In this document: in pieces, positions 1 through 64,000 of the stretch
How positions within the stretch are numbered: the stretch's first letter is position 1
How the letters are laid out: each line of letters starts with the position of its first letter
Assembly: GCF_017916425.1 (NCBI RefSeq)
Contig: NZ_JAFMSX010000001.1
Coordinates: 1,240,001-1,304,000, forward strand
DNA: 64,000 bases
From: Nocardioides sp. SYSU D00065
GTDB taxonomy: Bacteria; Actinomycetota; Actinomycetes; Propionibacteriales; Nocardioidaceae
Reading direction: 5' to 3'
The notes under the pieces: model-generated
What the model was told of the DNA's origin: nothing
The model's input: the letters and a program-made list of their open reading frames with translations, nothing else
Databases searched by the model: none
Program-made: the position numbers and the translations under genes

Positions 1-488
1 CGGTCGGCACCTTCGACTGGCACTCCGTCCGGCCGGCCACGCTGCGCCGGATGCCCAAGTCCGAGACGACCGTCATGGTCGCCACCGTCGTCGTCACCGT
101 CCTCAGCCACAACCTCGCCATCGGCGTCGGCGTCGGCGTGCTGGTCGCGATGACCCTGTTCGCGCGACGGGTTGCGCACCTCACCGAGACGCACCGAGAG
201 GTCGTCACGCACCATGACGGCACCACCTCGGCTGTCTACCGGGTCACCGGCGAGCTGTTCTTCGCCTCCAGCAACGACCTCTACACCCAGTTCGAGTACG
301 CCGAGGACCCCGAGCACGTGGTCATCGACCTGTCGGCCTCCCACGTGTGGGACGCCTCCACCGTCGCCGCCCTCGACGCCATCACCACGAAGTACCACCG
401 CAAGGGCAAGACGGTCGAGATCGTCGGCCTCAACCCCGCGAGCGCCGCACGTCACGAGCGCCTCAGCGGCTCCCTGCCCTCGCACTGA
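1..488 (+). CDS. SulP-family anion permease, C-terminal part (5' truncated)
   Basis: The reading frame is open from the window edge and ends at TGA 486-488, so only about 161 C-terminal residues are visible. They contain the end of the membrane domain (two hydrophobic stretches, including VMVATVVVTVLSHNLAIGVG) followed by a STAS domain with the typical VIDLSASHVWDASTVAALD strand-helix core. SulP proteins are sulfate, bicarbonate or other anion permeases whose cytoplasmic STAS domain modulates transport. The substrate cannot be told from this fragment. The visible sequence is intact. Confidence 0.85.
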   Translation, partial: VGTFDWHSVRPATLRRMPKSETTVMVATVVVTVLSHNLAIGVGVGVLVAMTLFARRVAHLTETHREVVTHHDGTTSAVYRVTGELFFASSNDLYTQFEYAEDPEHVVIDLSASHVWDASTVAALDAITTKYHRKGKTVEIVGLNPASAARHERLSGSLPSH

Positions 489-545
489 TGGGCGGCGTGG
501 CGCGCCGTCGTGGCATCATGCTGCCCGCCGCCGTTGCGCGGCACC

Positions 546-621
546 GCCCCAGTAGCTCAGTGGATAGAGCAGCCGCCTCCTAAGCGAAAGGTCGCAAGTT
601 CGACTCTTGCCTGGGGCACCA
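546..621 (+). tRNA. tRNA-Arg (anticodon CCT), CCA encoded
   Basis: A full cloverleaf can be folded. The acceptor GCCCCAG pairs with CTGGGGC, the D-arm GCTC pairs with GAGC, and the T-arm GCAAG/CTTGC encloses TTCGACT. The discriminator A is at 618 and the encoded CCA at 619-621. The anticodon loop CTCCTAA places CCT at 579-581, which reads the arginine codon AGG. The anticodon stem is unusual: only the three loop-proximal pairs are Watson-Crick, and positions 27-43 (G-A) and 28-42 (C-A) are mismatched. The gene stands alone between the SulP gene and an SDR gene. Confidence 0.93.
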
Positions 622-841
622 GACACGCTCGGACGAGTCGCTCGACGCGCTGGCCGGCACGATCTCGTGGCCGTGGGTCGGCTCGGCGTCCGCGAACCCG
701 CAGCCCGGCCGCTGACGCGAAGGGGGGACCGGCAGGCCCTGAATAACGTCGCGGATCTGCGCGACCGTTGGTCCACGCAGCACCGGAGCCGCACGGCGCC
801 GCTGCTGCACACAGCCCTCGACGACCAACAGGAGCGACAGC

Positions 842-1846
842 ATGCCTCGAACCGCCATCGACATCACCGTCCCGGACCTCTCCGGCAGACGCGCCCTGGT
901 GACAGGAGGAAGCGACGGCATCGGCCTCGAGATCGCCAAGCGCCTCGCCGCAGCGGGTGCCGAGCTCGTCCTGCCGGTGCGCAACCTCGGCAAGGGTCAG
1001 TCGGCAGCCGCCGAGATCCGCGCCGCCACGCCGGGCGCCACCGTCGTGCTCGAGTCCCTCGACCTGTCCTCGCTGGAGTCCGTCGCCACCCTCGGGGAGG
1101 CGCTCCGTTCCGAGGGCGCGCCGATCCACGTGCTCGTCAACAACGCCGGCGTGATGACACCGCCGACCCGGCAGGCGACCGCCGACGGCCACGAGCTGCA
1201 GCTGGCCACCAACCACCTCGGGCACGTCGCCCTCGTGGCGCACCTGTTGCCGCTGCTGCAGGCCGGCCGGGCGCGGGTGACCTCGCAGATCAGCGTCGCG
1301 GCCAGCAGCGGCACCATCAACTGGGAGGACCTCGACTGGGAGCGCTCCTACGACCCGATGAAGGCCTACCGCCAGTCCAAGATCGCGTTCGGACTCTTCG
1401 GCCTCGAGCTCGACCGCCGCAGCAAGGCGCTCGGCTGGGGGATCACCAGCAACCTCTCGCACCCCGGGGTCGCTCCCACCAGCCTGCTCTCGGCCCGACC
1501 CGAGCTCGGCCGCCAGCGCGACACCGGCGCGGTGCGGCTGATCCGCGCCCTGTCCAAGCGCGGGATCCTGGCGGGCACTCCCCGCACGGCCGGGCTTCCG
1601 GCTCTGCTCGCGGCCACCTCGCCCGACGCCGAGGGCGGCGCGCTCTACGGACCCAGCGGGTTCCAGCACATGAGCGGGGCACCCGCCCAGCAGCAGATGT
1701 ACAAGCCGCTGCGCGACGTCGACGAAGCCCAGCGCGTCTGGCTGGAGTCCGAGAGGCTCACCGGGGTCGCCTTCCCCGCCGGCCAGGACGGCAGCCAGCC
1801 GTCGGACCGGCCGGTCACCCGTCTGCCGCGCCCGCCTGCTGCCTGA
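842..1846 (+). CDS. Short-chain dehydrogenase/reductase (retinol-dehydrogenase-like)
   Basis: This is a 334-residue classical SDR with a Rossmann fold. The cofactor motif TGGSDGIG is near residue 21, NNAG near 100, and the catalytic Tyr-x-x-x-Lys is YRQSK near 178. It is somewhat longer than minimal SDRs (about 250 residues), as in the WW-oxidoreductase/retinol-dehydrogenase-like group. It is an NAD(P)-dependent oxidoreductase of unknown substrate. The ATG is preceded by GGAG at a suitable distance. An XRE-type regulator begins 75 bp downstream on the same strand, and this gene pair is a common actinobacterial arrangement in which the regulator probably controls the SDR. Confidence 0.88.
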   Translation: MPRTAIDITVPDLSGRRALVTGGSDGIGLEIAKRLAAAGAELVLPVRNLGKGQSAAAEIRAATPGATVVLESLDLSSLESVATLGEALRSEGAPIHVLVNNAGVMTPPTRQATADGHELQLATNHLGHVALVAHLLPLLQAGRARVTSQISVAASSGTINWEDLDWERSYDPMKAYRQSKIAFGLFGLELDRRSKALGWGITSNLSHPGVAPTSLLSARPELGRQRDTGAVRLIRALSKRGILAGTPRTAGLPALLAATSPDAEGGALYGPSGFQHMSGAPAQQQMYKPLRDVDEAQRVWLESERLTGVAFPAGQDGSQPSDRPVTRLPRPPAA

Positions 1847-1921
1847 CGTACCGGTGCAGCGCAGGACCAGGTAGACAACATCCGAGCAGCCCGGCGCACC
1901 CGCCGGCGTAGGAGGCACACG

Positions 1922-2767
1922 ATGATCGACCGGACCCAGCTGGCGGAGTTCCTGCGCCGCCGCCGTGAGGCGCTGCAACCCGAGGACGTCGGGATGCCCC
2001 GCGGGCCACGACGTCGCACCCGCGGCCTGCGCCGCGAGGAGGTGGCCGTGCTGTGCCACATGTCGACCGACTACTACTCCCGCCTCGAGCAGGAGCGCGG
2101 CCCTCAGCCCTCGGAGCAGATGGTCGCCTCGATCGCCCAGGGCCTGCACCTGACCGTGGCCGAGCGGGACCACCTGTTCCGCCTCGCCGGTCACCAGCCC
2201 CCCACCCGGGGCGCCAGCAGCGAGCACGTCAGCCCCGGCATGCTGCGCATCTTCGACCGCCTCGCCGACACCCCGGCGGAGATCGTCACCGAGCTGGGCG
2301 AGACGCTGCGGCAGACCCCGCCCAGGGTCGCGCTCGTGGGCGACTGGACCCGCTACAGCGGGCCCGCCCGCAGCAACGGCTACCGCTGGTTCACCGACCT
2401 CGCGAGCCGCGACATCTACGTGCCCGAGGACCACGAGTTCCTCTCCCGCATGTACGCCGCCGGCCTGCGCGGCATCGCCGCCGTGCGCGGACCTCGCTCG
2501 CGCGCGGCCGAGCTCGCCGACCTCCTGCTCGAGCAGAGCGAGGAGTTCCGCACCCTCTGGGCCGACCACGAGATCGGGGTCGAGCCCGACGAGGTCAAGC
2601 GCTTCCAGCATCCCCAGGTCGGGCGGCTCGACCTCAACTGCCAAGTCCTGCTGGACCCCCACCAGTCGCACCGGCTCCTGGTGTACACCGCCGACCCCGG
2701 CACCGAGAGCTACGAGAAGCTGCAGCTGCTCACCGTGATCGGCGCCCAGGTCATGTCGACCCCCTGA
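1922..2767 (+). CDS. XRE-family regulator with MmyB-like ligand-binding domain
   Basis: The 281-residue protein has an N-terminal helix-turn-helix (about residues 5-80) with the hallmark RTRGLRREEVAVLCHMSTDYYSRLEQERG. A C-terminal region resembles the MmyB-like/MLTR ligand-binding domain, containing LADTPAEIVTELGETLRQ and the NGYRWFTD and LDLNCQVLLDP stretches. Members bind DNA and respond to small molecules, possibly fatty acids, and often sit beside the SDR gene they regulate. An excellent GGAGG lies 7 nt before the ATG. It is probably co-transcribed with, or autoregulates alongside, the upstream SDR. Confidence 0.88.
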   Translation: MIDRTQLAEFLRRRREALQPEDVGMPRGPRRRTRGLRREEVAVLCHMSTDYYSRLEQERGPQPSEQMVASIAQGLHLTVAERDHLFRLAGHQPPTRGASSEHVSPGMLRIFDRLADTPAEIVTELGETLRQTPPRVALVGDWTRYSGPARSNGYRWFTDLASRDIYVPEDHEFLSRMYAAGLRGIAAVRGPRSRAAELADLLLEQSEEFRTLWADHEIGVEPDEVKRFQHPQVGRLDLNCQVLLDPHQSHRLLVYTADPGTESYEKLQLLTVIGAQVMSTP

Positions 2768-3018
2768 CCGCCTCCTGACCCGGCTCGCGTGCTGACGCGC
2801 GGCCGCCGTCCCTGCCGCCTCGCCCGTCCGGGCCCTGGCCTGCTGTGCCATGCCCACAGCCCCACCTCATCCCGCGCAGGTGCTCTGCCCTGCCACCTCA
2901 CCTCTGGCTTCGCCCTCGCCTGCCTCGCCTCGCCCTGCCACCTGGCTGTGGCCTGCCGATCCGCACTGGCCTGCCCTGACGACATCCGCGCACCAGCGCC
3001 CATCCCAAAGGACCGATC
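2768..3018 (+). other. Pyrimidine-rich intergenic stretch before MMPL gene
   Basis: This is 251 bp without a confidently assigned gene. It is strongly strand-asymmetric, with many CCTGCC/TCGCC-like words. An AAAGGA Shine-Dalgarno lies directly before the MMPL start. A Cys-rich open frame (GTG 2789 to TGA 3020-3022) overlaps the MMPL ATG by four bases. It is treated as a curiosity, not as a gene. Confidence 0.4.
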
Positions 3019-5199
3019 ATGACCCGCTTCCTCCACCTCCTCGGCCGCAGCACGGCCGCCCACCCGTGGCGCACCTTCGCGGCGTGGCTCGTCATCGCCG
3101 CCGCCACCGTGGCGACCGCCGGCGCCTTCGGCGGCACCCCGCAGGACGACTTCGACATCGACGGCGCCCCTGCCCAGGTCGGCGTCGAGCAGCTGCGCGA
3201 GAGCTTCCCGGCCTCGGCCACCGCAGGCAGCTCGGCCCAGACCGTGGTCCACGACCCCGGGGGCGAGGCGGTGGGCGAAGGCGTCCTGGACGGCCTGGCC
3301 CGCAGCCTGGGCGAGGTCGACCACGTCACCTCGGTCTCCCCACCACGGTGGTCCGACGATCGCGACACAGCGATCCTCACCGTGGTGCTCGACGTGCCGG
3401 TCACCGACCCCGACCTCGCCGGGGGCGCGGGCCTGGCGTCGCTGGAGTCGGCCGTCGCGGACGTCGCGGAGGTGGCGGACGGCGGCCTGCAGGTCGAGTT
3501 CGGCGGGGAGCTGCCCAACACCGCCGTCGGTGAGATCCAGGGCACCGGCGAGCTCATCGGCGTGACGGTCGCGCTCATCCTGATGACCCTCGTGCTCGGC
3601 ACGATCGTGGCCGCCGGACTGCCGCTCGTGGTCGCGATGGTGGGGGTCGGCGTGTCCGCGATGGGGGTGACCCTGCTGGCCGCCGCGACGAGCGTCAGCA
3701 CGACCGCGCCGACGGTGGCCATGATGGTCGGCCTCGGCGTGGGCATCGACTACGCGCTGCTGCTGGTCACCCGCCACCAGGAGTTCCTGCGCGCCGGCGT
3801 CCCCGTCGTCGAGGCCGCCGCCCGGTCGACGGTCACGGCCGGCCGCTCGGTGGTGTTCGCCTCGGCCATCGTCCTGGTCTCGCTGATGGGACTGCGCCTC
3901 GCGGGCCTGCCGATCTACTCGTCGTACGGCTTCGCCACCGGCATCGCCGTGGTCTCCGTCGCCGCAGCCGCACTCACCCTGGTGCCTGCCGCGTGCGGGC
4001 TGCTCGGTCGACGCATGCTGCCGCGCCGCGAGCGGCTGGGCCTGCCGCCGCGCCGCCAGCGGCCGGCACGCGATCCCTGGACCGCACGGTGGGCCGCCAC
4101 CGTCGCCCGCCGGCCCCTCGCCTGGACGCTGGTCACCGTCACGCTGCTGCTCACCCTGGCCGCCCCCACCCTGGCGATGCGGACCTGGCCGCGGGACGTC
4201 TCCAACAACCCCACCGAGGACACCACCCGACAGGCGTACGACATCATCGCCGCCGAGTACGGCGCGGGCGCCAACGCGCCGCTCACCGTGGTGGTCGACC
4301 GTGAGGCGGTCGGCGACCGCGGCGTGTCCCGTGTCGCGGAGCAGCTCGGCGAGGCCGAGGACGTCGTCGCGGTCAGTGAGCCGGTCGTCTCGCCGGGCGG
4401 AGAGGTCGCGGTCCTCGAGGTCCAACCCGCCTTCGGTCCCTCCGACGCGCGGACGCCCGAGCTGCTGGAGCAGCTGCGCGCCGATCTCGACGGCGTCGCC
4501 ATCTCCGGCAACACCGCCCTGCAGTCCGACATCGCCGTTCTGCTCGCGGACCGGATGTGGCTGGTGGTCGCCTGCGTCGTGGCGGTGTCGGTGCTGCTGC
4601 TGGCCGCCATGTTCCGCTCGGTGCTGGTGCCCCTGAAGGCAGCAGCCCTCAACATGCTGTCCATCGGCGCCGCGTACGGCGTCGTGGTCGCGGTGTTCCA
4701 GTGGGGGTGGGGCACCGACCTGGTCGGTCTCGACCACGCCATGCCGGTCTCCAGCTGGCTGCCGATCCTGATGTTCGCGATCCTGTTCGGCCTGTCCATG
4801 GACTACGAGGTCTTCCTCCTCTCACGCATCCGGGAGGACTGGCTGCACACGAGGGACGCCCGCGGCAGCGTCGTGCGCGGCGTCGCCGGCACCGGACGCG
4901 TCATCTCCACCGCCGCCGCGGTCATGGTCGCGGTGTTCTTCGGCTTCGCCACCGAGTCGGACCTCATCGTGCGCCAGCTCGGCCTGGGCATGGCCGTCGC
5001 CGTCCTCCTCGACGCCACCGTCGTCCGCCTCGTGCTCGTCCCGGCCACCATGACCATGCTCGGTCACCGGAACTGGTGGCTCCCGGCCTGGCTCGACCGC
5101 CTGCTGCCGACCATCGAGGCCGAGGTCGCGACCACCTGGACACCGCCTGAGAGAGACGCGCAGGCGAACCGCGAGCCGAGCCCAGCGGCACTCGGCTGA
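3019..5199 (+). CDS. MMPL-family RND transporter
   Basis: The 726-residue membrane protein has the duplicated MMPL architecture. TM1 is near residues 20-40, followed by a large extracytoplasmic loop and a block of five helices containing the GLGVGIDYALLLVTR signature. A second half repeats this layout with FGLSMDYEVFLLSRIRE. MMPL proteins are proton-driven exporters of lipids or drugs in actinobacteria. The paired Asp-Tyr motifs of the proton relay are present in both halves (GIDYAL and SMDYEV). AAAGGA precedes the ATG. No biosynthetic neighbour points to a substrate. The C-terminus is short and hydrophilic. Confidence 0.9.
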   Translation: MTRFLHLLGRSTAAHPWRTFAAWLVIAAATVATAGAFGGTPQDDFDIDGAPAQVGVEQLRESFPASATAGSSAQTVVHDPGGEAVGEGVLDGLARSLGEVDHVTSVSPPRWSDDRDTAILTVVLDVPVTDPDLAGGAGLASLESAVADVAEVADGGLQVEFGGELPNTAVGEIQGTGELIGVTVALILMTLVLGTIVAAGLPLVVAMVGVGVSAMGVTLLAAATSVSTTAPTVAMMVGLGVGIDYALLLVTRHQEFLRAGVPVVEAAARSTVTAGRSVVFASAIVLVSLMGLRLAGLPIYSSYGFATGIAVVSVAAAALTLVPAACGLLGRRMLPRRERLGLPPRRQRPARDPWTARWAATVARRPLAWTLVTVTLLLTLAAPTLAMRTWPRDVSNNPTEDTTRQAYDIIAAEYGAGANAPLTVVVDREAVGDRGVSRVAEQLGEAEDVVAVSEPVVSPGGEVAVLEVQPAFGPSDARTPELLEQLRADLDGVAISGNTALQSDIAVLLADRMWLVVACVVAVSVLLLAAMFRSVLVPLKAAALNMLSIGAAYGVVVAVFQWGWGTDLVGLDHAMPVSSWLPILMFAILFGLSMDYEVFLLSRIREDWLHTRDARGSVVRGVAGTGRVISTAAAVMVAVFFGFATESDLIVRQLGLGMAVAVLLDATVVRLVLVPATMTMLGHRNWWLPAWLDRLLPTIEAEVATTWTPPERDAQANREPSPAALG

Positions 5200-5211
5200 C
5201 CGCAGTCCCCG

Positions 5212-5247
5212 CCGGCCCGGCTCGTCGTCACCGGCGGGCCGGGCCGG
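5212..5247 (+). terminator. Possible bidirectional terminator hairpin
   Basis: Between the convergent MMPL and SanA-like genes, CCGGCCCGGC (5212-5221) pairs with GCCGGGCCGG (5238-5247), a 10-bp all-GC stem with a 16-nt loop. There is no T-tract, as is usual for high-GC actinobacteria. Confidence 0.45.
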
Positions 5248-5280
5248 ACCCGACAGCCGGGCGAGGCGAGGCAGGCGCGA

Positions 5281-5979
5281 TCAGTCCGCCGTGCCGGCGG
5301 CCCACGAGGCTCGGCCGTCGCCGGTGATCGGGATGACCGGCCCACCGACGACGTCCGGGCGCCAGGTCGCCTCGCCGAGCCCGCGCACCCTCGCGAGCAG
5401 CTCGCGTCCGCGGCGGCCACCTTCTCGGACGACGTAGCCCTGGGTGTCGATGCCGGCGGCCTGCCCGAGGTCGACGGCGCGGGCGACGTACGCGCTCTGG
5501 GTGACGACCACCGCGCTCTCGACGGCGAAGACGTCGCGCGCCCGGCGCATGGTGTGCCAGGTGCTGAACCCGGCGTAGTCGGTGAACACGTCCTCCGCGG
5601 GCACACCCGCCGCGAGCACGGCCTCGCGCATCGCATCGGTCTCGTTGTACGCGACGGTGCCGTTGTCGCCCGACACGAGCACCTTCTGGACCGCGCCCGC
5701 GCGGTGGAGCTCCACCGCGGCCTCGACGCGCTCGGCCACGACCGCGCCCAGTGATCCGTCCTCGCGCACCCGAGACCCGGGGACGATGACCACCTGGGCA
5801 GGATCGAGGTCGTCGGCGTCGCTCCGCACGTCGTCGTCGGTGCGGGCCACCACGACGACGTTGGCGACGACCACGACCGCGCTGCACGAGACGGCGCCGA
5901 CCACGCCCAGCCTCAGGACCCGGCGGCCCCACCGCCTCGAGGGGCGAGGGCGTCGGGGGTCGGTGTGGGTGCGGGGCAT
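5281..5979 (-). CDS. SanA/YdcF-like DUF218 membrane protein
   Basis: A short basic N-terminus is followed by one transmembrane segment (VVGAVSCSAVVVVANVVVVA, about residues 28-47). A DUF218 domain follows with VIVPGSRVREDGSLGAVV, KVLVSGDNG and YNETDAM. The family (SanA, YdcF, ElyC) is linked to cell-envelope integrity, and its biochemical role is not settled. The start chosen is the ATG at 5979 because AGGAGG lies 5 nt upstream. The frame stays open further upstream but without an RBS. The product is about 232 residues, normal for SanA-like proteins. Confidence 0.85.
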   Translation of the reverse strand: MPRTHTDPRRPRPSRRWGRRVLRLGVVGAVSCSAVVVVANVVVVARTDDDVRSDADDLDPAQVVIVPGSRVREDGSLGAVVAERVEAAVELHRAGAVQKVLVSGDNGTVAYNETDAMREAVLAAGVPAEDVFTDYAGFSTWHTMRRARDVFAVESAVVVTQSAYVARAVDLGQAAGIDTQGYVVREGGRRGRELLARVRGLGEATWRPDVVGGPVIPITGDGRASWAAGTAD

Positions 5980-6179
5980 CGCATCCTCCTGCTGATCGGT
6001 GTCACCGCGCGGGTCGCGGCGACGGGAGGCGAACGGGCCCACGGTGTCAGGAGTCGTGCGGCTCGTTCAGGGCCTGTCGCTCCCCCTCACGCGACCGGAG
6101 GCACTGGTGGGCTGGAGGATCCGGGCCGGCATGCCCCGAGCGCCCGATGGGAATCGGAGGGCGGCTCCGACGACCTCCG

Positions 6180-7328
6180 TCAGAGCGTCTCGAACCTCAT
6201 CCCCGCCGCCTGGAGCCGGGCCAGCAGCGCGTCGCCCATCGCCTGGGCCGGCGTGACCTGCCCGGCGGTCGCCGGGTTGTCGTCGAAGGCGAGGCACAGC
6301 GCGGCCTCGGCGAGCATCTTCGCCGTCTCGGTGTAGCCCGGGTCGCCGCCCGAGACACGGGTGCGGACCGTCCGCCCGCCGGCCTCCCCGACGAAGTCGA
6401 CGGTGAACCACGACTTCTCCCGCCGGGCCGGGTCCGGCCCCGACCCCTGCGGCACCTTGCTCTTGAGGAGCTCGCGCAGCGGTGCGACCTGTGCGGCGAG
6501 GCTGAGCGCACCCGCGGCCGCGGCCCCGCCCGCGGCGTAGCGCAGGGTCGTGGTGCCGGCCCAGTGGGAGTAGCGGAACTCCGGACCGTACGCCGGCAGC
6601 GCCGCCCCGCTGCGCGCCACGACGATCGGGTCGATGGTCGGCAGCGGGAGCAGCCAGTAGCCCAGCACCGGGTCGCGGTGCGGCTTACCGCTGACCGAGC
6701 GCGACGAGCGCCCCTCGGGGCGCGCCTCGGCACGCCGTCGCGCCGCGTAGGTCTTCCTCATCTCCCGCGCGCGGGAGAACTGGTCGAGCGCGGAGTGGAA
6801 GGTCCCGCCGGACATGGCGCCGCCGGCGCGCACGACGCCGCGCAGGGTGATCGGCTCGTCGGACGGCAGCTGCTGCACGGTGTAGTAGGCGCCGATGTCG
6901 TGCGGGATCGAGTCGAACCCACACGCGTGCACGAGCCGTGCGCCGGTGCGCGAGGCGGTCCGGTGGTGCTCGAGGTAGGTGCGATCGACGAACTCGGGCT
7001 CGCCGGTGAGGTCGCAGTAGTCGGTGCCCGCCTCCGCGCACGCAGCCACGAGCGGCCCGCCGTGCTGGAGGTAGGGACCGATCGTCGTGGCGACCACGCG
7101 CGCCTGCCTGACCACGTCGGACAGCGCTGCCGCGTCCGTCGATTCCGCGACCAGCACCTGCACGTCGCCGCCCAGCCGTCGGCGTACGGCCTCCAGCCTC
7201 TCGGCGTTGCGACCCGCGATCGCCCACCGCAGGCCGGCCGGCGCGTGCGCGGCGAGGTAGTCCGCGGTGAGGCCGCCGGTGAACCCGGTGGCGCCGAAGA
7301 GCACGAGATCCAGGGGTCGGTCGCTCAT
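6180..7328 (-). CDS. Saccharopine-dehydrogenase-family / trans-acting enoyl-reductase-like protein
   Basis: The 382-residue protein begins with an NAD(P)-binding Rossmann motif GATGFTGGLTADYL (about residues 12-25). It continues with TTIGPYLQHGGPLVAACAEAGTDYCDLTGE, which is typical of the mycobacterial Rv2449c/Rv2953-like family. Known members include the trans-acting enoyl reductase of phthiocerol/phenolphthiocerol lipid synthesis, but many are uncharacterised. No polyketide synthase lies nearby, so the lipid role is not supported here. The start MSDRP at 7328 matches the family N-terminus. It is divergent to the beta-propeller gene. Confidence 0.8.
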   Translation of the reverse strand: MSDRPLDLVLFGATGFTGGLTADYLAAHAPAGLRWAIAGRNAERLEAVRRRLGGDVQVLVAESTDAAALSDVVRQARVVATTIGPYLQHGGPLVAACAEAGTDYCDLTGEPEFVDRTYLEHHRTASRTGARLVHACGFDSIPHDIGAYYTVQQLPSDEPITLRGVVRAGGAMSGGTFHSALDQFSRAREMRKTYAARRRAEARPEGRSSRSVSGKPHRDPVLGYWLLPLPTIDPIVVARSGAALPAYGPEFRYSHWAGTTTLRYAAGGAAAAGALSLAAQVAPLRELLKSKVPQGSGPDPARREKSWFTVDFVGEAGGRTVRTRVSGGDPGYTETAKMLAEAALCLAFDDNPATAGQVTPAQAMGDALLARLQAAGMRFETL

Positions 7329-7380
7329 CGCGCCATCGTGCCACGCGGAACCGCGCGTCCCGACGGGCCGTCCCACGACC

Positions 7381-9243
7381 ATGAGCCTGCGCAGGATCAC
7401 CACCAGCATCGCTGCCGTCGCCAGCCTGAGCGCCGCCGCCGCCCTCGGCTACGTGGTCGGCTCCGAACCCGATGGCGGCCCGCCGACCTCGCCGCCGATC
7501 TCGCTCGCCAACGCCGACCTGGCGGTCGCGGCGAGCTGCGAGGAGCTCCTCGACTCCTACGTCGACCGGGCGCTCGAGCAGGTCGGCCCCTACGGCTGGG
7601 GCGGCGACGCCCCGTTCTTCTCGATGCAGTCCGGGGACGCGACCGCGACCTCGGAGGCCGCGTCGTCGGGTATGGAGCAGTCCACGGTCGCGACGTCCCG
7701 CTCCGCCAGCAACGAGTCGGGCACCAACGTCCAGGAGGTCGGCGTCGACGAGTCCGACGTGGTCAAGGTGTCGGGCTCGCTGCTGCTGCGGATGCGCGAC
7801 GGGGAGCTGCTCGCCTACGACGTCGCCGGCGGCGAGCCGCGGCTCCTCTCCACCACCGACCTCGACGTCGCCGGCGGCGAGCGGTGGCCGGGCGACCCGG
7901 GCGGGGAGCTGGTGCTCGTCGACGGGCGCGCGGTGGTGATCGGGACGTCCTCGGACGGCTGGGAGTCGACGATCACGACCGTCGACCTCGCCGACCCGAC
8001 CTCGCCGAGCGTCGTGGACGCCACCACGGTCCGCGGTCGTGCCTCCGCGGTGCGGCTGCACGGCGACGTGGTCCGCGTGGTGCTGCAGAACGGGCTGCCC
8101 GAGCTGGACTTCTCCCACCCCGACGGGACCTTCGGCGAGATCCGCTCGCGGTTGCGCAACCGCGGGCTGGTCCGCGACACCACGCTGGCCGACTGGCTGC
8201 CGAGCGTGGCCGGCGAGCCGGTCGTGGACTGCGAGGACGTCGCGGTCCCCGACGACGAGGAGCTCGCGCTGGGCACCACGACGGTCCTCGCCTTCGACCC
8301 CGTCGCACCGACCGAGCGCAGCACGACGGCCGTCGCCACGGACTCGGGCACCGCCTACTTCTCCACCGACCGCTTCTACCTCGCGGCTGCGGCGCCGGCG
8401 TGGGGGTGGACCGAGTGCATCGACTGCCGGTGGGCCGGCGGCTCCCCCAGCGGCACCACGCCGATCTTCGCCTTCGCCCTCGACGGGATGGACGCGACGT
8501 ACGTCGCCTCCGGCGAGGTGGAGGGGACCATCGCCGACCGGTGGTCGATGGACGCGGTCGGGGGCTCGCTGCGGCTCGCGGTCGGGCCGAGCAGCGAGAC
8601 GGGCAACTTCAACTCGGTGGTCACCCTGCGCGAGGCGGGCGCCGACCTGGTCGAGGACGGACGGGTCGACCAGCTCGGTGTGGACGAGGAGATCAAGTCG
8701 GTGCGCTGGTTCGACGAGCTGGCGATCGTGGTGACCTTCCGCCAGGTCGACCCGCTCTACGCCGTCGACCTCAGCGAACCGGCCGACCCGCGCCTGCTGG
8801 GCGAGCTCAAGATCCCCGGGTTCTCGGAGTACCTCCACCCGCTCGGCGAGCACCGCCTCATCGGCATCGGGCAGGACGCCTCGCTCACCGGGCGGGTCCG
8901 CGGCGCGCAGGCCGCGCTGTTCGACGTCACCGACCTCACGGATCCGCGCCAGATCGACGTCGTGCGCTACCCGCGCACCAGCGTGGCCGGAGCCGGCACC
9001 GACCCCCGCCAGTTCACCTGGCTGCCCGACCAGCGGGTCGCGCTGACCGTCGTCTCCCAGGGCTGGACCGGCACCACCGGGTGGGTCTCCGTGCTCTCGC
9101 TCGACGACGGCTCGATGACCAACCGGATGGTCGAGGTCGAGCACGGCAGCGACGTCGCCGACGTACGGCTGGTGCCGCTCGCGTCGGGCCGGGTGGTGCT
9201 GGTGACCGGCGAGGACGTCGGCTTCTTCGACGTCTCCGGTTGA
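7381..9243 (+). CDS. Secreted beta-propeller domain protein
   Basis: The protein is about 620 residues. A signal peptide/anchor (RRITTSIAAVASLSAAAALGY) covers the first 25 residues. The rest resembles the bacterial 'Beta propeller domain' family (PF09826), with the conserved TNVQEVGVDESDVVK entry strand near residue 115 and repeated VVLVDGRAVVIG-like blades. The function in this family is unknown; location outside the membrane is likely. Cysteines are few (CEELL, CEDV, CIDC). No strong Shine-Dalgarno precedes the ATG, so the start rests on the signal peptide. Confidence 0.8.
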   Translation: MSLRRITTSIAAVASLSAAAALGYVVGSEPDGGPPTSPPISLANADLAVAASCEELLDSYVDRALEQVGPYGWGGDAPFFSMQSGDATATSEAASSGMEQSTVATSRSASNESGTNVQEVGVDESDVVKVSGSLLLRMRDGELLAYDVAGGEPRLLSTTDLDVAGGERWPGDPGGELVLVDGRAVVIGTSSDGWESTITTVDLADPTSPSVVDATTVRGRASAVRLHGDVVRVVLQNGLPELDFSHPDGTFGEIRSRLRNRGLVRDTTLADWLPSVAGEPVVDCEDVAVPDDEELALGTTTVLAFDPVAPTERSTTAVATDSGTAYFSTDRFYLAAAAPAWGWTECIDCRWAGGSPSGTTPIFAFALDGMDATYVASGEVEGTIADRWSMDAVGGSLRLAVGPSSETGNFNSVVTLREAGADLVEDGRVDQLGVDEEIKSVRWFDELAIVVTFRQVDPLYAVDLSEPADPRLLGELKIPGFSEYLHPLGEHRLIGIGQDASLTGRVRGAQAALFDVTDLTDPRQIDVVRYPRTSVAGAGTDPRQFTWLPDQRVALTVVSQGWTGTTGWVSVLSLDDGSMTNRMVEVEHGSDVADVRLVPLASGRVVLVTGEDVGFFDVSG

Positions 9244-9277
9244 GCCGGAGGCCTCGATCCGGGGCCGGGCGCGGACG

Positions 9278-9283
9278 TACGCT
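9278..9283 (+). promoter_or_regulatory. -10 box for leaderless DUF2277 transcript
   Basis: TACGCT ends 6 nt before the ATG at 9290 and there is no Shine-Dalgarno, the spacing expected if transcription begins at the start codon. Confidence 0.55.
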
Positions 9284-9289
9284 CGCGAT

Positions 9290-9559
9290 ATGTGCCGCAA
9301 CATCCGCCCGCTCAACAACTTCGAGCCGCCCGCCACGCGCGACGAGGTCACCGCCGCCGCCCTGCAGTACGTCCGCAAGGTGGCCGGCACGACCAAGCCC
9401 TCCCAGGCCAACGAGGCCGTCTTCTACGCCGCGGTCAAGGAGATCGCCCACATCACCGAGCACCTGCTCGACGACCTGGTCACCACTGCTCCTCCCAAGA
9501 ACCGCGAGGTGGAGGCGGAGAAGGCGCGCGCCCGGGCGCGCGTGCGGTACGGCGCGTGA
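9290..9559 (+). CDS. DUF2277 family protein
   Basis: The 89-residue protein matches the DUF2277 family along its whole length. It starts with the invariant MCRNIRPLNNFEPPAT and continues with AALQYVRKVAGTTKPS, ending in a charged helix. The family is small, actinobacterial-rich and of unknown function. The Cys-Arg-Asn near the N-terminus is its most conserved feature. Its TGA overlaps the GTG start of the sirtuin gene (GTGA), so the two are translationally coupled. Confidence 0.88.
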   Translation: MCRNIRPLNNFEPPATRDEVTAAALQYVRKVAGTTKPSQANEAVFYAAVKEIAHITEHLLDDLVTTAPPKNREVEAEKARARARVRYGA

Positions 9560-10434
9560 CCCTGGCCGCGCTCGAGGGCGAGGCCCTCGACCTGCTGGTC
9601 GACCGGCCCCTGGTCGTGCTGACCGGCGCCGGCCTGTCCACCGACTCCGGCATCCCGGACTACCGCGGACCTGGCGCTCCGGCGCGGATGCCGATGACCT
9701 ACCAGGAGTTCGTCGCCACTCCCGAGGCGCAGCGGCGCTACTGGGCACGGTCGCACCTGGGCTGGCAGCGGATGGGACGGGCGCTGCCCAACGACGGCCA
9801 CCGGGCCCTGGCCGCGCTCGACCCGGACCTGTTGATCACCCAGAACGTCGACGGCCTGCACGAGGCCGCGGGCTCCCGGCGCGTGGTGGCCCTGCACGGG
9901 CGGGTGGCCGACGTCGTCTGCCTGGCGTGCCGGCGTACATCGTCGCGGGCGGCGCTGGCGGAGGTCCTCGACGAGCTCAACCCGGGGTGGGCCGACCGGC
10001 ACGGCGGTGTGGGCGACCGCCCCGACGGTGACGTGGACCTCGAGGAGACCGACGACTTCGTGGTGCCGCCCTGCGCGTGTGGCGGTCCGCTCAAGCCGGA
10101 CGTGGTCTTCTTCGGCGAGAACGTGCCGGCCGACCGCGTGGCGCGCTGCTACGCCGCCGTCGAGGCGCTTGGCACCGACGGCGCCCTGCTGGTCGCCGGG
10201 TCGTCCCTGACGGTGATGAGCGGGCTGCGGTTCGTCAAGCGCGCGGCCGCCGGTGGCACGCCGATCGTCATCGTCAACCGCGGCGAGACCCGCGGCGACC
10301 CGCTGGCGACGTACAAGCTCGAGGTCGGCTGCAGCGAGTTCCTGACCTTGCTTGTCAGGCAGTCCCTGAGGTTGTCAGGCCTTGCAAGGGCCGACAACCT
10401 GAGGAATCCCCGGCCGGCCGGGGATCCCTCATAG
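9556..10434 (+). CDS. Sir2-family NAD-dependent protein deacylase
   Basis: The 292-residue sirtuin has GAGLSTDSGIPDYRG (NAD binding) near residue 19, TQNVDGLH near 95, and the catalytic HGR near 113. Two cysteine pairs, CLAC and CACG, can hold a structural zinc. It removes acyl groups from lysines using NAD+. The insert between the zinc pairs (WADRHGGVGDRPDGDVDLEETDD) is longer than in minimal sirtuins. The GTG start at 9556 overlaps the DUF2277 stop. The last 30 or so residues are encoded by palindromic DNA and look like an acquired tail (see finding). Confidence 0.9.
   Translation: MTLAALEGEALDLLVDRPLVVLTGAGLSTDSGIPDYRGPGAPARMPMTYQEFVATPEAQRRYWARSHLGWQRMGRALPNDGHRALAALDPDLLITQNVDGLHEAAGSRRVVALHGRVADVVCLACRRTSSRAALAEVLDELNPGWADRHGGVGDRPDGDVDLEETDDFVVPPCACGGPLKPDVVFFGENVPADRVARCYAAVEALGTDGALLVAGSSLTVMSGLRFVKRAAAGGTPIVIVNRGETRGDPLATYKLEVGCSEFLTLLVRQSLRLSGLARADNLRNPRPAGDPS
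10365..10404 (+). repeat. Imperfect inverted repeat within sirtuin 3' end
   Basis: CCTGAGGTTGTCAGGCC (10365-10381) pairs with GGCCGACAACCTGAGG (10389-10404), with one mismatch and one bulge, around a TTGCAAG loop. The word TTGTCAGGC also occurs as a direct repeat at 10352 and 10372. It lies inside the coding sequence. Confidence 0.8.
10406..10425 (+). terminator. 20-nt perfect palindrome between convergent genes
   Basis: ATCCCCGGCC followed by its exact reverse complement sits just before the sirtuin stop codon and 37 bp from the end of the convergent dtxR-like gene. With the neighbouring hairpin it can act as a bidirectional terminator. Confidence 0.5.
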
Positions 10435-10461
10435 CGGCCGCCGCCGCACCCCCGAAGAATC

Positions 10462-11151
10462 TCAGCGGCGGACGAAGATGTGCTCGGCGGCCTCGACGAC
10501 CAGCTCCGCGGTCTCGCCGCCGGAGCCGATGAGGATGCCCTCGTCGGTGCGGGCGATGGTCACGGTCTTGCCGGGCAGCGCACCCACGCGGCGGAGCAGG
10601 CCCATGAGCTCCTCGTCCTTCTGCATCTCCTCGGAGATGCGCTTGACGTGGACCCGCTGGTCCTCGGCGACCGCAGCGCCGGAGAGCGGCTCGACGTTGT
10701 CCATGAAGTGCTCGCCGCCAACGTCGCCGAGCTCGTCGAGCCCGGGGATCGGGTTGCCGTACGGCGACTCCGTGGGGTGGTCGAGCAGGTCGAGCAGGCG
10801 CCGCTCGACGGTCTCCGACATGACGTGCTCCCACCGGCAGGCCTCGGCGTGGACGAGCTCCCAGTCGAGCCCGATGACGTCGGTGAGCAGGCGCTCGGCC
10901 AGCCGGTGCTTGCGCATGACGCGGGTGGCGAGGCGCTGACCCTCCTCGGTGAGCTCGAGGTGGCGGTCGCCCTCCACGGTCAGCAGCCCGTCGCGCTCCA
11001 TGCGGGCCACCGTCTGCGACACGGTCGGCCCGGACTGGTGCAGCCGCTCCGCGATGCGGGCGCGCAGCGGGACGATGCCCTCCTCGACGAGCTCGTAGAT
11101 CGTGCGCAGATACATCTCGGTGGTGTCGATGAGGTCGCTCACGTGGGTCAT
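10462..11151 (-). CDS. DtxR/IdeR-family metal-dependent repressor
   Basis: The 229-residue protein has the normal length and order of DtxR/IdeR. A winged helix (IAERLHQSGPTVSQTVARMERDGLL, about residues 33-57) is followed by a dimerisation and metal-binding domain and then an SH3-like domain (about 150-229). Metal ligands equivalent to those of DtxR are visible: Met13, Cys105, Glu108 and His109 (EACRWEHVMS), plus His82, Glu86 and His101. It probably represses iron- or manganese-related genes when metal is bound. It is divergent from the thioesterase-like gene, with 53 bp between starts. Confidence 0.92.
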   Translation of the reverse strand: MTHVSDLIDTTEMYLRTIYELVEEGIVPLRARIAERLHQSGPTVSQTVARMERDGLLTVEGDRHLELTEEGQRLATRVMRKHRLAERLLTDVIGLDWELVHAEACRWEHVMSETVERRLLDLLDHPTESPYGNPIPGLDELGDVGGEHFMDNVEPLSGAAVAEDQRVHVKRISEEMQKDEELMGLLRRVGALPGKTVTIARTDEGILIGSGGETAELVVEAAEHIFVRR

Positions 11152-11191
11152 TGTGTCCCATCGGCCAACTGCGACGCGCCTCGTCCCGTGG

Positions 11192-11197
11192 CACAGT
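11192..11197 (+). promoter_or_regulatory. -10 box for thioesterase-like gene
   Basis: CACAGT ends 7 nt before the GTG at 11205. It fits the nAnnnT pattern seen at other leaderless starts in this window, and no Shine-Dalgarno is present. Confidence 0.4.
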
Positions 11198-11204
11198 GAG
11201 ACCG

Positions 11205-12008
11205 GTGAGCGAGCTGATCGTCCCGCGGCGTTTCTGCGGGCCTCCCGACTCCGGCAACGGCGGCTGGACGGCCGGTGCGCTGGCCGCCTGCGTCGAGGCG
11301 ACCGACCCCGGGTCGCGCGCCCGGCGCGCGGCCCCACAGCCGATCGAGGTGTCCCTGCGCCGGCCGCCACCCCTCGACACACCGCTCGTCGTCACGACCG
11401 AGGGCGGGGTCACCATGCTCGCCCACGAGCAGACGGTCGTCGCCTCCGCCCAGCCCGCCGGGCGCGACCTCACCGAGGTGGAGCCGGTGGACCCGGCGAC
11501 CGCCGCGGCCGCCGCGTCGACGTACCCGGGGCACGACTTCCACCCGTTCCCCACCTGCTTCGTCTGTGGCACCGCGCGCGAGGAGGGCGACGGGCTGCGG
11601 ATCTTCCCCGGCCGGGTCGGCACGGCGCCGTCCGGAGACCTCGTGGCCGCCGCCTGGACGCCGCCGGCCAGCGTCGCCGCGGAGCAGTGGGAGGCGGACG
11701 AGCCGACCCGCGCCTCGCTGCCCGCCACCTGGGCGGCCCTCGACTGCATCGGCGGCTGGGCCGGCGACCTCACCGAGCGGCTGATGGTCCTCGGCCGGAT
11801 GACCGCGCGCGTCGAGGACCTGCCGGTCGTCGGCGAGCCGCACGTGGTGGTCGGCGAGGGCCGCGGGCAGGACGGCCGCAAGACCTTCACCGCCTCGACG
11901 CTCTACGACGCCGACGGGCGGGTCGTCGCCACCGCCGAGCACACGTGGATCGCGGTCGACCCGGCGCTGTTCGGGGGACGGGCACCCCGCACCGACGCCC
12001 ACGGTTGA
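11205..12008 (+). CDS. Hotdog/thioesterase-like hypothetical protein
   Basis: The 267-residue protein resembles acyl-CoA thioesterase-like double-hotdog proteins of actinobacteria. An N-terminal GPPDSGNGGWTAGALAACVE motif is followed by a mid-protein FHPFPTCFVCGTAREEGDGLRIFPG segment. The C-terminal half contains ALDCIGGWA and LMVLGRMTARVEDLPVVGEP. The CFVCG pair is typical of this group, and the substrate is unknown. The GTG at 11205 is chosen because a -10 box lies 7 nt upstream and the protein begins with the conserved IVPRRFCGPP. The gene stands alone and points away from dtxR. Confidence 0.65.
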   Translation: MSELIVPRRFCGPPDSGNGGWTAGALAACVEATDPGSRARRAAPQPIEVSLRRPPPLDTPLVVTTEGGVTMLAHEQTVVASAQPAGRDLTEVEPVDPATAAAAASTYPGHDFHPFPTCFVCGTAREEGDGLRIFPGRVGTAPSGDLVAAAWTPPASVAAEQWEADEPTRASLPATWAALDCIGGWAGDLTERLMVLGRMTARVEDLPVVGEPHVVVGEGRGQDGRKTFTASTLYDADGRVVATAEHTWIAVDPALFGGRAPRTDAHG

Positions 12009-12029
12009 GCGCTGGGTCCGTCCGTTTGC

Positions 12030-12035
12030 GAGGAT
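12030..12035 (+). promoter_or_regulatory. -10 box for GH13 gene
   Basis: GAGGAT ends 6 nt before ATG 12042. It fits the nAnnnT leaderless pattern but lacks the first consensus T. Confidence 0.4.
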
Positions 12036-12041
12036 GGGTCC

Positions 12042-13628
12042 ATGGCTGATGTGAACGATCCAAAGACGCACTGGTGGCGCCACGCGGTGGTCTACCAGGT
12101 CTACGTGCGCAGCTTCGCCGACAGCGACGGCGACGGCATCGGCGACCTGCCCGGCATCACCTCGCGCCTGCCGCACCTGGCCGACCTCGGGGTGGACGCA
12201 CTGTGGATCACGCCGTTCTACACCTCGCCGCAGCACGACCACGGCTACGACGTCGCCGACTACCGCGACGTCGACCCGCTGTTCGGCACGCTCGCCGACG
12301 CCGACGCGCTCGTCGCCCGCGCGCACGAGCTCGGCCTGCGGGTCGTGGTCGACCTCGTGCCCAACCACACCTCCGAGGAGCACGAGTGGTTCCAGGCGGC
12401 GCTCGCGGCGGGCCCGGGCAGCCCCGAGCGCGCGCGCTACCTGTTCCGCGACTCCCCCGACGGCACGCCTCCCAACAACTGGGCGTCGGTCTTCGGTGGT
12501 CCCGCGTGGACCCAGGTCGCAGACGGCCAGTGGTACCTGCACCTGTTCGACTCCAGCCAGCCCGACCTCGACTGGCGCAACCCCGAGGTCCCGGCGATGT
12601 TCGAGGACGTGCTGCGCTTCTGGCTCGACCGCGGCGTCGACGGGTTCCGGGTCGACGTGGCGCACGGGCTGTTCAAGGAGGCGTCGCTGCGCGACCAGGT
12701 CGTGAGCGAGGACGAGCGCCCCGCCTCCGCCGCCACCACCGAGCACTCCATGGTCGAGCGGCAGCTCAAGGACGAGCCGATGTGGGACCAGCCCGAGGTC
12801 CACGACGTCTACCGCTCCTGGAGCCGGCTCCTCGACGAGGCCGGACCGGACCGGATGGCCGTCGCGGAGGCGTGGACCCAGACGCCGGAGTCGATGGCCG
12901 CGTTCGTCCGCCCCGACGAGCTCGACCAGGCCTTCAACTTCGCGTGGCTGCTCGCGCCCTGGTCCGCCGAGGCGTTCGCCGGTGTCATCACCGACACGCT
13001 CGCGGCGGTGGCGCCCGTCGGGGCCTCCCCGACGTGGGTGCTCAGCAACCACGACGTCGTACGCCACGCGACCCGCTACGGCGGCGGCGAGCGCGGCCTG
13101 GCCCGTGCCCGCGCGGCGACGCTGACCATGCTCGCGCTGCCCGGCTCCAGCTACCTCTACCAGGGCGAGGAGCTCGGCCTCGAGCAGGTCGACGTCGCGC
13201 CGGAGCACCGTCAGGACCCGTCGTACCTGCGCACCGGCGAGGTCGGCCGCGACGGGTGCCGGGTGCCGATCCCGTGGAGCGGGAGCGAGGCTCCGTACGG
13301 CTTCGGCCCGGGAGCCGGCCAGCCCTGGATCCCGCAGCCCCCGCACTGGGCACCGCTCACCGTGGCCGCGCAGGCCGACGACCCGTCCTCGACGCTGTCG
13401 TTCTACCGCGAGGCGCTGCGCACCCGCCGCGACTTCGCCTGGACCGCCGGCGACGAGGTCGAGATCGTCTCCGCCGGGCCGGAGGTGCTGACGTTCCGGC
13501 GCGGCCCGCTGACGGTCGTGCTCAACTGCGGCGACTCCGCGGTCGAGCTGCCGGCGGGCGAGCTGCTGCTGGCCAGCGGCCCGGTCGACGGCACGCTCCC
13601 GCCCGACACCGCCGCCTGGCTCCGCTGA
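12042..13628 (+). CDS. GH13 alpha-glucosidase / oligo-1,6-glucosidase-like
   Basis: The 528-residue cytoplasmic GH13 enzyme has all conserved regions. Region I is DLVPNH (104-109), with the nucleophile Asp205 in GFRVDVAH, the acid/base Glu276 in VAEAW, and the transition-state Asp338 in SNHD. The start WWRHAVVYQVYVRSFADSDGDGIGDL is typical of alpha-glucosidases/trehalose-6-phosphate-hydrolase-like members. It probably hydrolyses alpha-linked maltose-type oligosaccharides. There is no signal peptide. A C-terminal beta domain ends the protein. It is convergent with the marR-like gene across a perfect palindrome. Confidence 0.9.
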   Translation: MADVNDPKTHWWRHAVVYQVYVRSFADSDGDGIGDLPGITSRLPHLADLGVDALWITPFYTSPQHDHGYDVADYRDVDPLFGTLADADALVARAHELGLRVVVDLVPNHTSEEHEWFQAALAAGPGSPERARYLFRDSPDGTPPNNWASVFGGPAWTQVADGQWYLHLFDSSQPDLDWRNPEVPAMFEDVLRFWLDRGVDGFRVDVAHGLFKEASLRDQVVSEDERPASAATTEHSMVERQLKDEPMWDQPEVHDVYRSWSRLLDEAGPDRMAVAEAWTQTPESMAAFVRPDELDQAFNFAWLLAPWSAEAFAGVITDTLAAVAPVGASPTWVLSNHDVVRHATRYGGGERGLARARAATLTMLALPGSSYLYQGEELGLEQVDVAPEHRQDPSYLRTGEVGRDGCRVPIPWSGSEAPYGFGPGAGQPWIPQPPHWAPLTVAAQADDPSSTLSFYREALRTRRDFAWTAGDEVEIVSAGPEVLTFRRGPLTVVLNCGDSAVELPAGELLLASGPVDGTLPPDTAAWLR

Positions 13629-13631
13629 CCT

Positions 13632-13655
13632 GGGTGCCCGCTCGAGCGGGCACCC
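13632..13655 (+). terminator. 24-nt perfect palindrome, bidirectional terminator
   Basis: GGGTGCCCGCTC followed directly by its reverse complement lies 3 bp after the GH13 stop and 2 bp before the end of the convergent marR-like gene. It can form a 10-12 bp hairpin in both transcripts and has no T-tract. Confidence 0.65.
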
Positions 13656-13657
13656 GG

Positions 13658-14116
13658 TCAGTCCTCGGACAGCGCCCGGTTGTACGTCGCGAGCTGCGCG
13701 GCGAACTGCGAGAGCTCCGCGTCGGTCCAGGCGGCGAGCCGCTCGTCGAACCGCTCGCTGCGCACCCGGCTCATGGCGGCCAGCCGCTTGCGGCCCTCCT
13801 CGCTGGCGTCGAGCATGATCGCCCGGCGGTCCTCGGGATCGGGTCGGCGCTCGACCAGGCCCAGGTCGACGAGCGCCTGGACCTGACGGCTGACGCCTCC
13901 CTTGTCCATGTCGAAGGCGCCCGAGAGGTCCGCGCCGCGCATCGGACCGTTGCGCGCCAGGTGGTCGAGGATCGAGTAGGTCATCGGGTGCAGGTCGGGG
14001 TGGACCTCGCGAGCCCGCTCCCCCATCACCCGCTTGACCCTGCGGATCAGCGTGCCCACCTCGGACTCGATGCGCCGCAGGTCGTCGTGGCGCCTGCGCT
14101 CTGACGCGTCGTTCAT
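13658..14116 (-). CDS. MarR-family transcriptional regulator
   Basis: The 152-residue winged-helix protein has the MarR order: an N-terminal dimerisation helix, a DNA-binding region (MRGADLSGAFDMDKGGVSRQVQALVDLGLVERRPDPEDRRA, about residues 58-98, including the DxRR wing), then C-terminal helices. Its ATG overlaps the stop codon of the DHA2 exporter (ATGA), so it is the second gene of that operon. A perfect inverted repeat on the operon -10 box is the obvious binding site. Autorepression released by an exported drug is the simplest model (inference). Confidence 0.9.
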   Translation of the reverse strand: MNDASERRRHDDLRRIESEVGTLIRRVKRVMGERAREVHPDLHPMTYSILDHLARNGPMRGADLSGAFDMDKGGVSRQVQALVDLGLVERRPDPEDRRAIMLDASEEGRKRLAAMSRVRSERFDERLAAWTDAELSQFAAQLATYNRALSED

Positions 14117-15699
14117 GCCTGCGGCGCGCCCTCGGCGAGCAGCTCGTCGTCGCGCTTCACCGAGGTGCGCAGCGGCACCTCCTTGATGAACAGCACGGCG
14201 ATCAGAGCGCCGACCGCGAACGGGAGCGCCACCAGGAAGATGTGCCCGGTCGCGTCGCCGAACGCGCTCTCGAAGATCGCGCGGACCGGCGCCGGCATGT
14301 CGGAGACGTCCGGGATGCCGCCGGTGTCGTGGCCCACCGACGAGGCGAGCTCCGGGTGCGCGGCGAGCAGCGAGGTCAGCCCGGCCTCGACGGCGTCCGC
14401 GACCTGGTGGGCCAGCACGGCGCCGAGGGCGGCGATGCCGACCGAGCCGCCCAGCGAGCGGAAGAAGGCCACGACCGAGGAGCCGGCGCCCATGTCGGCG
14501 AGCGCGATGGTGTTCTGCACCGCCAGCACGAGGTTCTGCATGGTGGCACCGAGGCCGAGGCCCAGGACCGCCATGAACAGGCCCGTACGCCACAGTGGAG
14601 TGTCGGCGTCGATGGTCGAGAGCAGGCCGATGCCCGCGATGACGGCGACCATGCCGCCGACGAGCCAGCGCTTCCAGATCCCCGTGCGCGAGATGATCCG
14701 TCCGCTGAGGATCGAGGAGACCAGCAGCCCGCCGACCATGCAGATCGACATCAGGCCGGCCTCGGTCGGGCTCATGTCCTTGGCGCGCTGGAAGTACAGG
14801 CTCAGGTAGACCGTGGAGCCGAACATCGCGACCCCGATGAGCACCGACGCCACCGTGGCCAGGGCCAGGGTGCGGTCCCTGAACAGCCGCAGCGGGATCA
14901 CCGGGTCCTTGGCCACGTTGGCCTCGACGTGGATGGCGGCTCCGATCACCACCACGGAGCCGGCGACGAGGAGCGCGCTGGTCCACGACACCCAGTCGAA
15001 GTTCTGCCCGCCCAGCGAGACCCAGACCAGCAGGATCGAGACGCCGCCGACCAGCAGGAAGGCGCCGAGGTAGTCGATGGACACGTCGCGCTTGATCACC
15101 GGCAGGCGCAGGGTCTTCTGCAGCACGACGAAGGCGAGCGCCGCCACCGGCAGGCCGGCGAAGAAGCACCAGCGCCAGCCGACGGTGTCCACCAGGACAC
15201 CACCGACGAGCGGCCCGCTGACCGTCGCCAGGGCGAACACCGCGCCGATGTAGCCGCTGTAGCGACCGCGCTCACGCGGCGACACCATCGTGGCGATCAC
15301 GACCTGGACGAGGGCGGTGAGCCCACCGACGCCGAGGCCCTGGACGACACGGGCGCCGATCAGCACCTCCATCGACGGCGCGAAGCCGGCGGCCAGCGAG
15401 CCCACCGAGAAGATCACCAGCGCCGACTGCACGAGCAGCTTCTTGTCGAAGAGGTCGGCGAACTTGCCCCAGATCGGGGTGGTCGCGGTCATCGCGAGCA
15501 TGGTGGCGACGACGACCCAGGTGTAGCCGGTCTGGCTGCCGTGGAGGTCGTCGACGATGGTCGGCAGCGCGTTGCTGACGATCGTGCTGGACAGCATCGC
15601 GACGAACATCGCGAGGAGGAGCCCGCTGAGGGCCTCGAGCACCTGGCGGTGCGTCATCTGCCCGCTCTGCTCGGCGGGGGCGGTGGGAGCCTGGGTCAC
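14113..15699 (-). CDS. DHA2-type MFS drug exporter (EmrB/QacA-like)
   Basis: The 528-residue protein has about 14 predicted membrane helices. The antiporter signature of the DHA2 family is present in modified form: SNALPTIVDDLHGSQTGYTWVV near the start, GARVVQGLGVGGLTALVQ in helix 4, and FALATVSGPLVGGVLVD as motif C. It probably exports hydrophobic drugs by proton antiport. GTG at 15699 is chosen because GAAGGA lies 5 nt upstream. The stop overlaps the marR-like start. A short extracellular insert before the last helix (about residues 420-465) is Gly/Asp-rich. Confidence 0.9.
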   Translation of the reverse strand: MTQAPTAPAEQSGQMTHRQVLEALSGLLLAMFVAMLSSTIVSNALPTIVDDLHGSQTGYTWVVVATMLAMTATTPIWGKFADLFDKKLLVQSALVIFSVGSLAAGFAPSMEVLIGARVVQGLGVGGLTALVQVVIATMVSPRERGRYSGYIGAVFALATVSGPLVGGVLVDTVGWRWCFFAGLPVAALAFVVLQKTLRLPVIKRDVSIDYLGAFLLVGGVSILLVWVSLGGQNFDWVSWTSALLVAGSVVVIGAAIHVEANVAKDPVIPLRLFRDRTLALATVASVLIGVAMFGSTVYLSLYFQRAKDMSPTEAGLMSICMVGGLLVSSILSGRIISRTGIWKRWLVGGMVAVIAGIGLLSTIDADTPLWRTGLFMAVLGLGLGATMQNLVLAVQNTIALADMGAGSSVVAFFRSLGGSVGIAALGAVLAHQVADAVEAGLTSLLAAHPELASSVGHDTGGIPDVSDMPAPVRAIFESAFGDATGHIFLVALPFAVGALIAVLFIKEVPLRTSVKRDDELLAEGAPQA

Positions 15700-15730
15700 T
15701 GCGTTCCTTCGATTGTGGTTGCTCTGCGCA

Positions 15731-15752
15731 ATAGTTGTTGACCACAACTATA
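15731..15752 (-). promoter_or_regulatory. MarR-type operator overlapping -10 box of exporter operon
   Basis: The arms ATAGTTGT (15731-15738) and ACAACTAT (15744-15751) are perfect inverted repeats around 5 nt. On the minus strand the right arm is also part of TATAGT (15752-15747), a consensus-like -10 box. Protein bound here would cover the promoter of the MFS-marR operon. Confidence 0.75.
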
Positions 15753-15827
15753 CGCCCACGACCGACGGCCCGGAAACCAGCGAGCACGAGACGTGGCCCA
15801 CATCGGCGCCCGACCCCGGACATGCAG

Positions 15828-15892
15828 CGACCCGCAGGCCTGCTGCCCCTGGAGAGGGGCCCCGGAGGATGACGCCGGGAGCCTGCGGGTCG
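15828..15892 (-). repeat. 12-bp perfect inverted repeat enclosing small hairpins
   Basis: CGACCCGCAGGC (15828-15839) pairs with GCCTGCGGGTCG (15881-15892). Inside is GCCCCT-GGAG-AGGGGC (15845-15860). The stretch 15752-15939 otherwise holds no convincing gene and looks like structured RNA downstream of the mini-ORF on the minus strand. Confidence 0.6.
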
Positions 15893-15939
15893 GGTGGCTG
15901 CAGTGGATTCGCCGGCAGCTGTCGGCGTACCGGGGCTGC

Positions 15940-15978
15940 CTAGCGGGCAGCCACCTCACTCATCCGAAAAGAACTCAT
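15940..15978 (-). CDS. 12-codon leader ORF (MSSFRMSEVAAR)
   Basis: An ATG at 15978 opens a 12-codon frame ending with TAG at 15942-15940. It is preceded by a 15-base Shine-Dalgarno (minus strand of 15984-15998) that is fully complementary to the 3' end of 16S rRNA, with the GGAGG core 11 nt from the ATG. A good promoter lies upstream. The stop codon sits in a hairpin, GGCTGCC-CGCTA-GGCAGCC. The peptide resembles the first residues of some HTH proteins, but nothing in frame continues it. It could be a leader peptide, a small standalone gene or a remnant. The MFS operon lies 240 nt downstream with its own promoter. Confidence 0.45.
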   Translation of the reverse strand: MSSFRMSEVAAR

Positions 15979-16009
15979 TCTTCGGATCACCTCCTTTCCG
16001 TGTGCCACC

Positions 16010-16038
16010 ACCGTACGTCGCGCGCCGAGCCGGCTCAA
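16010..16038 (-). promoter_or_regulatory. Promoter for the leader ORF
   Basis: On the minus strand TTGAGC (16038-16033) and TACGGT (16015-16010) are separated by exactly 17 nt. Transcription would begin near 16003, just before the long Shine-Dalgarno. Confidence 0.55.
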
Positions 16039-16097
16039 CGGCATTTCCACCGCCGCCCGAGCGGACGCCCCGACCGCGCGGGGACGTCGGCCGACGA

Positions 16098-18083
16098 TCA
16101 GCCGACCTCGTGCTCGAGGGGTGCCTCGAACTGCGAGCGGTACAGCCGCGCGTAGGCGCCGCCGGCCTCGAGGAGCTCGTCGTGGGAGCCCTGCTCGACG
16201 ATGGAGCCGGCCTCCATGACGAGGATCAGGTCGGCGTCGCGGATCGTGGAGAGCCGGTGCGCGATGACGAACGACGTCCGGTCCGAACGCAGCGCCGCCA
16301 TCGCCTGCTGGAGCAGCAGCTCGGTGCGCGTGTCGACCGACGAGGTGGCCTCGTCCAGGATCAGCAGCGCCGGGTCGGAGAGGAACGCGCGGGCGATCGT
16401 CACCAGCTGGCGCTCGCCGGCGGAGAGGTTGGAGCCGTCCTCGTCGATGACCGTGTCGTAGCCCTCGGGCAGCGAGTGGACGAAGCGGTCCACGAAGGTC
16501 GCGCGAGCCGCCTCGAGGACCTGCTCCTCCGTGGCGTCGGGACGGCCGTAGGCGATGTTGTCGCGGATGCTGCCCGCGAAGAGCCAGGTGTCCTGGAGCA
16601 CCATCCCGATCCGGCTGCGGAGCACGCCGCGCGGCACGGAGGTGATGTCGACCCCGTCGAGGAGGATGCGGCCCGCCTGCGGGTCGTAGAACCGCATCAC
16701 CAGGTTCACCATCGTCGTCTTGCCTGCGCCGGTGGGTCCGACGATAGCGACGGTGCTCCCCGGCTCGGCCACCAGCGAGAGCCCCGAGATCAGCGGCTGG
16801 TCCGGGTCGTAGGAGAACGACACGTCCTCGAACCGCACCTCCCCGCGGGCCCCGTCCCCCGTCGCCAGCCGTCCGGCGGCCTCGGGCGGCTCCTCGACGG
16901 CGTCGAGCAGCTCGAAGACCCGCTCCGCCGACGCGACCCCCGACTGGAGCAGGTTGAGCATCGAGGCGACCTGGGTGAGTGGCTGGGTGAACTGGCGGGA
17001 GTACTGGATGAACGCCTGCACGTCGCCCAGCGACATGGTGCCGCTGGCCACCCGCAGGCCGCCCAGGACCGCGATCACGACGTAGTTGAGGTTCCCGACG
17101 AACATCATGATCGGCATGATCAGCCCGCTCACGAACTGCGCACCGTACGACGCCTCGTAGAGCTCGTCGTTCTGCTCGGCGAACACCCGCTCGGACTCGG
17201 CCCGGCGGCCGAAGACCTTGACGATGGAGTGGCCGGAGAAGGTCTCCTCGATGTGGGCGTTGAGCGCGCCCGTGCGGCGCCACTGCTCGATGAACATCCC
17301 CTGCGAGCGCTTCATCACCGCTCCGGCGACGTACATCGAGATCGGCACCGAGACCAGCGCGACCATCGCCAGCAGCGGCGAGATCCAGAACATCATCGCC
17401 AGCACCGCGAAGACGGTCAGCAGCGAGTTGAGCATCTGGCTCAGCGTCTGCTGCAGCGTCTGGCTGACGTTGTCGATGTCGTTGGTGACCCGGCTCAGCA
17501 GCTCACCGCGCGGCTGCTTGTCGATGTAGCCCAGCGGCAGCCGGTGGATCTTGTCCTCCACCTCCGAGCGCATCCGCAGCACGGTCCCCTGGACGACGTC
17601 GTTGAGGAGGTAGCCGCCGAGCAGGGCGAGCAGGGACGCCGCGACGTACACCGCCAGCACGACGAGCAGGACGTCCGCGACCGCGGAGAAGTCGACGCCG
17701 TCGGTGAGCGTCATCGACTCGAGCATGTCGGCCCGGTTGTCCTCCCCGCTGGCGCGCAGCCCCTCGACGACCTGCTCCTGCGTCGTCGCGCCGACGAGCA
17801 CGTCCCTGCCGATCAGGCCGGCGAAGACGAGGTCGGTGGCACGGCCCAGGATCCAGGGGCCGACGGCCGTGGCGAGGACGCTGAGCAGTGTCAGGACCAA
17901 CACGGCGTACGCCTTGTGCCGCTCCGGATGCAGTCGCGCGAGCAGCCGCTTGAGCGAGGGCCAGAACGTGTCGGGCCGCTGCCCGATCATCCCCCCGCCC
18001 ATCGGGCCGCGGCCGGGTCCGCCCGCGCCGGACTGGACGCGCTCGGTCTCCTTGAGCCGGCCCGGCGCCCGGGTGGTGCTCAT
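16098..18083 (-). CDS. ABC exporter, canonical half of a heterodimer
   Basis: The 661-residue half-transporter has a Gly-rich N-terminal extension, six membrane helices and a C-terminal ATPase. Motifs are Walker A GPTGAGKT (449-456), signature LSAGE (553-557), Walker B LLILDE with catalytic Glu578, and switch His609. Its catalytic residues are normal but its signature is altered (LSGGQ to LSAGE). It starts with ATGA overlap on the stop of the upstream ABC gene, so the two form a heterodimer. The substrate is unknown; multidrug or lipid export is typical of the family. Confidence 0.9.
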   Translation of the reverse strand: MSTTRAPGRLKETERVQSGAGGPGRGPMGGGMIGQRPDTFWPSLKRLLARLHPERHKAYAVLVLTLLSVLATAVGPWILGRATDLVFAGLIGRDVLVGATTQEQVVEGLRASGEDNRADMLESMTLTDGVDFSAVADVLLVVLAVYVAASLLALLGGYLLNDVVQGTVLRMRSEVEDKIHRLPLGYIDKQPRGELLSRVTNDIDNVSQTLQQTLSQMLNSLLTVFAVLAMMFWISPLLAMVALVSVPISMYVAGAVMKRSQGMFIEQWRRTGALNAHIEETFSGHSIVKVFGRRAESERVFAEQNDELYEASYGAQFVSGLIMPIMMFVGNLNYVVIAVLGGLRVASGTMSLGDVQAFIQYSRQFTQPLTQVASMLNLLQSGVASAERVFELLDAVEEPPEAAGRLATGDGARGEVRFEDVSFSYDPDQPLISGLSLVAEPGSTVAIVGPTGAGKTTMVNLVMRFYDPQAGRILLDGVDITSVPRGVLRSRIGMVLQDTWLFAGSIRDNIAYGRPDATEEQVLEAARATFVDRFVHSLPEGYDTVIDEDGSNLSAGERQLVTIARAFLSDPALLILDEATSSVDTRTELLLQQAMAALRSDRTSFVIAHRLSTIRDADLILVMEAGSIVEQGSHDELLEAGGAYARLYRSQFEAPLEHEVG

Positions 18084-19813
18084 GCCACCTCCTCGGCGGT
18101 CAGCTGGGACTCGACGATCTCGCGGTAGGTGCCGCAGCCGTCGAGCAGCTCGTCGTGGGTGCCGGTGCCGACGACCGCTCCGTCCTCCAGCACCACGATG
18201 CGGTCGGCGTGCCGGATGGTCGCGACGCGCTGCGCCACGATGATCACCGTCGACTCCCGGGTCACCGGTGCCAGCGCGGCGCGCAGGCGGGCGTCGGTGC
18301 TGAGGTCGAGCGCGGACAAGGAGTCGTCGAACAGGTAGACGGCCGGGCGGCGGACCACCGCACGCGCGATCGCCATCCGCTGGCGCTGACCGCCGCTGAG
18401 GCTCGAGCCGCCCTGCGCGATCTCGGCCTCGAGGCCGCCGGGCATCGCCTCGACGAACTCCCTCGCCTGAGCGATCTCGAGGGCCGCCCACATCTCGTCC
18501 TCGGTGGCGTCGGGCTTGCCGTAGCGCAGGTTGTCCGCGACCGTGCCCCGGAACAGGAACGCCTTCTGCGGCACCAGCCCGAGCCGTGACCACAACACGT
18601 CGAGCTCCACGTCGCGTACGTCGACGCCGCCCACGCGGACCGAGCCGCCGGTCGCGTCGAAGAGCCGCGGCACGAGGTTCACGAGCGTGGTCTTGCCCGC
18701 GCCGGTCGAGCCGACGATGGCGACGGTCTCGCCCGGACGGGCGCCGAGCGAGACCTCGCGCAGCACCGGCTGGTCGGCCCCGGGGTAGGCGAAGGTGACC
18801 CTCTCGAGCTCCAGGGACAGCCGCTCGGGGAGCACGGTCACCGGGTCGCTGGGCGGCACCACCGACGACTCGGCGTCGAGCACCTCGCTGATCCGGTCGG
18901 CGCACACGGAGGCGCGCGGCACCATCATCAGCATGAACATCGCCATCATCACCGACATGACGATCTGCATGAGGTAGGAGATGTAGGCGGTCAGGGCGCC
19001 GACCTCCATGTGCCCGCCGTCCACCCGGTGCCCGCCGAACCACAGCACACCCACGGTCGCGAGGTTGGCGACGATCATCACCGTGGGGAACATCGCCGCC
19101 TGCCAGCGACCCGCCGTCACCGCGACCTCGGTGAGCTGCACGTTGGCGGCACCGAACCGCTGCGTCTCGTGGCGCTCGCGGACGAAGGCGCGCACCACGC
19201 GCACGCCGGTGACCTGCTCGCGCAGCAGCCGGTTGACCTCGTCGATGCGCTCCTGCATCAGCCGGAAGCTGGGCACCATCCGCCGCACGATCAGACCGAT
19301 GGAGAGGCCGAGCACCGGCACCACGGCCAGGACCAGCCAGGACAGGCCGACGTCCTCGCGCGCCGCCATGATGATGCCGCCGACCATCATGATCGGGGCG
19401 GACACCATCAAGGTGCCGCCCATCAGCACCAGCATCTGCACCTGCTGCACGTCGTTGGTCTCGCGGGTGATGAGGGAGGGCGCGCCGAAGTGCTGCACCT
19501 CCCGGGCCGAGAACGACCCGACCCGGCGGAAGATGGCGGCGCGCAGGTCGCGGCCGAACCCCATCGCGTTGCGCGCGGAGTACCAGACCGCCGCGATCGA
19601 GCAGGTGATCTGGACGAGGGAGACCGCGAGCATCAGCGCGCCGTGGCGCACGATGTAGCCGGTGTCGCCGGTGACGACGCCCCGGTCGATGATGTCGGCA
19701 TTGAGGCTGGGCAGGTAGAGCGCGGCCATGGTGCCGACGAACTGGAGCGCCACGACGGCCGCCAGCGGGGCTCGGTAGGGCGCGAGGTAGGTGCGGACGA
19801 GTCGCAGCAGCAC
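18080..19813 (-). CDS. ABC exporter, degenerate-site half of a heterodimer
   Basis: The 577-residue half-transporter has six membrane helices then an ATPase with Walker A GSTGAGKT (368-375) and a normal LSGGQ (472-476). However, Walker B reads VYLFDD with Asp497 in place of the catalytic Glu, and the switch His is Gln528. This is the pattern of the degenerate site in heterodimeric exporters such as TM287/288. The GTG start at 19813 is preceded by GAGGAG. It is the first gene of a two-gene operon. Confidence 0.9.
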   Translation of the reverse strand: MLLRLVRTYLAPYRAPLAAVVALQFVGTMAALYLPSLNADIIDRGVVTGDTGYIVRHGALMLAVSLVQITCSIAAVWYSARNAMGFGRDLRAAIFRRVGSFSAREVQHFGAPSLITRETNDVQQVQMLVLMGGTLMVSAPIMMVGGIIMAAREDVGLSWLVLAVVPVLGLSIGLIVRRMVPSFRLMQERIDEVNRLLREQVTGVRVVRAFVRERHETQRFGAANVQLTEVAVTAGRWQAAMFPTVMIVANLATVGVLWFGGHRVDGGHMEVGALTAYISYLMQIVMSVMMAMFMLMMVPRASVCADRISEVLDAESSVVPPSDPVTVLPERLSLELERVTFAYPGADQPVLREVSLGARPGETVAIVGSTGAGKTTLVNLVPRLFDATGGSVRVGGVDVRDVELDVLWSRLGLVPQKAFLFRGTVADNLRYGKPDATEDEMWAALEIAQAREFVEAMPGGLEAEIAQGGSSLSGGQRQRMAIARAVVRRPAVYLFDDSLSALDLSTDARLRAALAPVTRESTVIIVAQRVATIRHADRIVVLEDGAVVGTGTHDELLDGCGTYREIVESQLTAEEVA

Positions 19814-19891
19814 GTCAACAGCTCCTCATCGGCACCCGGGCAGCCTAGGTGAGGCGGACTGCTCCCTCACCCGATTTTCGTCGTGGCAGGG

Positions 19892-20623
19892 TCAGACGGA
19901 GCCGCCGTCCCCGTCCGAGCCCTCCTGCAGCTCGACGATGTGGCGCGCCAGCTCGACGGGGCTGACTCCGGCGCGGACGGCCGCCTCGTGCAGGCGCTCC
20001 TCGGCGTCGTGCGTGTCCACCTCGAGCTGAGCCGCGAGCAGCCCGACCGCGACGTCGACCAGCATCTGGTCCCGGACGCGACCGGGCGCCGCCTCGGCCT
20101 CCGCCCGGGTGGTGAAGGCGAGGTCGGCGTTCGACACGGCCCCGGCGGCCAGCGCCCCGAAGATCTCCGCGAGCCGCTCGTGCTGTCCCACGAAGGCGCG
20201 CCGGCTCGCGGCGTAGAGGTTCACCGTGCCGACGACCGGCGCGTCGACGACCACGGGCAGCGTGAGCGTGCTGCGCACGGCCCGCGCGGCCGTCGCCTGG
20301 GCGAACATCTGCCAGCGCTCCTCGTCCAGGGGGTCGACGTTGCTGAACTCGCGGACCTCCTCGGCCTCGGCGCTGTCCACGCACGGTCCGCCGGCGACGT
20401 ACTGGACGGCGTCGAGGACCGCGATGTCCCGGTCGGTGGCGACCAGGGTGAACGAGAGCCCCTCCTGCTGGCGCGCGATGCTGACACCGACGAGGTCGGG
20501 GACCACGGCCTGAGCCCGGTCGGCCAGCCCGCAGAGACGGTCCAGCAGCGAGCCCGCGCCGCTCGCCCCGTCCAGGTCCCGCAGCACCTCGACCGTCTCG
20601 GGGATCGGCTCCATCGGCGTCAC
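19892..20623 (-). CDS. GAF-ANTAR domain regulator
   Basis: The protein is about 243 residues. The N-terminal GAF domain (about 20-165) contains VAGGPCVDSAE. The C-terminal ANTAR domain (about 180-230) has the VDVAVGLLAAQLEVDTHDAEERLHEAA three-helix pattern. ANTAR proteins bind nascent RNA and prevent termination; the GAF domain probably senses a ligand or signal. The GTG at 20623 is preferred because GGAGG lies 7 nt upstream, whereas the GTG two codons earlier abuts that Shine-Dalgarno. No target hairpin pair was identified in the window. Confidence 0.82.
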   Translation of the reverse strand: MTPMEPIPETVEVLRDLDGASGAGSLLDRLCGLADRAQAVVPDLVGVSIARQQEGLSFTLVATDRDIAVLDAVQYVAGGPCVDSAEAEEVREFSNVDPLDEERWQMFAQATAARAVRSTLTLPVVVDAPVVGTVNLYAASRRAFVGQHERLAEIFGALAAGAVSNADLAFTTRAEAEAAPGRVRDQMLVDVAVGLLAAQLEVDTHDAEERLHEAAVRAGVSPVELARHIVELQEGSDGDGGSV

Positions 20624-20719
20624 CGCCACACCTCCGTCGTCCTGGCCGTCACGCGTGCGCCGCGCGGTACCCGTCGCGACCGGCCCGGATGCGTCGTCCC
20701 CACCCCGAGGAACGTCGGC

Positions 20720-21367
20720 TCAGGGCGCGAGCCGCTCGATGCGCCAGCCTGCCCCGTCGCGCCGGTAGACCAGCCGGTCGTGCATCCGCCCCGGCCTACC
20801 CTGCCAGAACTCCACCACGGCGGGCACGACGCGGTAGCCGCCCCACTCGGGCGGGACGGGCACCTCGCCGTCGGCGTCCTCGGCGCCGAAGCGCTCCTGC
20901 ACCCGCGCGTACGACGCCGCCAGCTCGGCGCGGGAGGCGACGGGGCGCGACTGTGCCGACGCCCAGGCGCCGAGCTGGGCGCCGCGGGGGCGGGAGCGGA
21001 AGTACGCCTCGACGCTGGCGTCGTCGAGGACCTCCGCGGTCCCCTCGACGCGCACCTGCCGCTCGAGGGGGTGCCAGGGGAAGAGCAGGGCGCAGCGAGG
21101 GTTGGCGGCCAGCTCCTCGCCCTTGCGCGAGGCCTGGTTGGTGAAGAAGACGAACCCGTCGGGTCCGACGCCCTTGAGCAGGACCATCCGGCTCGACGGG
21201 CGCCCGTCGGGGGTCGCGGTGGCGAGCACCATCGCGTTGGGCTCGTGCACCCCGGCCTCGACGGACTGGGCCAGCCAGCGCTCGAAGGTCGTGATCGGAT
21301 CCTCGGCCACGTCCGGCAGGTCGAGGCCTCCTCGGCCGTACTCCTCGCGCAGTCCGGTGAGGTCCAT
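20720..21367 (-). CDS. pdxH: Pyridoxine/pyridoxamine 5'-phosphate oxidase (internal start of the fused frame)
   Basis: These 215 residues match the full usual length of PdxH. They include the FMN-binding NAMVLATATPDGRPSSRMVLLKG and FVFFTNQASRKGEELAANP, and end at the conserved WRIERLAP. The enzyme oxidises PNP/PMP to pyridoxal 5'-phosphate with FMN and O2. The ATG at 21367 has a TACCCT -10 box (21380-21375) 7 nt upstream and no Shine-Dalgarno, so a leaderless transcript can yield free PdxH even though the upstream DCC frame reads straight into it. Confidence 0.88.
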   Translation of the reverse strand: MDLTGLREEYGRGGLDLPDVAEDPITTFERWLAQSVEAGVHEPNAMVLATATPDGRPSSRMVLLKGVGPDGFVFFTNQASRKGEELAANPRCALLFPWHPLERQVRVEGTAEVLDDASVEAYFRSRPRGAQLGAWASAQSRPVASRAELAASYARVQERFGAEDADGEVPVPPEWGGYRVVPAVVEFWQGRPGRMHDRLVYRRDGAGWRIERLAP

Positions 21368-21763
21368 GTGGCCGAGGGTAGCGGCGCGGTCGTGGGGCGG
21401 GTCCGCGATCGCGCAGGCCGGCGTGCCACCCGGCAGGCGCGACCGGTTGGCTGCCACCCAGTGATAGGCGGTGCGCGCGAGCGGGTCCACGAGCGGCAGG
21501 GTCAGCACGCGTCCGACCAGGCGCCACGGCAGAGGTCCGGTGCGGAGGATGGCGGCGAAGGCGCGGTGACCGTAGTCCACCTGGCCGTCCGGGTGGACGT
21601 AGGGCATCTCGACCAGCGCGCGCTCGGCGTCGACGCCCAGCGCAGCCAGGTCCACGGACTGCACGGTCGCGCGGTCGACGTCGACGCCCAGGTGGGGCAC
21701 CAGGGCGCCGGTGCGCATGCAGAAGCCGCAGTCGCCGTCGTTGAGCATCAGGCCGCGGTCCAC
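20720..21763 (-). CDS. DCC-family thiol oxidoreductase domain fused in frame to PdxH
   Basis: One uninterrupted 347-codon frame joins two recognisable proteins. The N-terminal part (about residues 1-120) is a DCC/DUF393 thiol-disulfide oxidoreductase with the DGDCGFC motif and the conserved end RSRLPGGTPACAI. After about 12 linker residues the frame continues into a complete pyridoxamine-phosphate oxidase. There is no stop codon between them, so a DCC transcript must be translated into a fusion unless the sequence carries an error. The GTG at 21763 or ATG at 21748 are possible starts; neither has a well-spaced Shine-Dalgarno. Confidence 0.6.
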   Translation of the reverse strand: MDRGLMLNDGDCGFCMRTGALVPHLGVDVDRATVQSVDLAALGVDAERALVEMPYVHPDGQVDYGHRAFAAILRTGPLPWRLVGRVLTLPLVDPLARTAYHWVAANRSRLPGGTPACAIADPPHDRAATLGHMDLTGLREEYGRGGLDLPDVAEDPITTFERWLAQSVEAGVHEPNAMVLATATPDGRPSSRMVLLKGVGPDGFVFFTNQASRKGEELAANPRCALLFPWHPLERQVRVEGTAEVLDDASVEAYFRSRPRGAQLGAWASAQSRPVASRAELAASYARVQERFGAEDADGEVPVPPEWGGYRVVPAVVEFWQGRPGRMHDRLVYRRDGAGWRIERLAP

Positions 21764-21825
21764 ACCTCGAGCGTACGGCGACCAGCGGCGCCCGGGGCCG
21801 GTCGCGGCAGGCCGCCCGGCCCGGC

Positions 21826-22473
21826 TCAGGACGCAGGCTGAGCGGCGTACCAGGAGGTCGCGCCCCGGGCGCCTCGGCGCGACAGCGAGATGTGCATGTG
21901 GTCGCGGTGGCGCAGCGTCGGCGAGCACGTCCGCTTCGTGCGGCAGCTCGAGCTGAGGTAGCGCTTGGCGGCGAAGCCGTCGTAGGAGGCGTACATCCGG
22001 TCGTCCCAGATGATGTACATGATCCCCATGCGGCGCGCCAGCGCGTGGGGCGCGCCGGTGTCGTCGGGGGCGAGCACCTCCTCGAGCAGGGTCGCGGCGA
22101 GCGCGGCGTCGGCCGGGTCGCGGGCGTCGAGGAGCCAGTCGAAGGCGCGCGACTCCTTGTGCTCGCTGGTGCTCGAGCCGGCGCACGCGCGGCTGATCGG
22201 CCCGTAGCCGCCGCCACGGGCGACCAGCCAGTCGGCCAGCATCAGCACGCCTCTCTTGGGCGTGGGCTTGCACGTCGTCTGCGGCTGGTAGCCGGCGTAG
22301 TCCTCGACGGGCAGCAGGTAGGGGGCGGACGAGGTGACGGTGCCGCGCGGCTGGATCCCCGGGACGGCGGGCTCGGCGTGGCCGGCGGGGTCGGCCGACG
22401 CGCTGGCGGTCGCCAGCACGAGCGCCAGCGCGGTGCTCGACAGCAGCGCGACGAACCGCGACGAGGCTCGCAT
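21826..22473 (-). CDS. Secreted M15-like (D-Ala-D-Ala peptidase-like) protein
   Basis: The 215-residue precursor has a clear signal peptide (RFVALLSSTALALVLATASASA, about residues 5-27). The mature part contains KESRAFDW near the middle and RHRDHMHISLS near the end. These match the His/Asp...His-x-His zinc-ligand arrangement of M15-like domains (the 'ARB_07466-like' family). It is probably extracellular and acts on cell wall or is a catalytically altered relative. ATG 22473 is chosen for the signal peptide. A TACGGT -10 box lies at 22521-22516 and GGAGGG at about 15 nt from the start. Confidence 0.75.
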   Translation of the reverse strand: MRASSRFVALLSSTALALVLATASASADPAGHAEPAVPGIQPRGTVTSSAPYLLPVEDYAGYQPQTTCKPTPKRGVLMLADWLVARGGGYGPISRACAGSSTSEHKESRAFDWLLDARDPADAALAATLLEEVLAPDDTGAPHALARRMGIMYIIWDDRMYASYDGFAAKRYLSSSCRTKRTCSPTLRHRDHMHISLSRRGARGATSWYAAQPAS

Positions 22474-22558
22474 GACGACGTCCCATCCCTCCCTGTGGCC
22501 ACCGGTGGCACGGCGACCGTAGGCGGGCACCGGGAACGGCGTCCGGGGAACGTGCGAA

Positions 22559-23104
22559 CTACAGACGAGTGGTTCGCAGCCGGCGCCCGAAGGTCCGGCT
22601 CAGGGGGGCGCCCGCGTAGTAGCCGAAGGGCGGGATCGGCTCGTAGCCCGCGGAGAGGTAGAGCGCGATCGCCTCCGGCTGCTTGGTCCCGGTCTCGAGC
22701 ACCAGCGCCTCGATGCCGGCCTCGGCCGCCGTGGTCTCGAGGTGGGCGAGCATCCGCCGGGCGATCCCGCGCCGCTGGGCCGCGGGGACGACGTACATCC
22801 GCTTCACCTCGGCGGTGACCTCCGCGCCGAGCGCCTGGACCGGGCTGCGGCGCCACGCCCCGGTGGCCACCGGGGTGCCGTCGAGGTAGCCGACGAAGAA
22901 CCGGCCGTGCGGGTCCTCGAAGTCGGTCGGGTCGATGGGCGACTCGTCGCGGCCGCCGTAGCGCTCGACGTACTCGGCCTGGACCGCCTCGACGAGCGCC
23001 TGGGCGTCGGGGTGGGTGATGGGCACCCGCTCGATGCGGAGCTCCGGCGTCGCGGGGACCCCGAGGGCGGGCGTGTCGACCGTGGGCGCAGCGTCGCCGT
23101 TCAT
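22559..23104 (-). CDS. GNAT-family N-acetyltransferase
   Basis: The 181-residue protein shows the GNAT fold. Strand beta4 VKRMYVVPAAQRRGIARRML (about residues 98-117) includes the acetyl-CoA pyrophosphate loop QRRGIA. The end motif ALYLSAGYEPIPPFGYY is typical of plant/bacterial GNATs acting on small amines or amino acids. The substrate is unknown. The gene is divergent from serC and shares its promoter region, where the -10 boxes overlap. Confidence 0.85.
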   Translation of the reverse strand: MNGDAAPTVDTPALGVPATPELRIERVPITHPDAQALVEAVQAEYVERYGGRDESPIDPTDFEDPHGRFFVGYLDGTPVATGAWRRSPVQALGAEVTAEVKRMYVVPAAQRRGIARRMLAHLETTAAEAGIEALVLETGTKQPEAIALYLSAGYEPIPPFGYYAGAPLSRTFGRRLRTTRL

Positions 23105-23142
23105 CGTGGATCCCCTGTCGTGAGACGTGCTCGAGCGGGTGC

Positions 23143-23172
23143 CACAATAGGGACCGCTGACAGCGTCGTCAG
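23143..23172. promoter_or_regulatory. Divergent GNAT/serC promoter with overlapping -10 boxes
   Basis: Minus strand: CTGACG (23172-23167), 17 nt, TATTGT (23149-23144) for the GNAT gene. Plus strand: CACAAT (23143-23148) fits nAnnnT for serC. The two -10 elements occupy almost the same bases. Confidence 0.5.
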
Positions 23173-23197
23173 GACCGCCCTTCCGCACTGCACGTGA

Positions 23198-24340
<1,143 letters not shown>

Positions 24341-24390
24341 TCAGCCGAGGTGGGACGCGAGACCGCGGAGCTCAACCTCTGACGCGTCGG

Positions 24391-24871
24391 CTGCGGCGCG
24401 CCCTGTTGGGCGGTGGCTGAGCCACATCCGCAGCCGCCGGAATGTGGCTGGCTCACCGCTACCCCGGGGTCCCGCGGCGCGCCCTGGCCGGGCGGTGGCT
24501 GAGCCACATCCGCAGCCGCGGGGATGTGGCTGGCTCACCGCTACCTCCGCGTCCCGCGGCGCGCGCTCGCCGGGCGGTGGCTGAGCCACATCCGCAGCCG
24601 CCGGAATGTGGCTGGCTCACCGCTACCTCCGCGTCCCGCGGCGCGCGCTCGCCGGGCGGTGGCTGAGCCACATCCGCAGCCGCGGGGATGTGGCTGGCTC
24701 ACCGCTACCTCCGCGTCGCGCGGCGCGCGCTCGCCGGGCGGTGGCTGAGCCACATCCGCACCCGCCGGAATGTGGCTGGCTCACCGCCACCCCCGCGTCC
24801 CGCGGCGCGCCCTGGCCGGGCGGTGGCTGAGCCACATGCGCAGCCGCGGGGATGTGGCTGGCTCACCGCTC
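24391..24871. repeat. Six-unit 82-bp tandem repeat array with internal inverted repeats
   Basis: The word GCGGTGGCTGAGCCACAT recurs at 24410, 24492, 24574, 24656, 24738 and 24820, exactly 82 bp apart. Within each unit AGCCACAT pairs with ATGTGGCT across a 14-nt loop. An outer GCGGTG/CACCGC extends the stem across an internal loop. GTGGCT-G-AGCCAC can itself fold. Loops alternate between GCCGGA-ending (units 1, 3, 5) and GCGGGG-ending (units 2, 4, 6). Spacers between units are also conserved, so this is not a CRISPR. It separates the convergent serC and topoisomerase genes. Open frames across it are by-products of the repeats. Confidence 0.95.
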
Positions 24872-24875
24872 GGGA

Positions 24876-25871
24876 TCAGGCGGTCAGGAGCTTGAGCACG
24901 GCCCGCTCGAGCGCGGCCTGGCGTGCGTCGGCGGAGTCGTAGGACCCGCGGACCTTGATCGTGCGGCCGCGCTCGTAGGCCTCGACCACCCGCGGGTCGA
25001 CGTACGACGACCGCGCGAGCGTCGGCGTGTTGCCGAGGAACTCCGAGACCTCCTTCATGGCCGCCGACACCGCCCGCTTGCGGGAGGCCTTGGTCTGGCC
25101 GGACTCGGGGGTCTCCGCGAGCGCGGCCGCCGCGATGACCGTCGCGTGCCAGGTCCGGAAGTCCTTGGCGGTGGCCTCGATCCCGAAGCAGCCGCGGATG
25201 TAGTCGTTGACGTCGGGCGCGCTGATGTCGCGCCACGTCGTGCCGTCCTTCCAGGCCAGCAGCCGATCCCCACCGCCGCGCCGGCGCCGCATCACGTCGA
25301 GCGCCTCGGTCGCCGCGGGGTCGTCGATGTCGATGCAGTGCTCGACCCCGGACTTCCCGACGAAGCAGAACCTCAGACCGTTGCGGTGGCGCGAGACGTG
25401 ATCCTTGCGCAGGGTGGTGAGGCCGAAGGAGCCGTTGGTGTCGGTGTAGACGTCGTTGCCGATGCGGAAGTAGCCCAGGTCCAGCAGCCGCACCGCGACC
25501 GCGCACCCCCGCTCGAGCGACATGCCGTCGGCGCCGATGTCGGCGAGCACCCGCTCGCGCGCCTTCGACAGCGCCTTGCCGAAGCCCAGGATCCGGTCGA
25601 ACTTCGCAGCGTCGCGACTGGCGCGCCACTGCGGGTGGTAGAGGTACTGCCGCCGGCCGGCGTCGTCGGTGCCCACGGCCTGCAGGTGTCCGTTGGGGTA
25701 GGGGGTGATCCACACGTCCTTCCAGGCGGGCGGGATCACCAGGTCCTTGCAGCGCTGGACCTGCTCGGCGTCGAGACGGTTGCCGTCCTGGTCGAGGTAG
25801 GTGAAGCCCTTGCCGGCGCGGCGCCGGGTCCAGCCGGGCTGGTCGGGGAAGGTGCGCCGCAGTCGGGGCAT
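24876..25871 (-). CDS. Type IB DNA topoisomerase
   Basis: The 331-residue protein is a bacterial/poxvirus-type topoisomerase IB. The N-terminal domain includes VIPPAWKDVWITPYPNGHLQA. The catalytic domain has KARERVLADIG, RIGNDVYTDTNGSFGLTTLRKDHV and DVNDYIRGCFGIEATAKDFRTWHAT. The nucleophilic Tyr is expected in TLARSSYVDPRVVEAY near residue 292. It relaxes supercoils by single-strand nicking. Such genes are sporadic in bacteria. Its stop codon is 5 bp from the repeat array. Confidence 0.9.
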   Translation of the reverse strand: MPRLRRTFPDQPGWTRRRAGKGFTYLDQDGNRLDAEQVQRCKDLVIPPAWKDVWITPYPNGHLQAVGTDDAGRRQYLYHPQWRASRDAAKFDRILGFGKALSKARERVLADIGADGMSLERGCAVAVRLLDLGYFRIGNDVYTDTNGSFGLTTLRKDHVSRHRNGLRFCFVGKSGVEHCIDIDDPAATEALDVMRRRRGGGDRLLAWKDGTTWRDISAPDVNDYIRGCFGIEATAKDFRTWHATVIAAAALAETPESGQTKASRKRAVSAAMKEVSEFLGNTPTLARSSYVDPRVVEAYERGRTIKVRGSYDSADARQAALERAVLKLLTA

Positions 25872-25922
25872 GCGGCGAACCTACTGCCCGGCCTGCGGCA
25901 GCCGAGACACCCAGAGGGATGG

Positions 25923-26420
25923 TCAGACCTCGAGGGCGGCGGCGATCTCGTCGTACGCCGTCCGGCCGAAGGCCACCAGGCGAGCCTCCTCCACCGAGGT
26001 CGGGGTGGCGCGGAGGGTGTCGATCGCCGCCCGGATCGCGTCGCCGCGCGGCCAGCCGTAGACCCCGGCGCTGACGAGGGGGAACGCCACCGACGCCGCG
26101 CCGAGCTCGTCGGCGACCGCGAGCGCGCCGGAGTAGCAGGAGGTGAGCAGGTCGCGGTCGCGCTCACCGGCGGCGTGGTTGGGGCCCACCACGTGGATCA
26201 CCCAGCGGGCGGGCAGCCGGCCCGCGGTGGTCCAGCCCGCGGCACCGGTCGGAAGGCCGTCGGGGAAGCGGCGCCGGCAGTCGGCCAGCACCTCCGGGCC
26301 GCCCGCGGCGTGGATCGCGCCGTCGACGCCGGCCCCGCCGCGCATGCGTCGGTTGGCGGCGTTGACGACCGCGTCGACCTGCTGCGTGGTGATGTCGCCC
26401 TCCACGACGGTGAGCCGCAT
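25923..26420 (-). CDS. Macrodomain protein (O-acetyl-ADP-ribose deacetylase-like)
   Basis: The 165-residue protein is a single macrodomain: VVEGDITTQQVDAVVNAANRRMRGGAGVDGAIHAAGG near the start, a central VIHVVGP, and FPLVSAGVYGWP binding the distal ribose. It is similar to YmdB/MacroD-type proteins that hydrolyse O-acetyl-ADP-ribose, the by-product of sirtuins, or ADP-ribose esters. The sirtuin gene lies 15 kb away, so the link is only functional. The ATG is 2 bp after the stop of the M4 peptidase gene, in the same operon. Confidence 0.9.
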   Translation of the reverse strand: MRLTVVEGDITTQQVDAVVNAANRRMRGGAGVDGAIHAAGGPEVLADCRRRFPDGLPTGAAGWTTAGRLPARWVIHVVGPNHAAGERDRDLLTSCYSGALAVADELGAASVAFPLVSAGVYGWPRGDAIRAAIDTLRATPTSVEEARLVAFGRTAYDEIAAALEV

Positions 26421-26422
26421 CG

Positions 26423-27748
26423 TCAGACCTCCGCCGAGCCGTGCGGCAGCACCCGCCGGGCCAGCTCGGCCTGACTGGCCGTGAGCGCCTGCTCGGGCAC
26501 GGTGACCGGGTCACGGCCGGGCACGGTGAAGGTGTAGACGAACATGTCGGGCATCGGCGGCGCCGGCTTGCCGGTGCCCGGCCGGACCGCCTCCTCGACC
26601 AGCGCGCGCAGGTCCTGCTGGTCGAGCTCGTCGAGGTCGACCTCGCCCGCCTGCCGCAGGCCGGCGAAGCCGCCGCTGCGCTCGACCCTCAGCCGCCTGG
26701 CCGCACGCGGCTCGCCCGCCGGGACGCCGGTCGCGGCGACCGGGGTGACGCCGACCCGGCGCCAGGCCTCTCGCACCGCGTCCGCGTGTGCCCCGGCGGA
26801 CGCGACGGTCGCGGCAGCGAAGGTGGCGAAGTCGGCGTCGGCGGGCACGTCGTCCCCGACGAGCGCGTCGTACCAGATCCGCCCGGCGCCCTCGATCGCC
26901 CGGCCGCCGATCGCGACGGCTGCGAGCTGGAACGCCTTGTTGGGGATGCCGGAGTTGAGGTGCACGCCGCCGTTGTCGGCGGTGGTCTCGACGTAGTCGT
27001 CCATGTGCCCGACCTGGGGGTCCGCGCCCAGCTCCGGGTCGTCGTACGCCGTGCCGGGAGCGGCCATGTCGCGCAGGGCGCGTGCGCGCACCGCCGGGGT
27101 GAAGATGCCCTCGCCGATCAGCCAGTCGCCGGCGCCGGCGTCCTGGCCGAGCAGCCGCTGCTTGAGGCAGGAGGCGAACACGTCGGCGACCGACTCGTTG
27201 AGCGCGCCGGACTGCCCCTCGTAGGCGAGGCCGGCCGTGTGCTGCACGACGGCGTGGGCGAACTCGTGCGCCAGCACGTCCACCGGCTTGGTGAACCGCT
27301 CGAAGACCTGGCCGTCGCCGTCGCCGAAGACCAGGTGGGTGCCGTCCCAGAAGGCGTTGTTGTAGCGCGAGCCGTAGTGGACGGTGAGGCTGACCGGCGC
27401 CCCGGCGCCGTCGTAGGAGTCGCGGGAGAACGCCTCGGCGAACATCCGGAGCGTCGCCGCGATGCCGGTGGCGGCCTCGTCGACCGCGACGTCGCCCGTC
27501 TCGGGCTCGCCGGCCCGACGCGCCGGTGAGCCGGGCAGCGAGGTCGAGGACCCCGCGTCGTGGACGGTCCAGGCGGGCCCGGCGACCACCCCGGAGGCGG
27601 CGGACGTGCCCGTGGCCCGGCCGCGTGCGCGCCGCAGCGCCTCCTCACGCTCGGCCTGCTCCGGCCCGTCGACCCGCTCGACGAGCCAGGGCGGGATGAA
27701 CGCGCAGCGGGGGGCCGCGGGGGTCGTGGCTGTGTCCCGAGAGGTCAT
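26423..27748 (-). CDS. Protealysin-like M4 metallopeptidase with C-terminal emfourin domain
   Basis: The 441-residue protein carries a short protealysin-type propeptide motif [13 protein letters not shown] (14-26). The thermolysin-like catalytic domain has HEFAH (161-165), a third zinc ligand Glu185 in NESVADVF, and the catalytic His263 in [15 protein letters not shown]-terminal domain (about 351-436) begins [14 protein letters not shown] and contains DMFVYTFTV, as in the emfourin (protealysin inhibitor) family. No signal peptide is present. The protease may therefore carry its own inhibitor. It is first in an operon with the macrodomain gene. Confidence 0.85.
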
Positions 27749-27844
27749 GGGACAGGTCTACCTCGTGCCTGCGACAGCGGGTAGTCCCCGGCTGCGCACC
27801 CTCCGCGCCCGCCTCACGAAGTCTCGATCTGGGCGTCGGCGCAC

Positions 27845-27850
27845 TAGACT
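27845..27850 (+). promoter_or_regulatory. -10 box for typA
   Basis: TAGACT lies about 70 nt before the typA ATG. This gives a short 5' leader containing the GGAAGG Shine-Dalgarno at 27905-27910. No clear -35 is visible. Confidence 0.5.
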
Positions 27851-27918
27851 TCCCGGTGCTGCGGCCGTGCGGGCCGCGCCCGGCCCTGGCCGCTCGTCTC
27901 CACCCGGAAGGCCCCTGC

Positions 27919-29811
27919 ATGCCCATCCAGTCCCGCTCCGACCTGCGCAACGTCGCGATCGTCGCGCACGTCGACCACGGCAAGACCACGCTCGTCGACG
28001 CGATGCTCCGCCAGGCCGGTGCCTTCACCGCCCACCAGGCCGAGAGCGTCGCCGACCGGGTCATGGACTCCGGCGACCTCGAGCGCGAGAAGGGCATCAC
28101 GATCCTCGCCAAGAACACCGCGGTGCACTACGCCGGTCCCGCCGGCGGCGGGCAGCCGATGGTCATCAACATCATCGACACCCCCGGTCACGCCGACTTC
28201 GGCGGCGAGGTGGAGCGCGGGCTGTCCATGGTGGACGGCATCGTGCTGCTCGTCGACGCCTCCGAGGGGCCGCTCCCCCAGACCCGCTTCGTGCTCCGCA
28301 AGGCGCTCAACGCCGACATGCCGGTGATCCTGGTCGTCAACAAGACCGACCGCAGCGACGCCCGGATCGCCGAGGTCGTCGACGAGTCCTACGAGCTGTT
28401 CATGGACCTGCTCGACGACAGCCACAGCCAGGACGCCCTCGACTTCCCCGTCGTCTACGCCTCCGGCAAGGCCGGCATCGCGTCGCTGGAGCAGCCGGCG
28501 AACGGCGCCATGCCCGAGGGCAACGACCTCGAGCCGCTGTTCAAGACCATCCTCGAGACCATCCCGGCTCCGCAGTACGACGACGAGGCGCCGCTGCAGG
28601 CCCACGTCACCAACCTGGACTCCTCGCCGTTCCTCGGCCGGCTGGCGCTGCTGCGCATCCACCAGGGCACGCTCAAGAAGGGCCAGACCGTCGCTTGGAT
28701 GCGGCGTGACGGCGAGGTCAAGAACGTCCGGATCACCGAGCTGCTGGTGACCGAGGGCCTCGAGCGCAAGCCCGGCGAGTCCGCCGGCCCTGGCGACATC
28801 GTCGCGATCGCCGGCATCCCGGACATCACCATCGGCGAGACCCTGGCCGACGCCGAGAACCCGGTCGCGCTGCCGTTGATCCACGTCGACGAGCCGGCGA
28901 TCTCGATGACCATCGGCACCAACACCTCGCCGCTGGTCGGCAAGGTCAAGGGCGCCAAGGTCACCGCCCGTCTCGTGAAGGACCGCCTCGACGCCGAGCT
29001 CGTCGGCAACGTCTCGCTGCGGGTGCTGCCCACCGAGCGTCCCGACGCCTGGGAGGTCCAGGGCCGCGGCGAGCTCGCCCTGGCGATCCTCGTCGAGCAG
29101 ATGCGCCGCGAGGGCTTCGAGCTCACCGTCGGCAAGCCGCAGGTGGTCACCCGTGAGATCGACGGCAAGCTGCACGAGCCGTTCGAGCGACTCACCATCG
29201 ACGCGCCGGAGGAGTACCTCGGCACCATCACCGAGCTGCTCGCCGTCCGCAAGGGGCGCATGGAGGGCATGACCAACCACGGCACCGGCTGGGTGCGGAT
29301 GGAGTTCGTCGTCCCGGCGCGCGGCCTGATCGGCTTCCGCACCGACTTCCTCACCGAGACCCGCGGCACCGGCATCGCCCACCACATCTCCGAGGGCTAC
29401 TTCCCCTGGGCCGGGGAGATCCGCTCGCGCAACAACGGCTCGCTGGTGGCCGACCGCGCCGGCGCCGCGACGGCGTACGCCATGACGTCGCTGCAGGAGC
29501 GCGGCGTGCTGTTCGTCGAGCCGGCGACCGAGGTCTACGAGGGCATGATCGTCGGCGAGAACTCCCGCGCCGACGACATGGACGTCAACATCACCAAGGA
29601 GAAGCAGCAGACCAACATCCGCTCCGCCACCTCCGACAACTTCGAGAAGCTGATCCCGCCGAAGAAGCTGTCGCTCGAGCAGTGCCTGGAGTTCTGCCGC
29701 GAGGACGAGTGCGTGGAGGTCACGCCCGAGACGGTGCGCATCCGCAAGGTCGTCCTCGACGCCAACGCGCGCGCCAAGACGGCGTCGCGGGCGCGCAAGG
29801 CCAACAAGTAG
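27919..29811 (+). CDS. typA: Translational GTPase TypA/BipA
   Basis: The 630-residue protein is of normal TypA length. G1 is VDHGKTT (about residues 17-23), switch I follows in EREKGITI, G3 is DTPGH and G4 is NKTD. EF-G-like domains II, III and V follow, with the TypA-specific C-terminal domain containing [18 protein letters not shown]. It binds 70S ribosomes and assists large-subunit assembly and stress adaptation. ATG 27919 has GGAAGG 8 nt upstream. It is transcribed divergently from the M4 peptidase gene. Confidence 0.95.
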
Positions 29812-29822
29812 GCGTCGTCCCC

Positions 29823-30494
29823 GTGTCCTGCCGCTCCGACCGCCCCGACCGTCCCGACGACTCGGGCGTCGGCGAGCGGCTGGCCGCGTGGCTGGAGGAC
29901 CTCGGCCTGACGGACCAGCTCGTGGTCGCCGGCCTGCCGACGTACGAGCGTGCCGGCGACGGCACCGTGCGCTGGGTCGACCCGGCGACGGGAGAGGCGC
30001 TCGGCGAGGACCGGCTGGTCGAGCTCGACCGGCTGCTCCGCTCGGTCGGCGACGACCCGGCGCACGGCGTGCCGGTCGAGCTCGTGCAGCTGCGTCGCGA
30101 GGGCCGGCTGCGCGCGGCGCTGCTCGACGGCGGGTGGCTGAGCTATGCCGAGGTGGGCCGGCTGCGCGGCATCTCGGAGAACGCGGCCCGGTTCGCGGTG
30201 CACAAGGCCGCCCAGCGCCGGGCGATCCTGATCGTGCAGAACGAGGGCGCCACGCTCGTGCCGAAGTTCCAGCTGGACGCGCAGGGACAGGTGCGCGAGG
30301 AGCTGCTGGCGGTGCTCGAGCCGCTGCTCGCCGCCGGCGTCGACCCGTGGCGCGCCTGGATGTGGCTCACCACGCCGGCGGCGCTGCTGGGCGGGGCGGT
30401 GCCGCACGAGGCGGCCCGCGACCCCGAGGAGCTGCCGGTGGTGCAGCACGCGGCCGTCAAGCTGGCCGAGCGCGCGCAGGCGTCGAAGGGCTGA
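29823..30494 (+). CDS. HTH protein with MbcA/ParS-like C-terminal domain
   Basis: The 223-residue protein is of uncertain function. The middle contains a helix-turn-helix-like WLSYAEVGRLRGISENAARFAVHKAAQRR (about residues 105-135). The C-terminal GVDPWRAWMWLTTPAALLGGAVPHEAARDPE resembles the toxin-binding domain of MbcA/ParS/Xre antitoxins (DUF2384). No RES toxin gene adjoins it, so an antitoxin role is not supported by context. GTG 29823 is the only sensible start after typA (11 bp gap) and lacks a Shine-Dalgarno. It probably shares the typA transcript. Confidence 0.55.
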   Translation: MSCRSDRPDRPDDSGVGERLAAWLEDLGLTDQLVVAGLPTYERAGDGTVRWVDPATGEALGEDRLVELDRLLRSVGDDPAHGVPVELVQLRREGRLRAALLDGGWLSYAEVGRLRGISENAARFAVHKAAQRRAILIVQNEGATLVPKFQLDAQGQVREELLAVLEPLLAAGVDPWRAWMWLTTPAALLGGAVPHEAARDPEELPVVQHAAVKLAERAQASKG

Positions 30495-30510
30495 GTCCCG
30501 GCCGAGCCGG

Positions 30511-31857
30511 TCAGGCCGGCGCGGGGCGCAGGGTCGGTGCCAGCACGGCCAGCCCGAGCAGCGGCAGCACCGCCAGCACGAGCAGCGCGCCTGGCATCCC
30601 GACGGGACCGCTGAGCCCGGCGACCACCGCCGAGCCGACGCTGCCGCCGATGAGGAAGAGCAGCGTCGAGACGCCGAGCGCCACGCCGCGGACCTCGTGG
30701 TGCACGGCGTCGCCGACCACCGCGCTCAGCGCGGGCTGGCCCAGGCCGAAGGCGAACGTGACCAGGATGATCGCGACCACGAGCACCGGGGCGCTGACCC
30801 AGTGGGCACCGGCGGTGGCGACCAGCAGTGCCACGGAGGCGATGACGGCAGCCGTGGCGAGGGCCCGTGCGGGCCCCCCGCGGTTGAGCATCGGGCCGGC
30901 GACCCGGGGCACCATCAGCGCCACGACAGCGCTCGGCAGCATGGCGAGCCCGACCTGCCAGGCCTCCCAGCCCTCGGCGAGCAGGACCGCCGGCAGCGCG
31001 ATGAGCATGGCGAACCACGACGCCGGGACGGCGGACGCCGAGACCGCACTGCGCACGACGGTCGCGTTGCGGACGACCTCGATCGGCAGGAAGCCGTCGG
31101 GGCGCCGGCGTACAGAGGCGCGAACGGCCGGTACGCCGAGCACGAGCAGGCCCGCGCCGATCGCGGCCACGACCAGACCGGCCGACGGCGACTGCACGAG
31201 CAGCACCATGCCGGCGGCCGTCAGCGCGACCAGGACGGCACCCACCACGTCGAGGCGGGCACCGCTCCCGCCGGTCGGGAGCGCGCGCCACAGCAGCGGC
31301 ACGACCAGCGCGCCGAGGATGGGCAGCGCCATCACGGCGCGCCAGCCGAACGCGGCCTCGACCGCGCCGCCAATCAGCGGCCCGAGGCAGCTGATGGCGG
31401 CCGCGACGCCCGCGAGGCGGCCGAACGCGAGGCCGCGCACCTCCCCGCTGTACCTCGCGGAGAGGATGGTGACGCCGAGGGTGGGTACGGCGGCGGCGCC
31501 GGCTCCCTGCAGGATGCGGGCCCCGAGGAGGACCTCGAACGTCGGTGCCAACGCGGCCACGAGCGCGCCCACGGACATCAGGACGAGGCCGGCGAGCAGC
31601 GGCGCGCGGACGCCGACGAGGTCGGAGATCCGCCCGTAGAGCGCGGTGGTGACCGCGAGCATCAGCACGTAGAGGCTGATCGTCCAGGCGGCCAGGCCCG
31701 CGTCGACGCCGAGGTCCGGCCCGAGGAGGGCGAGGGTCACCGCGGCGCTGGACGAGCCCATCCCGGCGAGGCCGAAGAGGAGTCCGAGGAGCGTCGAGAC
31801 GCGACGGGAGTCGTCAGTCTGCGCGAGGGCGGGATCGGTCTCGGTGGCGGAGGTCAT
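30511..31857 (-). CDS. MFS transporter
   Basis: The 448-residue protein has 12 or more hydrophobic helices. Typical MFS landmarks are LYGRISDLVGVRAPLLAGLVLMSVGAL (motif A region between helices 2 and 3), GARILQGAGAAAVPTLGV, and LGPLIGGAVEAAFGWR (motif C). It probably exports small molecules by proton antiport; the substrate is unknown. It is convergent with the preceding HTH gene (16 bp apart) and 55 bp from the Tat-exported protein gene on the same strand. Confidence 0.88.
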   Translation of the reverse strand: MTSATETDPALAQTDDSRRVSTLLGLLFGLAGMGSSSAAVTLALLGPDLGVDAGLAAWTISLYVLMLAVTTALYGRISDLVGVRAPLLAGLVLMSVGALVAALAPTFEVLLGARILQGAGAAAVPTLGVTILSARYSGEVRGLAFGRLAGVAAAISCLGPLIGGAVEAAFGWRAVMALPILGALVVPLLWRALPTGGSGARLDVVGAVLVALTAAGMVLLVQSPSAGLVVAAIGAGLLVLGVPAVRASVRRRPDGFLPIEVVRNATVVRSAVSASAVPASWFAMLIALPAVLLAEGWEAWQVGLAMLPSAVVALMVPRVAGPMLNRGGPARALATAAVIASVALLVATAGAHWVSAPVLVVAIILVTFAFGLGQPALSAVVGDAVHHEVRGVALGVSTLLFLIGGSVGSAVVAGLSGPVGMPGALLVLAVLPLLGLAVLAPTLRPAPA

Positions 31858-31912
31858 CGGGAGGCGACAACACCCCGCCGGGCCGCGGCATTCCCTCGGA
31901 GGCGACTCGGTG

Positions 31913-32614
31913 TCAGCAGATGACGGGCTGGAAGGACATGTTGGAGATGCCGATGAACGGAGAACCGCTCGCGGAGCCGTCCTGGGCGTAGGTGAACGAC
32001 ATGCTGGAGATCGGGCCGGCCCAGCTGACCGCGACGTTGCCGTTGCTCGTGTTGCCGGGCGTGGCGGCCGACGTGTTGTATCCGTTGGCGCGGAAGGCGT
32101 TGGATCCCGTGCCCCCGTTGCCTGTCACATAGGTCTGGTTCGCGATGGTGTAGGCGAAACCCGGGGTGTTGACCGTGACCCGGTCATCCCAGTTGGCACC
32201 ACCGGAGTCGATGTCGAGGAAGCTGAATCGCAGGTTGATCACGTCGACCGGCTGACCGTTGCGGGTGAACGTGAACGTCGCCGTCTGCGCGCTGTTGTTC
32301 GCCGAGGTGCTGTAGAACCTGAGGTTGCTCGACTGGCCTCCGGTCTGCACGTTCGAGATGGTCCGGTTGTTCAGGGCGGTCGTCTGACCTGAGACGGTGA
32401 GCGTGACGACGACCCCGCCCGACGTGGTGCTGACGAACGTCGAGCCGCTCGACCCCACAGCCGACCAGACGATCGTGGTGCTGGCGCACGGCGAGGCGGC
32501 GAACGCCGGAGCTGTCGTCGCGACGGCGACGACGGGCACGGTCCACGCGGCGCCGCGGACGAGCGAGCGGCGCGACGTACGTACGCCTGCGAGCGGAGTG
32601 GTGTCGATCGACAT
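31913..32614 (-). CDS. Tat-exported hypothetical protein
   Basis: The 233-residue precursor starts with a twin-arginine signal: SRRSLVRGAAWTVPVVAVATTAPAFAAS, with the RR pair at about residues 14-16 and cleavage after AFA. The mature protein is rich in Ser, Thr, Asn and Gly and looks all-beta. It has one cysteine near each end (SPCAS and the terminal C), which could form a disulfide. No known domain was recognised. Its composition differs from the surrounding Ala/Arg-rich proteins. The 260-bp region upstream is relatively AT-rich and should hold its promoter. Confidence 0.65.
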   Translation of the reverse strand: MSIDTTPLAGVRTSRRSLVRGAAWTVPVVAVATTAPAFAASPCASTTIVWSAVGSSGSTFVSTTSGGVVVTLTVSGQTTALNNRTISNVQTGGQSSNLRFYSTSANNSAQTATFTFTRNGQPVDVINLRFSFLDIDSGGANWDDRVTVNTPGFAYTIANQTYVTGNGGTGSNAFRANGYNTSAATPGNTSNGNVAVSWAGPISSMSFTYAQDGSASGSPFIGISNMSFQPVIC

Positions 32615-32861
32615 GACGAGGCCCCTAGGTCACGCAAGCGACCCCCACGGTCGCTCGGTGTCACCACGCTAGGTCTGGCTCGCCCACCGATCGGTAACGA
32701 GAAATCCTCAAGAGAACCTTGTCTGCACCACGAAATCCACCGTCGAACGGGCTCACGCAGGGAGGATCAGCGGTCGACGGTCGAGCGCAGCCCGTTTCCC
32801 GGATGACAGACGACCTGCCGGGCACGGAGCCGCGCCGGCGCGGCGAGCCGGCACGGACGCC

Positions 32862-32867
32862 TACGAT
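32862..32867 (+). promoter_or_regulatory. -10 box for MauE-thioredoxin gene
   Basis: TACGAT ends 7 nt before ATG 32875 with no Shine-Dalgarno between, consistent with a leaderless transcript. Confidence 0.5.
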
Positions 32868-32874
32868 GCGGGCC

Positions 32875-33858
32875 ATGTCGTCGCCACCGCTCGCAGCGCT
32901 GGTCGTCCAGCTGACGCTGGCGGGGGTGCTGCTCGTCAGCGGTGTCGCCAAGCTTCGCGACCCGCGGGCGACGCGCGATGCGTTCGACGCGCTGCGGGTG
33001 CCGGGCGTGCTGCCGGCCGACCGCGCCGCGACGGCCCTCCCGTGGGTCGAGGTCACGCTCGCCGTGCTGCTCCTCGCCGCCCCGCGCGGCTGGCTCGTGC
33101 CGGTCGCCGTGGCCGTGCTCGCGCTGATGCTCGCCTACACCTGGCTGGTCGGGCGCGCCCTCGGCTTCGACGAGCCGGTGTCGTGCTCGTGCTTCGGCAG
33201 CCTGGGCCGCCACGACGTCGACCGCACCACCGTGGCGCGCAACGTGCTGCTGTCGGTGCTCGCCGGTGCGGCCGTCTGGTACGCCGTCGAGGGCGGATCG
33301 GCGCCGGCCGCCCTCCGCGCGCTCGACCGTGACGGCTGGTGGGGTCTGGCCGCCACGGGGGCGGCGACCGCCGTGGTGGCCCTCGTCGCCGGCCGCGCGT
33401 CCACGCCGCCGGCTTCGTCCGAGGTGCTGGACTACGAGCGCCAGCCGATCCCGTTCGGGGTGCTCACCCGTCACGACGGGAGCAGCGCCACGCTGACCGA
33501 GCTGGCGGCGAGCCAGGCCCGCCTGCTCCTCGTGCTCAACCCCGGCTGCTCCCCCTGCGTCCGGGTCGCCGAGAGGGTGGACGGCTGGAGCGCGCAGCTC
33601 GGCCCCGCGGTCGGTGTCGTCGCGGTGTACCCCGACGGGCCGTCTGCCCGCGCAGCGTCCCAGCATGCCGCCGAGACCGCCGCCTGGGAGCCGGAGCTCA
33701 ACATCCGCCGCGTCTTCTCGGTCGGCACCCCGGCCGCGATCCTGCTCGGCGCCGACGGCTTCCTCGCCGGCGGACCGGTCGCGGGTGAGGACGACGTCGT
33801 GGAGTTCGTCGCCGAGGTGCAGGAGGCGTTGGCCGAGGAGCCGATCGGCGCCGAGTGA
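32875..33858 (+). CDS. MauE/DoxX-family membrane protein with C-terminal thioredoxin-like domain
   Basis: The 327-residue protein has four or five N-terminal membrane helices of the MauE/DoxX type (SGVAKLRDP, then VSCSCFGSLG near residue 104). A C-terminal thioredoxin-like domain follows, with the redox motif CSPC in LVLNPGCSPCVRVAERV (about residue 225). Such fusions move electrons across the membrane or shape disulfides in exported proteins. The ATG lies 7 nt after a -10 box. It ends 26 bp before the first glycosyltransferase of the polysaccharide locus. Confidence 0.8.
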   Translation: MSSPPLAALVVQLTLAGVLLVSGVAKLRDPRATRDAFDALRVPGVLPADRAATALPWVEVTLAVLLLAAPRGWLVPVAVAVLALMLAYTWLVGRALGFDEPVSCSCFGSLGRHDVDRTTVARNVLLSVLAGAAVWYAVEGGSAPAALRALDRDGWWGLAATGAATAVVALVAGRASTPPASSEVLDYERQPIPFGVLTRHDGSSATLTELAASQARLLLVLNPGCSPCVRVAERVDGWSAQLGPAVGVVAVYPDGPSARAASQHAAETAAWEPELNIRRVFSVGTPAAILLGADGFLAGGPVAGEDDVVEFVAEVQEALAEEPIGAE

Positions 33859-33872
33859 GCGGTGCCGGCTCC

Positions 33873-33878
33873 TAGGAT
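33873..33878 (+). promoter_or_regulatory. -10 box at the head of the first glycosyltransferase operon
   Basis: TAGGAT ends 6 nt before GTG 33885. No Shine-Dalgarno is present, so a leaderless start is likely. Confidence 0.55.
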
Positions 33879-33884
33879 CGTCGC

Positions 33885-35735
33885 GTGCCGTCCCCCGCCG
33901 TCTCCGTCGTCGTGCCCACCCGCGGCGGAGCTCGTCGGCTGCCGGTGCTGCTCGACACGCTGGCCGCGCAGACGATCGACGAGGCGTGGGAGGTGGTGGT
34001 CGTCCTCGACGGGGACGTCGACGGCAGCCGCGAGGTGCTGGACGCGTACGCCGACCGGCTGCCGCTGCGCGTGCTCGAACGCGCGGGCGGGGACGGGGTG
34101 GGCGCCGCCCTCGCCGCGGGGTACGCCGCCGCGGACGGCGAGATCGTGCTGCGCTGCGACGACGACCTGACACTCCCGTCGGGACTCGTCGCGGGCCACC
34201 TCGCGCGGCACCGGACGAGGCCGGCCGGCGCTGCGCCACTCGGGGTCGTCTCGATGACCCGGGACGTCCTCGCCGACTCGCCGTACGCCGCGGCGTACGG
34301 TCGGCCCGCCAACGAGCGCCTCCTCGCACAGGCGTACGCCCGCCCGGCCGGCGAGCGGTGGCAGCACTGGGCGGCCTGCAACTCCGTGCCCCGCGCCGCC
34401 TACGAGGCGGCCGGTGGCTTCGACGCGACGATGGGCTACCGCGAGGACTCCGAGCTGGGCCTGCGCCTGGCGCGGACGGGCGTCGAGATCGTGATCGACC
34501 CACAGCTCGAGGTCGAGCACCGCGGTCCCGCCCCGGACACGACGACGCGCGCGGCACGCGCGTTCACCTCGGGCGCCTCGACCGTCGCCTTCGACGAGCG
34601 GCACCCGGGCACCCACGGCGCCGTGCCGGCACCCGCCGGCGCGTGGGGCCGTGCGGTCGCTCTCGCCGCGCACCGGATCGCCTCCCGAGCGGACGCGGCC
34701 CGGTTGGGCCGGCGCGTGGACGACCTCCTCCCCCGCCTGCCGGCCCTCGCGCACGGCAAGGTGATCGCGTGGGCGGTGGAGGCCGCAGCCCTCGCCGGTC
34801 GCCGCGCCGGGGACGCGACCTGGCTGCGCGCGGAGTCGCCCCCCGTGCGGGAGGTGCGCGACGTCAGCGTCGTCGTACCCCACCACGGAGACCCGGCGCC
34901 GACGCTCGCGCTCCTCGACCAGCTCGCGGTCCAGACGCACCCGGTGCAGGTGATCGTCGCGGACGACGCGTCCCCGACGCCGTTCCCCGATCGCGAGGGC
35001 GTCGAGGTGGTGCGACGCGAGGCGAACGGCGGCTTCGGGGCCAACGTGAACTCCGGCGCCGCCGCGGCCGTGGGCGAGGCGCTGCTCGTGCTCAACAGCG
35101 ACCTCACCGTCGAGCCGACGTTCGTCGCCGACATGGTGGCGGCGGCGCGGACGCACCCGGGTGCGGTCCTCGCACCGCGGATCGTCGACGAGCACGGCGC
35201 CGAGGCGTGGATCGGTCGGCGGTTCCCGCGCACCCACCACCAGGCGGCCGCCTGGCTGACGCCCCTGGCGCGTTTCCGCGACACCCGTGCCTGGCACTGG
35301 GCAGTCGGCCACGACGTGCGCGCCCACGCGACCGAGTCCGAGGTCGACTGGGTCGTCGGGGCGGCGATGTGGATCCCGCTCGCCGACTTCCGCGCGGTCG
35401 GCGGCTTCGACGAGCGATTCTTCATGAACTCCGAGGAGATCGACCTGCAGCGCCGGCTCCGCGCTCGCGGCCTGTCCGTCGTGGCGCTGCGCTCCCCCAC
35501 CGTGGTGCACGCCGGTGGCGGATCGTCGCCGTCGCAGTCGCGCCGCCAGTGGCTGGTCGACGGCCAGCTGCGCTACGCCGACACGTGGGGTTCCCGGCGC
35601 CGCCTGCAGCTCGCGCTCACCGCGGCGACCGGCGCGAACCTGCTGGTCAACGCGACCCGGCGGGCGGCCGGTCGCGACGTGCGCCCCCTCGAGGTGGCTC
35701 GCACCGAGCTGTCGCTGATCCGGGGGACGCGATGA
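33885..35735 (+). CDS. Protein with two tandem GT2 glycosyltransferase domains
   Basis: The 616-residue protein contains two complete family-2 (GT-A) domains. The first (about residues 5-250) has VSVVVPTRGG, the DxD-like CDDDL, and a GGFDATMGYREDSELGLR acceptor loop. The second (about 325-610) has VSVVVPHHGD, LNSDL, and GGFDERFFMNSEEIDLQRRL. It probably adds two sugars in succession to a growing glycan on the inner membrane face. There are no membrane helices. The stop overlaps the next gene's ATG (ATGA). Confidence 0.88.
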   Translation: MPSPAVSVVVPTRGGARRLPVLLDTLAAQTIDEAWEVVVVLDGDVDGSREVLDAYADRLPLRVLERAGGDGVGAALAAGYAAADGEIVLRCDDDLTLPSGLVAGHLARHRTRPAGAAPLGVVSMTRDVLADSPYAAAYGRPANERLLAQAYARPAGERWQHWAACNSVPRAAYEAAGGFDATMGYREDSELGLRLARTGVEIVIDPQLEVEHRGPAPDTTTRAARAFTSGASTVAFDERHPGTHGAVPAPAGAWGRAVALAAHRIASRADAARLGRRVDDLLPRLPALAHGKVIAWAVEAAALAGRRAGDATWLRAESPPVREVRDVSVVVPHHGDPAPTLALLDQLAVQTHPVQVIVADDASPTPFPDREGVEVVRREANGGFGANVNSGAAAAVGEALLVLNSDLTVEPTFVADMVAAARTHPGAVLAPRIVDEHGAEAWIGRRFPRTHHQAAAWLTPLARFRDTRAWHWAVGHDVRAHATESEVDWVVGAAMWIPLADFRAVGGFDERFFMNSEEIDLQRRLRARGLSVVALRSPTVVHAGGGSSPSQSRRQWLVDGQLRYADTWGSRRRLQLALTAATGANLLVNATRRAAGRDVRPLEVARTELSLIRGTR

Positions 35736-36796
35736 CGCACGCGCTGGTCCTCTCCGAGCACGACCTCGACGCGTGGAGCGAACGTCACCGGCGCGGGGAG
35801 GTGCCGGCACGGATGCCCTACGGCGTGGACGCCCTCAGCGAGGCGGGCTGGACGCTGGCCGGCTCGCGCCGGGCAGTCGCTCCCCGGTGGAGCCGCGCTC
35901 GCGACGTGGTGGAGCACCGGGCCGGGTTCCCGGTCGAGCAGGCCCTGCGCGGTGCCCGCGAGGCACGGCGCAGCGACGTGGTGCTGGCGCTGCTGGAGCA
36001 GCAGGGCGCCGCCGCCTCGGTCCTGCGGCGCGCCAAGGTGCCGCCGTACGCCTCCACACCGCTCGTCGTCTGGTCCTGCTGGCTGGCCGACGACCTCCGC
36101 TCCGCGGACGCCGAGCGACGACGGCACCTCAGGCGCCGCTTCGACGGGGCCGACCTCATCACGCACCTGTCGCGCCACGAGACCGAGATCTTCACCGACC
36201 TCGGCATCGGCGAGGAGCGGCTGTTCCCGGTGACCTACGGCGTGAGCCACGAGTACTACGTGCCGGGCGACGGCCCGCGCGACGTCGAGCTGCTCGCCGT
36301 GGGCCAGGACCGCGGGCGCGACTACGGCACGTTGTTCGAGGCGGTGCGCGGGACCGACCTGGTCCTCGACGTCGTGTGCAAGCCCGAGAACCTCGCCGAC
36401 CTCGACGTCCCGGCCAACGTGCGGGTCCACGGCGTCGTGCCCCTCCCGGACTACCGCCGGCTGCTGCAGCGGGCGCAGGTCGTCGTCGTGCCCACCCGCG
36501 ACCTCGCCTACCCGACCGGCTCCAGCGTGGCGCTCGAGTCCGCCGCGTCGGGTGCCTGCGTGGCCGTCACCGGGACGCGCGCGATGCGCGACTACTTCAC
36601 CGACACGGTCGACTCCCGCCTGGTCGGCGAGGGGGACGTCGACGGCTGGCGAGCGGTGCTGACCGAGCTGCGCGAGGACGCCGAGCAGCGTCGGCGCCTC
36701 GGCGAGGCTGCTCGGGCCAGCGTCGCGACCAGGTTCAACGCCCGGCACATGTGGACCGAGCTCGCCGCGGTGGTGCGCGAGCGCGGGCTCATCTGA
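35732..36796 (+). CDS. GT-B glycosyltransferase (family 1/4-like)
   Basis: The 354-residue protein has a GT-B layout. The C-terminal domain contains LLAVGQDRGRDYGTLFEAV, a nucleotide-sugar region NVRVHGVVPLPDYRRLLQRAQVVVVPT, and ASGACVAVTGTRAM. It probably transfers a sugar in the surface-polysaccharide pathway. It starts by ATGA overlap with the tandem GT2 gene. Its 3' end overlaps the convergent glycosyltransferase gene by 8 bp, so no terminator separates them. Confidence 0.8.
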   Translation: MTHALVLSEHDLDAWSERHRRGEVPARMPYGVDALSEAGWTLAGSRRAVAPRWSRARDVVEHRAGFPVEQALRGAREARRSDVVLALLEQQGAAASVLRRAKVPPYASTPLVVWSCWLADDLRSADAERRRHLRRRFDGADLITHLSRHETEIFTDLGIGEERLFPVTYGVSHEYYVPGDGPRDVELLAVGQDRGRDYGTLFEAVRGTDLVLDVVCKPENLADLDVPANVRVHGVVPLPDYRRLLQRAQVVVVPTRDLAYPTGSSVALESAASGACVAVTGTRAMRDYFTDTVDSRLVGEGDVDGWRAVLTELREDAEQRRRLGEAARASVATRFNARHMWTELAAVVRERGLI

Positions 36797-38000
36797 GCCA
36801 GGTGCGCCGGATGGTGGCCGCGAAGCGCTCCCGGCCGTAGGTGTGCTGCGCCCACGCCTGCGCGCGGTCCGCGCGGGCCCGCGCTGCTCCGGGGTCGTCC
36901 AGCACCGCGACGAGCGCGTCCGCCAGGGCGGATGGATCGTCCGTCACGGCCGCCCAGAGGTCCTCCCCGTCGATGCCTTCGGCGCCGACCGTCGTCGTCA
37001 CCACCGGCACGCCGTGGCACAGTGCTTCGACGGTCTTGAACTTCACGCCCGCACCCTGCAGGACCGGCACGAGCGCGACGGCCGCCGCGTCGTACTCCGC
37101 ATCGAGGTTCTCGACGAAGCCCGCCAGCTCGACGCGCCCGCTGACGCGCGCGGCGGCCACCCGCTCCCGCAGGCCGGTGGTGGCGCCGCCGCCCACGAGG
37201 CGCAGCACGGCGTCGGGACGGCGCGCGCTCACGAGCGGCCAGACGTGGTCGAGCGTCCAGCGGGCCGCCTTGTCGTTCTCGTCGCGGGCCAGGTAGGAGA
37301 CGACCAGCACGACCGGCCGGACGGGCGGCTCGTGCCGCCGCTCTCGACCGTCGGAGAGCGGAGGGTGCACGACGGTGTGCGCCGGGCTGCCGAGCAGCTC
37401 GGCGTCCTTGCGGCTGAAGACGAGCACCTCGTCGAGCCGCGCGACCATCGTCCGCTCGTGACGGCTCGACCTCCGTGCGGCCCCCTGCCAGTAGCGCGCG
37501 GCCGCGGGGGTGTCCTGCGGCTCACGGGAGAACGACTGGCTCATCACGTCGTGGAAGGTGCCGGTGATCCGAGCGCGGGGATTCAGCCGGCGCAGCAGCC
37601 GCACGAGACGGATCGACTCGGAGTACTGGAGGTCGATGACGTCGGCGGCACGCACGGCCGCGCGGGCCTCGGGCGAGCGCAGCAGGCCGAGCACGAAGGG
37701 CAGCGAGGGGGATCCCGGGTCGCGGCGCCGGCGCCACCGGTCGTCGACGGTGAACACGAGCCGGTTGACGAGCCGGCTCACGGGCCCGCGGCCGCGGTCG
37801 TGGCCCAGCAGCAGCGTGCGGTCCGGGACCCCCGCCCTGGCCACGGACTCGTGGTTGAGCCGGTTGCCGACGGTGAGCATGGTCAGGTCGGTCTCGGACT
37901 CGAGCAGCCGCTGCAGCTCCAGGAGGTAGCGGCCGCCGGCGTGCGGGACGCCCTCGTGGCCGACGTACATGCTGACGAGCACCACGCGGGGTCGGGTCAC
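36789..38000 (-). CDS. GT4-family glycosyltransferase
   Basis: The protein is about 403 residues and GT-B in type. The N-terminal domain has GVPHAGGRYLLELQRLLE, and the C-terminal domain has VVLVVSYLARDENDKAARWTLDHVWP and GAGVKFKTVEALCHGVPVVTTTVGAEG. GTG 38000 is preferred because GGGAGG lies 9 nt upstream; the ATG at 38009 directly abuts that Shine-Dalgarno. It is divergent from the PIG-L gene. The minus-strand GAGTCT (38038-38033) overlaps the plus-strand TAGACT and could be its -10 box. Confidence 0.82.
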   Translation of the reverse strand: MTRPRVVLVSMYVGHEGVPHAGGRYLLELQRLLESETDLTMLTVGNRLNHESVARAGVPDRTLLLGHDRGRGPVSRLVNRLVFTVDDRWRRRRDPGSPSLPFVLGLLRSPEARAAVRAADVIDLQYSESIRLVRLLRRLNPRARITGTFHDVMSQSFSREPQDTPAAARYWQGAARRSSRHERTMVARLDEVLVFSRKDAELLGSPAHTVVHPPLSDGRERRHEPPVRPVVLVVSYLARDENDKAARWTLDHVWPLVSARRPDAVLRLVGGGATTGLRERVAAARVSGRVELAGFVENLDAEYDAAAVALVPVLQGAGVKFKTVEALCHGVPVVTTTVGAEGIDGEDLWAAVTDDPSALADALVAVLDDPGAARARADRAQAWAQHTYGRERFAATIRRTWLR

Positions 38001-38030
38001 GATCGGCATCCTCCCAGAACGCCGTCCACC

Positions 38031-38036
38031 TAGACT
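38031..38036 (+). promoter_or_regulatory. -10 box for PIG-L/WbqC operon
   Basis: TAGACT lies 27 nt before ATG 38064. The short leader contains a GAAGGAG Shine-Dalgarno (38052-38058). Confidence 0.5.
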
Positions 38037-38063
38037 CGCGCGCGTCCCGACGAAGGAGCATTG

Positions 38064-38684
38064 ATGGTGCGGCTGATCCTGGCCCCCCACATGGACGACG
38101 AAGCCATGGGGTGCGGCGGACTGATGGCGAAGCATCCCGACGAGTGCGTCGTCGTGGTGGTGACCGACAGCGGAGACGTACGCGCACGCGAGCACGCCGA
38201 GGCGATGCGCATCCTCGGCGTCGCGGAGTCGCGCCAGCTCGGCTTCCCCGACGGGCAGACGCCGCAGCACATGAGCGAGATGGTCGGTGCCATCGACGCG
38301 GTCATGGCCGAGCTGAAACCCGACGAGCTGTACCTGCCGTACCCGTCGCTGCACCAGGACCACATCGCGGTCTACGAGGCCGGCATGCGGTCGTGCCGGG
38401 TGTCGATGTCGCTGGACCACTGGTTCCCGCCGAGCGTCTACGTCTACGACATCGCGGTGTACGACGTGAACCTCTACCCCACGGACCTGCGCTGGAACGT
38501 CTTCGAGGCGCTGACCGAGGAGCAGATCACCGCCAAGGAGGCCGCCTGCCAGGCCTACCAGTCGGAGATCCCGACCGAGGTGCACCCGATCAACAGCGTC
38601 CGCCAGATCGCCGGCGCGCTGGGGCAGGTGCGGCTGGTGCCCTACGCCGAGCAGTACGCGCTGGTCCGGACGGTGCGCCGGTGA
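38064..38684 (+). CDS. PIG-L/LmbE-family deacetylase
   Basis: The 206-residue protein has the zinc motif PHMDDEAMGCGG (replacing the usual PHPDDE) near residue 9 and the distal HQDH near 100, the PIG-L/LmbE signature. The family removes N-acetyl groups from sugars such as GlcNAc derivatives. Here it probably modifies a precursor or the glycan. GAAGGAG lies 5 nt before ATG 38064. The stop overlaps the WbqC-like start (GTGA), and LmbE-WbqC pairs are common in glycan loci. Confidence 0.88.
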   Translation: MVRLILAPHMDDEAMGCGGLMAKHPDECVVVVVTDSGDVRAREHAEAMRILGVAESRQLGFPDGQTPQHMSEMVGAIDAVMAELKPDELYLPYPSLHQDHIAVYEAGMRSCRVSMSLDHWFPPSVYVYDIAVYDVNLYPTDLRWNVFEALTEEQITAKEAACQAYQSEIPTEVHPINSVRQIAGALGQVRLVPYAEQYALVRTVRR

Positions 38685-39328
38685 AGGTCGCCATCCACCA
38701 GCCCGACCTGCTGCCGTGGCCGGGGTTCTGGTTCAAGATGCTCAACTGCGACCGCTTCGTGCTGGCGGTGCACGACCAGCTGCAGAAGCACTGGGTGCAG
38801 CGCCGCGTGAGGATGCGGGGGTCGTGGGTGACCCTGCCGCTGGAGACCAAGCCGCACCTGATCCCGATCAACGAGACGGTGGTCAAGCCCGGCTGGCAGG
38901 ACCACCTGGAGCGCTCGATCACCGGCCGCTACCGCAGCGCGCGGCACTGGAGGGAACGCAGCGGCGACGTGCTGGCGATGATCCACGCCGTCGACTCCCA
39001 CAACCTCGCCGAGATCAACCACCAGCTGATCCTCGCCATGCGCGACCACCTCGGCATCACGACGGAGGTGGTGCTCACCGACCCGCCGACGCAGAAGGCC
39101 GCCGACCGCGTGCTCGAGCAGCTGCGGATGGTGGGCGCGACGTCGTACCTGTCCGGCACCGGCGCCAGGGACTACCTCGGCGAGGAGGCGCAGGCGAAGT
39201 TCCGCGAGCTCGGCATCGGGCTGGAGTTCTCCGACCACCTGAAGACGACCGGCGACTCGATCGTCACCGTGCTGATGGACTTCGACGATCCGATGGAGGT
39301 CGTGGCGAGGGCTGCTCCTCCGCACTGA
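38681..39328 (+). CDS. WbqC-family protein
   Basis: The 215-residue protein has the WbqC-like start MKVAIHQPDLLPWPGFW and interior LTDPPTQKAADRVLEQLRMVGATSYLSGTGARDYL. WbqC-like proteins occur in polysaccharide loci and are poorly characterised. Some act with deacetylases in amino-sugar acylation. The GTG overlaps the PIG-L stop. The last 65 bp overlap the 3' end of the convergent GT-C gene. Confidence 0.82.
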   Translation: MKVAIHQPDLLPWPGFWFKMLNCDRFVLAVHDQLQKHWVQRRVRMRGSWVTLPLETKPHLIPINETVVKPGWQDHLERSITGRYRSARHWRERSGDVLAMIHAVDSHNLAEINHQLILAMRDHLGITTEVVLTDPPTQKAADRVLEQLRMVGATSYLSGTGARDYLGEEAQAKFRELGIGLEFSDHLKTTGDSIVTVLMDFDDPMEVVARAAPPH

Positions 39329-40496
39329 CCGCGACGACCGGGCGGGCGGCCAGCCCGAGGACACAGACGCCGACGAACATGGCGAGGTCGAGGTTGTCGA
39401 ACACCAGACCGAGCCCGTGCGCGTCGGAGTACCGCGTCAGCGGGACGTGCAGATAGGCGTACGCCACGATCGCCAGCCCCACGGCGCACGGCAGCGGCCG
39501 CCCGCGGAGAGCCAGCACGATCCCGGCGAGCGGCAGCCAGATCTGGTGGTGCGGCCATGCGACCGGGGTCGCCACCACCGCCGCGCAGCCGAGCAGGATC
39601 GCCGCAGCGACGTGGTCGCCGGCCCGCCGAGCGCGCTGGGCGTTCCAGTACGCCAGGAGCACCAGGACGCCGCCGATGCCGAGCCACAGCAGAGGCTTCG
39701 CGGCCCCCTCGACGCCGGCACGCGTCAGCGCCCCCATCACGCTGCTGTTGAAGCGCAGCCCGGCGTCACCCACGCGCTCGGTCTGGAACACCGCCTCCGT
39801 CCAGAACCGGCGCGAGTCGCTCGGCATCACCAGCCAAGCCCCGGCGACGGCGGCGGCGAAGGTGCCGACCGAGGTCGCCAGGGCCCGCCACTGCCGGGTG
39901 AGGAGGTACCAGCCCCAGACGATCATCGGCGTCAGCTTCACCGCAGCGGCGAGGCCCACCAGGGCGCCCCGGAACCGTTCCGGGACGAACCGCCCGACGT
40001 CCAGGAGGACGAGCAGACCCAGGACGAGGTTGACTTGCCCGGTGATGAGGTCGCTCTGCACCTGCACGGAGCCCAGGAACGCTGCGACCGCTAGCCCGAG
40101 CACCGCCAGCCGCCCGAGCGTCGACAGCGGCCACGGTCGGGTCGCGGCGACGAGGGCGGCCAGCACCACGGCGACCAGGACGCACAGCGACAGCCACACC
40201 CGCCCGGTCGTCGTCGGGTCCGACCAGATGAGCGGACGCAGCGCGATCGCCGCGAACGGGGGGTAGGTGAAGCCGTACCCCCCGCCCTCGGGGTAGTCGT
40301 AGAGCTCGCCCCCCTGCGCGAGGTACTCGATCGCGCCGATGTAGACGGAGATGTCGCCGTTCGGTCCCACGTCCGCACTGGCACCCAGACGCCAGTCGCT
40401 GACGACGTGGCGCGCCGCGACGAGCACGGCGACGAGGAGCACCACCCATCGCCACCGGTCGGGACGCACGTTGCCCCGGTCCACGGCCGTGCTCAT
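39264..40496 (-). CDS. GT-C membrane glycosyltransferase (GT87/DUF2029-like)
   Basis: The 410-residue protein has about ten membrane helices. The first extracytoplasmic loop carries the acidic motif GPNGDISVYIGAIEYLAQGGELYDYP, typical of GT87/DUF2029 polyprenyl-phosphate-mannose-type transferases. It probably adds a sugar from a lipid-linked donor outside the membrane. Its ATG overlaps the stop of the GT14-like gene (ATGA). The 3' end overlaps the convergent WbqC gene by 65 bp. Confidence 0.82.
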   Translation of the reverse strand: MSTAVDRGNVRPDRWRWVVLLVAVLVAARHVVSDWRLGASADVGPNGDISVYIGAIEYLAQGGELYDYPEGGGYGFTYPPFAAIALRPLIWSDPTTTGRVWLSLCVLVAVVLAALVAATRPWPLSTLGRLAVLGLAVAAFLGSVQVQSDLITGQVNLVLGLLVLLDVGRFVPERFRGALVGLAAAVKLTPMIVWGWYLLTRQWRALATSVGTFAAAVAGAWLVMPSDSRRFWTEAVFQTERVGDAGLRFNSSVMGALTRAGVEGAAKPLLWLGIGGVLVLLAYWNAQRARRAGDHVAAAILLGCAAVVATPVAWPHHQIWLPLAGIVLALRGRPLPCAVGLAIVAYAYLHVPLTRYSDAHGLGLVFDNLDLAMFVGVCVLGLAARPVVAVSAEEQPSPRPPSDRRSPSAR

Positions 40497-41440
40497 CGAT
40501 GCACCCCGCCCACGGCTCGGTCCAGCGCGTCGGCGACCTCGTCGCTGGTGGGGGACAGGAACTTCCGCGCGAACAGGACGTGCTCGGGCTGGGCGAGGAG
40601 CCGGGGGACGTCGTCGGGTCCCATGACCCGGGGCAGGTCCCAGTCGCCCTCGGTCCAGTCGACGAACGTCAGCGTGGGCGCGACGCGCCGGCGCACGGAG
40701 TCGTCGGTCGCGACGAGCAGGGTCTGGACGTAGGACTCGTCGGGGTACTGGCTCCACCTGAGGAACTCGGCGTACTCGGGATGCCGCTCGCCGAGCTCGG
40801 GCACCTTCGAGGCGACGTCCCAGGGCAACGCCCACCACTGGGACCCGCCGACGACCCGGTCACCGACGGCTGGTCGGGGGCGGCCGATGACCGCCAGCAC
40901 CTCAGCGGCTCGCCGGGGACCCACCTCGCGGAGCAGCCGCCGGGTCCAGCCGACCAGCTCACGCGCGTTCATGTCCTGTCGGCGACGCAGGAGCCTGAGG
41001 TCGCCCTTGCGCTCGGACATCGGGACGCAGAAGTAGTCGAGCCGGTCGCGGAAGTTGTCGGGCCAGCGCTCGTGCAACGCCCACAGGTCCATGTGCACAC
41101 GGTCCTGGCGAGCGGTCAGGTACGCGTCGATGTGCGCCGTGCTCTTCACCGGGTAGCTCTGGCCGCTCAGCATCACGACGTACCCCGGCACCGCCGCGGC
41201 GAGGCACGCCCTCAGGAGCACGAGCTGGGCCTCGACCATCGACCAGGTGCCCCACAGGCACCTGACCCGGGTATCGACGGCGACCACGTCGGGCAGGTCG
41301 AGCACCGCTCGCCACGGTCCGGTGTCGACCCGCGCGTCGAGGTGCAACCAGAAGGTCGACTCCCCGTCGTGGAGCCGGCGCAGCAGCCGGGCCACGTGCG
41401 CCGGCTGGTCGTGAGCCAGCAGCAGGTAGTGCTTCCTCAC
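40493..41440 (-). CDS. GT14-like (core-2/I-branching) glycosyltransferase
   Basis: The 315-residue protein has features of the 'Branch' family: HYLLLAHDQPAHVARLLRRL at the start, VVMLSGQSYPVKS near residue 90, GSQWWALPWDVA near 205, and PDESYVQTLL near 235. Bacterial members act on surface glycans. GTG 41440 follows GGAGG by 7 nt. It is divergent from the next GT-C gene; the two promoters share overlapping -10 boxes at 41487-41494. Confidence 0.82.
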   Translation of the reverse strand: MRKHYLLLAHDQPAHVARLLRRLHDGESTFWLHLDARVDTGPWRAVLDLPDVVAVDTRVRCLWGTWSMVEAQLVLLRACLAAAVPGYVVMLSGQSYPVKSTAHIDAYLTARQDRVHMDLWALHERWPDNFRDRLDYFCVPMSERKGDLRLLRRRQDMNARELVGWTRRLLREVGPRRAAEVLAVIGRPRPAVGDRVVGGSQWWALPWDVASKVPELGERHPEYAEFLRWSQYPDESYVQTLLVATDDSVRRRVAPTLTFVDWTEGDWDLPRVMGPDDVPRLLAQPEHVLFARKFLSPTSDEVADALDRAVGGVHR

Positions 41441-41486
41441 CTCGACGCCTCCGCGCTCCGAACCGGCCCGACGCGAGCCATCCTTC

Positions 41487-41494
41487 ACTATCCT
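41487..41494. promoter_or_regulatory. Divergent promoter with overlapping -10 boxes
   Basis: Plus strand TATCCT (41489-41494) ends 6 nt before ATG 41501. Minus strand GATAGT (41492-41487) sits about 50 nt before GTG 41440, which has its own Shine-Dalgarno. Confidence 0.5.
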
Positions 41495-41500
41495 CGCGTG

Positions 41501-42823
41501 ATGCCACTGGAGTATGCGCCCACCGAGCCCGGGCGGGACGCCCGGTCGGGTGCTCCGTGGGTCTGGCTCGCGGCCACCGTGGTGCTGACGGTGGCCTCGA
41601 CCGTCCAGAAGCTGCCCTGCCTGCGCGGACGCGTGGACACCGACGTGCTGGCCACCGCGCAGTGCTACAGCGACGTGCCGCTGTTCTACGTCGGGCGCGG
41701 GCTGGCCGCGGACTTCGGGTGGTTCGGACAGCTGCCCCAGGGCTACCGCAACCTCGAGTACCCGCCGCTCATCAACCTCTTCATCGAGGCCTGCGCCAAG
41801 CTCACCCACGTGGTCACGGGGACCCCGTCGGCGGAGCTGTCGCGCCGCGCGCGGCTGTCCGTCGCCGAGCTGTACGCCGTGCCCGGCATGGCGGACGAGG
41901 AACGGACCTTCTTCCTGGTCACGTGCGCGGGGCTGCTGGCCTCGGCCCTCGGCTGCGTGTGGGTGGCGTTGCGAACCGGCTGGCGCCTGGGCGACCGCGT
42001 CTCCTGGGCGATGCTCGCGCCCGTCCTCGTCCTCACGCTCACCGTGAACTGGGACGCGATCGCACTGCTGGCGACCGCGCTGGCCCTCCTCGCGTGGCAG
42101 CGCGGGCGCGTCGCACTCTTCGGTGGACTCGTCGCGCTGGGCACGGCGGCCAAGCTGTTCCCGCTGGTGCTGCTGGCGGCCGGCATGATCGTGGCCCTGA
42201 GGGCGCGGTCGGCGCGTCCGCTCGTCACCATGACGGTCGCCTTCCTCGCCACCACCGTGGTCGTGAACGCGCCGCTCTACCTCTCGAACCCCGAGGCGTG
42301 GTCGGAGTTCTGGGACACCAACGCCGACCGACCGGCGTCGTTCGGGTCCCTGTGGATAGCGATGCGGATGATCGGCCTTCCCGTCGCGGCCGACCAGCTG
42401 AGCCTCGTCCTGGCCCTGGGCATGCTCGTCGCGTGGGCGGTCCTCGCCGTCCTCACCCGACGCGGCGTTGTCGCCCCGACCTTCGCCGAGCTCGCGCTGG
42501 TGCTTCTGCTGATCTTCTTCGTGCTGGGCAAGGTGTACTCGCCCCAGTACTCGCTGTGGGTCGTGCTCGGGCTGCTCCTGGTCACACGCGAGCGATGGCT
42601 GATCGGGGTCGTCGCCGCCGCGGAGACGTGGCACTACGTCGCCACCTGGCTCTACATCCGCGGGTTCACGACTCCCGAGTCCGGGGTCGACAAGACGTAC
42701 TGGTCGTCCATCGTCATCCGACTGGCCGCCGAGGCCGGCGTCGTCGTCTACCTGCTGGCGCGGTCCCGGCGCCGCGCCACGCTGCGCGACCCGGAGCAGC
42801 GCACGCTCACCGCCGCTCCCTGA
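41501..42823 (+). CDS. GT-C-type membrane glycosyltransferase (DUF2029-like)
   Basis: The 440-residue protein has about ten to eleven membrane helices. An early loop contains CYSDVPLFYVGRGL and GYRNLEYPPLIN, a common arrangement in actinobacterial DUF2029/GT87 enzymes. A lipid-linked sugar is the likely donor. Its leaderless ATG lies 6 nt after TATCCT. The 3' end overlaps the convergent glycosyltransferase gene by 17 bp. Confidence 0.8.
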   Translation: MPLEYAPTEPGRDARSGAPWVWLAATVVLTVASTVQKLPCLRGRVDTDVLATAQCYSDVPLFYVGRGLAADFGWFGQLPQGYRNLEYPPLINLFIEACAKLTHVVTGTPSAELSRRARLSVAELYAVPGMADEERTFFLVTCAGLLASALGCVWVALRTGWRLGDRVSWAMLAPVLVLTLTVNWDAIALLATALALLAWQRGRVALFGGLVALGTAAKLFPLVLLAAGMIVALRARSARPLVTMTVAFLATTVVVNAPLYLSNPEAWSEFWDTNADRPASFGSLWIAMRMIGLPVAADQLSLVLALGMLVAWAVLAVLTRRGVVAPTFAELALVLLLIFFVLGKVYSPQYSLWVVLGLLLVTRERWLIGVVAAAETWHYVATWLYIRGFTTPESGVDKTYWSSIVIRLAAEAGVVVYLLARSRRRATLRDPEQRTLTAAP

Positions 42824-43889
42824 CCTCGTCGACCAGGCGACGGGCCAGTCGCCGGGCGCCGACCCGCGCGCGGTTCCACGGATCCGTCGCCGGAGCGTGC
42901 GCCTGGTAGTGCGCGAGCGTCACCGCCTCGGACAGCAGCGACGGCGAGCCCGGCGCGGTGATCGCGCGGAAGGTCTCGTCGAGGCGTCGGCGCACCAGCT
43001 CGGCACTGTGTCGCGACCGCACCCAGTCCCGCCCCGCCGCCGCGCGGGCGTCGAAGTGCGCCCGGTCGCGGTCGAACCAGTCCATCGCCTCGAGCGTGCG
43101 GTCGCACATGTCCACTACGTCGGAGTCGGCGATGACCGAGGAGTGCTCCGGGAGCATGTACTCCTTGGCGCCGTCACCGGTGAAGCCGACGACGTAGCAG
43201 CCGGACGCCATGGCCTCGGCGCCGGGAAGGCCGACGCCCTCGCGCTCGGCTCCGAACAGGAAGATCGCCGCGCGCCCGAGCTCCTCGGCGACCTCCTCCT
43301 GCGTCATGCCGTCGATGAGGACGATCCGCCAGTCCCCGAGGCGACCGGACCGGCGGACGAGCTGCACGGCGCCCAGCAGATCCTCGCGACGGCGGCGCGG
43401 CATGAGGGCGATGCGGCGTTCCTTCTCCGCCGGCCGGAACCAGTCCTCGATCTGCACGGGCACGTTGTGGAGCGGGAAGCCGGGGTGGCAGGCGCGCTCG
43501 AGGAAGGTGTGGATGGCGTCGGACACGGCGATGGCGGCCGTGGCCTGCGGCCAGCCCGGGTACGCGCCGGGCTCGTCCACGAGGAAGTCCGAGCTCGCGA
43601 ACACGAAGTCCATGCCCTGGCACAGCATGACCACCGGCTGACCCCGCGACAGGAAGCTCCACTTCGAGCCGCCGGTCTCCGGCATCACCAGGACGTCGCC
43701 GGCGGCGAAGTCCAGCTCGACACCGGTGTCCACGGGCGCCGTCGACCCCCACGAGTCGTACGCGAACCCGGGCGTCCCGTGCCACACGCGGGCGTCGTAC
43801 CCGAGGGCGCACAGGTGCTCGACGTAGCGGTAGATCACCTTGATGCCGCCGCTCGGCGTGGGCAGGTCGGGCGCCATGAAGCGGATCAC
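42807..43889 (-). CDS. GT4-like glycosyltransferase
   Basis: The protein is about 360 residues and GT-B in type. The N-terminus has FMAPDLPTPSGGIKVIYRYVEHLCALGYDARVWHG, the middle AIAVSDAIHTFLERA, and the C-terminal domain AEREGVGLPGAEAMASGCYVVGFTGDGAKEYM, containing an E-x7-E motif. GTG 43889 is favoured because CAGGAT (43902-43897) ends 7 nt upstream, and the alternative ATG 43898 lies inside that -10 box. It is divergent from the ABC flippase gene. Confidence 0.82.
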   Translation of the reverse strand: MIRFMAPDLPTPSGGIKVIYRYVEHLCALGYDARVWHGTPGFAYDSWGSTAPVDTGVELDFAAGDVLVMPETGGSKWSFLSRGQPVVMLCQGMDFVFASSDFLVDEPGAYPGWPQATAAIAVSDAIHTFLERACHPGFPLHNVPVQIEDWFRPAEKERRIALMPRRRREDLLGAVQLVRRSGRLGDWRIVLIDGMTQEEVAEELGRAAIFLFGAEREGVGLPGAEAMASGCYVVGFTGDGAKEYMLPEHSSVIADSDVVDMCDRTLEAMDWFDRDRAHFDARAAAGRDWVRSRHSAELVRRRLDETFRAITAPGSPSLLSEAVTLAHYQAHAPATDPWNRARVGARRLARRLVDEVRERR

Positions 43890-43983
43890 GCGGCCCATCC
43901 TGGCACCGCCGCACTTCCGGCCCCCGCAGCGCGGTCGTGCCGACTGCCCCACCCCCGGTGGCGGCGAATGGAAGGATGAGGTC

Positions 43984-44016
43984 ATGTCGTGCAGCGAGGA
44001 CGGGGCCCCGTGCTGA
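43984..44016 (+). CDS. 10-codon upstream ORF (MSCSEDGAPC)
   Basis: AAGGAT (43972-43977) ends 6 nt before ATG 43984, and the frame runs ten codons to TGA 44014-44016. The stop overlaps the GTG start of the ABC transporter (44010) in another frame, allowing re-initiation. The peptide has two cysteines. This is the leaderless-uORF layout known from actinobacteria, but whether it is translated is not shown. Confidence 0.4.
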   Translation: MSCSEDGAPC

Positions 44017-45860
44017 GCCTCCACAGCGCGCTGGTCGGTCGCGCTGCACGGCTGATCGGGATCCCGCCGGGCACCGGCGAGCTGCTGGACCTCGACACGC
44101 GTCGCAAGCTCCTGCTCTCCGTCGGGGGCTCCGTGGTCCTGTCCCTGCTGGACGTGCTGGGCGTCCTCGCGATGCTCCCGATGATGCAGTACATCACCGA
44201 CCAGGACCCGGACGCCGGCGCCCTCGGTGCCGTCAACGGGCTGCTGGGCCATCCCGAGGAGGAAGCGCTGGTCGCGGCGCTCGCGCTCATCATCGTCGGC
44301 GCGTTCGTCCTCAAGGACGTCTTCGCGCTGCTGTTCCGGCGGTGGCAGCTCACCTTCATGGCGCGCAACCAGGTCGCCATCCAGGCCCGGCTCCTCGAGG
44401 GCTACCTGGTGGGGCCGTACGCCTGGCACCTGACCAAGAACACCTCGGACAAGCTCTGGACCGTCGGAGCGGCAGTCGGCATGGGATACACCGGGGGGCT
44501 CTCCGCGGCGCTGGCGCTGCTCACCGAGGTGCTCACCATCGCGTTCGTCTTCGCCTCGTTGTTCTTCATCTCGCCCCTCGCCACGGCCGCCGCGCTCGTC
44601 TACTTCGGCATCGCCGGCCTCGTCGTCCAGCGCGGGATCAGGCCGCGGATCCTGCGAGCGAGCCAGCGCAACCTGGAGGCCTCCAAGGCGGTGTCCAAGT
44701 CCTCGCTGCAATCCCTGACCGCGGTCAAGGAGATCAAGCTCCGGCACGCTCAGGACCCCTTCGTGCGGACCTTTGCGAGCGCCAGCGAGGAAGGAGCACG
44801 TGCCAGCGCGACGGCGACGCTGCTCGCCGAGATCCCGAAGTACTTCCTCGAGATCGTCTTCATCGTCGGGGTCGGCCTGCTGGCGGTCGGCGCGGCCGCC
44901 GGCAACACGTCCGGCGACAGCCTCACGCTGCTGGGGATCTTCGTCGCGGCCGGAACCCGCATCCTGCCCAGCGCCGTGCGTCTGATCAACGCCCTCGCGG
45001 GCATCAGGTTCGCGCGCGCCCCGCTCGCCCACGTGGTGTCGGAGAACCGGATGCTCGAGGACGCGCGCAACGCCGAGCTGGCCGCGCGCGTGACCACCAC
45101 CGTCCCCTCCGGGGACGTCGCCGTGCGCGGCCTGACGTTCGCCTACGACGACCAGCCCGACGAGGACGTCCTCCGCGGGGTCGACCTCGACATCCCGAGC
45201 GGCCGCACGGTCGCCCTGGTCGGCTCCAGCGGCGCGGGCAAGTCGACGTTCATCGACATCCTGCTGGGCCTGCACCGGCCGAGGGACGGCTCCATCACGG
45301 CGGGCGGGACCAGCATCTTCGACAACCTCCCCGACTGGCAGCGCCAGCTCGCGGTCGTGCCGCAGGACGTGACGCTCCTCGACGAGACGCTCCGCGCCAA
45401 CATCGCCTTCGACGAGGACCTCGACGAGGGCCGGCTCGCCGAGGCTGTGCACCGTGCGCAGCTCGACGACCTCGTCAGGTCGATGCCGCAGGGACTCGAC
45501 GCCGAGATCGGTGAGCGTGGCGTCCGCCTCTCGGGCGGTCAACGGCAGCGCATCGGCATCGCCCGTGCCCTGTACCGGCGGCCCGCGGTGCTGGTGCTGG
45601 ACGAGGCGACCTCCGCGCTGGACAACGAGACCGAGCGCCGGCTGACCGAGACCATCGAGAGCCTCAAGGGCACGATGACGATCGTCATCGTCGCCCACCG
45701 GCTCTCCACGGTGCGGCACTGCGACCAGCTCGTCTTCATGGCCGACGGGCGAGTCGCGACGGTGGGCACGTTCGACGAGGTCGCCGCCCGGAACGAGCAG
45801 TTCGCCCGCCTCGTCGAGCTCGGCTCCCTCGCGCCCCCCGCGCCCGCGTCCGCGGGGTGA
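44010..45860 (+). CDS. PglK/MsbA-like ABC transporter (putative lipid-linked oligosaccharide flippase)
   Basis: The 616-residue half-size exporter has a permease domain with about six helices (residues 40-330) and an ATPase with GSSGAGKST, LSGGQRQR, LVLDEATSALD and VAHRL, all canonical, so a homodimer is expected. Similarity to PglK and its place among glycosyltransferases suggest it flips the lipid-linked repeat unit. No Wzx-type flippase is seen in the window. GTG 44010 is the likely start; GTG 43989 in the same frame is the alternative. The C-terminus ends in an Ala/Pro tail. Confidence 0.82.
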   Translation: MLSLHSALVGRAARLIGIPPGTGELLDLDTRRKLLLSVGGSVVLSLLDVLGVLAMLPMMQYITDQDPDAGALGAVNGLLGHPEEEALVAALALIIVGAFVLKDVFALLFRRWQLTFMARNQVAIQARLLEGYLVGPYAWHLTKNTSDKLWTVGAAVGMGYTGGLSAALALLTEVLTIAFVFASLFFISPLATAAALVYFGIAGLVVQRGIRPRILRASQRNLEASKAVSKSSLQSLTAVKEIKLRHAQDPFVRTFASASEEGARASATATLLAEIPKYFLEIVFIVGVGLLAVGAAAGNTSGDSLTLLGIFVAAGTRILPSAVRLINALAGIRFARAPLAHVVSENRMLEDARNAELAARVTTTVPSGDVAVRGLTFAYDDQPDEDVLRGVDLDIPSGRTVALVGSSGAGKSTFIDILLGLHRPRDGSITAGGTSIFDNLPDWQRQLAVVPQDVTLLDETLRANIAFDEDLDEGRLAEAVHRAQLDDLVRSMPQGLDAEIGERGVRLSGGQRQRIGIARALYRRPAVLVLDEATSALDNETERRLTETIESLKGTMTIVIVAHRLSTVRHCDQLVFMADGRVATVGTFDEVAARNEQFARLVELGSLAPPAPASAG

Positions 45861-45879
45861 CGGGCGGCGGCCCCGACTC

Positions 45880-46689
45880 TCAGCCGGCTGCCACGACCTC
45901 CCACGAGGGGTCGTGCTGCCACGGAGCCCCGCCGTCGACGTCGCGCACGTGGAAGCTCGGCGCGAGCACGCGGGTCGTCGCTGACCGGGTGCCGGCGATG
46001 TAGGCGCCCCAGTAGGAGAAGGTCGAGTTGCTGAGGACCAGGTTGCTCGCGGACGCCAGCGTGGCCAGGTGATGCACCGGCGTCCCGCGCCTGACGTCGA
46101 CGGGTCCGACCTCGGCCAGCCACGCCAGCTCCACCGCGCACCACGCGGGGTCGTCCGACACCACGACCACGCGCTCGATCCCGCCCGACCCTGCGACCGA
46201 CTCGACAGCGGCGCGCAGGTAGGCCGCGAGGTCGAACCCGTAGCGGTCGCGCAGGTCGGGGTCGTCGTAGTAGTCGCCGCGACGGACGTTCACGGTCAGC
46301 TTCGCCGGGTCGGGCTCGCTCAGCACCCGCGTGAAGGCGTCGGTGAGCAGGCACTGGCGCACGAACGTGCGCAGCTCGTCCCTCGTGAAGTCGGTCCCGA
46401 ACTGTTGGAAGTGCGTCGGCGGCACCGGCAGCAGCCGGTCGGTGCGACCGATCGAGAGCCTCGGGATGCTGAGGTCGGTCACCGCCGGCCAGACAGCGGC
46501 CCAGTCGGCGAAGTGCTCGCTCTCGCGGACGCGGAGCTGCCGACCCTCCTGCTGCGCGCGGTGGGCCTGCAGCCAGAAGTAGAGGAGGTTGCCGACGCGC
46601 GCCGTCATCGGGGTCAGGATGACCGTCCGTCGTCCTCGCCGCAGCTGGGCGGACAGCCACGGGCGAAGGGAGGAGAACGACGGAGGCAC
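45880..46689 (-). CDS. GT11-like (alpha-1,2-fucosyltransferase-type) glycosyltransferase
   Basis: The protein is about 269 residues. The signature LTVNVRRGDYYDDP near residue 133 is the HxRxGDY-type donor motif of GT11/GT-B fucosyltransferases. FGTDFTRDELRTF, VVVVSDDPAWC and LVLSNSTFSYWGAYI follow in the usual order. It may transfer fucose or another 6-deoxyhexose. Starts at 46698 and 46689 (both GTG) are possible. GAGGAG lies too close to the first and 10 nt from the second, hence 46689. Confidence 0.8.
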   Translation of the reverse strand: MPPSFSSLRPWLSAQLRRGRRTVILTPMTARVGNLLYFWLQAHRAQQEGRQLRVRESEHFADWAAVWPAVTDLSIPRLSIGRTDRLLPVPPTHFQQFGTDFTRDELRTFVRQCLLTDAFTRVLSEPDPAKLTVNVRRGDYYDDPDLRDRYGFDLAAYLRAAVESVAGSGGIERVVVVSDDPAWCAVELAWLAEVGPVDVRRGTPVHHLATLASASNLVLSNSTFSYWGAYIAGTRSATTRVLAPSFHVRDVDGGAPWQHDPSWEVVAAG

Positions 46690-46786
46690 CCCCCTCACAC
46701 TCCTCGGCCGACGTGCGTCCGGTGACGGACCGGGACCGGCCCGAGTGTACGCAACCGGGTCGCGCGCGGGCGGGCAGGAGCGTCCC

Positions 46787-46792
46787 TAGGCT
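46787..46792 (+). promoter_or_regulatory. -10 box for leaderless GT2 gene
   Basis: TAGGCT ends 6 nt before GTG 46799 with no Shine-Dalgarno. Confidence 0.5.
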
Positions 46793-46798
46793 GTGGCC

Positions 46799-47668
46799 GT
46801 GACGAAGCCCGTGTGCTCGGTCGTGATCCCGACCTACAACGCCGCGCACCTGATCGGGCAGCAGCTCGAGGCGCTGAGCACCCAGCAGGACGCGCCGCCG
46901 TTCGAGGTCGTCGTCGCCGACAACGGATCGACCGACGACCTGGAGGCCGGCCTCGCGCCCTGGCGGGAGCGGCTGCCCCTCCTGCGACGGGTCGACGCCT
47001 CGCGCGGTCGCGGTGTCTCCGTGGCGCGCAACGTCGGGATCGAGCACGCGTCCACCGACAAGATCCTGGTGTGCGACGCCGACGACCGCGCCTCGCCGAG
47101 CTGGGTGTCGGTCATGGCGCGGGGCCTGGCCGAGCACCCGCTCGTGAGCGGCCCGGTCGAGACGACCCTCCTCTCGGGGCGGTCGGCGGCCTGGGTGCCC
47201 ATCGAGCCGCGGACCACCGGGCTGTTCGAGACGTGGGAGGGCAGGACGTACGGCATCGGCTGCAACCTGGGACTGCGACGCGAGGTGTGGGAGGCGGTCG
47301 GAGGCTTCGACGAGGGGTACCCGGCCGGTGCCGAGGAGATCGACTTCGCGTGGCGGGCGTGGGACCTCGGTCATCGCTTCGCCTACCTGCCCGACGCCCT
47401 GCTCCACTACCGCATACGCACGGACCTGCGCGGCGTGCTGCGGCAGCAGTACAACTCCGGCCGCGGCACCGCGACCCTCTACGCGAGGTTCCGTCCCGCC
47501 GAGGTGGTGCCCAAGTCGGCACCGCGACGCCTGCACCACGAGCTGCTGCTCCTGCGGCAGTACCCCTGGCGCGGGCCAGCCGACGCCCGCCGGAGCTGGC
47601 TGGCGTTGGCGGCGTTCGAGGCGGGGAAGCTGGTCGAGGCGCGGCGCCTGGGTTGCCCGGCACCGTGA
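46799..47668 (+). CDS. GT2-family glycosyltransferase
   Basis: The 289-residue GT-A enzyme has CSVVIPTYNAAHLIGQQLEAL at the start, VVADNGSTDD, the DxD-type VCDADDRASPSW near residue 87, and GGFDEGYPAGAEEIDFAWRAWDLG as acceptor loop. There are no membrane helices. It probably extends the repeat unit. GTG 46799 is chosen for its -10 box 6 nt away rather than the GTG two codons earlier. It is convergent with the methyltransferase-RgpF gene, 10 bp apart. Confidence 0.88.
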   Translation: MTKPVCSVVIPTYNAAHLIGQQLEALSTQQDAPPFEVVVADNGSTDDLEAGLAPWRERLPLLRRVDASRGRGVSVARNVGIEHASTDKILVCDADDRASPSWVSVMARGLAEHPLVSGPVETTLLSGRSAAWVPIEPRTTGLFETWEGRTYGIGCNLGLRREVWEAVGGFDEGYPAGAEEIDFAWRAWDLGHRFAYLPDALLHYRIRTDLRGVLRQQYNSGRGTATLYARFRPAEVVPKSAPRRLHHELLLLRQYPWRGPADARRSWLALAAFEAGKLVEARRLGCPAP

Positions 47669-47678
47669 GGTCCGGGGC

Positions 47679-49352
47679 TCAGCGACCCCGCTGTTCCTCC
47701 GCTGGCGGCTGCAGGCCGACCACGTCGAGGCCCCGGCTCCGCGCCACGTAGCCCATGAGCCGCTCGACGGCATGGGCGGTCGTGGTGTAGGACCCGTCCC
47801 CCTCGTCCTGGAAGTCCGCGGCCGTCATCCGCAGTCCCTTGAGCACCTCGACCAGGCTCCCCCGCATGATGTAGATCGACCCCGACGGAAACCTCAGCCC
47901 ACGCGCCGGGCATCGCACGCGGATGCGTCGTGCCAGGTGGCGGACGGCCCGGCGATCGGTGCCCCACGCGTCGGGGCCGGCGATGCTCCCCTCGTGGCAG
48001 CCCAGACCGCCTCGCCCCCGCGTCACTGACCCGTAGGCGTCGTGGAAGGCGGCGCGCGAGCCGAGCAGGCTCCCGACGAGCTGCTCGCGCCAGCCGTCGC
48101 CGGTCGTCGCGCTCAGCACCGTGGCGACCCCTTGGTGGCTCTTCTTCGTGTGCAGCTTGAGCACCGCGTCGTAACCGTCCAGGAGTCCTGACTGGACGAC
48201 CTGGAGGAACGGCCAGATGTCGCGACCACGGTTCTCGACGTCCAGCACCAGCGTGGACCCGGCGGCGGTCCCCGGCAGGTCGAGCGGTGTGCCGGTCGCG
48301 TTGGTGACGAACAGGTCGTAGGGCACGTCGACCACTCGCAGGCGGTCCAGGAGCTCGGGCACGAGGTCCGGGTAGTAGACGTGCAGCACCACGGCCAGCC
48401 GACCCTTCGACGAGCCGCGCGTCATCCCGCCCTGCCGGGACGGCTGGGATCCGAGCAGCGACGCAGGCGCTCCACGGCGGCGACGCCAGGTCCCGTAGTC
48501 GCACGCGAGGTCGGTCGGGATCCCGAGCCGGAACTTCAGCTCGATCGCCGCCAGATGCCTGCCTCGTCGCCGCAGGGCGAAGATCGGACTGTCCCTGCGA
48601 CGCTGCTCCGCGCCGCTGGAGTCGGCCACGGCGTCGATCTGCTCGACCACTCGTGACTCGACCTCCGGCGGGTCGAGCAACGAGACGGCGCTGGTCGGAC
48701 GCTCGACCCGCCGGGCGACCACCGCCATGTGCAGGTACCGGGCATCACCGATGATGCTGCCCATCGGCCGGAGCCACCGGTAACGGAACTGGCCCAGCAC
48801 ATCGCTCACGCCCTCGATGCGCTCGACCTCGTAGCCGCATCGGTGGAACATCTCGACGATGGATCGGCGCGTGAAGAACCTGACGTGCGTGCGGTCGAGG
48901 GTCCCGGTGTCCTCGTAGTCCCAGCGGCCCCGGGCGAGGTCGACGAGCACGGGGAGGTACTGGATGTTGGGGATCGAGGCGAGCACGCGCCCACCCTGGG
49001 CGAGGTGCTCGTGGCACGCGTAGAGGAGGGCCCAGGGGTCGTAGACGTGCTCCAGCACGTCCATGAAGCACACGAGGTCCAGGTCGGTCCACGATGGTGG
49101 CACCGACTCCGGGTAGAAGCCCTCGACCACCTCGTCGAAGCCGTGGCCCCGAGCGGCGACGCGTGCCTGCTCGGCCACCGACTCGATGCCGACGATCCAG
49201 GCCTCGGGCCCGAGCCGCTCGCGGAGCGTCCGGCCGAAGCCGCCCTTGCCGCAGCCGACGTCAGCGGCCCTGCGGGCATCCGGCGGCACGAAGTCGGCGA
49301 ACTCCTCCCGAGGGTCGTCCAGGTACACGCCCTGCTGCGTCAGGTCCTCCAC
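47679..49352 (-). CDS. SAM methyltransferase fused to rhamnan-synthesis-F-like domain
   Basis: The 557-residue protein is bimodular. Residues 1-215 form a class-I methyltransferase with motif I ADVGCGKGGFGR and LVCFMDVLEHVYDPWALL. After a linker rich in basic residues (about 240-310), residues 315-540 resemble RgpF (rhamnan synthesis protein F), with VVLHVYYPDLVPELLDRL, ENRGRDIWPFL and KLHTKKS. It could methylate and glycosylate the same glycan terminus. GTG 49352 follows GGGAGGGG; a TAGGCT -10 box lies at 49389-49384. Confidence 0.83.
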   Translation of the reverse strand: MEDLTQQGVYLDDPREEFADFVPPDARRAADVGCGKGGFGRTLRERLGPEAWIVGIESVAEQARVAARGHGFDEVVEGFYPESVPPSWTDLDLVCFMDVLEHVYDPWALLYACHEHLAQGGRVLASIPNIQYLPVLVDLARGRWDYEDTGTLDRTHVRFFTRRSIVEMFHRCGYEVERIEGVSDVLGQFRYRWLRPMGSIIGDARYLHMAVVARRVERPTSAVSLLDPPEVESRVVEQIDAVADSSGAEQRRRDSPIFALRRRGRHLAAIELKFRLGIPTDLACDYGTWRRRRGAPASLLGSQPSRQGGMTRGSSKGRLAVVLHVYYPDLVPELLDRLRVVDVPYDLFVTNATGTPLDLPGTAAGSTLVLDVENRGRDIWPFLQVVQSGLLDGYDAVLKLHTKKSHQGVATVLSATTGDGWREQLVGSLLGSRAAFHDAYGSVTRGRGGLGCHEGSIAGPDAWGTDRRAVRHLARRIRVRCPARGLRFPSGSIYIMRGSLVEVLKGLRMTAADFQDEGDGSYTTTAHAVERLMGYVARSRGLDVVGLQPPAEEQRGR

Positions 49353-49482
49353 GAGCCCCTCCCGGGTCCGGCCGGTCCGGCCGAGCCTAGTCTCGCGGGC
49401 CGCTCCTCCTCGCGGTCGAGGGCCGCCCCCCGGCCCGCGGTGTGCACGCTCGCGATCGGGCCCGCACGAACGGGCGGGTCAC

Positions 49483-49488
49483 TAAGGT
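49483..49488 (+). promoter_or_regulatory. -10 box at head of the long + strand polysaccharide operon
   Basis: TAAGGT ends 7 nt before GTG 49496. No Shine-Dalgarno is seen. Genes from here to 60842 mostly overlap or abut, apart from a 63-bp gap before the NeuB gene. Confidence 0.5.
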
Positions 49489-49495
49489 GGCTCTC

Positions 49496-50038
49496 GTGAC
49501 CGTGCTACGACGCCTGGTGGAAGCACCGCCCTCGCTCCGCTGGCACCGGAGCAGCCTTATGTCGCGTCTGCTCTACAAGCGGACGTTCGGCGCCTTCGGC
49601 GATGGGACGGTCATCGTCAGGCCCCACGCCCTGCGGCGCCCGCAACAGATCTTCATCGGCTCCGGCGGGGCGATCTTCGAGGACGTCTGGCTGCAGTGCG
49701 AGAACGACGACAGCCGGATCACGATCGGGGACCGCGCCAACTTCGCCCGGTGTGTGGCCATCAGCTCGACGGACCCGGTGACCCTCGGCGACGACTGCCT
49801 GATGGGCTTCGGCAGCCTGATCACGTCGGGCGACCACGATCGGGTCGACCGGCACCTCACTGGAGCCACCGGACCCGTCACCATCGGCGACTCCGTGTTC
49901 ATCGGACAGGGCGCGATCGTGCTCGGCGGGGTGACCATCGGGGACGGCGCATCGATCGGCGCGAACGCCGTCGTCACCCGCGACGTCGCGGCCGGCGACA
50001 CCGTCGTCGGGATCCCCGCACGTTCAACTCGGACCTGA
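49496..50038 (+). CDS. Hexapeptide-repeat (LbH) acyltransferase
   Basis: The 180-residue protein has a left-handed beta-helix with repeated [IV]-G-x-x motifs: IFIGSGGAIFEDV, ITIGDRANFARCVAI, VTLGDDCLMGFGSLI, VTIGDSVFIGQGAIV and VTIGDGASIGANAVV. The end DVAAGDTVVGIPA is typical of NeuD/WbbJ/CysE-like O- or N-acetyltransferases. The catalytic His is probably in TSGDHDRVD. It likely acetylates a sugar of the glycan. It begins the operon that includes NeuA and NeuB. Confidence 0.85.
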   Translation: MTVLRRLVEAPPSLRWHRSSLMSRLLYKRTFGAFGDGTVIVRPHALRRPQQIFIGSGGAIFEDVWLQCENDDSRITIGDRANFARCVAISSTDPVTLGDDCLMGFGSLITSGDHDRVDRHLTGATGPVTIGDSVFIGQGAIVLGGVTIGDGASIGANAVVTRDVAAGDTVVGIPARSTRT

Positions 50039-50042
50039 CCTG

Positions 50043-51047
50043 ATGAGGGTGCTGCTGGTGAGCCCGGGCTTCCACGGCTACCACCGCGCCGTCTCGGCCG
50101 CCCTCGTCGCCCGCGGGCACGTCGTGTCGACCCACGTGTACGACGACCACGGCGGCGTCGTCGGTCGCACGTGGCACCAGGTCCGCCACCAGCTGCCTCG
50201 CCGTATCGGCGCCGGCTCGCTGCGACGGCTGGCCCGGGAGGAGACGACCGCCGCGGCGACCGTGGTGGAGCGGGCCCGACCGCAGGCGGTCGTCGTGATC
50301 AAGGGGGACACGCTCGGCCTCCGGTTCTGGGAGGCGCTCGCCGGCATCCCCCGGGTCACCTGGCTCTACGACGAGGTCCGGCGCACGCGCTGGACCACCG
50401 ACCGGCTCGCCGCCGCCGGCCCGCTGGCGACGTACTCGGCCCACGACCACGCCGCCTTCACCAGCGCCGGCCTGGGGTCGCGGCACCTTCCCCTCGCCTA
50501 CGACCACCGGCTCCTGCCCTCCCCGACACAGGCCCGCACCGCCACGGTCTCCTTCATCGGCGCGCGCTACCCGGCGCGCGAGCAGGTCCTCACCGGCCTG
50601 CAGGAGCGCGCGGTGCCGGTCCGAGCCTACGGCCGCGACTGGTCCGGGCACCCGGTGGACCGCATCCGGACCTGGCGGGTCGCCACACCACCCGTCCCGG
50701 CCGAGCGCGACCTCCCCCGCGCGGCGGCGTACGACGTGATGGCGGCCTCAGCGGCCACCCTCAACCTGCACGGCGACCAGGACGGCTTCACCATGCGCAC
50801 GTTCGAGGCGGCCGGGGTCGGCGGCGTGCAGGTCATCGACCGCGCCGACGTCGACAGCCTCTACGAGCCCGGCACGGAGGTGGCCACCTGGTCCGACCCC
50901 GACGAGCTGGCCGAGCTGTGCCGGCGTGCGCTCACCGATTCGTCGTGGACGGGTCCGCTGCGGCGAGCCGCCAGGGCCCGGACGCTGGCCGAGCACACCT
51001 TCGACCACCGGGTGGCCGTGCTGGAGGACGCGTGGGACACGGTCTGA
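50043..51047 (+). CDS. CgeB-like GT-B glycosyltransferase
   Basis: The 334-residue protein has a GT-B shape with MRVLLVSPGFHGYHRAVSAAL at the start and VVVIKGDTLGLRFWEAL. A C-terminal region LNLHGDQDGFTMRTFEAAGVGGVQVIDR resembles CgeB/DUF3880-associated glycosyltransferases. It starts 4 bp after the acyltransferase stop. Its 3' end overlaps the next gene by 16 bp. The acceptor and donor are unknown. Confidence 0.78.
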   Translation: MRVLLVSPGFHGYHRAVSAALVARGHVVSTHVYDDHGGVVGRTWHQVRHQLPRRIGAGSLRRLAREETTAAATVVERARPQAVVVIKGDTLGLRFWEALAGIPRVTWLYDEVRRTRWTTDRLAAAGPLATYSAHDHAAFTSAGLGSRHLPLAYDHRLLPSPTQARTATVSFIGARYPAREQVLTGLQERAVPVRAYGRDWSGHPVDRIRTWRVATPPVPAERDLPRAAAYDVMAASAATLNLHGDQDGFTMRTFEAAGVGGVQVIDRADVDSLYEPGTEVATWSDPDELAELCRRALTDSSWTGPLRRAARARTLAEHTFDHRVAVLEDAWDTV

Positions 51048-52078
51048 GGCACCCCGCCGACCTCGTCGCCTGGCGCCGCTGGCACGAGTCGCGGCACCCG
51101 GTCCGTGGCGCCGCCCGAGCTGCTCGCGCCCGGTTGCGACCGCCGGCGGAGGAGGTGCTCGACCTGCTGAGTCCCGGCGACGACGCCGACCTCCTGGTCG
51201 CTGTCGAGGCGACGCACAGCAGCGTCCACCACGCCGTCGTCGCAGCCCTCGATCACCTGGAGCCGGGCCGCACCGCCGTCGTGGCTCCGCACGGCTGGCA
51301 GCCGCCCCACGCGTACGCCGGTCACGGCCGGCGCACGCTCACGGTCGACCAGCTGCCCTGGGCGACCGCGCCGCACGCGGTGCTGGCGGCCGGTCACTAC
51401 ACCGCGATCGGGGCCGCCGCCTTCGCGCTGGCCGAGGACCGCGGTGCGCCGTTCCTCGTGGCCCAGCACGGCGCGCTGACGCCCTTCGCGCCACCCCTGC
51501 CGCGGGCGGCCCACCTGCTCGCGTGGACCGGGGCGGACGGAGCGTTCTGGACGCACGGACGCCAGGACGTCGAGGTGACGGTGACCGGCAGCCAGCTGCT
51601 GTGGGCGGCGGCCACAGCGGGGGCGTCGCCGTCGAGCAGTGGCTCTGCCGCACCGCTGACCTACCTGGGGCAGGGGCACGCCGCGGAGATCCCGCGCGCC
51701 CGGCTGGCCGTCGCCGCCCTCGTCACCTGCCGTGACCACGGCGCCGCCTACCGCCCGCACCCGTCCGAGCGCGACGTGACCTCGCGCGCGGTGCTGGCGG
51801 CGTACCGCCGCGCCGGCATCACCGTCGACACCAGCGCAGTGCCGCTCGTCGAGCTCGAGGCGCCGATCGTCAGCGTGTTCTCCACCGGGGTGCTCGAGGC
51901 CGCCGCACGCGGTCGCGACGCGTGGGTCGACTTCCCGCATCCACCCGCGTGGCTGGGCGAGTTCTGGGAGCGTTATGCCATGCACCGCCTCGGGACCCCG
52001 CCCACGCCCGCGCCCGACCGGCCGACGCACCAGCCGGCTCGCCGGATCGCCGAGGTCCTGACCGAGGCGGCGTCATGA
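51032..52078 (+). CDS. Putative polysialyltransferase/KpsS-like glycan transferase
   Basis: The 348-residue protein has no confident family match. FLVAQHGALTPFAPPLP, VTVTGSQLLWAA, AYRPHPSERDVTSRAVLAAY and IVSVFSTGVLEAAARGRDAWVDFPH resemble the C-terminal HPxE and S/T-rich motifs of polysialyltransferases and CDP-glycerol-type transferases (GT-B). Its position directly before the CMP-sugar synthetase supports transfer of a nonulosonic acid, but this is inference. GTG 51032 follows GGAGG by 4 nt, overlapping the previous gene. The stop overlaps the NeuA-like start (ATGA). Confidence 0.55.
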   Translation: MGHGLRHPADLVAWRRWHESRHPVRGAARAARARLRPPAEEVLDLLSPGDDADLLVAVEATHSSVHHAVVAALDHLEPGRTAVVAPHGWQPPHAYAGHGRRTLTVDQLPWATAPHAVLAAGHYTAIGAAAFALAEDRGAPFLVAQHGALTPFAPPLPRAAHLLAWTGADGAFWTHGRQDVEVTVTGSQLLWAAATAGASPSSSGSAAPLTYLGQGHAAEIPRARLAVAALVTCRDHGAAYRPHPSERDVTSRAVLAAYRRAGITVDTSAVPLVELEAPIVSVFSTGVLEAAARGRDAWVDFPHPPAWLGEFWERYAMHRLGTPPTPAPDRPTHQPARRIAEVLTEAAS

Positions 52079-52755
52079 CGCTGTGCGTGATCCCCGCCCG
52101 TGGCGGCTCCAAGGGCGTGCCCCGCAAGAACCTCCTCGACGTCGGCGGCAAGCCGTTGATCGTGTGGACGATCGAGCAGGCGCTGGCGGTCCCGGAGCTC
52201 GACGTGCTGGTCTCCACCGACGACGAGGAGATCGCTGGCGTCGCCCGGGCCGCCGGGGCGCGCGTGCCGTGGCTGCGGCCCGCCGAGCTCGCGCGGGACA
52301 CCACGCCGACGGAGCCGGTCGTGCGCCATGCCATCGAGCAGGTCACCGCCGAGCGCGGCCGGCCCGACGCGGTGATGCTGCTCCAGGCGACCTCCCCGGT
52401 GCGCCACGACGACACGCTCGGCCGCGCGCTGGCGGAGTTCGCGGACACTGGCGTGGACTCGATGGTCGGCGTCGTCGAGCAGCCGCCGTTCATCTGGCAG
52501 GCCGGCGACCCGCCGCGCGCGGCGTACGACGTCGCGGCGCGCCCGCGGCGCCAGGACCTCACCGACGAGACCCGGCGCTATCGCGAGACCGGCTCGCTCT
52601 ACCTCACCCGCACCGACGTCTACGAGCAGCACGACAACCGACTCGGCGGCCGGATCGGGCTGTTCGTGATGGCCGAGGACGAGGGCGTCGACATCGACAC
52701 CGAGCTCGACGTCGCGCTCGCGGCGCGCTTGCTGACCGCCCCTTCTCCGAGGTGA
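52075..52755 (+). CDS. CMP-nonulosonate (NeuA-type) cytidylyltransferase
   Basis: The 226-residue protein begins LCVIPARGGSKGVPRKNLLDVGGKPLI, the hallmark CTP-binding P-loop of CMP-sialic-acid/CMP-KDO synthetases. It has VLVSTDDEEIAGVARAAGA, LLQATSPVR and DIDTELDVALAA near the end. It activates a nonulosonic acid (sialic, legionaminic or related) with CTP. The exact sugar cannot be assigned. It starts by ATGA overlap with the putative transferase gene. The NeuB-type gene starts 63 bp downstream. Confidence 0.88.
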   Translation: MTLCVIPARGGSKGVPRKNLLDVGGKPLIVWTIEQALAVPELDVLVSTDDEEIAGVARAAGARVPWLRPAELARDTTPTEPVVRHAIEQVTAERGRPDAVMLLQATSPVRHDDTLGRALAEFADTGVDSMVGVVEQPPFIWQAGDPPRAAYDVAARPRRQDLTDETRRYRETGSLYLTRTDVYEQHDNRLGGRIGLFVMAEDEGVDIDTELDVALAARLLTAPSPR

Positions 52756-52778
52756 CCACGCACCCACCCGCGGCTGGC

Positions 52779-52810
52779 TACGGTGTCGTGGAACGTAAAC
52801 AGACGGAAGG
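52779..52810 (+). promoter_or_regulatory. Internal promoter and RBS for NeuB-fusion gene
   Basis: TACGGT (52779-52784) gives a transcript beginning near 52791. GGAAGG (52805-52810) lies 8 nt before the TTG at 52819, which decides the start. Confidence 0.5.
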
Positions 52811-52818
52811 CCACCGCC

Positions 52819-55092
52819 TTGATCATCGAGCGTGACCTCACGCCCTACGTCGTCTACTCGGGCGACCCGGTCCTGCGGGCACTGGAGAAGATCACCGCCA
52901 ACAAGGCGCGCGTGATCTTCCTCGTCGACGCCCACGGCCACCTCGACGGCGTGCTGTCCGACGGCGACTTCCGCCGCTGGGTCAGCAGCGCGGCCAGCCT
53001 CACCGTCGACGTGCCGGCGCTCGAGGCCGCGAACACCTCGCCGCGCAGCCTGCCCGTCGGGAGCAGCCCCGCCGAGATCACGCACGCCTTCGGGTCGGGC
53101 ATCGACCACGTGGCGCTCGTGGACGAGCGCGGGCACCTCGTCGCCATCGCGATCAACCGCGCCGACGAGCTCCGCATCGGCCGCCACGTGGTCGCCTCCG
53201 ACGCGCCGGCGCTGATGGTGTCCGAGATCGGCATCAACCACCAGGGCGAGGTGTCGCTGGCCAAGCAGCTCGTCGACCTGTCCGTCGAGGCGGGCGCCGA
53301 CGTCGTGAAGTTCCAGCTGCGCGACATGGACTCGCTCTACCGCCAGGGGTCGTCCGGCTCGGGCGGGGAGGACCTCGGCCCGCAGTACACCCTCGACCTG
53401 CTCGCGAAGTACGACCTCGGCGCCGACGGGCTCTTCGAGGTCTTCGACCACTGCCGCGACGTCGGCATCGACGTCATGTGCACCGCGTGGGACCCGGTGA
53501 GCGTGGACCGCCTCGTCGACTACGGCATCCCCTCGCTCAAGGTCGCCTCTGCCGACATGACCAACCACGCGCTGCTGCGGCACATGGCCGCGAGCGGGAC
53601 GCCGATGGTGATCTCGACCGGCATGTCCACCGAGGGCGAGATCCGCGAGACCGTCGACCTGGTCCGGAGCACCGGCGTCGCCCACGCCTTCCTGCACTGC
53701 CAGTCGACCTACCCGGCGCCGTTCAAGGACGTCAACCTGGCCTACCTGACGCGGCTCGCCGAGCTCACCCGGGCACCCGTCGGCTACTCCGGCCACGAGC
53801 GCGGGTTCCACGTCGTGCTCGCCGCGGTGGCGCTGGGCGCGCGGATCATCGAGAAGCACTTCACCGTGGACCGCGACCTCGAGGGCAACGACCACAAGGT
53901 CAGCCTGCTGCCCGGCGAGTACCGCGAGATGGTGCAGCGGGTGCGGGAGGTGGAGGAGGCCCTCGGCACCTCGGCACCTCGCGCGGTGTCGACCGGGGAG
54001 ATGATGAACCGGGTCAACCTCGCCAAGTCGCTCGTCGCCGCGCGCCGCATCGAGGCCGGCGAGGTGCTCACCGAGGCCGACATCGACATCAAGAGCCCCG
54101 GTCGCGGGCTGCAGCCCAACGCCTTCGACCGACTCGTCGGCCGGACGACCTCGCGCGCGCTCGACCCCGGCGACTTCTTCTACGCCACCGACCTGGGCGA
54201 CGCGGCGCCGCGCGGGCGGGCGTACTCCTTCCGCCGTCCTTGGGGCCTGGCCGTGCGCTACCACGACATCGACGCCATGACGAAGGACACGACCCCCGAC
54301 TTCTTGGAGTTCCACTTCTCCTACAAGGACCTCGACCTCCCCGTCGCCGAGGTCTTCGCGAAGTACCCCGGCGGCCTGCCGATGGGCTTCACCACGCACT
54401 CCCCCGACCTGTTCGCGGGTGACTTCCTGCTCAACCTCGCCTCGGAGGACGACGAGCACTGGGAGCGCTCCATCCGCGAGCTCCAGCGCGTGGTCGACAC
54501 CACGCGGGAGATGCAGCAGCACTTCACCCGTGGCGCCGACGCCCGGGCCGACGCCGAGGGTCCGGTCGTCGTCGCCAGCCTCGGCGGCTTCACCAGCGAC
54601 GCGTTCGTACGTCCCGAGCAGCGCGCCGCGATGTACGAGCGGGTGGCGGCCGGCCTGGCCCGCGTCGACGACACCGGGGTCCGGCTGTGTGCGCAGACCC
54701 TGCCGCCCTACCCCTGGTACATGGGGGGACAGCTCTACTGCAACCTCTTCGTCGACCCGCGCGACACCGCCGAGTTCGCCGAGCGCCACGGCCGCCGCCT
54801 CTGCTTCGACGTCTCGCACTCCAAGCTGTCGGCCAACTACCTCGGCATGTCGTTCGCGGAGGCGACCGACCTGCTGGCACCGCACACCGAGCACCTCCAC
54901 CTCGTGGACGCGACCGGCGTCGACGGCGAGGGCGTGCAGGTGGGCGACGGCGAGATCGACTGGGCGGTGCTCGCCCAGCAGCTCGACGCGATGTCACCCG
55001 GTGTGAGCTTCATCCCCGAGATCTGGCAGGGGCACGTCAACGACGGCGAGGGCTTCTGGATCGCCCTCGAGCGGTTGGAGCAATGGTTCTGA
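52819..55092 (+). CDS. Multidomain NeuB-type nonulosonic acid synthase (CBS-NeuB-SAF-TIM barrel)
   Basis: The 757-residue protein has four modules. A CBS pair covers 1-125 (VIFLVDAHGHLDGVLSDGDFRRW). The NeuB catalytic barrel covers 130-390, with EIGINHQG (136-143), KFQLR, KVASADMTNH, STGMS, HCQSTYP, GYSGHERG and EKHFT. A SAF/antifreeze-like domain covers 395-455. A C-terminal xylose-isomerase-like TIM barrel covers about 475-757. The NeuB core condenses phosphoenolpyruvate with an N-acylated sugar. The extra barrel could make or open the substrate sugar, and the CBS pair may sense nucleotide. The start is TTG 52819, with GGAAGG 8 nt upstream; GTG 52783 is an alternative. Confidence 0.85.
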   Translation: MIIERDLTPYVVYSGDPVLRALEKITANKARVIFLVDAHGHLDGVLSDGDFRRWVSSAASLTVDVPALEAANTSPRSLPVGSSPAEITHAFGSGIDHVALVDERGHLVAIAINRADELRIGRHVVASDAPALMVSEIGINHQGEVSLAKQLVDLSVEAGADVVKFQLRDMDSLYRQGSSGSGGEDLGPQYTLDLLAKYDLGADGLFEVFDHCRDVGIDVMCTAWDPVSVDRLVDYGIPSLKVASADMTNHALLRHMAASGTPMVISTGMSTEGEIRETVDLVRSTGVAHAFLHCQSTYPAPFKDVNLAYLTRLAELTRAPVGYSGHERGFHVVLAAVALGARIIEKHFTVDRDLEGNDHKVSLLPGEYREMVQRVREVEEALGTSAPRAVSTGEMMNRVNLAKSLVAARRIEAGEVLTEADIDIKSPGRGLQPNAFDRLVGRTTSRALDPGDFFYATDLGDAAPRGRAYSFRRPWGLAVRYHDIDAMTKDTTPDFLEFHFSYKDLDLPVAEVFAKYPGGLPMGFTTHSPDLFAGDFLLNLASEDDEHWERSIRELQRVVDTTREMQQHFTRGADARADAEGPVVVASLGGFTSDAFVRPEQRAAMYERVAAGLARVDDTGVRLCAQTLPPYPWYMGGQLYCNLFVDPRDTAEFAERHGRRLCFDVSHSKLSANYLGMSFAEATDLLAPHTEHLHLVDATGVDGEGVQVGDGEIDWAVLAQQLDAMSPGVSFIPEIWQGHVNDGEGFWIALERLEQWF

Positions 55093-56150
55093 CCCCAGCC
55101 ACACCTCCCCTGGCGCTGTGGGTGGTCCCCGTCAGCGACCTGGCCGGCGTGGCGCGGCACGTCCTCGACGTGGCGCGCTCGGGCATCCCCGGCTGGCGGC
55201 TGCTGTTCCTGGCCCCGCCCGGCGCCCTGCCCGAGCGGTTGCGCGAGCTCGGCGCCGAGGTGGTCGAGGAACCCTTCGGGCCCGACCACGGCCTGCGCGC
55301 CTCGGTGGCCACCCTGCGCGACGTCGTACGCCGCGAGCGCCCCGCGCTCGTGCACAGTCACCTGTCCTACGCGGACATCGTCGCGGCGCTGGCCGTCGGC
55401 CGCGGCACCCGCCTGGTCACGACCGAGCACGGCATCGCCCGCGACGACGTCGTCTACCACCGCACGAGCGGCAAGGCGAGGCTGATGGCGGCCGCCCACA
55501 CCGTGCGGCTGCGCCGCTTCGACGCCGCGATCGCGGTGAGCCGCGCGACCGCGGCGGCGATGGTCGAGAAGTGGCACCCGCGACGCGAGGTCGTGGTGGT
55601 CCCCAACGGTGTCGACCCGGTCGCCGCCGCGACGCCCACCACGGGGCTGCGGATCCTGTCTCTGGCACGGCTGTCGCCGGAGAAGCGGCTGCCCGCCCTG
55701 CTCGACGGCTTCGCCGAGCTCCACCGCACCCACCCGCAGGCGAGGCTGACGCTGGCCGGCACCGGCCCGGAGGAGCCGGCGCTGCGCGCCCAGGTCGAGC
55801 GGCTGGGCCTCGCCGACGCGGTCGTCCTGCCCGGCTTCGTCGACCCCGGGCCGGCGATGGCCGCGCACGATGTGCTGGCGATGCTGTCGGTGTGGGAGAA
55901 CTGCTCCTACGCGCTCCTGGACGCCGCCGCACGTGGCCTGGGAGTGGTCGCCAGCAACGTCGGCGGCAACCCCGAGATGCTGCCCCCGGAGGCCCTCGTG
56001 CGCGCGGACGACGCCGGCGCCGTGGCCGGCGCGCTCGCCCGTCAGGGTCTCGACCTCGCTGCGCGGCCGGAGCTCGACCGGTGGCCGACCGTGGCCGAGA
56101 TGTGCGCCGAGATCGGCGCGACGTACGCGGCCGCGGGAGCGCGGACGTGA
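55083..56150 (+). CDS. GT4-family glycosyltransferase
   Basis: The 355-residue GT-B enzyme has LVHSHLSYADIVAALAVGRGTRLVTTEHG and FDAAIAVSRATAAAMVEKW. The C-terminal domain has ILSLARLSPEKRLPALLDGFAEL, GTGPEEPALRAQVERLGL and LSVWENCSYALLDAAARGLGVVAS. Its ATG lies inside the last codons of the NeuB fusion (10-bp overlap), with GGAG just upstream. It probably adds a sugar to the lipid-linked unit on the cytoplasmic side. Confidence 0.87.
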   Translation: MVLTPATPPLALWVVPVSDLAGVARHVLDVARSGIPGWRLLFLAPPGALPERLRELGAEVVEEPFGPDHGLRASVATLRDVVRRERPALVHSHLSYADIVAALAVGRGTRLVTTEHGIARDDVVYHRTSGKARLMAAAHTVRLRRFDAAIAVSRATAAAMVEKWHPRREVVVVPNGVDPVAAATPTTGLRILSLARLSPEKRLPALLDGFAELHRTHPQARLTLAGTGPEEPALRAQVERLGLADAVVLPGFVDPGPAMAAHDVLAMLSVWENCSYALLDAAARGLGVVASNVGGNPEMLPPEALVRADDAGAVAGALARQGLDLAARPELDRWPTVAEMCAEIGATYAAAGART

Positions 56151-57298
56151 GCCGTGTGAACTCGCCGTGGGACCTGCCGGACAAGACGGTGCAGCGGGCC
56201 GACGAGGCGGACCGCGAAATCCGGATCACCGACTTCGCCCTCATGGCGAGCCTGCCGCTGCGCACGGTCGAGGTCGCGGGCTTCCCCGTCAACGAGCTGA
56301 CCATGGCTGCGCTGGTCGGACTCTGCGTCCTGCGTCCGGCACGCGGCGGCGCCCGACTGCCCGGCCTCGTCGTGCTGCTCCTCGGCAGCCTGCTCGCCCT
56401 GCTCCTCTACTCGGGGCTCACCAACGAGGTCGACTGGACCCGGCGCGTGGGCCACGTGTCGATCCTCGCCGGCCTCGTCTGGGCCCTGGGCACCGGACGC
56501 GTGTCGCTGCGCTCGGCCGGCCTGGGCCTCGCCACGGGCCTCACCGCGGTGATCGTGCTGGGGGCGGCGGGGATCGGCGGCAGCACCTACGAGGGCCGGC
56601 TCACCGGCTATCTCGGCGATCCCAACGCAGGGGCGTTCTTCATCTCCGTCCTCGGGATCCTGGCGATCTTCTTCGCCGACGACCGGTGGAAGGTGCGCCT
56701 GGCCGTGGCCGTGCCGATGCTCGCCGGACTCGTCCTGACCTACTCGCGCACCGGCCTGCTCGCGGGGGCTTTCGCCGTCGTGTGGGTGCTGCTCGGACGC
56801 CGGCTCGGTGTCGTCGGGGGCGCGGCCATGGCTGGCGCCCTCGTCTGGCTGGTCGACAACATTCCCGCGGGCCTGACGACCTTCGGACCGTTCTCCGACC
56901 GCTCCGGCAGTGATGCGCTGCGTGACCGGATCATCGCGCAGGAGAGGGTCGAGCTCGCCGCCGCGCCGTGGTACGGCCACGGCCCGGGCACCGCCACGGT
57001 GAACATCGGTGACCTCGAGTTCTTCTTCCACAACAGCTACCTGGCCACCCGGCAGGAGGGCGGGTGGGGTGCCCTGCTGCTGGTGCTCGGCCTGCTGGTG
57101 GTGGCCTTCCTCCGCCTCTCGCGCCAGGCCCGCGCAGGAGACCTGGCGGCGGCGGGCGCCCAGGCCGCGATCATCGCGGTCGCCGTGATGGCGGTGACGC
57201 TCGGCGAGGTGCTGCTCGACACCCCCATGGCGATCGCCACCGGGTTCGCGCTCGGCCAGGCGCTGCGAGCCGGCGACAGGAGGCCGCCCGATGCCTGA
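56147..57298 (+). CDS. O-antigen ligase/polymerase-like membrane protein
   Basis: The 383-residue protein has about ten membrane helices. The Wzy/WaaL-type signature is LTGYLGDPNAGAFFISVLGILA, AVPMLAGLVLTYSRTGLLAGAF, and a periplasmic loop ending AAPWYGHGPGTATVNIGDLEFFFHNSYLATRQEGGWGALLL, containing the conserved HNSYL. It probably polymerises or ligates lipid-linked glycan outside the membrane. GTG 56147 overlaps the preceding stop (GTGA). It is the only polymerase candidate in the window. Confidence 0.83.
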   Translation: MSRVNSPWDLPDKTVQRADEADREIRITDFALMASLPLRTVEVAGFPVNELTMAALVGLCVLRPARGGARLPGLVVLLLGSLLALLLYSGLTNEVDWTRRVGHVSILAGLVWALGTGRVSLRSAGLGLATGLTAVIVLGAAGIGGSTYEGRLTGYLGDPNAGAFFISVLGILAIFFADDRWKVRLAVAVPMLAGLVLTYSRTGLLAGAFAVVWVLLGRRLGVVGGAAMAGALVWLVDNIPAGLTTFGPFSDRSGSDALRDRIIAQERVELAAAPWYGHGPGTATVNIGDLEFFFHNSYLATRQEGGWGALLLVLGLLVVAFLRLSRQARAGDLAAAGAQAAIIAVAVMAVTLGEVLLDTPMAIATGFALGQALRAGDRRPPDA

Positions 57299-58313
57299 GC
57301 GCGTCCACCTCGCAGCCAACAACCCCGATCTCGGCGGCGGCGAGCAGATGCTCGTGCGCACGGCCGCCGCCCTCGTCGAGCTGGGCCGCCCGGTCACCGT
57401 GGTCGCCCCCGACGCGCCCACCGACGTGCTCGACGCCGCGTCCGCGGTGGGTGCCGACGTGGTCGCGATCCGGGCCGACGACCGCGGTGCCTACCTGCGC
57501 CGACTGCGTGCCTGGGACCGTGGGGAGAGGCGGGGTCTGCTGTGGTGCCACGGCCTGGTGCCGGCCCTCGCCACCGCAGGCCGCCCGCGGCGCGTCGTGC
57601 ACCTCCACCAGCTGCCGCGCTCGCGGGGCCAGCGCGCCGCGCTGGCCGTCGCCCGGCGGGGCAGCCTCCGCGTCCTCACGCCCTCGTCCTTCCTGAGCGG
57701 CTCGGTCCCCGGGGCCGAGGTGTGCCCCAACTGGACGGGTGAGGTGACGCGCGGGCCGCTGCCCGCCGCCGGGCATCGGGTGGGGTTCCTGGGCCGGCTC
57801 GCCACCGACAAGGGCACCGACCTCCTCGCCCGGGCCCTGACGTCCGCACCGCTCGCCCAGGCGCAGCTGGTCGTCGCGGGCGACGACCGCTGGGTGCCGC
57901 AGGAGCAGCGCGTCCCCGTGGCGCAGGCACTGGACGCCCTCGGCGACCGCGTGCGCCGGATGGGCCGGGTCGAGCCGCACGAGTTCTTCGACGAGGTCGA
58001 CCTGGCGGTGTTCCCCAGCCGGGTGGCGGAGTCCTTCGGGCTCGTCGTCGCCGAGGCGATGGCCGCCGGCGTCCCCTTCGTGATCTCCGACGCGGGCGCG
58101 CTGCCCGAGGTCGCCGGCCCGCACCATCCGTGGATCGCCCGCGCCGGTGACGCCGACGACCTCGCCGCGGTCATCGGGCGGGCGCTGGCGGCGTCCCGCG
58201 CGCAGGTGCAGGCCGTGACGGATCGGGCCCGGCTCCGTTGGGAGGAGCAGTACTCACCCTCGGCCGGCCGGCAACGGGTGCACCGACTCCTCGCGGACCT
58301 GGGGGTGACATGA
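57291..58313 (+). CDS. GT4-family glycosyltransferase
   Basis: The 340-residue GT-B enzyme starts RVHLAANNPDLGGGEQMLVRTAAAL. Its C-terminal domain has VGFLGRLATDKGTDLLARAL and the E-x7-E motif ESFGLVVAEAMAAGVPFVIS. An AGGAGG Shine-Dalgarno precedes ATG 57291. It overlaps the upstream ligase-like gene by 8 bp and the next gene by ATGA. It is part of the continuous + strand operon. Confidence 0.87.
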   Translation: MPERVHLAANNPDLGGGEQMLVRTAAALVELGRPVTVVAPDAPTDVLDAASAVGADVVAIRADDRGAYLRRLRAWDRGERRGLLWCHGLVPALATAGRPRRVVHLHQLPRSRGQRAALAVARRGSLRVLTPSSFLSGSVPGAEVCPNWTGEVTRGPLPAAGHRVGFLGRLATDKGTDLLARALTSAPLAQAQLVVAGDDRWVPQEQRVPVAQALDALGDRVRRMGRVEPHEFFDEVDLAVFPSRVAESFGLVVAEAMAAGVPFVISDAGALPEVAGPHHPWIARAGDADDLAAVIGRALAASRAQVQAVTDRARLRWEEQYSPSAGRQRVHRLLADLGVT

Positions 58314-59428
58314 ACGCCCGCTCCGGTCGGCCGCGCGTGGCGATCGCGCACGACTACCTCACCCAGCGCGGTGGCGCTGAGCGCGTCGTGCTCACGCTGA
58401 TGAAGGCCTTCCCCGAGGCTGCCGTGCACACCACCCTCTACGACCCCGACGCCACCTACCCCGAGTTCCGCGACGCCGACGTGCGGACCTCCCCGCTGAA
58501 CCGCGTGGCCGCCCTGCGGCGCGACCACCGCCTGGCCCTGCCCCTGCTGGCTCCGACCTCGTCGCGGATGAGGGTCGAGGCCGACGTGGTCGTCGCCTCC
58601 AGCAGCGGGTGGGCGCACGGGTTCGACACGTCCGGGCGCACGGTCGTCTACTGCCACAACCCCGCCCGCTGGCTCTACCAGACCGACGAGTACCTCGGCG
58701 GATCCGCATGGCGCTCACCGCTGGGTCCGCCGCTGATCGCGATGCGCCCCCTCCTGACGCGGTGGGACCGCCGGCGGGCGCGCGACGTCGACGTCTACGT
58801 CGCCAACAGCCGCGTCGTGCAGCACCGGATCGCCGAGACGTACGGGCGCGAGGCCGAGCTGCTGCCGCCGCCGCACGGGATGGACGCCTCGGCGCCCCGC
58901 GAGAGCGTGGCGGAGCTCGAGGGCTGGTCCGGCTACGCCCTGGTCGTCTCGCGCCTGCTCCCCTACAAGAACGTCGACGTGGTGATCGAGGCGGTCCGTG
59001 GCAGCGGGCGGCGCCTGGTCGTCGTGGGCCGCGGGCCGGAGGAGGCGCGGCTGCGCGCGACCCTGCCCGACAACGTGCGCCTGCTGGGCGGGCTCAGCGA
59101 CGCCCAGCTGCGCGCGGTGTACGCCGGCGCCGGGGTGCTGGTCGCTGCCAGTCACGAGGACTTCGGGCTCGCTCCGCTCGAGGCGGCCGCCTTCGGCGTG
59201 CCGGCCGTCGCGCTGCGTGGCGGCGGGTTCCTCGAGACCGTCCTGGAGGGGGAGACCGGGCTCTTCTTCGACCGGCCGGCCCCCGAGGACGTCGCCGCCG
59301 CCCTCGCGGCGTCCGACGCCCAGGCCTGGGACGCTGACAGACTGCGAGCGCGGGCCGAGCAGTTCGGCGAGGCGCGCTTCATCGACAGGATCCGCGCGAT
59401 CGCGCTCGGGGAAGGGGACGTGGCCTGA
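58310..59428 (+). CDS. GT4-family glycosyltransferase (WbaZ/mannosyltransferase-like)
   Basis: The 372-residue GT-B enzyme has VAIAHDYLTQRGGAERVVLTL, the conserved YCHNPARWLYQTDEYL near residue 110, and YALVVSRLLPYKNVDVVIEAV. The E-x7-E motif EDFGLAPLEAAAFGVPAVAL follows. The sequence resembles WbaZ-type mannosyltransferases acting early in O-unit assembly. It starts by ATGA overlap and ends 1 bp before the initiating transferase gene. Confidence 0.87.
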   Translation: MNARSGRPRVAIAHDYLTQRGGAERVVLTLMKAFPEAAVHTTLYDPDATYPEFRDADVRTSPLNRVAALRRDHRLALPLLAPTSSRMRVEADVVVASSSGWAHGFDTSGRTVVYCHNPARWLYQTDEYLGGSAWRSPLGPPLIAMRPLLTRWDRRRARDVDVYVANSRVVQHRIAETYGREAELLPPPHGMDASAPRESVAELEGWSGYALVVSRLLPYKNVDVVIEAVRGSGRRLVVVGRGPEEARLRATLPDNVRLLGGLSDAQLRAVYAGAGVLVAASHEDFGLAPLEAAAFGVPAVALRGGGFLETVLEGETGLFFDRPAPEDVAAALAASDAQAWDADRLRARAEQFGEARFIDRIRAIALGEGDVA

Positions 59429-59429
59429 C

Positions 59430-60842
59430 GTGCGCCCCGAAGGAATCCGGCTGCTCCCCTGGCTCATCGGCGCCGTCGACCTCGTCATGCTCGTCGTGGC
59501 CACGGCGCTCGCGATCCGGTTCCGGCTGACGCTGTCGATCTTCGACACCGCCGGCGACGTCCTGCAGAACACCGCCCTGGCCAGCGTCTTCTTCGTCGCC
59601 ACCTGGCTGATCATGCTGGCGTTCTTCGGCACCTACGAGCGTCACGTCTTCGGTGCGGGCACCGAGGAGTTCAAGCTCGTCGTCAACGGATCGTTCTTCA
59701 CCGCCGCGCTGGTCGCGACGATGGCCTACCTCATGCAGTACCCGCTCTCGCGCGGCTTCTTCGTCCTGTACTTCCCCATCGGCGTGCTGCTGCTGCTCGT
59801 CGGGCGGCTGTTCTCGCGGCGCGTCATCCAGCGCCTGCGGCGAGCCGGGCACTTCAACGAGTTGGTGCTGCTGGTCGGCAGTCCGGGCTACATCGGCGAG
59901 ATCCACACCGTCCTCGAGCGCGAGGCGTGGCTGGGCTACCAGGTGATGGGCTGCCTCGTGCCCAAGGAGTACGCCGGGCTGCAGGTGACCTCGGCCGGCG
60001 TCCCGGTGCTCGGGCTGAGCGAGGAGGTCCGGGCGGTCGTCGACGAGGTGTCGCCCGACATCGTCTTCTTCACCGCCGGCGCGGTGGACTCCTCCACCCA
60101 GCTGCGCCGTCTCGCCTGGGACCTCGAGGACCATGCCGACGTGCAGATCATCGTCGCGCCCAACGTCACCGACGTCTCCAGCGAGCGCGTCCGCATCCGC
60201 CCCGTCGCCGGGCTGCCGCTCATGCACCTGGGCCGCTCGCGCTCGCAGCTGGCCAGCAACGACGCCAAGCGCGCCTTCGACGTGATCGGCGCGCTCACGG
60301 TCCTGGCGCTGACGTGGCCCGTCCTGCTCGCACTGATGCTCTGGATCCGGCACCACGACGGCGGACCCGCCCTGTTCCGCCAGACCCGCGTCGGCCGCGA
60401 CGGCGTCGAGTTCTGCTGCCTCAAGCTGCGCACCATGTCGGTCGACGCCGAGGAGCGCCTCGCGGAGGTCGAGGCGCGCGACCACGTGCTGTTCAAGAGC
60501 ACCGACGACCCGCGCGTGACCAGGCCCGGACGGTTTCTCCGCCGCTTCTCCCTCGACGAGCTGCCCCAGCTGTGGAACGTCGTCCGCGGCGAGATGAGCC
60601 TGGTGGGTCCGCGTCCGCCGCTGCCCTCGGAGGTCGAGCACTACGAGGACGACATGCTGCGCCGGCTCAACGTGCTGCCCGGCATGACCGGGCTGTGGCA
60701 GGTCTCCGGCAGGTCCGACCTGTCGTGGGAGGACACGGTCCGCCTCGACCTCTACTACGTCGACAACTGGTCGATGGTGCAGGACCTGCTGATCCTGGCC
60801 CGGACCGTCACGGCCGTGCTGGCCAGCCGCGGGGCGTACTGA
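59430..60842 (+). CDS. Initiating polyprenyl-phosphate glycosylphosphotransferase (WbaP-like)
   Basis: The 470-residue protein has four N-terminal membrane helices, a CoA-binding-like middle domain (about 145-265), and a C-terminal bacterial sugar transferase domain (about 285-470). The latter has KRAFDVIGALTVLALTWPVLLAL, CLKLRTM, DELPQLWNVVRGEMSLVGPRPP and LPGMTGLWQVSGRSD. It transfers a sugar-1-phosphate onto undecaprenyl phosphate, the first committed step of repeat-unit assembly. GTG 59430 is one base after the upstream stop. Confidence 0.92.
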   Translation: MRPEGIRLLPWLIGAVDLVMLVVATALAIRFRLTLSIFDTAGDVLQNTALASVFFVATWLIMLAFFGTYERHVFGAGTEEFKLVVNGSFFTAALVATMAYLMQYPLSRGFFVLYFPIGVLLLLVGRLFSRRVIQRLRRAGHFNELVLLVGSPGYIGEIHTVLEREAWLGYQVMGCLVPKEYAGLQVTSAGVPVLGLSEEVRAVVDEVSPDIVFFTAGAVDSSTQLRRLAWDLEDHADVQIIVAPNVTDVSSERVRIRPVAGLPLMHLGRSRSQLASNDAKRAFDVIGALTVLALTWPVLLALMLWIRHHDGGPALFRQTRVGRDGVEFCCLKLRTMSVDAEERLAEVEARDHVLFKSTDDPRVTRPGRFLRRFSLDELPQLWNVVRGEMSLVGPRPPLPSEVEHYEDDMLRRLNVLPGMTGLWQVSGRSDLSWEDTVRLDLYYVDNWSMVQDLLILARTVTAVLASRGAY

Positions 60843-60868
60843 GGCGGCCTACTGACGCGGCCTCCTGC

Positions 60869-62311
60869 TCAGGCGCTGGCCGCCCTGCGGCGCCGACCCT
60901 TGCCCGCGGTGGAGTACGCGTCGAGCGAGTCCTGCTCGGCCTTGTAGCCGCCGTAGCCGCCGTAGCTGCCGTAGCCGCCGCCGTAGGCGATGGCCGCGGC
61001 ACCCTTGACCGGCGCCTTGTTGAGCACGACGCCGAGCAGGCGGCTGCCGACCTGGTCGAGGATGCGCCGGCACTGCTGGCTCTGCTCGATCTGCGTCTTG
61101 CCGGCGGCCTGCACGAGCAGCGCGCCGTCGCAGAACGCCGAGAGCAGTCCGGCGTCGGTCACCGGCAGCAGCGGAGGCGCGTCGAGGATCACCAGGTGGT
61201 CCTGGGACAGCTCGTCGATGAACTGCTTCATCCGCAGCGAGCCGAGGAGCTCGCTGGGGTTGGGCGGGATCCGGCCGGCCGGGAGCACGCTCAGGTTGGT
61301 CATGCCGGAGTCGACGATGACGTCGCGGACCTCGACGTCCCCGGCCAGCGCCTGGGTGAGGCCGACGGTGCCGTCGATGTCGAAGGTCGAGGCGATCATC
61401 GGACGCCGCAGGTCGGCGTCGATGAGCAGCACGGGCGTGCCGGCCTGAGCCACCAGCCGGGCGATGTTGGCCGACACGGTCGACTTGCCCTCCCCCGCGA
61501 GGGCGGAGGTGACCACGATGCGTCGCGGCTCGTTGTCGACGTCGACGAAGCGCAGGTTGGTGCGCAGCTGCCGGAAGGCCTCGGCCGCGCGCCCCAGGTC
61601 GCCGCGCACGCCGCGGTGGGCGCGGTCGAGCGCCTCCTCCTTGGGGATGATGCCCAGCACCGCCGCTCCCGTGGCCTCCTCGACGTGCTTGGTGGAGCGG
61701 ATCCGGCGGTCGATGAGCCGGCGGGCGATGAGGACGGCGTACGCCAGCGCGAGACCGCCGGCCGCGCCCTTCATCGCGGCCCTGCGGTAGTCCGGGGTGA
61801 ACGGCGCGCCGGGCAGCTCCGCCGGCTCGACGGGGACGATGCGGGTCAGTGGCGCCGTCTTGGGGTCCGCCTCGCCCGTCTCCACCTCCTGGGCGTACAC
61901 GACCACGGCGTCGATGACGGCGTTGGCGAGGTCGCGGGCCTCCTCGGGCGTGCTGCCGATGGCCGAGACGGTGAGGCCGTTGACACTGGCGTCGACGGAC
62001 GCCGAGAACCGGCCGGCGATCGCGCTCGGCGGGACGTCGAGGTCGAGGTCCTCGACCACCTGCTCGGCCACGGGCGTGCTGGGGACCAGGAAGGCGTAGA
62101 GGTTCGCCTTGTCCTCGGCGAGCTGCGCGTTGCCCTGCTCCTCGCCGGCGGTCGTGGCCTCGCCGACGATGACCAGGCCCGACGACGTGGCCGAGTAGAG
62201 CACCGGCTCGCGGGTGGTCTTGGCGACCATCAGCAGCGCCCCGAGGATCGTGCAGCCAACCAGCACCCAGACGTAGGCGCGGCTCAGCCGTACGAAGTCC
62301 CCGAACGTCAT
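60869..62311 (-). CDS. Wzz-BY-kinase: polysaccharide co-polymerase/tyrosine autokinase
   Basis: The 480-residue protein has a Wzz-type membrane domain with helices near residues 13-30 and 185-205, then a cytoplasmic P-loop kinase. Kinase motifs are Walker A ALAGEGKST, A' LLIDADLRRP and Walker B HLVILDAPP. Near the C-terminus is a tyrosine cluster, YGGGYGSYGGYGGY, expected to be autophosphorylated. In this family phosphorylation cycles control chain length and export. Domain and kinase are fused as in proteobacteria. The ATG is leaderless (TAGACT at 62323-62318). It is convergent with the glycosylphosphotransferase gene. Confidence 0.9.
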   Translation of the reverse strand: MTFGDFVRLSRAYVWVLVGCTILGALLMVAKTTREPVLYSATSSGLVIVGEATTAGEEQGNAQLAEDKANLYAFLVPSTPVAEQVVEDLDLDVPPSAIAGRFSASVDASVNGLTVSAIGSTPEEARDLANAVIDAVVVYAQEVETGEADPKTAPLTRIVPVEPAELPGAPFTPDYRRAAMKGAAGGLALAYAVLIARRLIDRRIRSTKHVEEATGAAVLGIIPKEEALDRAHRGVRGDLGRAAEAFRQLRTNLRFVDVDNEPRRIVVTSALAGEGKSTVSANIARLVAQAGTPVLLIDADLRRPMIASTFDIDGTVGLTQALAGDVEVRDVIVDSGMTNLSVLPAGRIPPNPSELLGSLRMKQFIDELSQDHLVILDAPPLLPVTDAGLLSAFCDGALLVQAAGKTQIEQSQQCRRILDQVGSRLLGVVLNKAPVKGAAAIAYGGGYGSYGGYGGYKAEQDSLDAYSTAGKGRRRRAASA

Positions 62312-62317
62312 GCCGGG

Positions 62318-62323
62318 AGTCTA
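62318..62323 (-). promoter_or_regulatory. -10 box for Wzz-BY-kinase gene
   Basis: Minus-strand TAGACT ends 6 nt before ATG 62311; there is no Shine-Dalgarno. Confidence 0.55.
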
Positions 62324-62391
62324 GGGCGTGGCAGCGGACGGGCCGGGCCGATCAGCGACATGCGCGTGAGGACGGCTGGCACCATGTCCGC

Positions 62392-63249
62392 ATGACCCAG
62401 GAGGCCGACGCGCGCACAGCACCCGTCGCCGCCCGCGTCCACCTCGCGCACGCGGTCGTGCAGAAGCTCGCCGAGGACCGCGGCATCGACCTGCTGCACC
62501 TCAAGGGACCGGCGGTCCTGCCCGGCCTGCGCGCCGAGGGGCGCCAGTCCAGCGACGTCGACGTGCTGGTGCGGCCCAGCCACCTGCCGCGCCTGGTGAC
62601 CGCGCTGGAGTCGGTCGGCTTCGAGCAGCGCACCGACTTCGCGACCGGCTCGGTGTTCGCCCACGCCGCCAACTGGTGGCACGACGACTGGGGCTGGGTC
62701 GACGTGCACACGAGCTGGCCGGGGGTGGGGGTCGACGCGGAGGTCGCCTTCGACGTGTTCGCCCGCACCCGGGTGCAGGTGCCGATCGCGCACTGGGACT
62801 GCCCCGTTCCCGACCGCACCGCGCAGCGGCTCATCCTGGTCCTGCACGCTGCCCGCTCCGGTGGCACCACCGACGTCGACCACGCGTGGACCGCCGCCGA
62901 CCCCGGCGAGCAGGAGGACGTACGCCGACTGGCCCGCGAGCTCGACGCGGAGGTCGCGCTCGCCGCGGGCATCGGCGAGCTCGACCTGCACCGCCACCAC
63001 CCGACGTACCGCCTGTGGCGCTACTTCACCGAGGGCGGCAGCCGGCTCGACGAGTGGCGGGCCCGCCTGGCTGCCGCGGGGACGGCCCGCGCGAGGGCCG
63101 AGCTGCTGGGCGCGGCGCTGCGCGTCAACCGCGACCACCTGCGCATGGAGCTCGGCCGCCCGCCCACGCGCGAGGAGGTGCGCGCGCGCCAGCGGCTGCG
63201 CGTGCGTCGCGCGACCGACGAGCTGGCCAGTCGGGTGCGGCGCCGGTGA
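62392..63249 (+). CDS. Nucleotidyltransferase-family protein
   Basis: The 285-residue protein matches the uncharacterised nucleotidyltransferase family found in glycan and peptide loci (NTP_transf_5-like). LLHLKGPAVLPGL and RQSSDVDVLVRPSHLPRLVTALESVGFE carry the SDxD catalytic pair near residue 54. WVDVHTSWP follows near 103. Its substrate is unknown. The stop overlaps the PqqD-like GTG start (GTGA), so these two act together. It is divergent from the BY-kinase gene. Confidence 0.75.
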   Translation: MTQEADARTAPVAARVHLAHAVVQKLAEDRGIDLLHLKGPAVLPGLRAEGRQSSDVDVLVRPSHLPRLVTALESVGFEQRTDFATGSVFAHAANWWHDDWGWVDVHTSWPGVGVDAEVAFDVFARTRVQVPIAHWDCPVPDRTAQRLILVLHAARSGGTTDVDHAWTAADPGEQEDVRRLARELDAEVALAAGIGELDLHRHHPTYRLWRYFTEGGSRLDEWRARLAAAGTARARAELLGAALRVNRDHLRMELGRPPTREEVRARQRLRVRRATDELASRVRRR

Positions 63250-63533
63250 CCGCTCGCTACCGGATCGCCGACGACGTCGCGTGGGTCAGCGAGGACGGCC
63301 TCGACGTCGGCGACGTGCCCACGGCGTACCTGGCCCGAGTCCCGCGCGGGATGCCGATCATGCTCGAGGGGTCGGGATGCGTGGTGTGGCTGGCGCTCGC
63401 CGAGGGCGGCACCCTCGAGGAGGTCACCGCGGCCGCGGCGGCGATGTCGGACGCCGACCCGGACCAGATCAGCGCGGACGTCGCCGACCTGGTCGACCAG
63501 CTCGTCGTGATCGGAGTCGTGCGAGAAGACTGA
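63246..63533 (+). CDS. PqqD-like peptide-binding protein
   Basis: The 95-residue protein has the PqqD/RRE fold outline: VAWVSEDGLDVGDVPTAYLARVPRG, a central GSGCVVWLALAEGGTLEEVTAAAA, and DVADLVDQLVVIGVV. PqqD-like domains bind leader peptides in RiPP pathways, and versions beside nucleotidyltransferases also occur in polysaccharide loci. No precursor peptide was recognised. The 3' end overlaps the convergent VanZ gene by 65 bp. Confidence 0.75.
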   Translation: MTARYRIADDVAWVSEDGLDVGDVPTAYLARVPRGMPIMLEGSGCVVWLALAEGGTLEEVTAAAAAMSDADPDQISADVADLVDQLVVIGVVRED

Positions 63534-63918
63534 CCGCCCCGGCGCCCAGCGCCGCGCCGAGGGTGTTGGCCGCGACGTCCGCCTCGTCGCCGACCCGGTC
63601 CAGGAACAGCCACTGCACGACCTCGATCGCCGTCGACGCCAGCGCCGCGGCGAGCACCACCCGCCACCACGACCAGCGGGTCAGCAGCGCCGCGATCACG
63701 CCCAGCGGCACGAACAGCACGACGTTCAGCGCGAAGCCGTAGTGGTCGGGCGAGGCCCAGTCGGGCGCGATCGGCCAGTCGTAGCGGAACAGCACGTAGA
63801 GGCGGACGGTCAGCCGGTTCAGCTGCCACCCCCACGGCGCGGTGACCAGCACGCCCAGCGCCAGCACGTACGCCGTCGCGAGCGCCACGAGGATGCGGCG
63901 CTCGCCCGACCCGGACAC
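63469..63918 (-). CDS. VanZ-family membrane protein
   Basis: The 149-residue protein has four membrane helices and the VanZ-like sequence NVVLFVPLGVIAALL and IEVVQWLFLDRVGDEADVAANTLGAALG. Some relatives confer low-level glycopeptide tolerance; the molecular role is unknown. GTG 63918 lies 6 nt after minus-strand TAGGCT (63930-63925), a leaderless arrangement. The -10 box overlaps that of the divergent gene at 63942. Confidence 0.85.
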   Translation of the reverse strand: MSGSGERRILVALATAYVLALGVLVTAPWGWQLNRLTVRLYVLFRYDWPIAPDWASPDHYGFALNVVLFVPLGVIAALLTRWSWWRVVLAAALASTAIEVVQWLFLDRVGDEADVAANTLGAALGAGAVSLLARLRSRRAGRPGRRRPR

Positions 63919-63924
63919 GCGGCC

Positions 63925-63934
63925 AGCCTAGAGT
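63925..63934. promoter_or_regulatory. Divergent promoter with two overlapping -10 boxes, both genes leaderless
   Basis: Plus TAGAGT (63929-63934) ends 7 nt before GTG 63942. Minus TAGGCT (63930-63925) ends 6 nt before GTG 63918. The boxes share the central TA. Confidence 0.55.
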
Positions 63935-63941
63935 GGTCGCC

Positions 63942-64000
63942 GTGACGAGCGGCCGAGGTGCACCCGGCGTCGTGGTGCGCGCCCTCGGGGTGCCGATCGG
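63942..64000 (+). CDS. Start of an unidentified gene (3' truncated by window)
   Basis: GTG 63942 opens a frame that runs off the window after 19 codons (MTSGRGAPGVVVRALGVPI). The leaderless -10 box supports this start. Given the PqqD-like and nucleotidyltransferase genes just upstream, an HprK-related kinase or similar partner is conceivable, but the fragment is too short to decide. Confidence 0.5.
   Translation, partial: MTSGRGAPGVVVRALGVPI

Follow-up and report, generated by a model that had tools for sequence, protein, structure and literature searches.

The products of NeuB-type synthases are predicted from the surrounding genes; at the locus described here, the synthase lacks the customary precursor genes in its neighbourhood. 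In the window, that is, the whole stretch of 64,000 nucleotides of the soil bacterium Nocardioides sp. SYSU D00065 that was analysed, a four-module NeuB-type protein, here named NeuB4, lies in a frame open from GTG 52783 as far as the stop at 55090-55092. Alignment with homologues indicates that the true start is very probably TTG 52819 (M-I-I-E-R...), where a start codon was aligned in 68/68 sequences examined (ATG in 32, GTG in 19, and TTG in 17), the count having been taken from 78 alignment rows, of which six were skipped because of their coordinates and four were gapped at this position. Residue numbers are counted from GTG 52783, and the length in Table 1 from TTG 52819.

Along this single frame, Pfam recognised in order one repeat of a CBS pair (residues 21-68, 25.3 bits, just over the cut-off of 24), a NeuB barrel (PF03102, residues 163-396, E 1e-74, 251 bits, cut-off 22.1), a SAF domain (residues 415-471, E 9e-11, 42.6 bits, cut-off 21), and an AP_endonuc_2 "xylose isomerase-like TIM barrel" (residues 523-754, E 9e-21, 75.1 bits, cut-off 31.1). 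These matches, with the frame read to its stop, confirmed an earlier note on this DNA, which had described the same four modules in one unbroken frame; the last of them, put there at about 280 residues, spans about 480-769 (290 aa).

Table 1. Features of the NeuB4 locus (positions in the window).
Feature	Position	Strand	Basis or remark
Glycosyltransferase (Glyco_trans_1_2), same gene run	50043..51047	+	Pfam
Protein without Pfam or NCBIfam match, with invariant RPHP and STG motifs; probably a transferase of the CMP-sugar	51032..52078	+	Cluster shared with 41 further loci
NeuA-like cytidylyltransferase, 226 aa, without HAD phosphatase tail	52075..52755	+	NCBIfam/Pfam
Four-module NeuB (NeuB4)	52819..55092	+	757 aa from TTG 52819
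N-terminal CBS pair	52819..53172	+	Pfam CBS; profile to 4o9k; conservation
NeuB catalytic barrel	53269..53970	+	Pfam; structure match to 2wqp
SAF domain	54025..54195	+	Pfam
Ser438, aligned with Arg314 of N. meningitidis NeuB	54094..54096	+	Ser in 24/24 NeuB4-clade rows
C-terminal xylose-isomerase-like TIM barrel	54220..55089	+	Pfam AP_endonuc_2; model pLDDT 90.0, pTM 0.90; fold matches
Gln638, at the superfamily's first metal-ligand Glu position	54694..54696	+	Invariant, 77/77
Asp676, putative metal ligand, with His679 of DxxH motif	54808..54810	+	Each 77/77
His704, putative metal ligand	54892..54894	+	76/76
Glu746, putative metal ligand	55018..55020	+	76/76
Family 4 glycosyltransferase, downstream of NeuB4	55110..56150	+	Pfam

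The fusion is conserved. Of the 80 best relatives of NeuB4, three stop at the end of a contig and two contain frameshifts; all the others run unbroken through the modules, and since nearly all are intact, NeuB4 is not a chance fusion. dN/dS is low in all four modules, with medians over 14 pairs of 0.126 for the C-terminal barrel and 0.124 for NeuB; in a tree, the NeuB parts form a single clade, separate from 30 shorter NeuBs. The arrangement with an adjoining NeuA was found in several bacterial phyla, two loci (L131 and L132) carry a version lacking the CBS pair, and a search of plasmids gave one full-length relative (47.4%), on an Ensifer canadensis plasmid, where it is unannotated. Surveys of 296 and 299 genomes with the barrel each gave four strong matches, all fused, and one weak match, with no stand-alone close copy. 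Two weak barrel matches considered as such copies apparently belong to other members of the family, one (G298, E 8.7e-5) giving no tblastn match to NeuB4 and the other (G809, E 6.2e-6) covering residues 609-765 at 24% identity. Among NeuB frames of about 800 aa considered as further members, five join NeuB to another partner, an N-terminal FAD-dependent oxidoreductase half (seen by Pfam in the one scanned), and a sixth is an overlong frame. Among the openly licensed papers listed, no title or abstract opening described a protein that unites NeuB with a CBS pair and an isomerase barrel, which is weak evidence of absence.

The NeuB chemistry of the protein is near certain, and it is highly probable that NeuB4 condenses PEP with a sugar acceptor. 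The NeuB and SAF parts together match 2wqp (Z 37.0, rmsd 4.1, 341 aligned), the Pfam NeuB score lies above its cut-off with the Glu, Lys, and His catalytic residues kept in 24/24 rows, and E25, K53, Q55, T110, K129, S132, S154, Y186, H215, H236, and D247 of N. meningitidis NeuB, which we take to be the catalytic residues, are identical in 24/24 NeuB4-clade rows. The earlier statement that all NeuB motifs are intact therefore holds for the catalytic and metal residues but not for three positions on the substrate side, where E134, N184, and R314 of the meningococcal enzyme are D, S, and S, respectively. SAF Arg314 and Glu134 are presumably important sugar-site residues of the N. meningitidis enzyme; position 314 is Ser throughout the clade and Arg in 17/18 other NeuBs with a residue there, a change that we count in favour of a non-standard acceptor, and position 134 is Asp in 24/24 clade rows and Asp or Ser in 16/30 other NeuBs. 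Ser184 is not special to NeuB4, occurring in 28/30 other NeuBs too. Given these frequencies at 134 and 184, a human-NANS-like signature for phosphorylated sugars, to whose presumed motifs D258, S308, and SGHE had first been matched, was discarded as not diagnostic. With the family models, NeuB4 scored best among NCBIfam entries against TIGR03569 NeuB_NnaB (299.4 bits), below the curated cut-off of 399.65, and it also fell below that of the pseudaminic acid synthase model TIGR03586 (213.3 bits, cut-off 340.25). Pse synthases are described as having Phe beside the active-site Ser (PMC7371886), and the residue after this Ser, taken as that position, is Ala in 24/24 NeuB4-clade rows. In brief, NeuB4 has the barrel, the SAF domain, and the PEP- and metal-site residues of the sialic, legionaminic, and pseudaminic acid synthases (1xuu/2wqp), but differs from them in its clade, its substrate side, its cut-off scores, and the modules added in front and behind.

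Precursor-supply genes were searched for in the home genome and in other carriers. PseC had no match in the home genome (99.96% complete), where DegT-family matches are partial only, up to 36.5 bits; the PseC model gave matches, always under its cut-off, in 8/11 carrier genomes searched, so that it is the home genome, and not every carrier, that is without DegT-type proteins. The UDP-GlcNAc 2-epimerase family (PF02350) had no match in 5/13 carrier genomes, whose completeness is not given, and was matched in the other eight; the home genome holds one divergent PF02350 protein elsewhere (contig C3), in pieces of 116 and 65 bits. With such proteins at hand, ManNAc might still be supplied. The NeuA gene, in turn, lies no more than 2.5 kb from NeuB4 in 79/84 loci and no more than 100 bases in 67 of them (9 bases in locus L057). 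This constant partner, the lack of a PseC match, and the weak, partial DegT matches in the home genome fit the self-contained route that the earlier note had proposed.

When the whole NeuB4 model was used in a fold search, every entry listed was NeuB or a related aldolase-type barrel, and for this reason the C-terminal barrel was modelled by itself. Both Pfam score and fold place it in the AP_endonuc_2/xylose-isomerase-like superfamily. Fold matches among the 50 listed had Z 19.7-23.1. Art22, an isomerase, is one of the best (Z 22.7, rmsd 3.3, 245 aligned), as are ketose 3-epimerases or proteins related to them (Z 20.0-22.6), and the list extends to entries of the hydratase, oxygenase, and nuclease types. 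MJ1311 (3wqo), Art22, and D-tagatose and D-psicose 3-epimerases have the fold of the NeuB4 barrel (Z 20-23.1) and the same residue at three of the four metal-ligand positions, at 13-17% identity. Fold gives no certainty on the reaction, endonuclease IV scoring nearly as high (5zhz, Z 21.0, rmsd 3.0, 234 aligned); the profile comparison with this enzyme, whose site holds three metals, aligned 34 positions only (E 0.08).

Ketose 3-epimerases of the D-tagatose 3-epimerase type have a Glu-Asp-His-Glu metal site with two catalytic Glu residues. Of the superfamily's metal positions, three still carry their usual residue in the NeuB4 barrel (Asp, His, and Glu), and the first Glu, presumably both metal ligand and base in these epimerases, is replaced by the invariant Gln638. 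In a local profile alignment to isomerases of the home genome (probability 94.4), Gln638, Asp676, and Glu746 fell on Glu, Asp, and Glu, respectively. The epimerase-type site is therefore incomplete, and an invariant Gln at a metal and catalytic position argues against ordinary ketose 3-epimerase chemistry; this residue and the fusion to NeuB set the barrel apart from AP_endonuc_2 isomerases and epimerases. Outside the metal site, R492, H494, E509, H511, H539, T639, P641-642, W645, G648, G649, and W748-Q-G-H751 are invariant or nearly so. The earlier note had proposed modelling the barrel and looking for conserved metal ligands: Asp676, His704, and Glu746 proved conserved, with no loss across homologues. 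Because these residues are kept and no stand-alone close copy was found, neither of the outcomes that it had set against its own reading, loss of the ligands or halves made as separate proteins, was seen in the genomes searched.

On this evidence the barrel is predicted with good confidence to be an active enzyme, and the chances that it acts as an upstream isomerase or epimerase appear about even. That it serves without catalysis, as a scaffold or sensor, is most improbable: one of the four metal-ligand positions lacks its customary Glu, but the replacement is invariant, as are the other ligands, and the barrel's dN/dS equals that of NeuB. A rather unlikely alternative is an active barrel that catalyses a different pathway step, such as a dehydration, the hydrolysis of an activated sugar, or acceptor tailoring. 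Conservation well outside the metal site, together with the replacement of Glu by Gln, suggests a chemistry of its own, and near the CBS-less NeuB4 of the L131 and L132 loci are SDRs and a further isomerase-like protein encoded on its own (scanned with Pfam in L132), so that the fused barrel may not be the sole isomerase at work. However, the folds point more to isomerases and epimerases, even with the hydratase, oxygenase-type, and nuclease entries listed.

The synthase half has its own alternatives. NeuB4 as an ordinary N-acetylneuraminate synthase with decorations, making Neu5Ac from ManNAc and PEP, would agree with TIGR03569 as the best match and with the PF02350 proteins of the home genome and 8/13 carriers, but the score below the cut-off, the Ser and Asp in 24/24 rows at the Arg314 and Glu134 positions, and the five carriers of ungiven completeness that had no PF02350 match make it very unlikely. 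It is only slightly less unlikely that the NeuB part takes a sugar phosphate (e.g., mannose 6-phosphate, giving Kdn 9-phosphate) and that the barrel is a phosphatase acting before NeuA. Endonuclease IV, a member of the barrel superfamily, is a metallo-phosphoesterase. At the short-NeuB loci, NeuA has a HAD-type tail of 159-215 aa in 6/6 cases, versus none of the 79 NeuB4 partners (longest tail 87 aa), so that a phosphatase step at NeuB4 would need another protein. Nevertheless, a NeuA without such a tail is compatible, too, with routes through unphosphorylated sugars, and we know of no sugar-phosphate phosphatase from this barrel family. Many bacteria are reported to use unphosphorylated-sugar routes, and sugar phosphatases to be functionally redundant (PMC6200933).

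The short NeuBs of actinobacteria, presumed to be of the Streptomyces kind, offer a further comparison. S. coelicolor NeuB is SCO4881 (PMC2367054) and the wall polymer of this species contains Kdn (PMC7831098, PMC11481543). Short NeuBs have the SGHE and SA motifs of NeuB4 and an adjoining NeuA in the six loci fetched, but form a separate clade, and the sole one scanned (L140, 289 aa) has no SAF match. The NeuA tails above come from these six loci of a 12-row actinobacterial clade, with Pfam confirming the HAD phosphatase type in 2/2 scanned. Streptomyces-type NeuBs were also considered as sharing the NeuB4 architecture, but tblastn at E up to 0.01, run on loci whose flanks reached about 1.5 kb at most, matched the barrel in 0/29 short-NeuB loci of the phylum survey.

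In the N-terminal module, the SDGDFRRW motif (residues 59-66) is conserved, with D62, R64, and R65 each in 78/78 rows. The region's profile spans both repeats of the solved CBS pair 4o9k (E 1.4e-10, profile positions 14-112), and its model has two sets of strands and helices, as a CBS pair of two repeats should. This best solved relative belongs to an arabinose 5-phosphate isomerase and was, we believe, deposited with CMP-Kdo bound; the unrelated CBS protein 2yzq matches almost as well (E 1.6e-10), and the NCBIfam relatives of the region are KpsF/GutQ only. From these likenesses, the ligand is about as likely as not a CMP-sugar or nucleotide. KdsD/KpsF enzymes consist of a SIS isomerase domain and a CBS pair, with a DGD-RR motif like that of NeuB4, and act upstream of PEP condensation; the isomerase is a SIS domain there and a TIM barrel here, and only NeuB4 has the condensing enzyme in the same chain.

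Taken together, NeuB4 may be a bifunctional, feedback-controlled 3-deoxy-2-ulosonate synthase, a reading that we hold at a little under even confidence. The metal-dependent C-terminal barrel would convert a sugar of central metabolism, most likely a ketose, into an aldose acceptor by aldose-ketose isomerisation or epimerisation, NeuB-SAF would add PEP to this aldose, and the NeuA next door would use CTP to activate the product for a surface polysaccharide, while the CBS pair would bind the CMP-sugar end product or a nucleotide and adjust flux. KdsD isomerises ribulose 5-phosphate and thereby feeds KdsA, and the overall logic would be that of KdsD and KdsA in one chain. The first interpretation of the locus is thus supported in part: the fusion exists and is conserved, as are the residues of the barrel's metal site, and a self-contained route fits, whereas the barrel's reaction and its direction, the ligand of the CBS pair, the neutral (non-N-acetyl) sugar, and the identity of the product are what we would propose.

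More tentatively still, and doubtful in its full form, NeuB4 and NeuA could between them form a pathway of two genes whose product, a 3-deoxy-2-ulosonic acid, lies outside the Neu, Leg, Pse, and Kdn routes. A dedicated in-chain metal isomerase would then turn a central ketose into an uncommon neutral aldose, NeuB would add PEP, and the CMP-activated product would be sensed by the CBS pair. Because the same arrangement beside the gene of the next step recurs in several bacterial phyla, NeuB4 appears to offer a compact path to a sugar acid of the cell surface, and the synthase may itself contain the missing precursor step. In that case, a class of sugar acids that current gene-cluster rules would label sialic acid lies hidden in genomes of Actinomycetota, Pseudomonadota, and Verrucomicrobiota. 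NeuB4 is also a single chain suited to testing CMP-sugar feedback on a condensing enzyme.

The earlier note had proposed that a CBS pair, NeuB, SAF and a xylose isomerase-like barrel are encoded in a single frame, and this four-module protein (NeuB4), with AP_endonuc_2 as the barrel, proved to be real. Its TTG start at 52819 coincides with ATG, GTG or TTG in all 68 homologue rows examined. The GTDB genome scan returned 132 relatives; among the best 80 of these, with the window counted, the frame was unbroken through the modules in 76 of 81 proteins, of which those of L073 and L074 are identical across the gene. The alignment comprised the window and 77 loci without a stop in the matched stretch; the three excluded loci have a stop upstream of the start (L043), one frameshift inside NeuB (L059) and two frameshifts inside the barrel (L077), and contig ends truncate L055, L075 and L080. 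Median dN/dS between the window and 14 loci was 0.087 for CBS, 0.124 for NeuB, 0.174 for SAF and 0.126 for the barrel. The closest relatives in the scan were Nocardioides (96% protein identity to Nocardioides sp. SYSU D00778), and no second NeuB match was found in the home genome (3.87 Mb, 99.96% complete).

Features in and around NeuB4 loci and in the home genome
Feature	Source	Position	Strand	Remark
Methyltransferase and RgpF-like (rhamnan synthesis) domains, fused	window	47679-49352	-	
Protein without Pfam or NCBIfam match	window	51032-52078	+	cluster common to 41 other loci
NeuA-like gene	window	52075-52755	+	upstream of NeuB4, downstream of 51032-52078
NeuB4	window	52819-55092	+	residues counted from 52783
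CBS pair and HddA-like heptose kinase, fused	L131	9710-11230	-	near CBS-less NeuB-SAF-barrel gene
CBS pair and HddA-like heptose kinase, fused	L132	4787-6406	+	near CBS-less NeuB-SAF-barrel gene
Divergent UDP-GlcNAc 2-epimerase family (PF02350) protein	home genome (G000), contig C3	347977-349107		448 aa frame

Strong barrel matches, all in-frame with NeuB, were detected in 4 of 296 genomes from the class of the Sphingopyxis carrier and in 4 of 299 from its phylum, with one additional weak match in each sample; both samples contain their centre genome. In the phylum of the Spartobacteria carrier, 145 sampled genomes yielded two matches at the NeuB4 level: that of the carrier itself and a further one in which all four Pfam domains are present. 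The next NeuB stood at E 1.8e-95 against 8.5e-169 for the weakest NeuB4 member in this survey, and at 7.8e-99 against 1.7e-162 in that of Pseudomonadota. Given these low counts and carriers in three phyla, the family is therefore rare yet wide, occurring in Actinomycetota, Pseudomonadota and Verrucomicrobiota (taxa as titled in the genome records). In the NeuB-domain tree (n=56), a branch supported at 100/99 separates the 24 barrel-bearing rows from all others. Two of the Pseudomonadota survey proteins (L131 and L132) lack the CBS pair (Pfam: NeuB, SAF and AP_endonuc_2) and branch apart from the 22 CBS-bearing rows; thus, the NeuB-barrel fusion may be older and the CBS pair gained later, or the pair may have been lost once.

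A distinct NeuB fusion of about 800 aa was observed in L196-L200, with a flavin-dependent amine-oxidase-like N-terminal half followed by NeuB and SAF (Pfam on one of the five); this half also resembles UDP-galactopyranose mutase.

The isolated C-terminal barrel was modelled at pLDDT 90.0 and pTM 0.90. Its nearest solved fold is MJ1311 (Z 23.1, rmsd 2.7, 241 aligned), followed by the isomerase Art22 (Z 22.7, rmsd 3.3, 245 aligned) and the T. maritima ketose 3-epimerase (Z 22.2, rmsd 2.9, 245 aligned), with endonuclease IV nearly as close (Z 21.0, rmsd 3.0, 234 aligned); in the sequence-profile search, MJ1311 alone stood out (E 3.7e-8). Profile alignments place Gln638 at the first metal Glu position and Asp676, His704 and Glu746 at the Asp, His and last Glu positions, and all four are invariant in every row reaching them (76 or 77). 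In the model, Gln638 and Asp676 end strands 155-159 and 193-197, His704 lies in strand 223-228 and Glu746 follows strand 263-266, the end of the strands at which the active site of such barrels is expected. Consequently, the second barrel is very likely an enzyme, as judged from the alignment and the predicted fold, and the Glu to Gln change at 638 argues against two-base 3-epimerisation.

As modelled, the NeuB half superposes, barrel plus SAF, on N. meningitidis NeuB (Z 37.0, rmsd 4.1, 341 aligned), and 24/24 NeuB4 rows are identical to that enzyme at the residues presumed to bind PEP, the metal and the sugar C1. On the sugar side, E134 is replaced by Asp, G133 by Ala and N184 by Ser. Furthermore, Arg314 of the SAF arm, which we take to be essential in N. 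meningitidis NeuB, is Ser (Ser438) in all 24 rows. Both solved references have Arg, as do 17 of 18 other NeuBs in which the position is occupied; in 12 more it falls in a gap. The titles of the structures 4ipi and 4ipj describe R314A and R314K mutants. Pse synthases are described as having a Phe adjoining their active-site Ser (PMC7371886). We take this Phe to correspond to position 133, and it is absent from NeuB4. Together, these sugar-side differences indicate that the specificity is probably unlike that of known amino-sugar synthases.

The home genome gave no PseC match and, for DegT aminotransferases, partial matches at most (<=36.5 bits), which speaks against Leg and Pse as the product there. 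PseC-model matches occurred in 8 of 11 carriers searched, every one under the cut-off. For PF02350, presumably the family of NeuC, LegG and WecB, 5 of 13 carriers gave no match, their genomes being of unstated completeness. A divergent member of this family was observed in the home genome, on a different contig from NeuB4 (see table). The Leg/Pse result, the PF02350 absences and Ser438 favour a neutral aldose as the predicted acceptor, with an ulosonic acid that is Kdn-like or more unusual as product.

In the simplest reading, NeuB4 would be a KdsD/KdsA system in which isomerase, PEP-condensing enzyme and CBS pair share one chain: the C-terminal barrel would make the aldose, the NeuB part would condense it with PEP and the CBS pair would read the pathway product. 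As a less likely alternative, NeuB4 would use a sugar phosphate, and the C-terminal barrel would remove the phosphate before the NeuA step. In 79 of 84 loci (the window, L002-L081 and L131-L133), NeuB4 has a NeuA-like gene no more than 2.5 kb away, and in 67 no more than 100 bases away; among the five loci lacking a match, four have <=306 bases of upstream sequence, and L064 has no such gene within 8 kb on both sides. The phosphatase alternative gains from the tails of these partners, since a HAD motif was found in 0/79. In short-NeuB loci (L135-L140, actinobacterial, from a clade of 12), the NeuA tail spans 159-215 aa in all six fetched and was confirmed as HAD-like by Pfam in the two scanned, consistent there with a route through a sugar phosphate (Kdn 9-phosphate-like). 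The tail of L139, one of the remaining four, has Ala for the first Asp of the usual HAD motif.

As for the CBS pair of the one-chain KdsD/KdsA reading, the top profile match was that of arabinose 5-phosphate isomerase (4o9k, E 1.4e-10), other CBS proteins matching almost equally (2yzq, E 1.6e-10), and within NCBIfam only KpsF/GutQ proved related to the CBS region of the window itself. We assume that the 4o9k entry contains CMP-Kdo; a literature search for this ligand in 4o9k found no confirmation. Analogy suggests that the pair may sense the end product of the pathway. The CBS pair also seems to move among sugar-nucleotide enzymes. Near the CBS-less genes, CBS-kinase fusions were observed (see table); by Pfam, that of L131 is a GHMP kinase with a CBS pair, and that of L132 is HddA-like by NCBIfam, with a score under the cut-off.

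In L063, L073 and L074, NeuB4 adjoins a Gfo/Idh oxidoreductase, a second NeuA-like protein and an SDR, followed in L063 by a second, short NeuB; thus, NeuB4 operates there alongside another pathway. L073 is titled an actinobacterial MAG (Actinomycetota), yet it shares an identical NeuB4 gene with L074 (Sphingomonas corticis), and its contig may be misbinned.

The protein encoded upstream of NeuA in the window has no convincing relatives among PDB sequences; its RPHP and STG motifs, invariant among 18 aligned, recall, in our view, bacterial sialyltransferases, and it is a candidate for a new family of CMP-ulosonate transferase. Glycosyltransferases are encoded in the surroundings of the NeuA and NeuB4 genes, and inspection of reading frames revealed an ABC transporter, a phosphoglycosyltransferase and a Wzc-like protein around them; therefore, the product of the NeuB4 pathway most likely goes into a surface polysaccharide.
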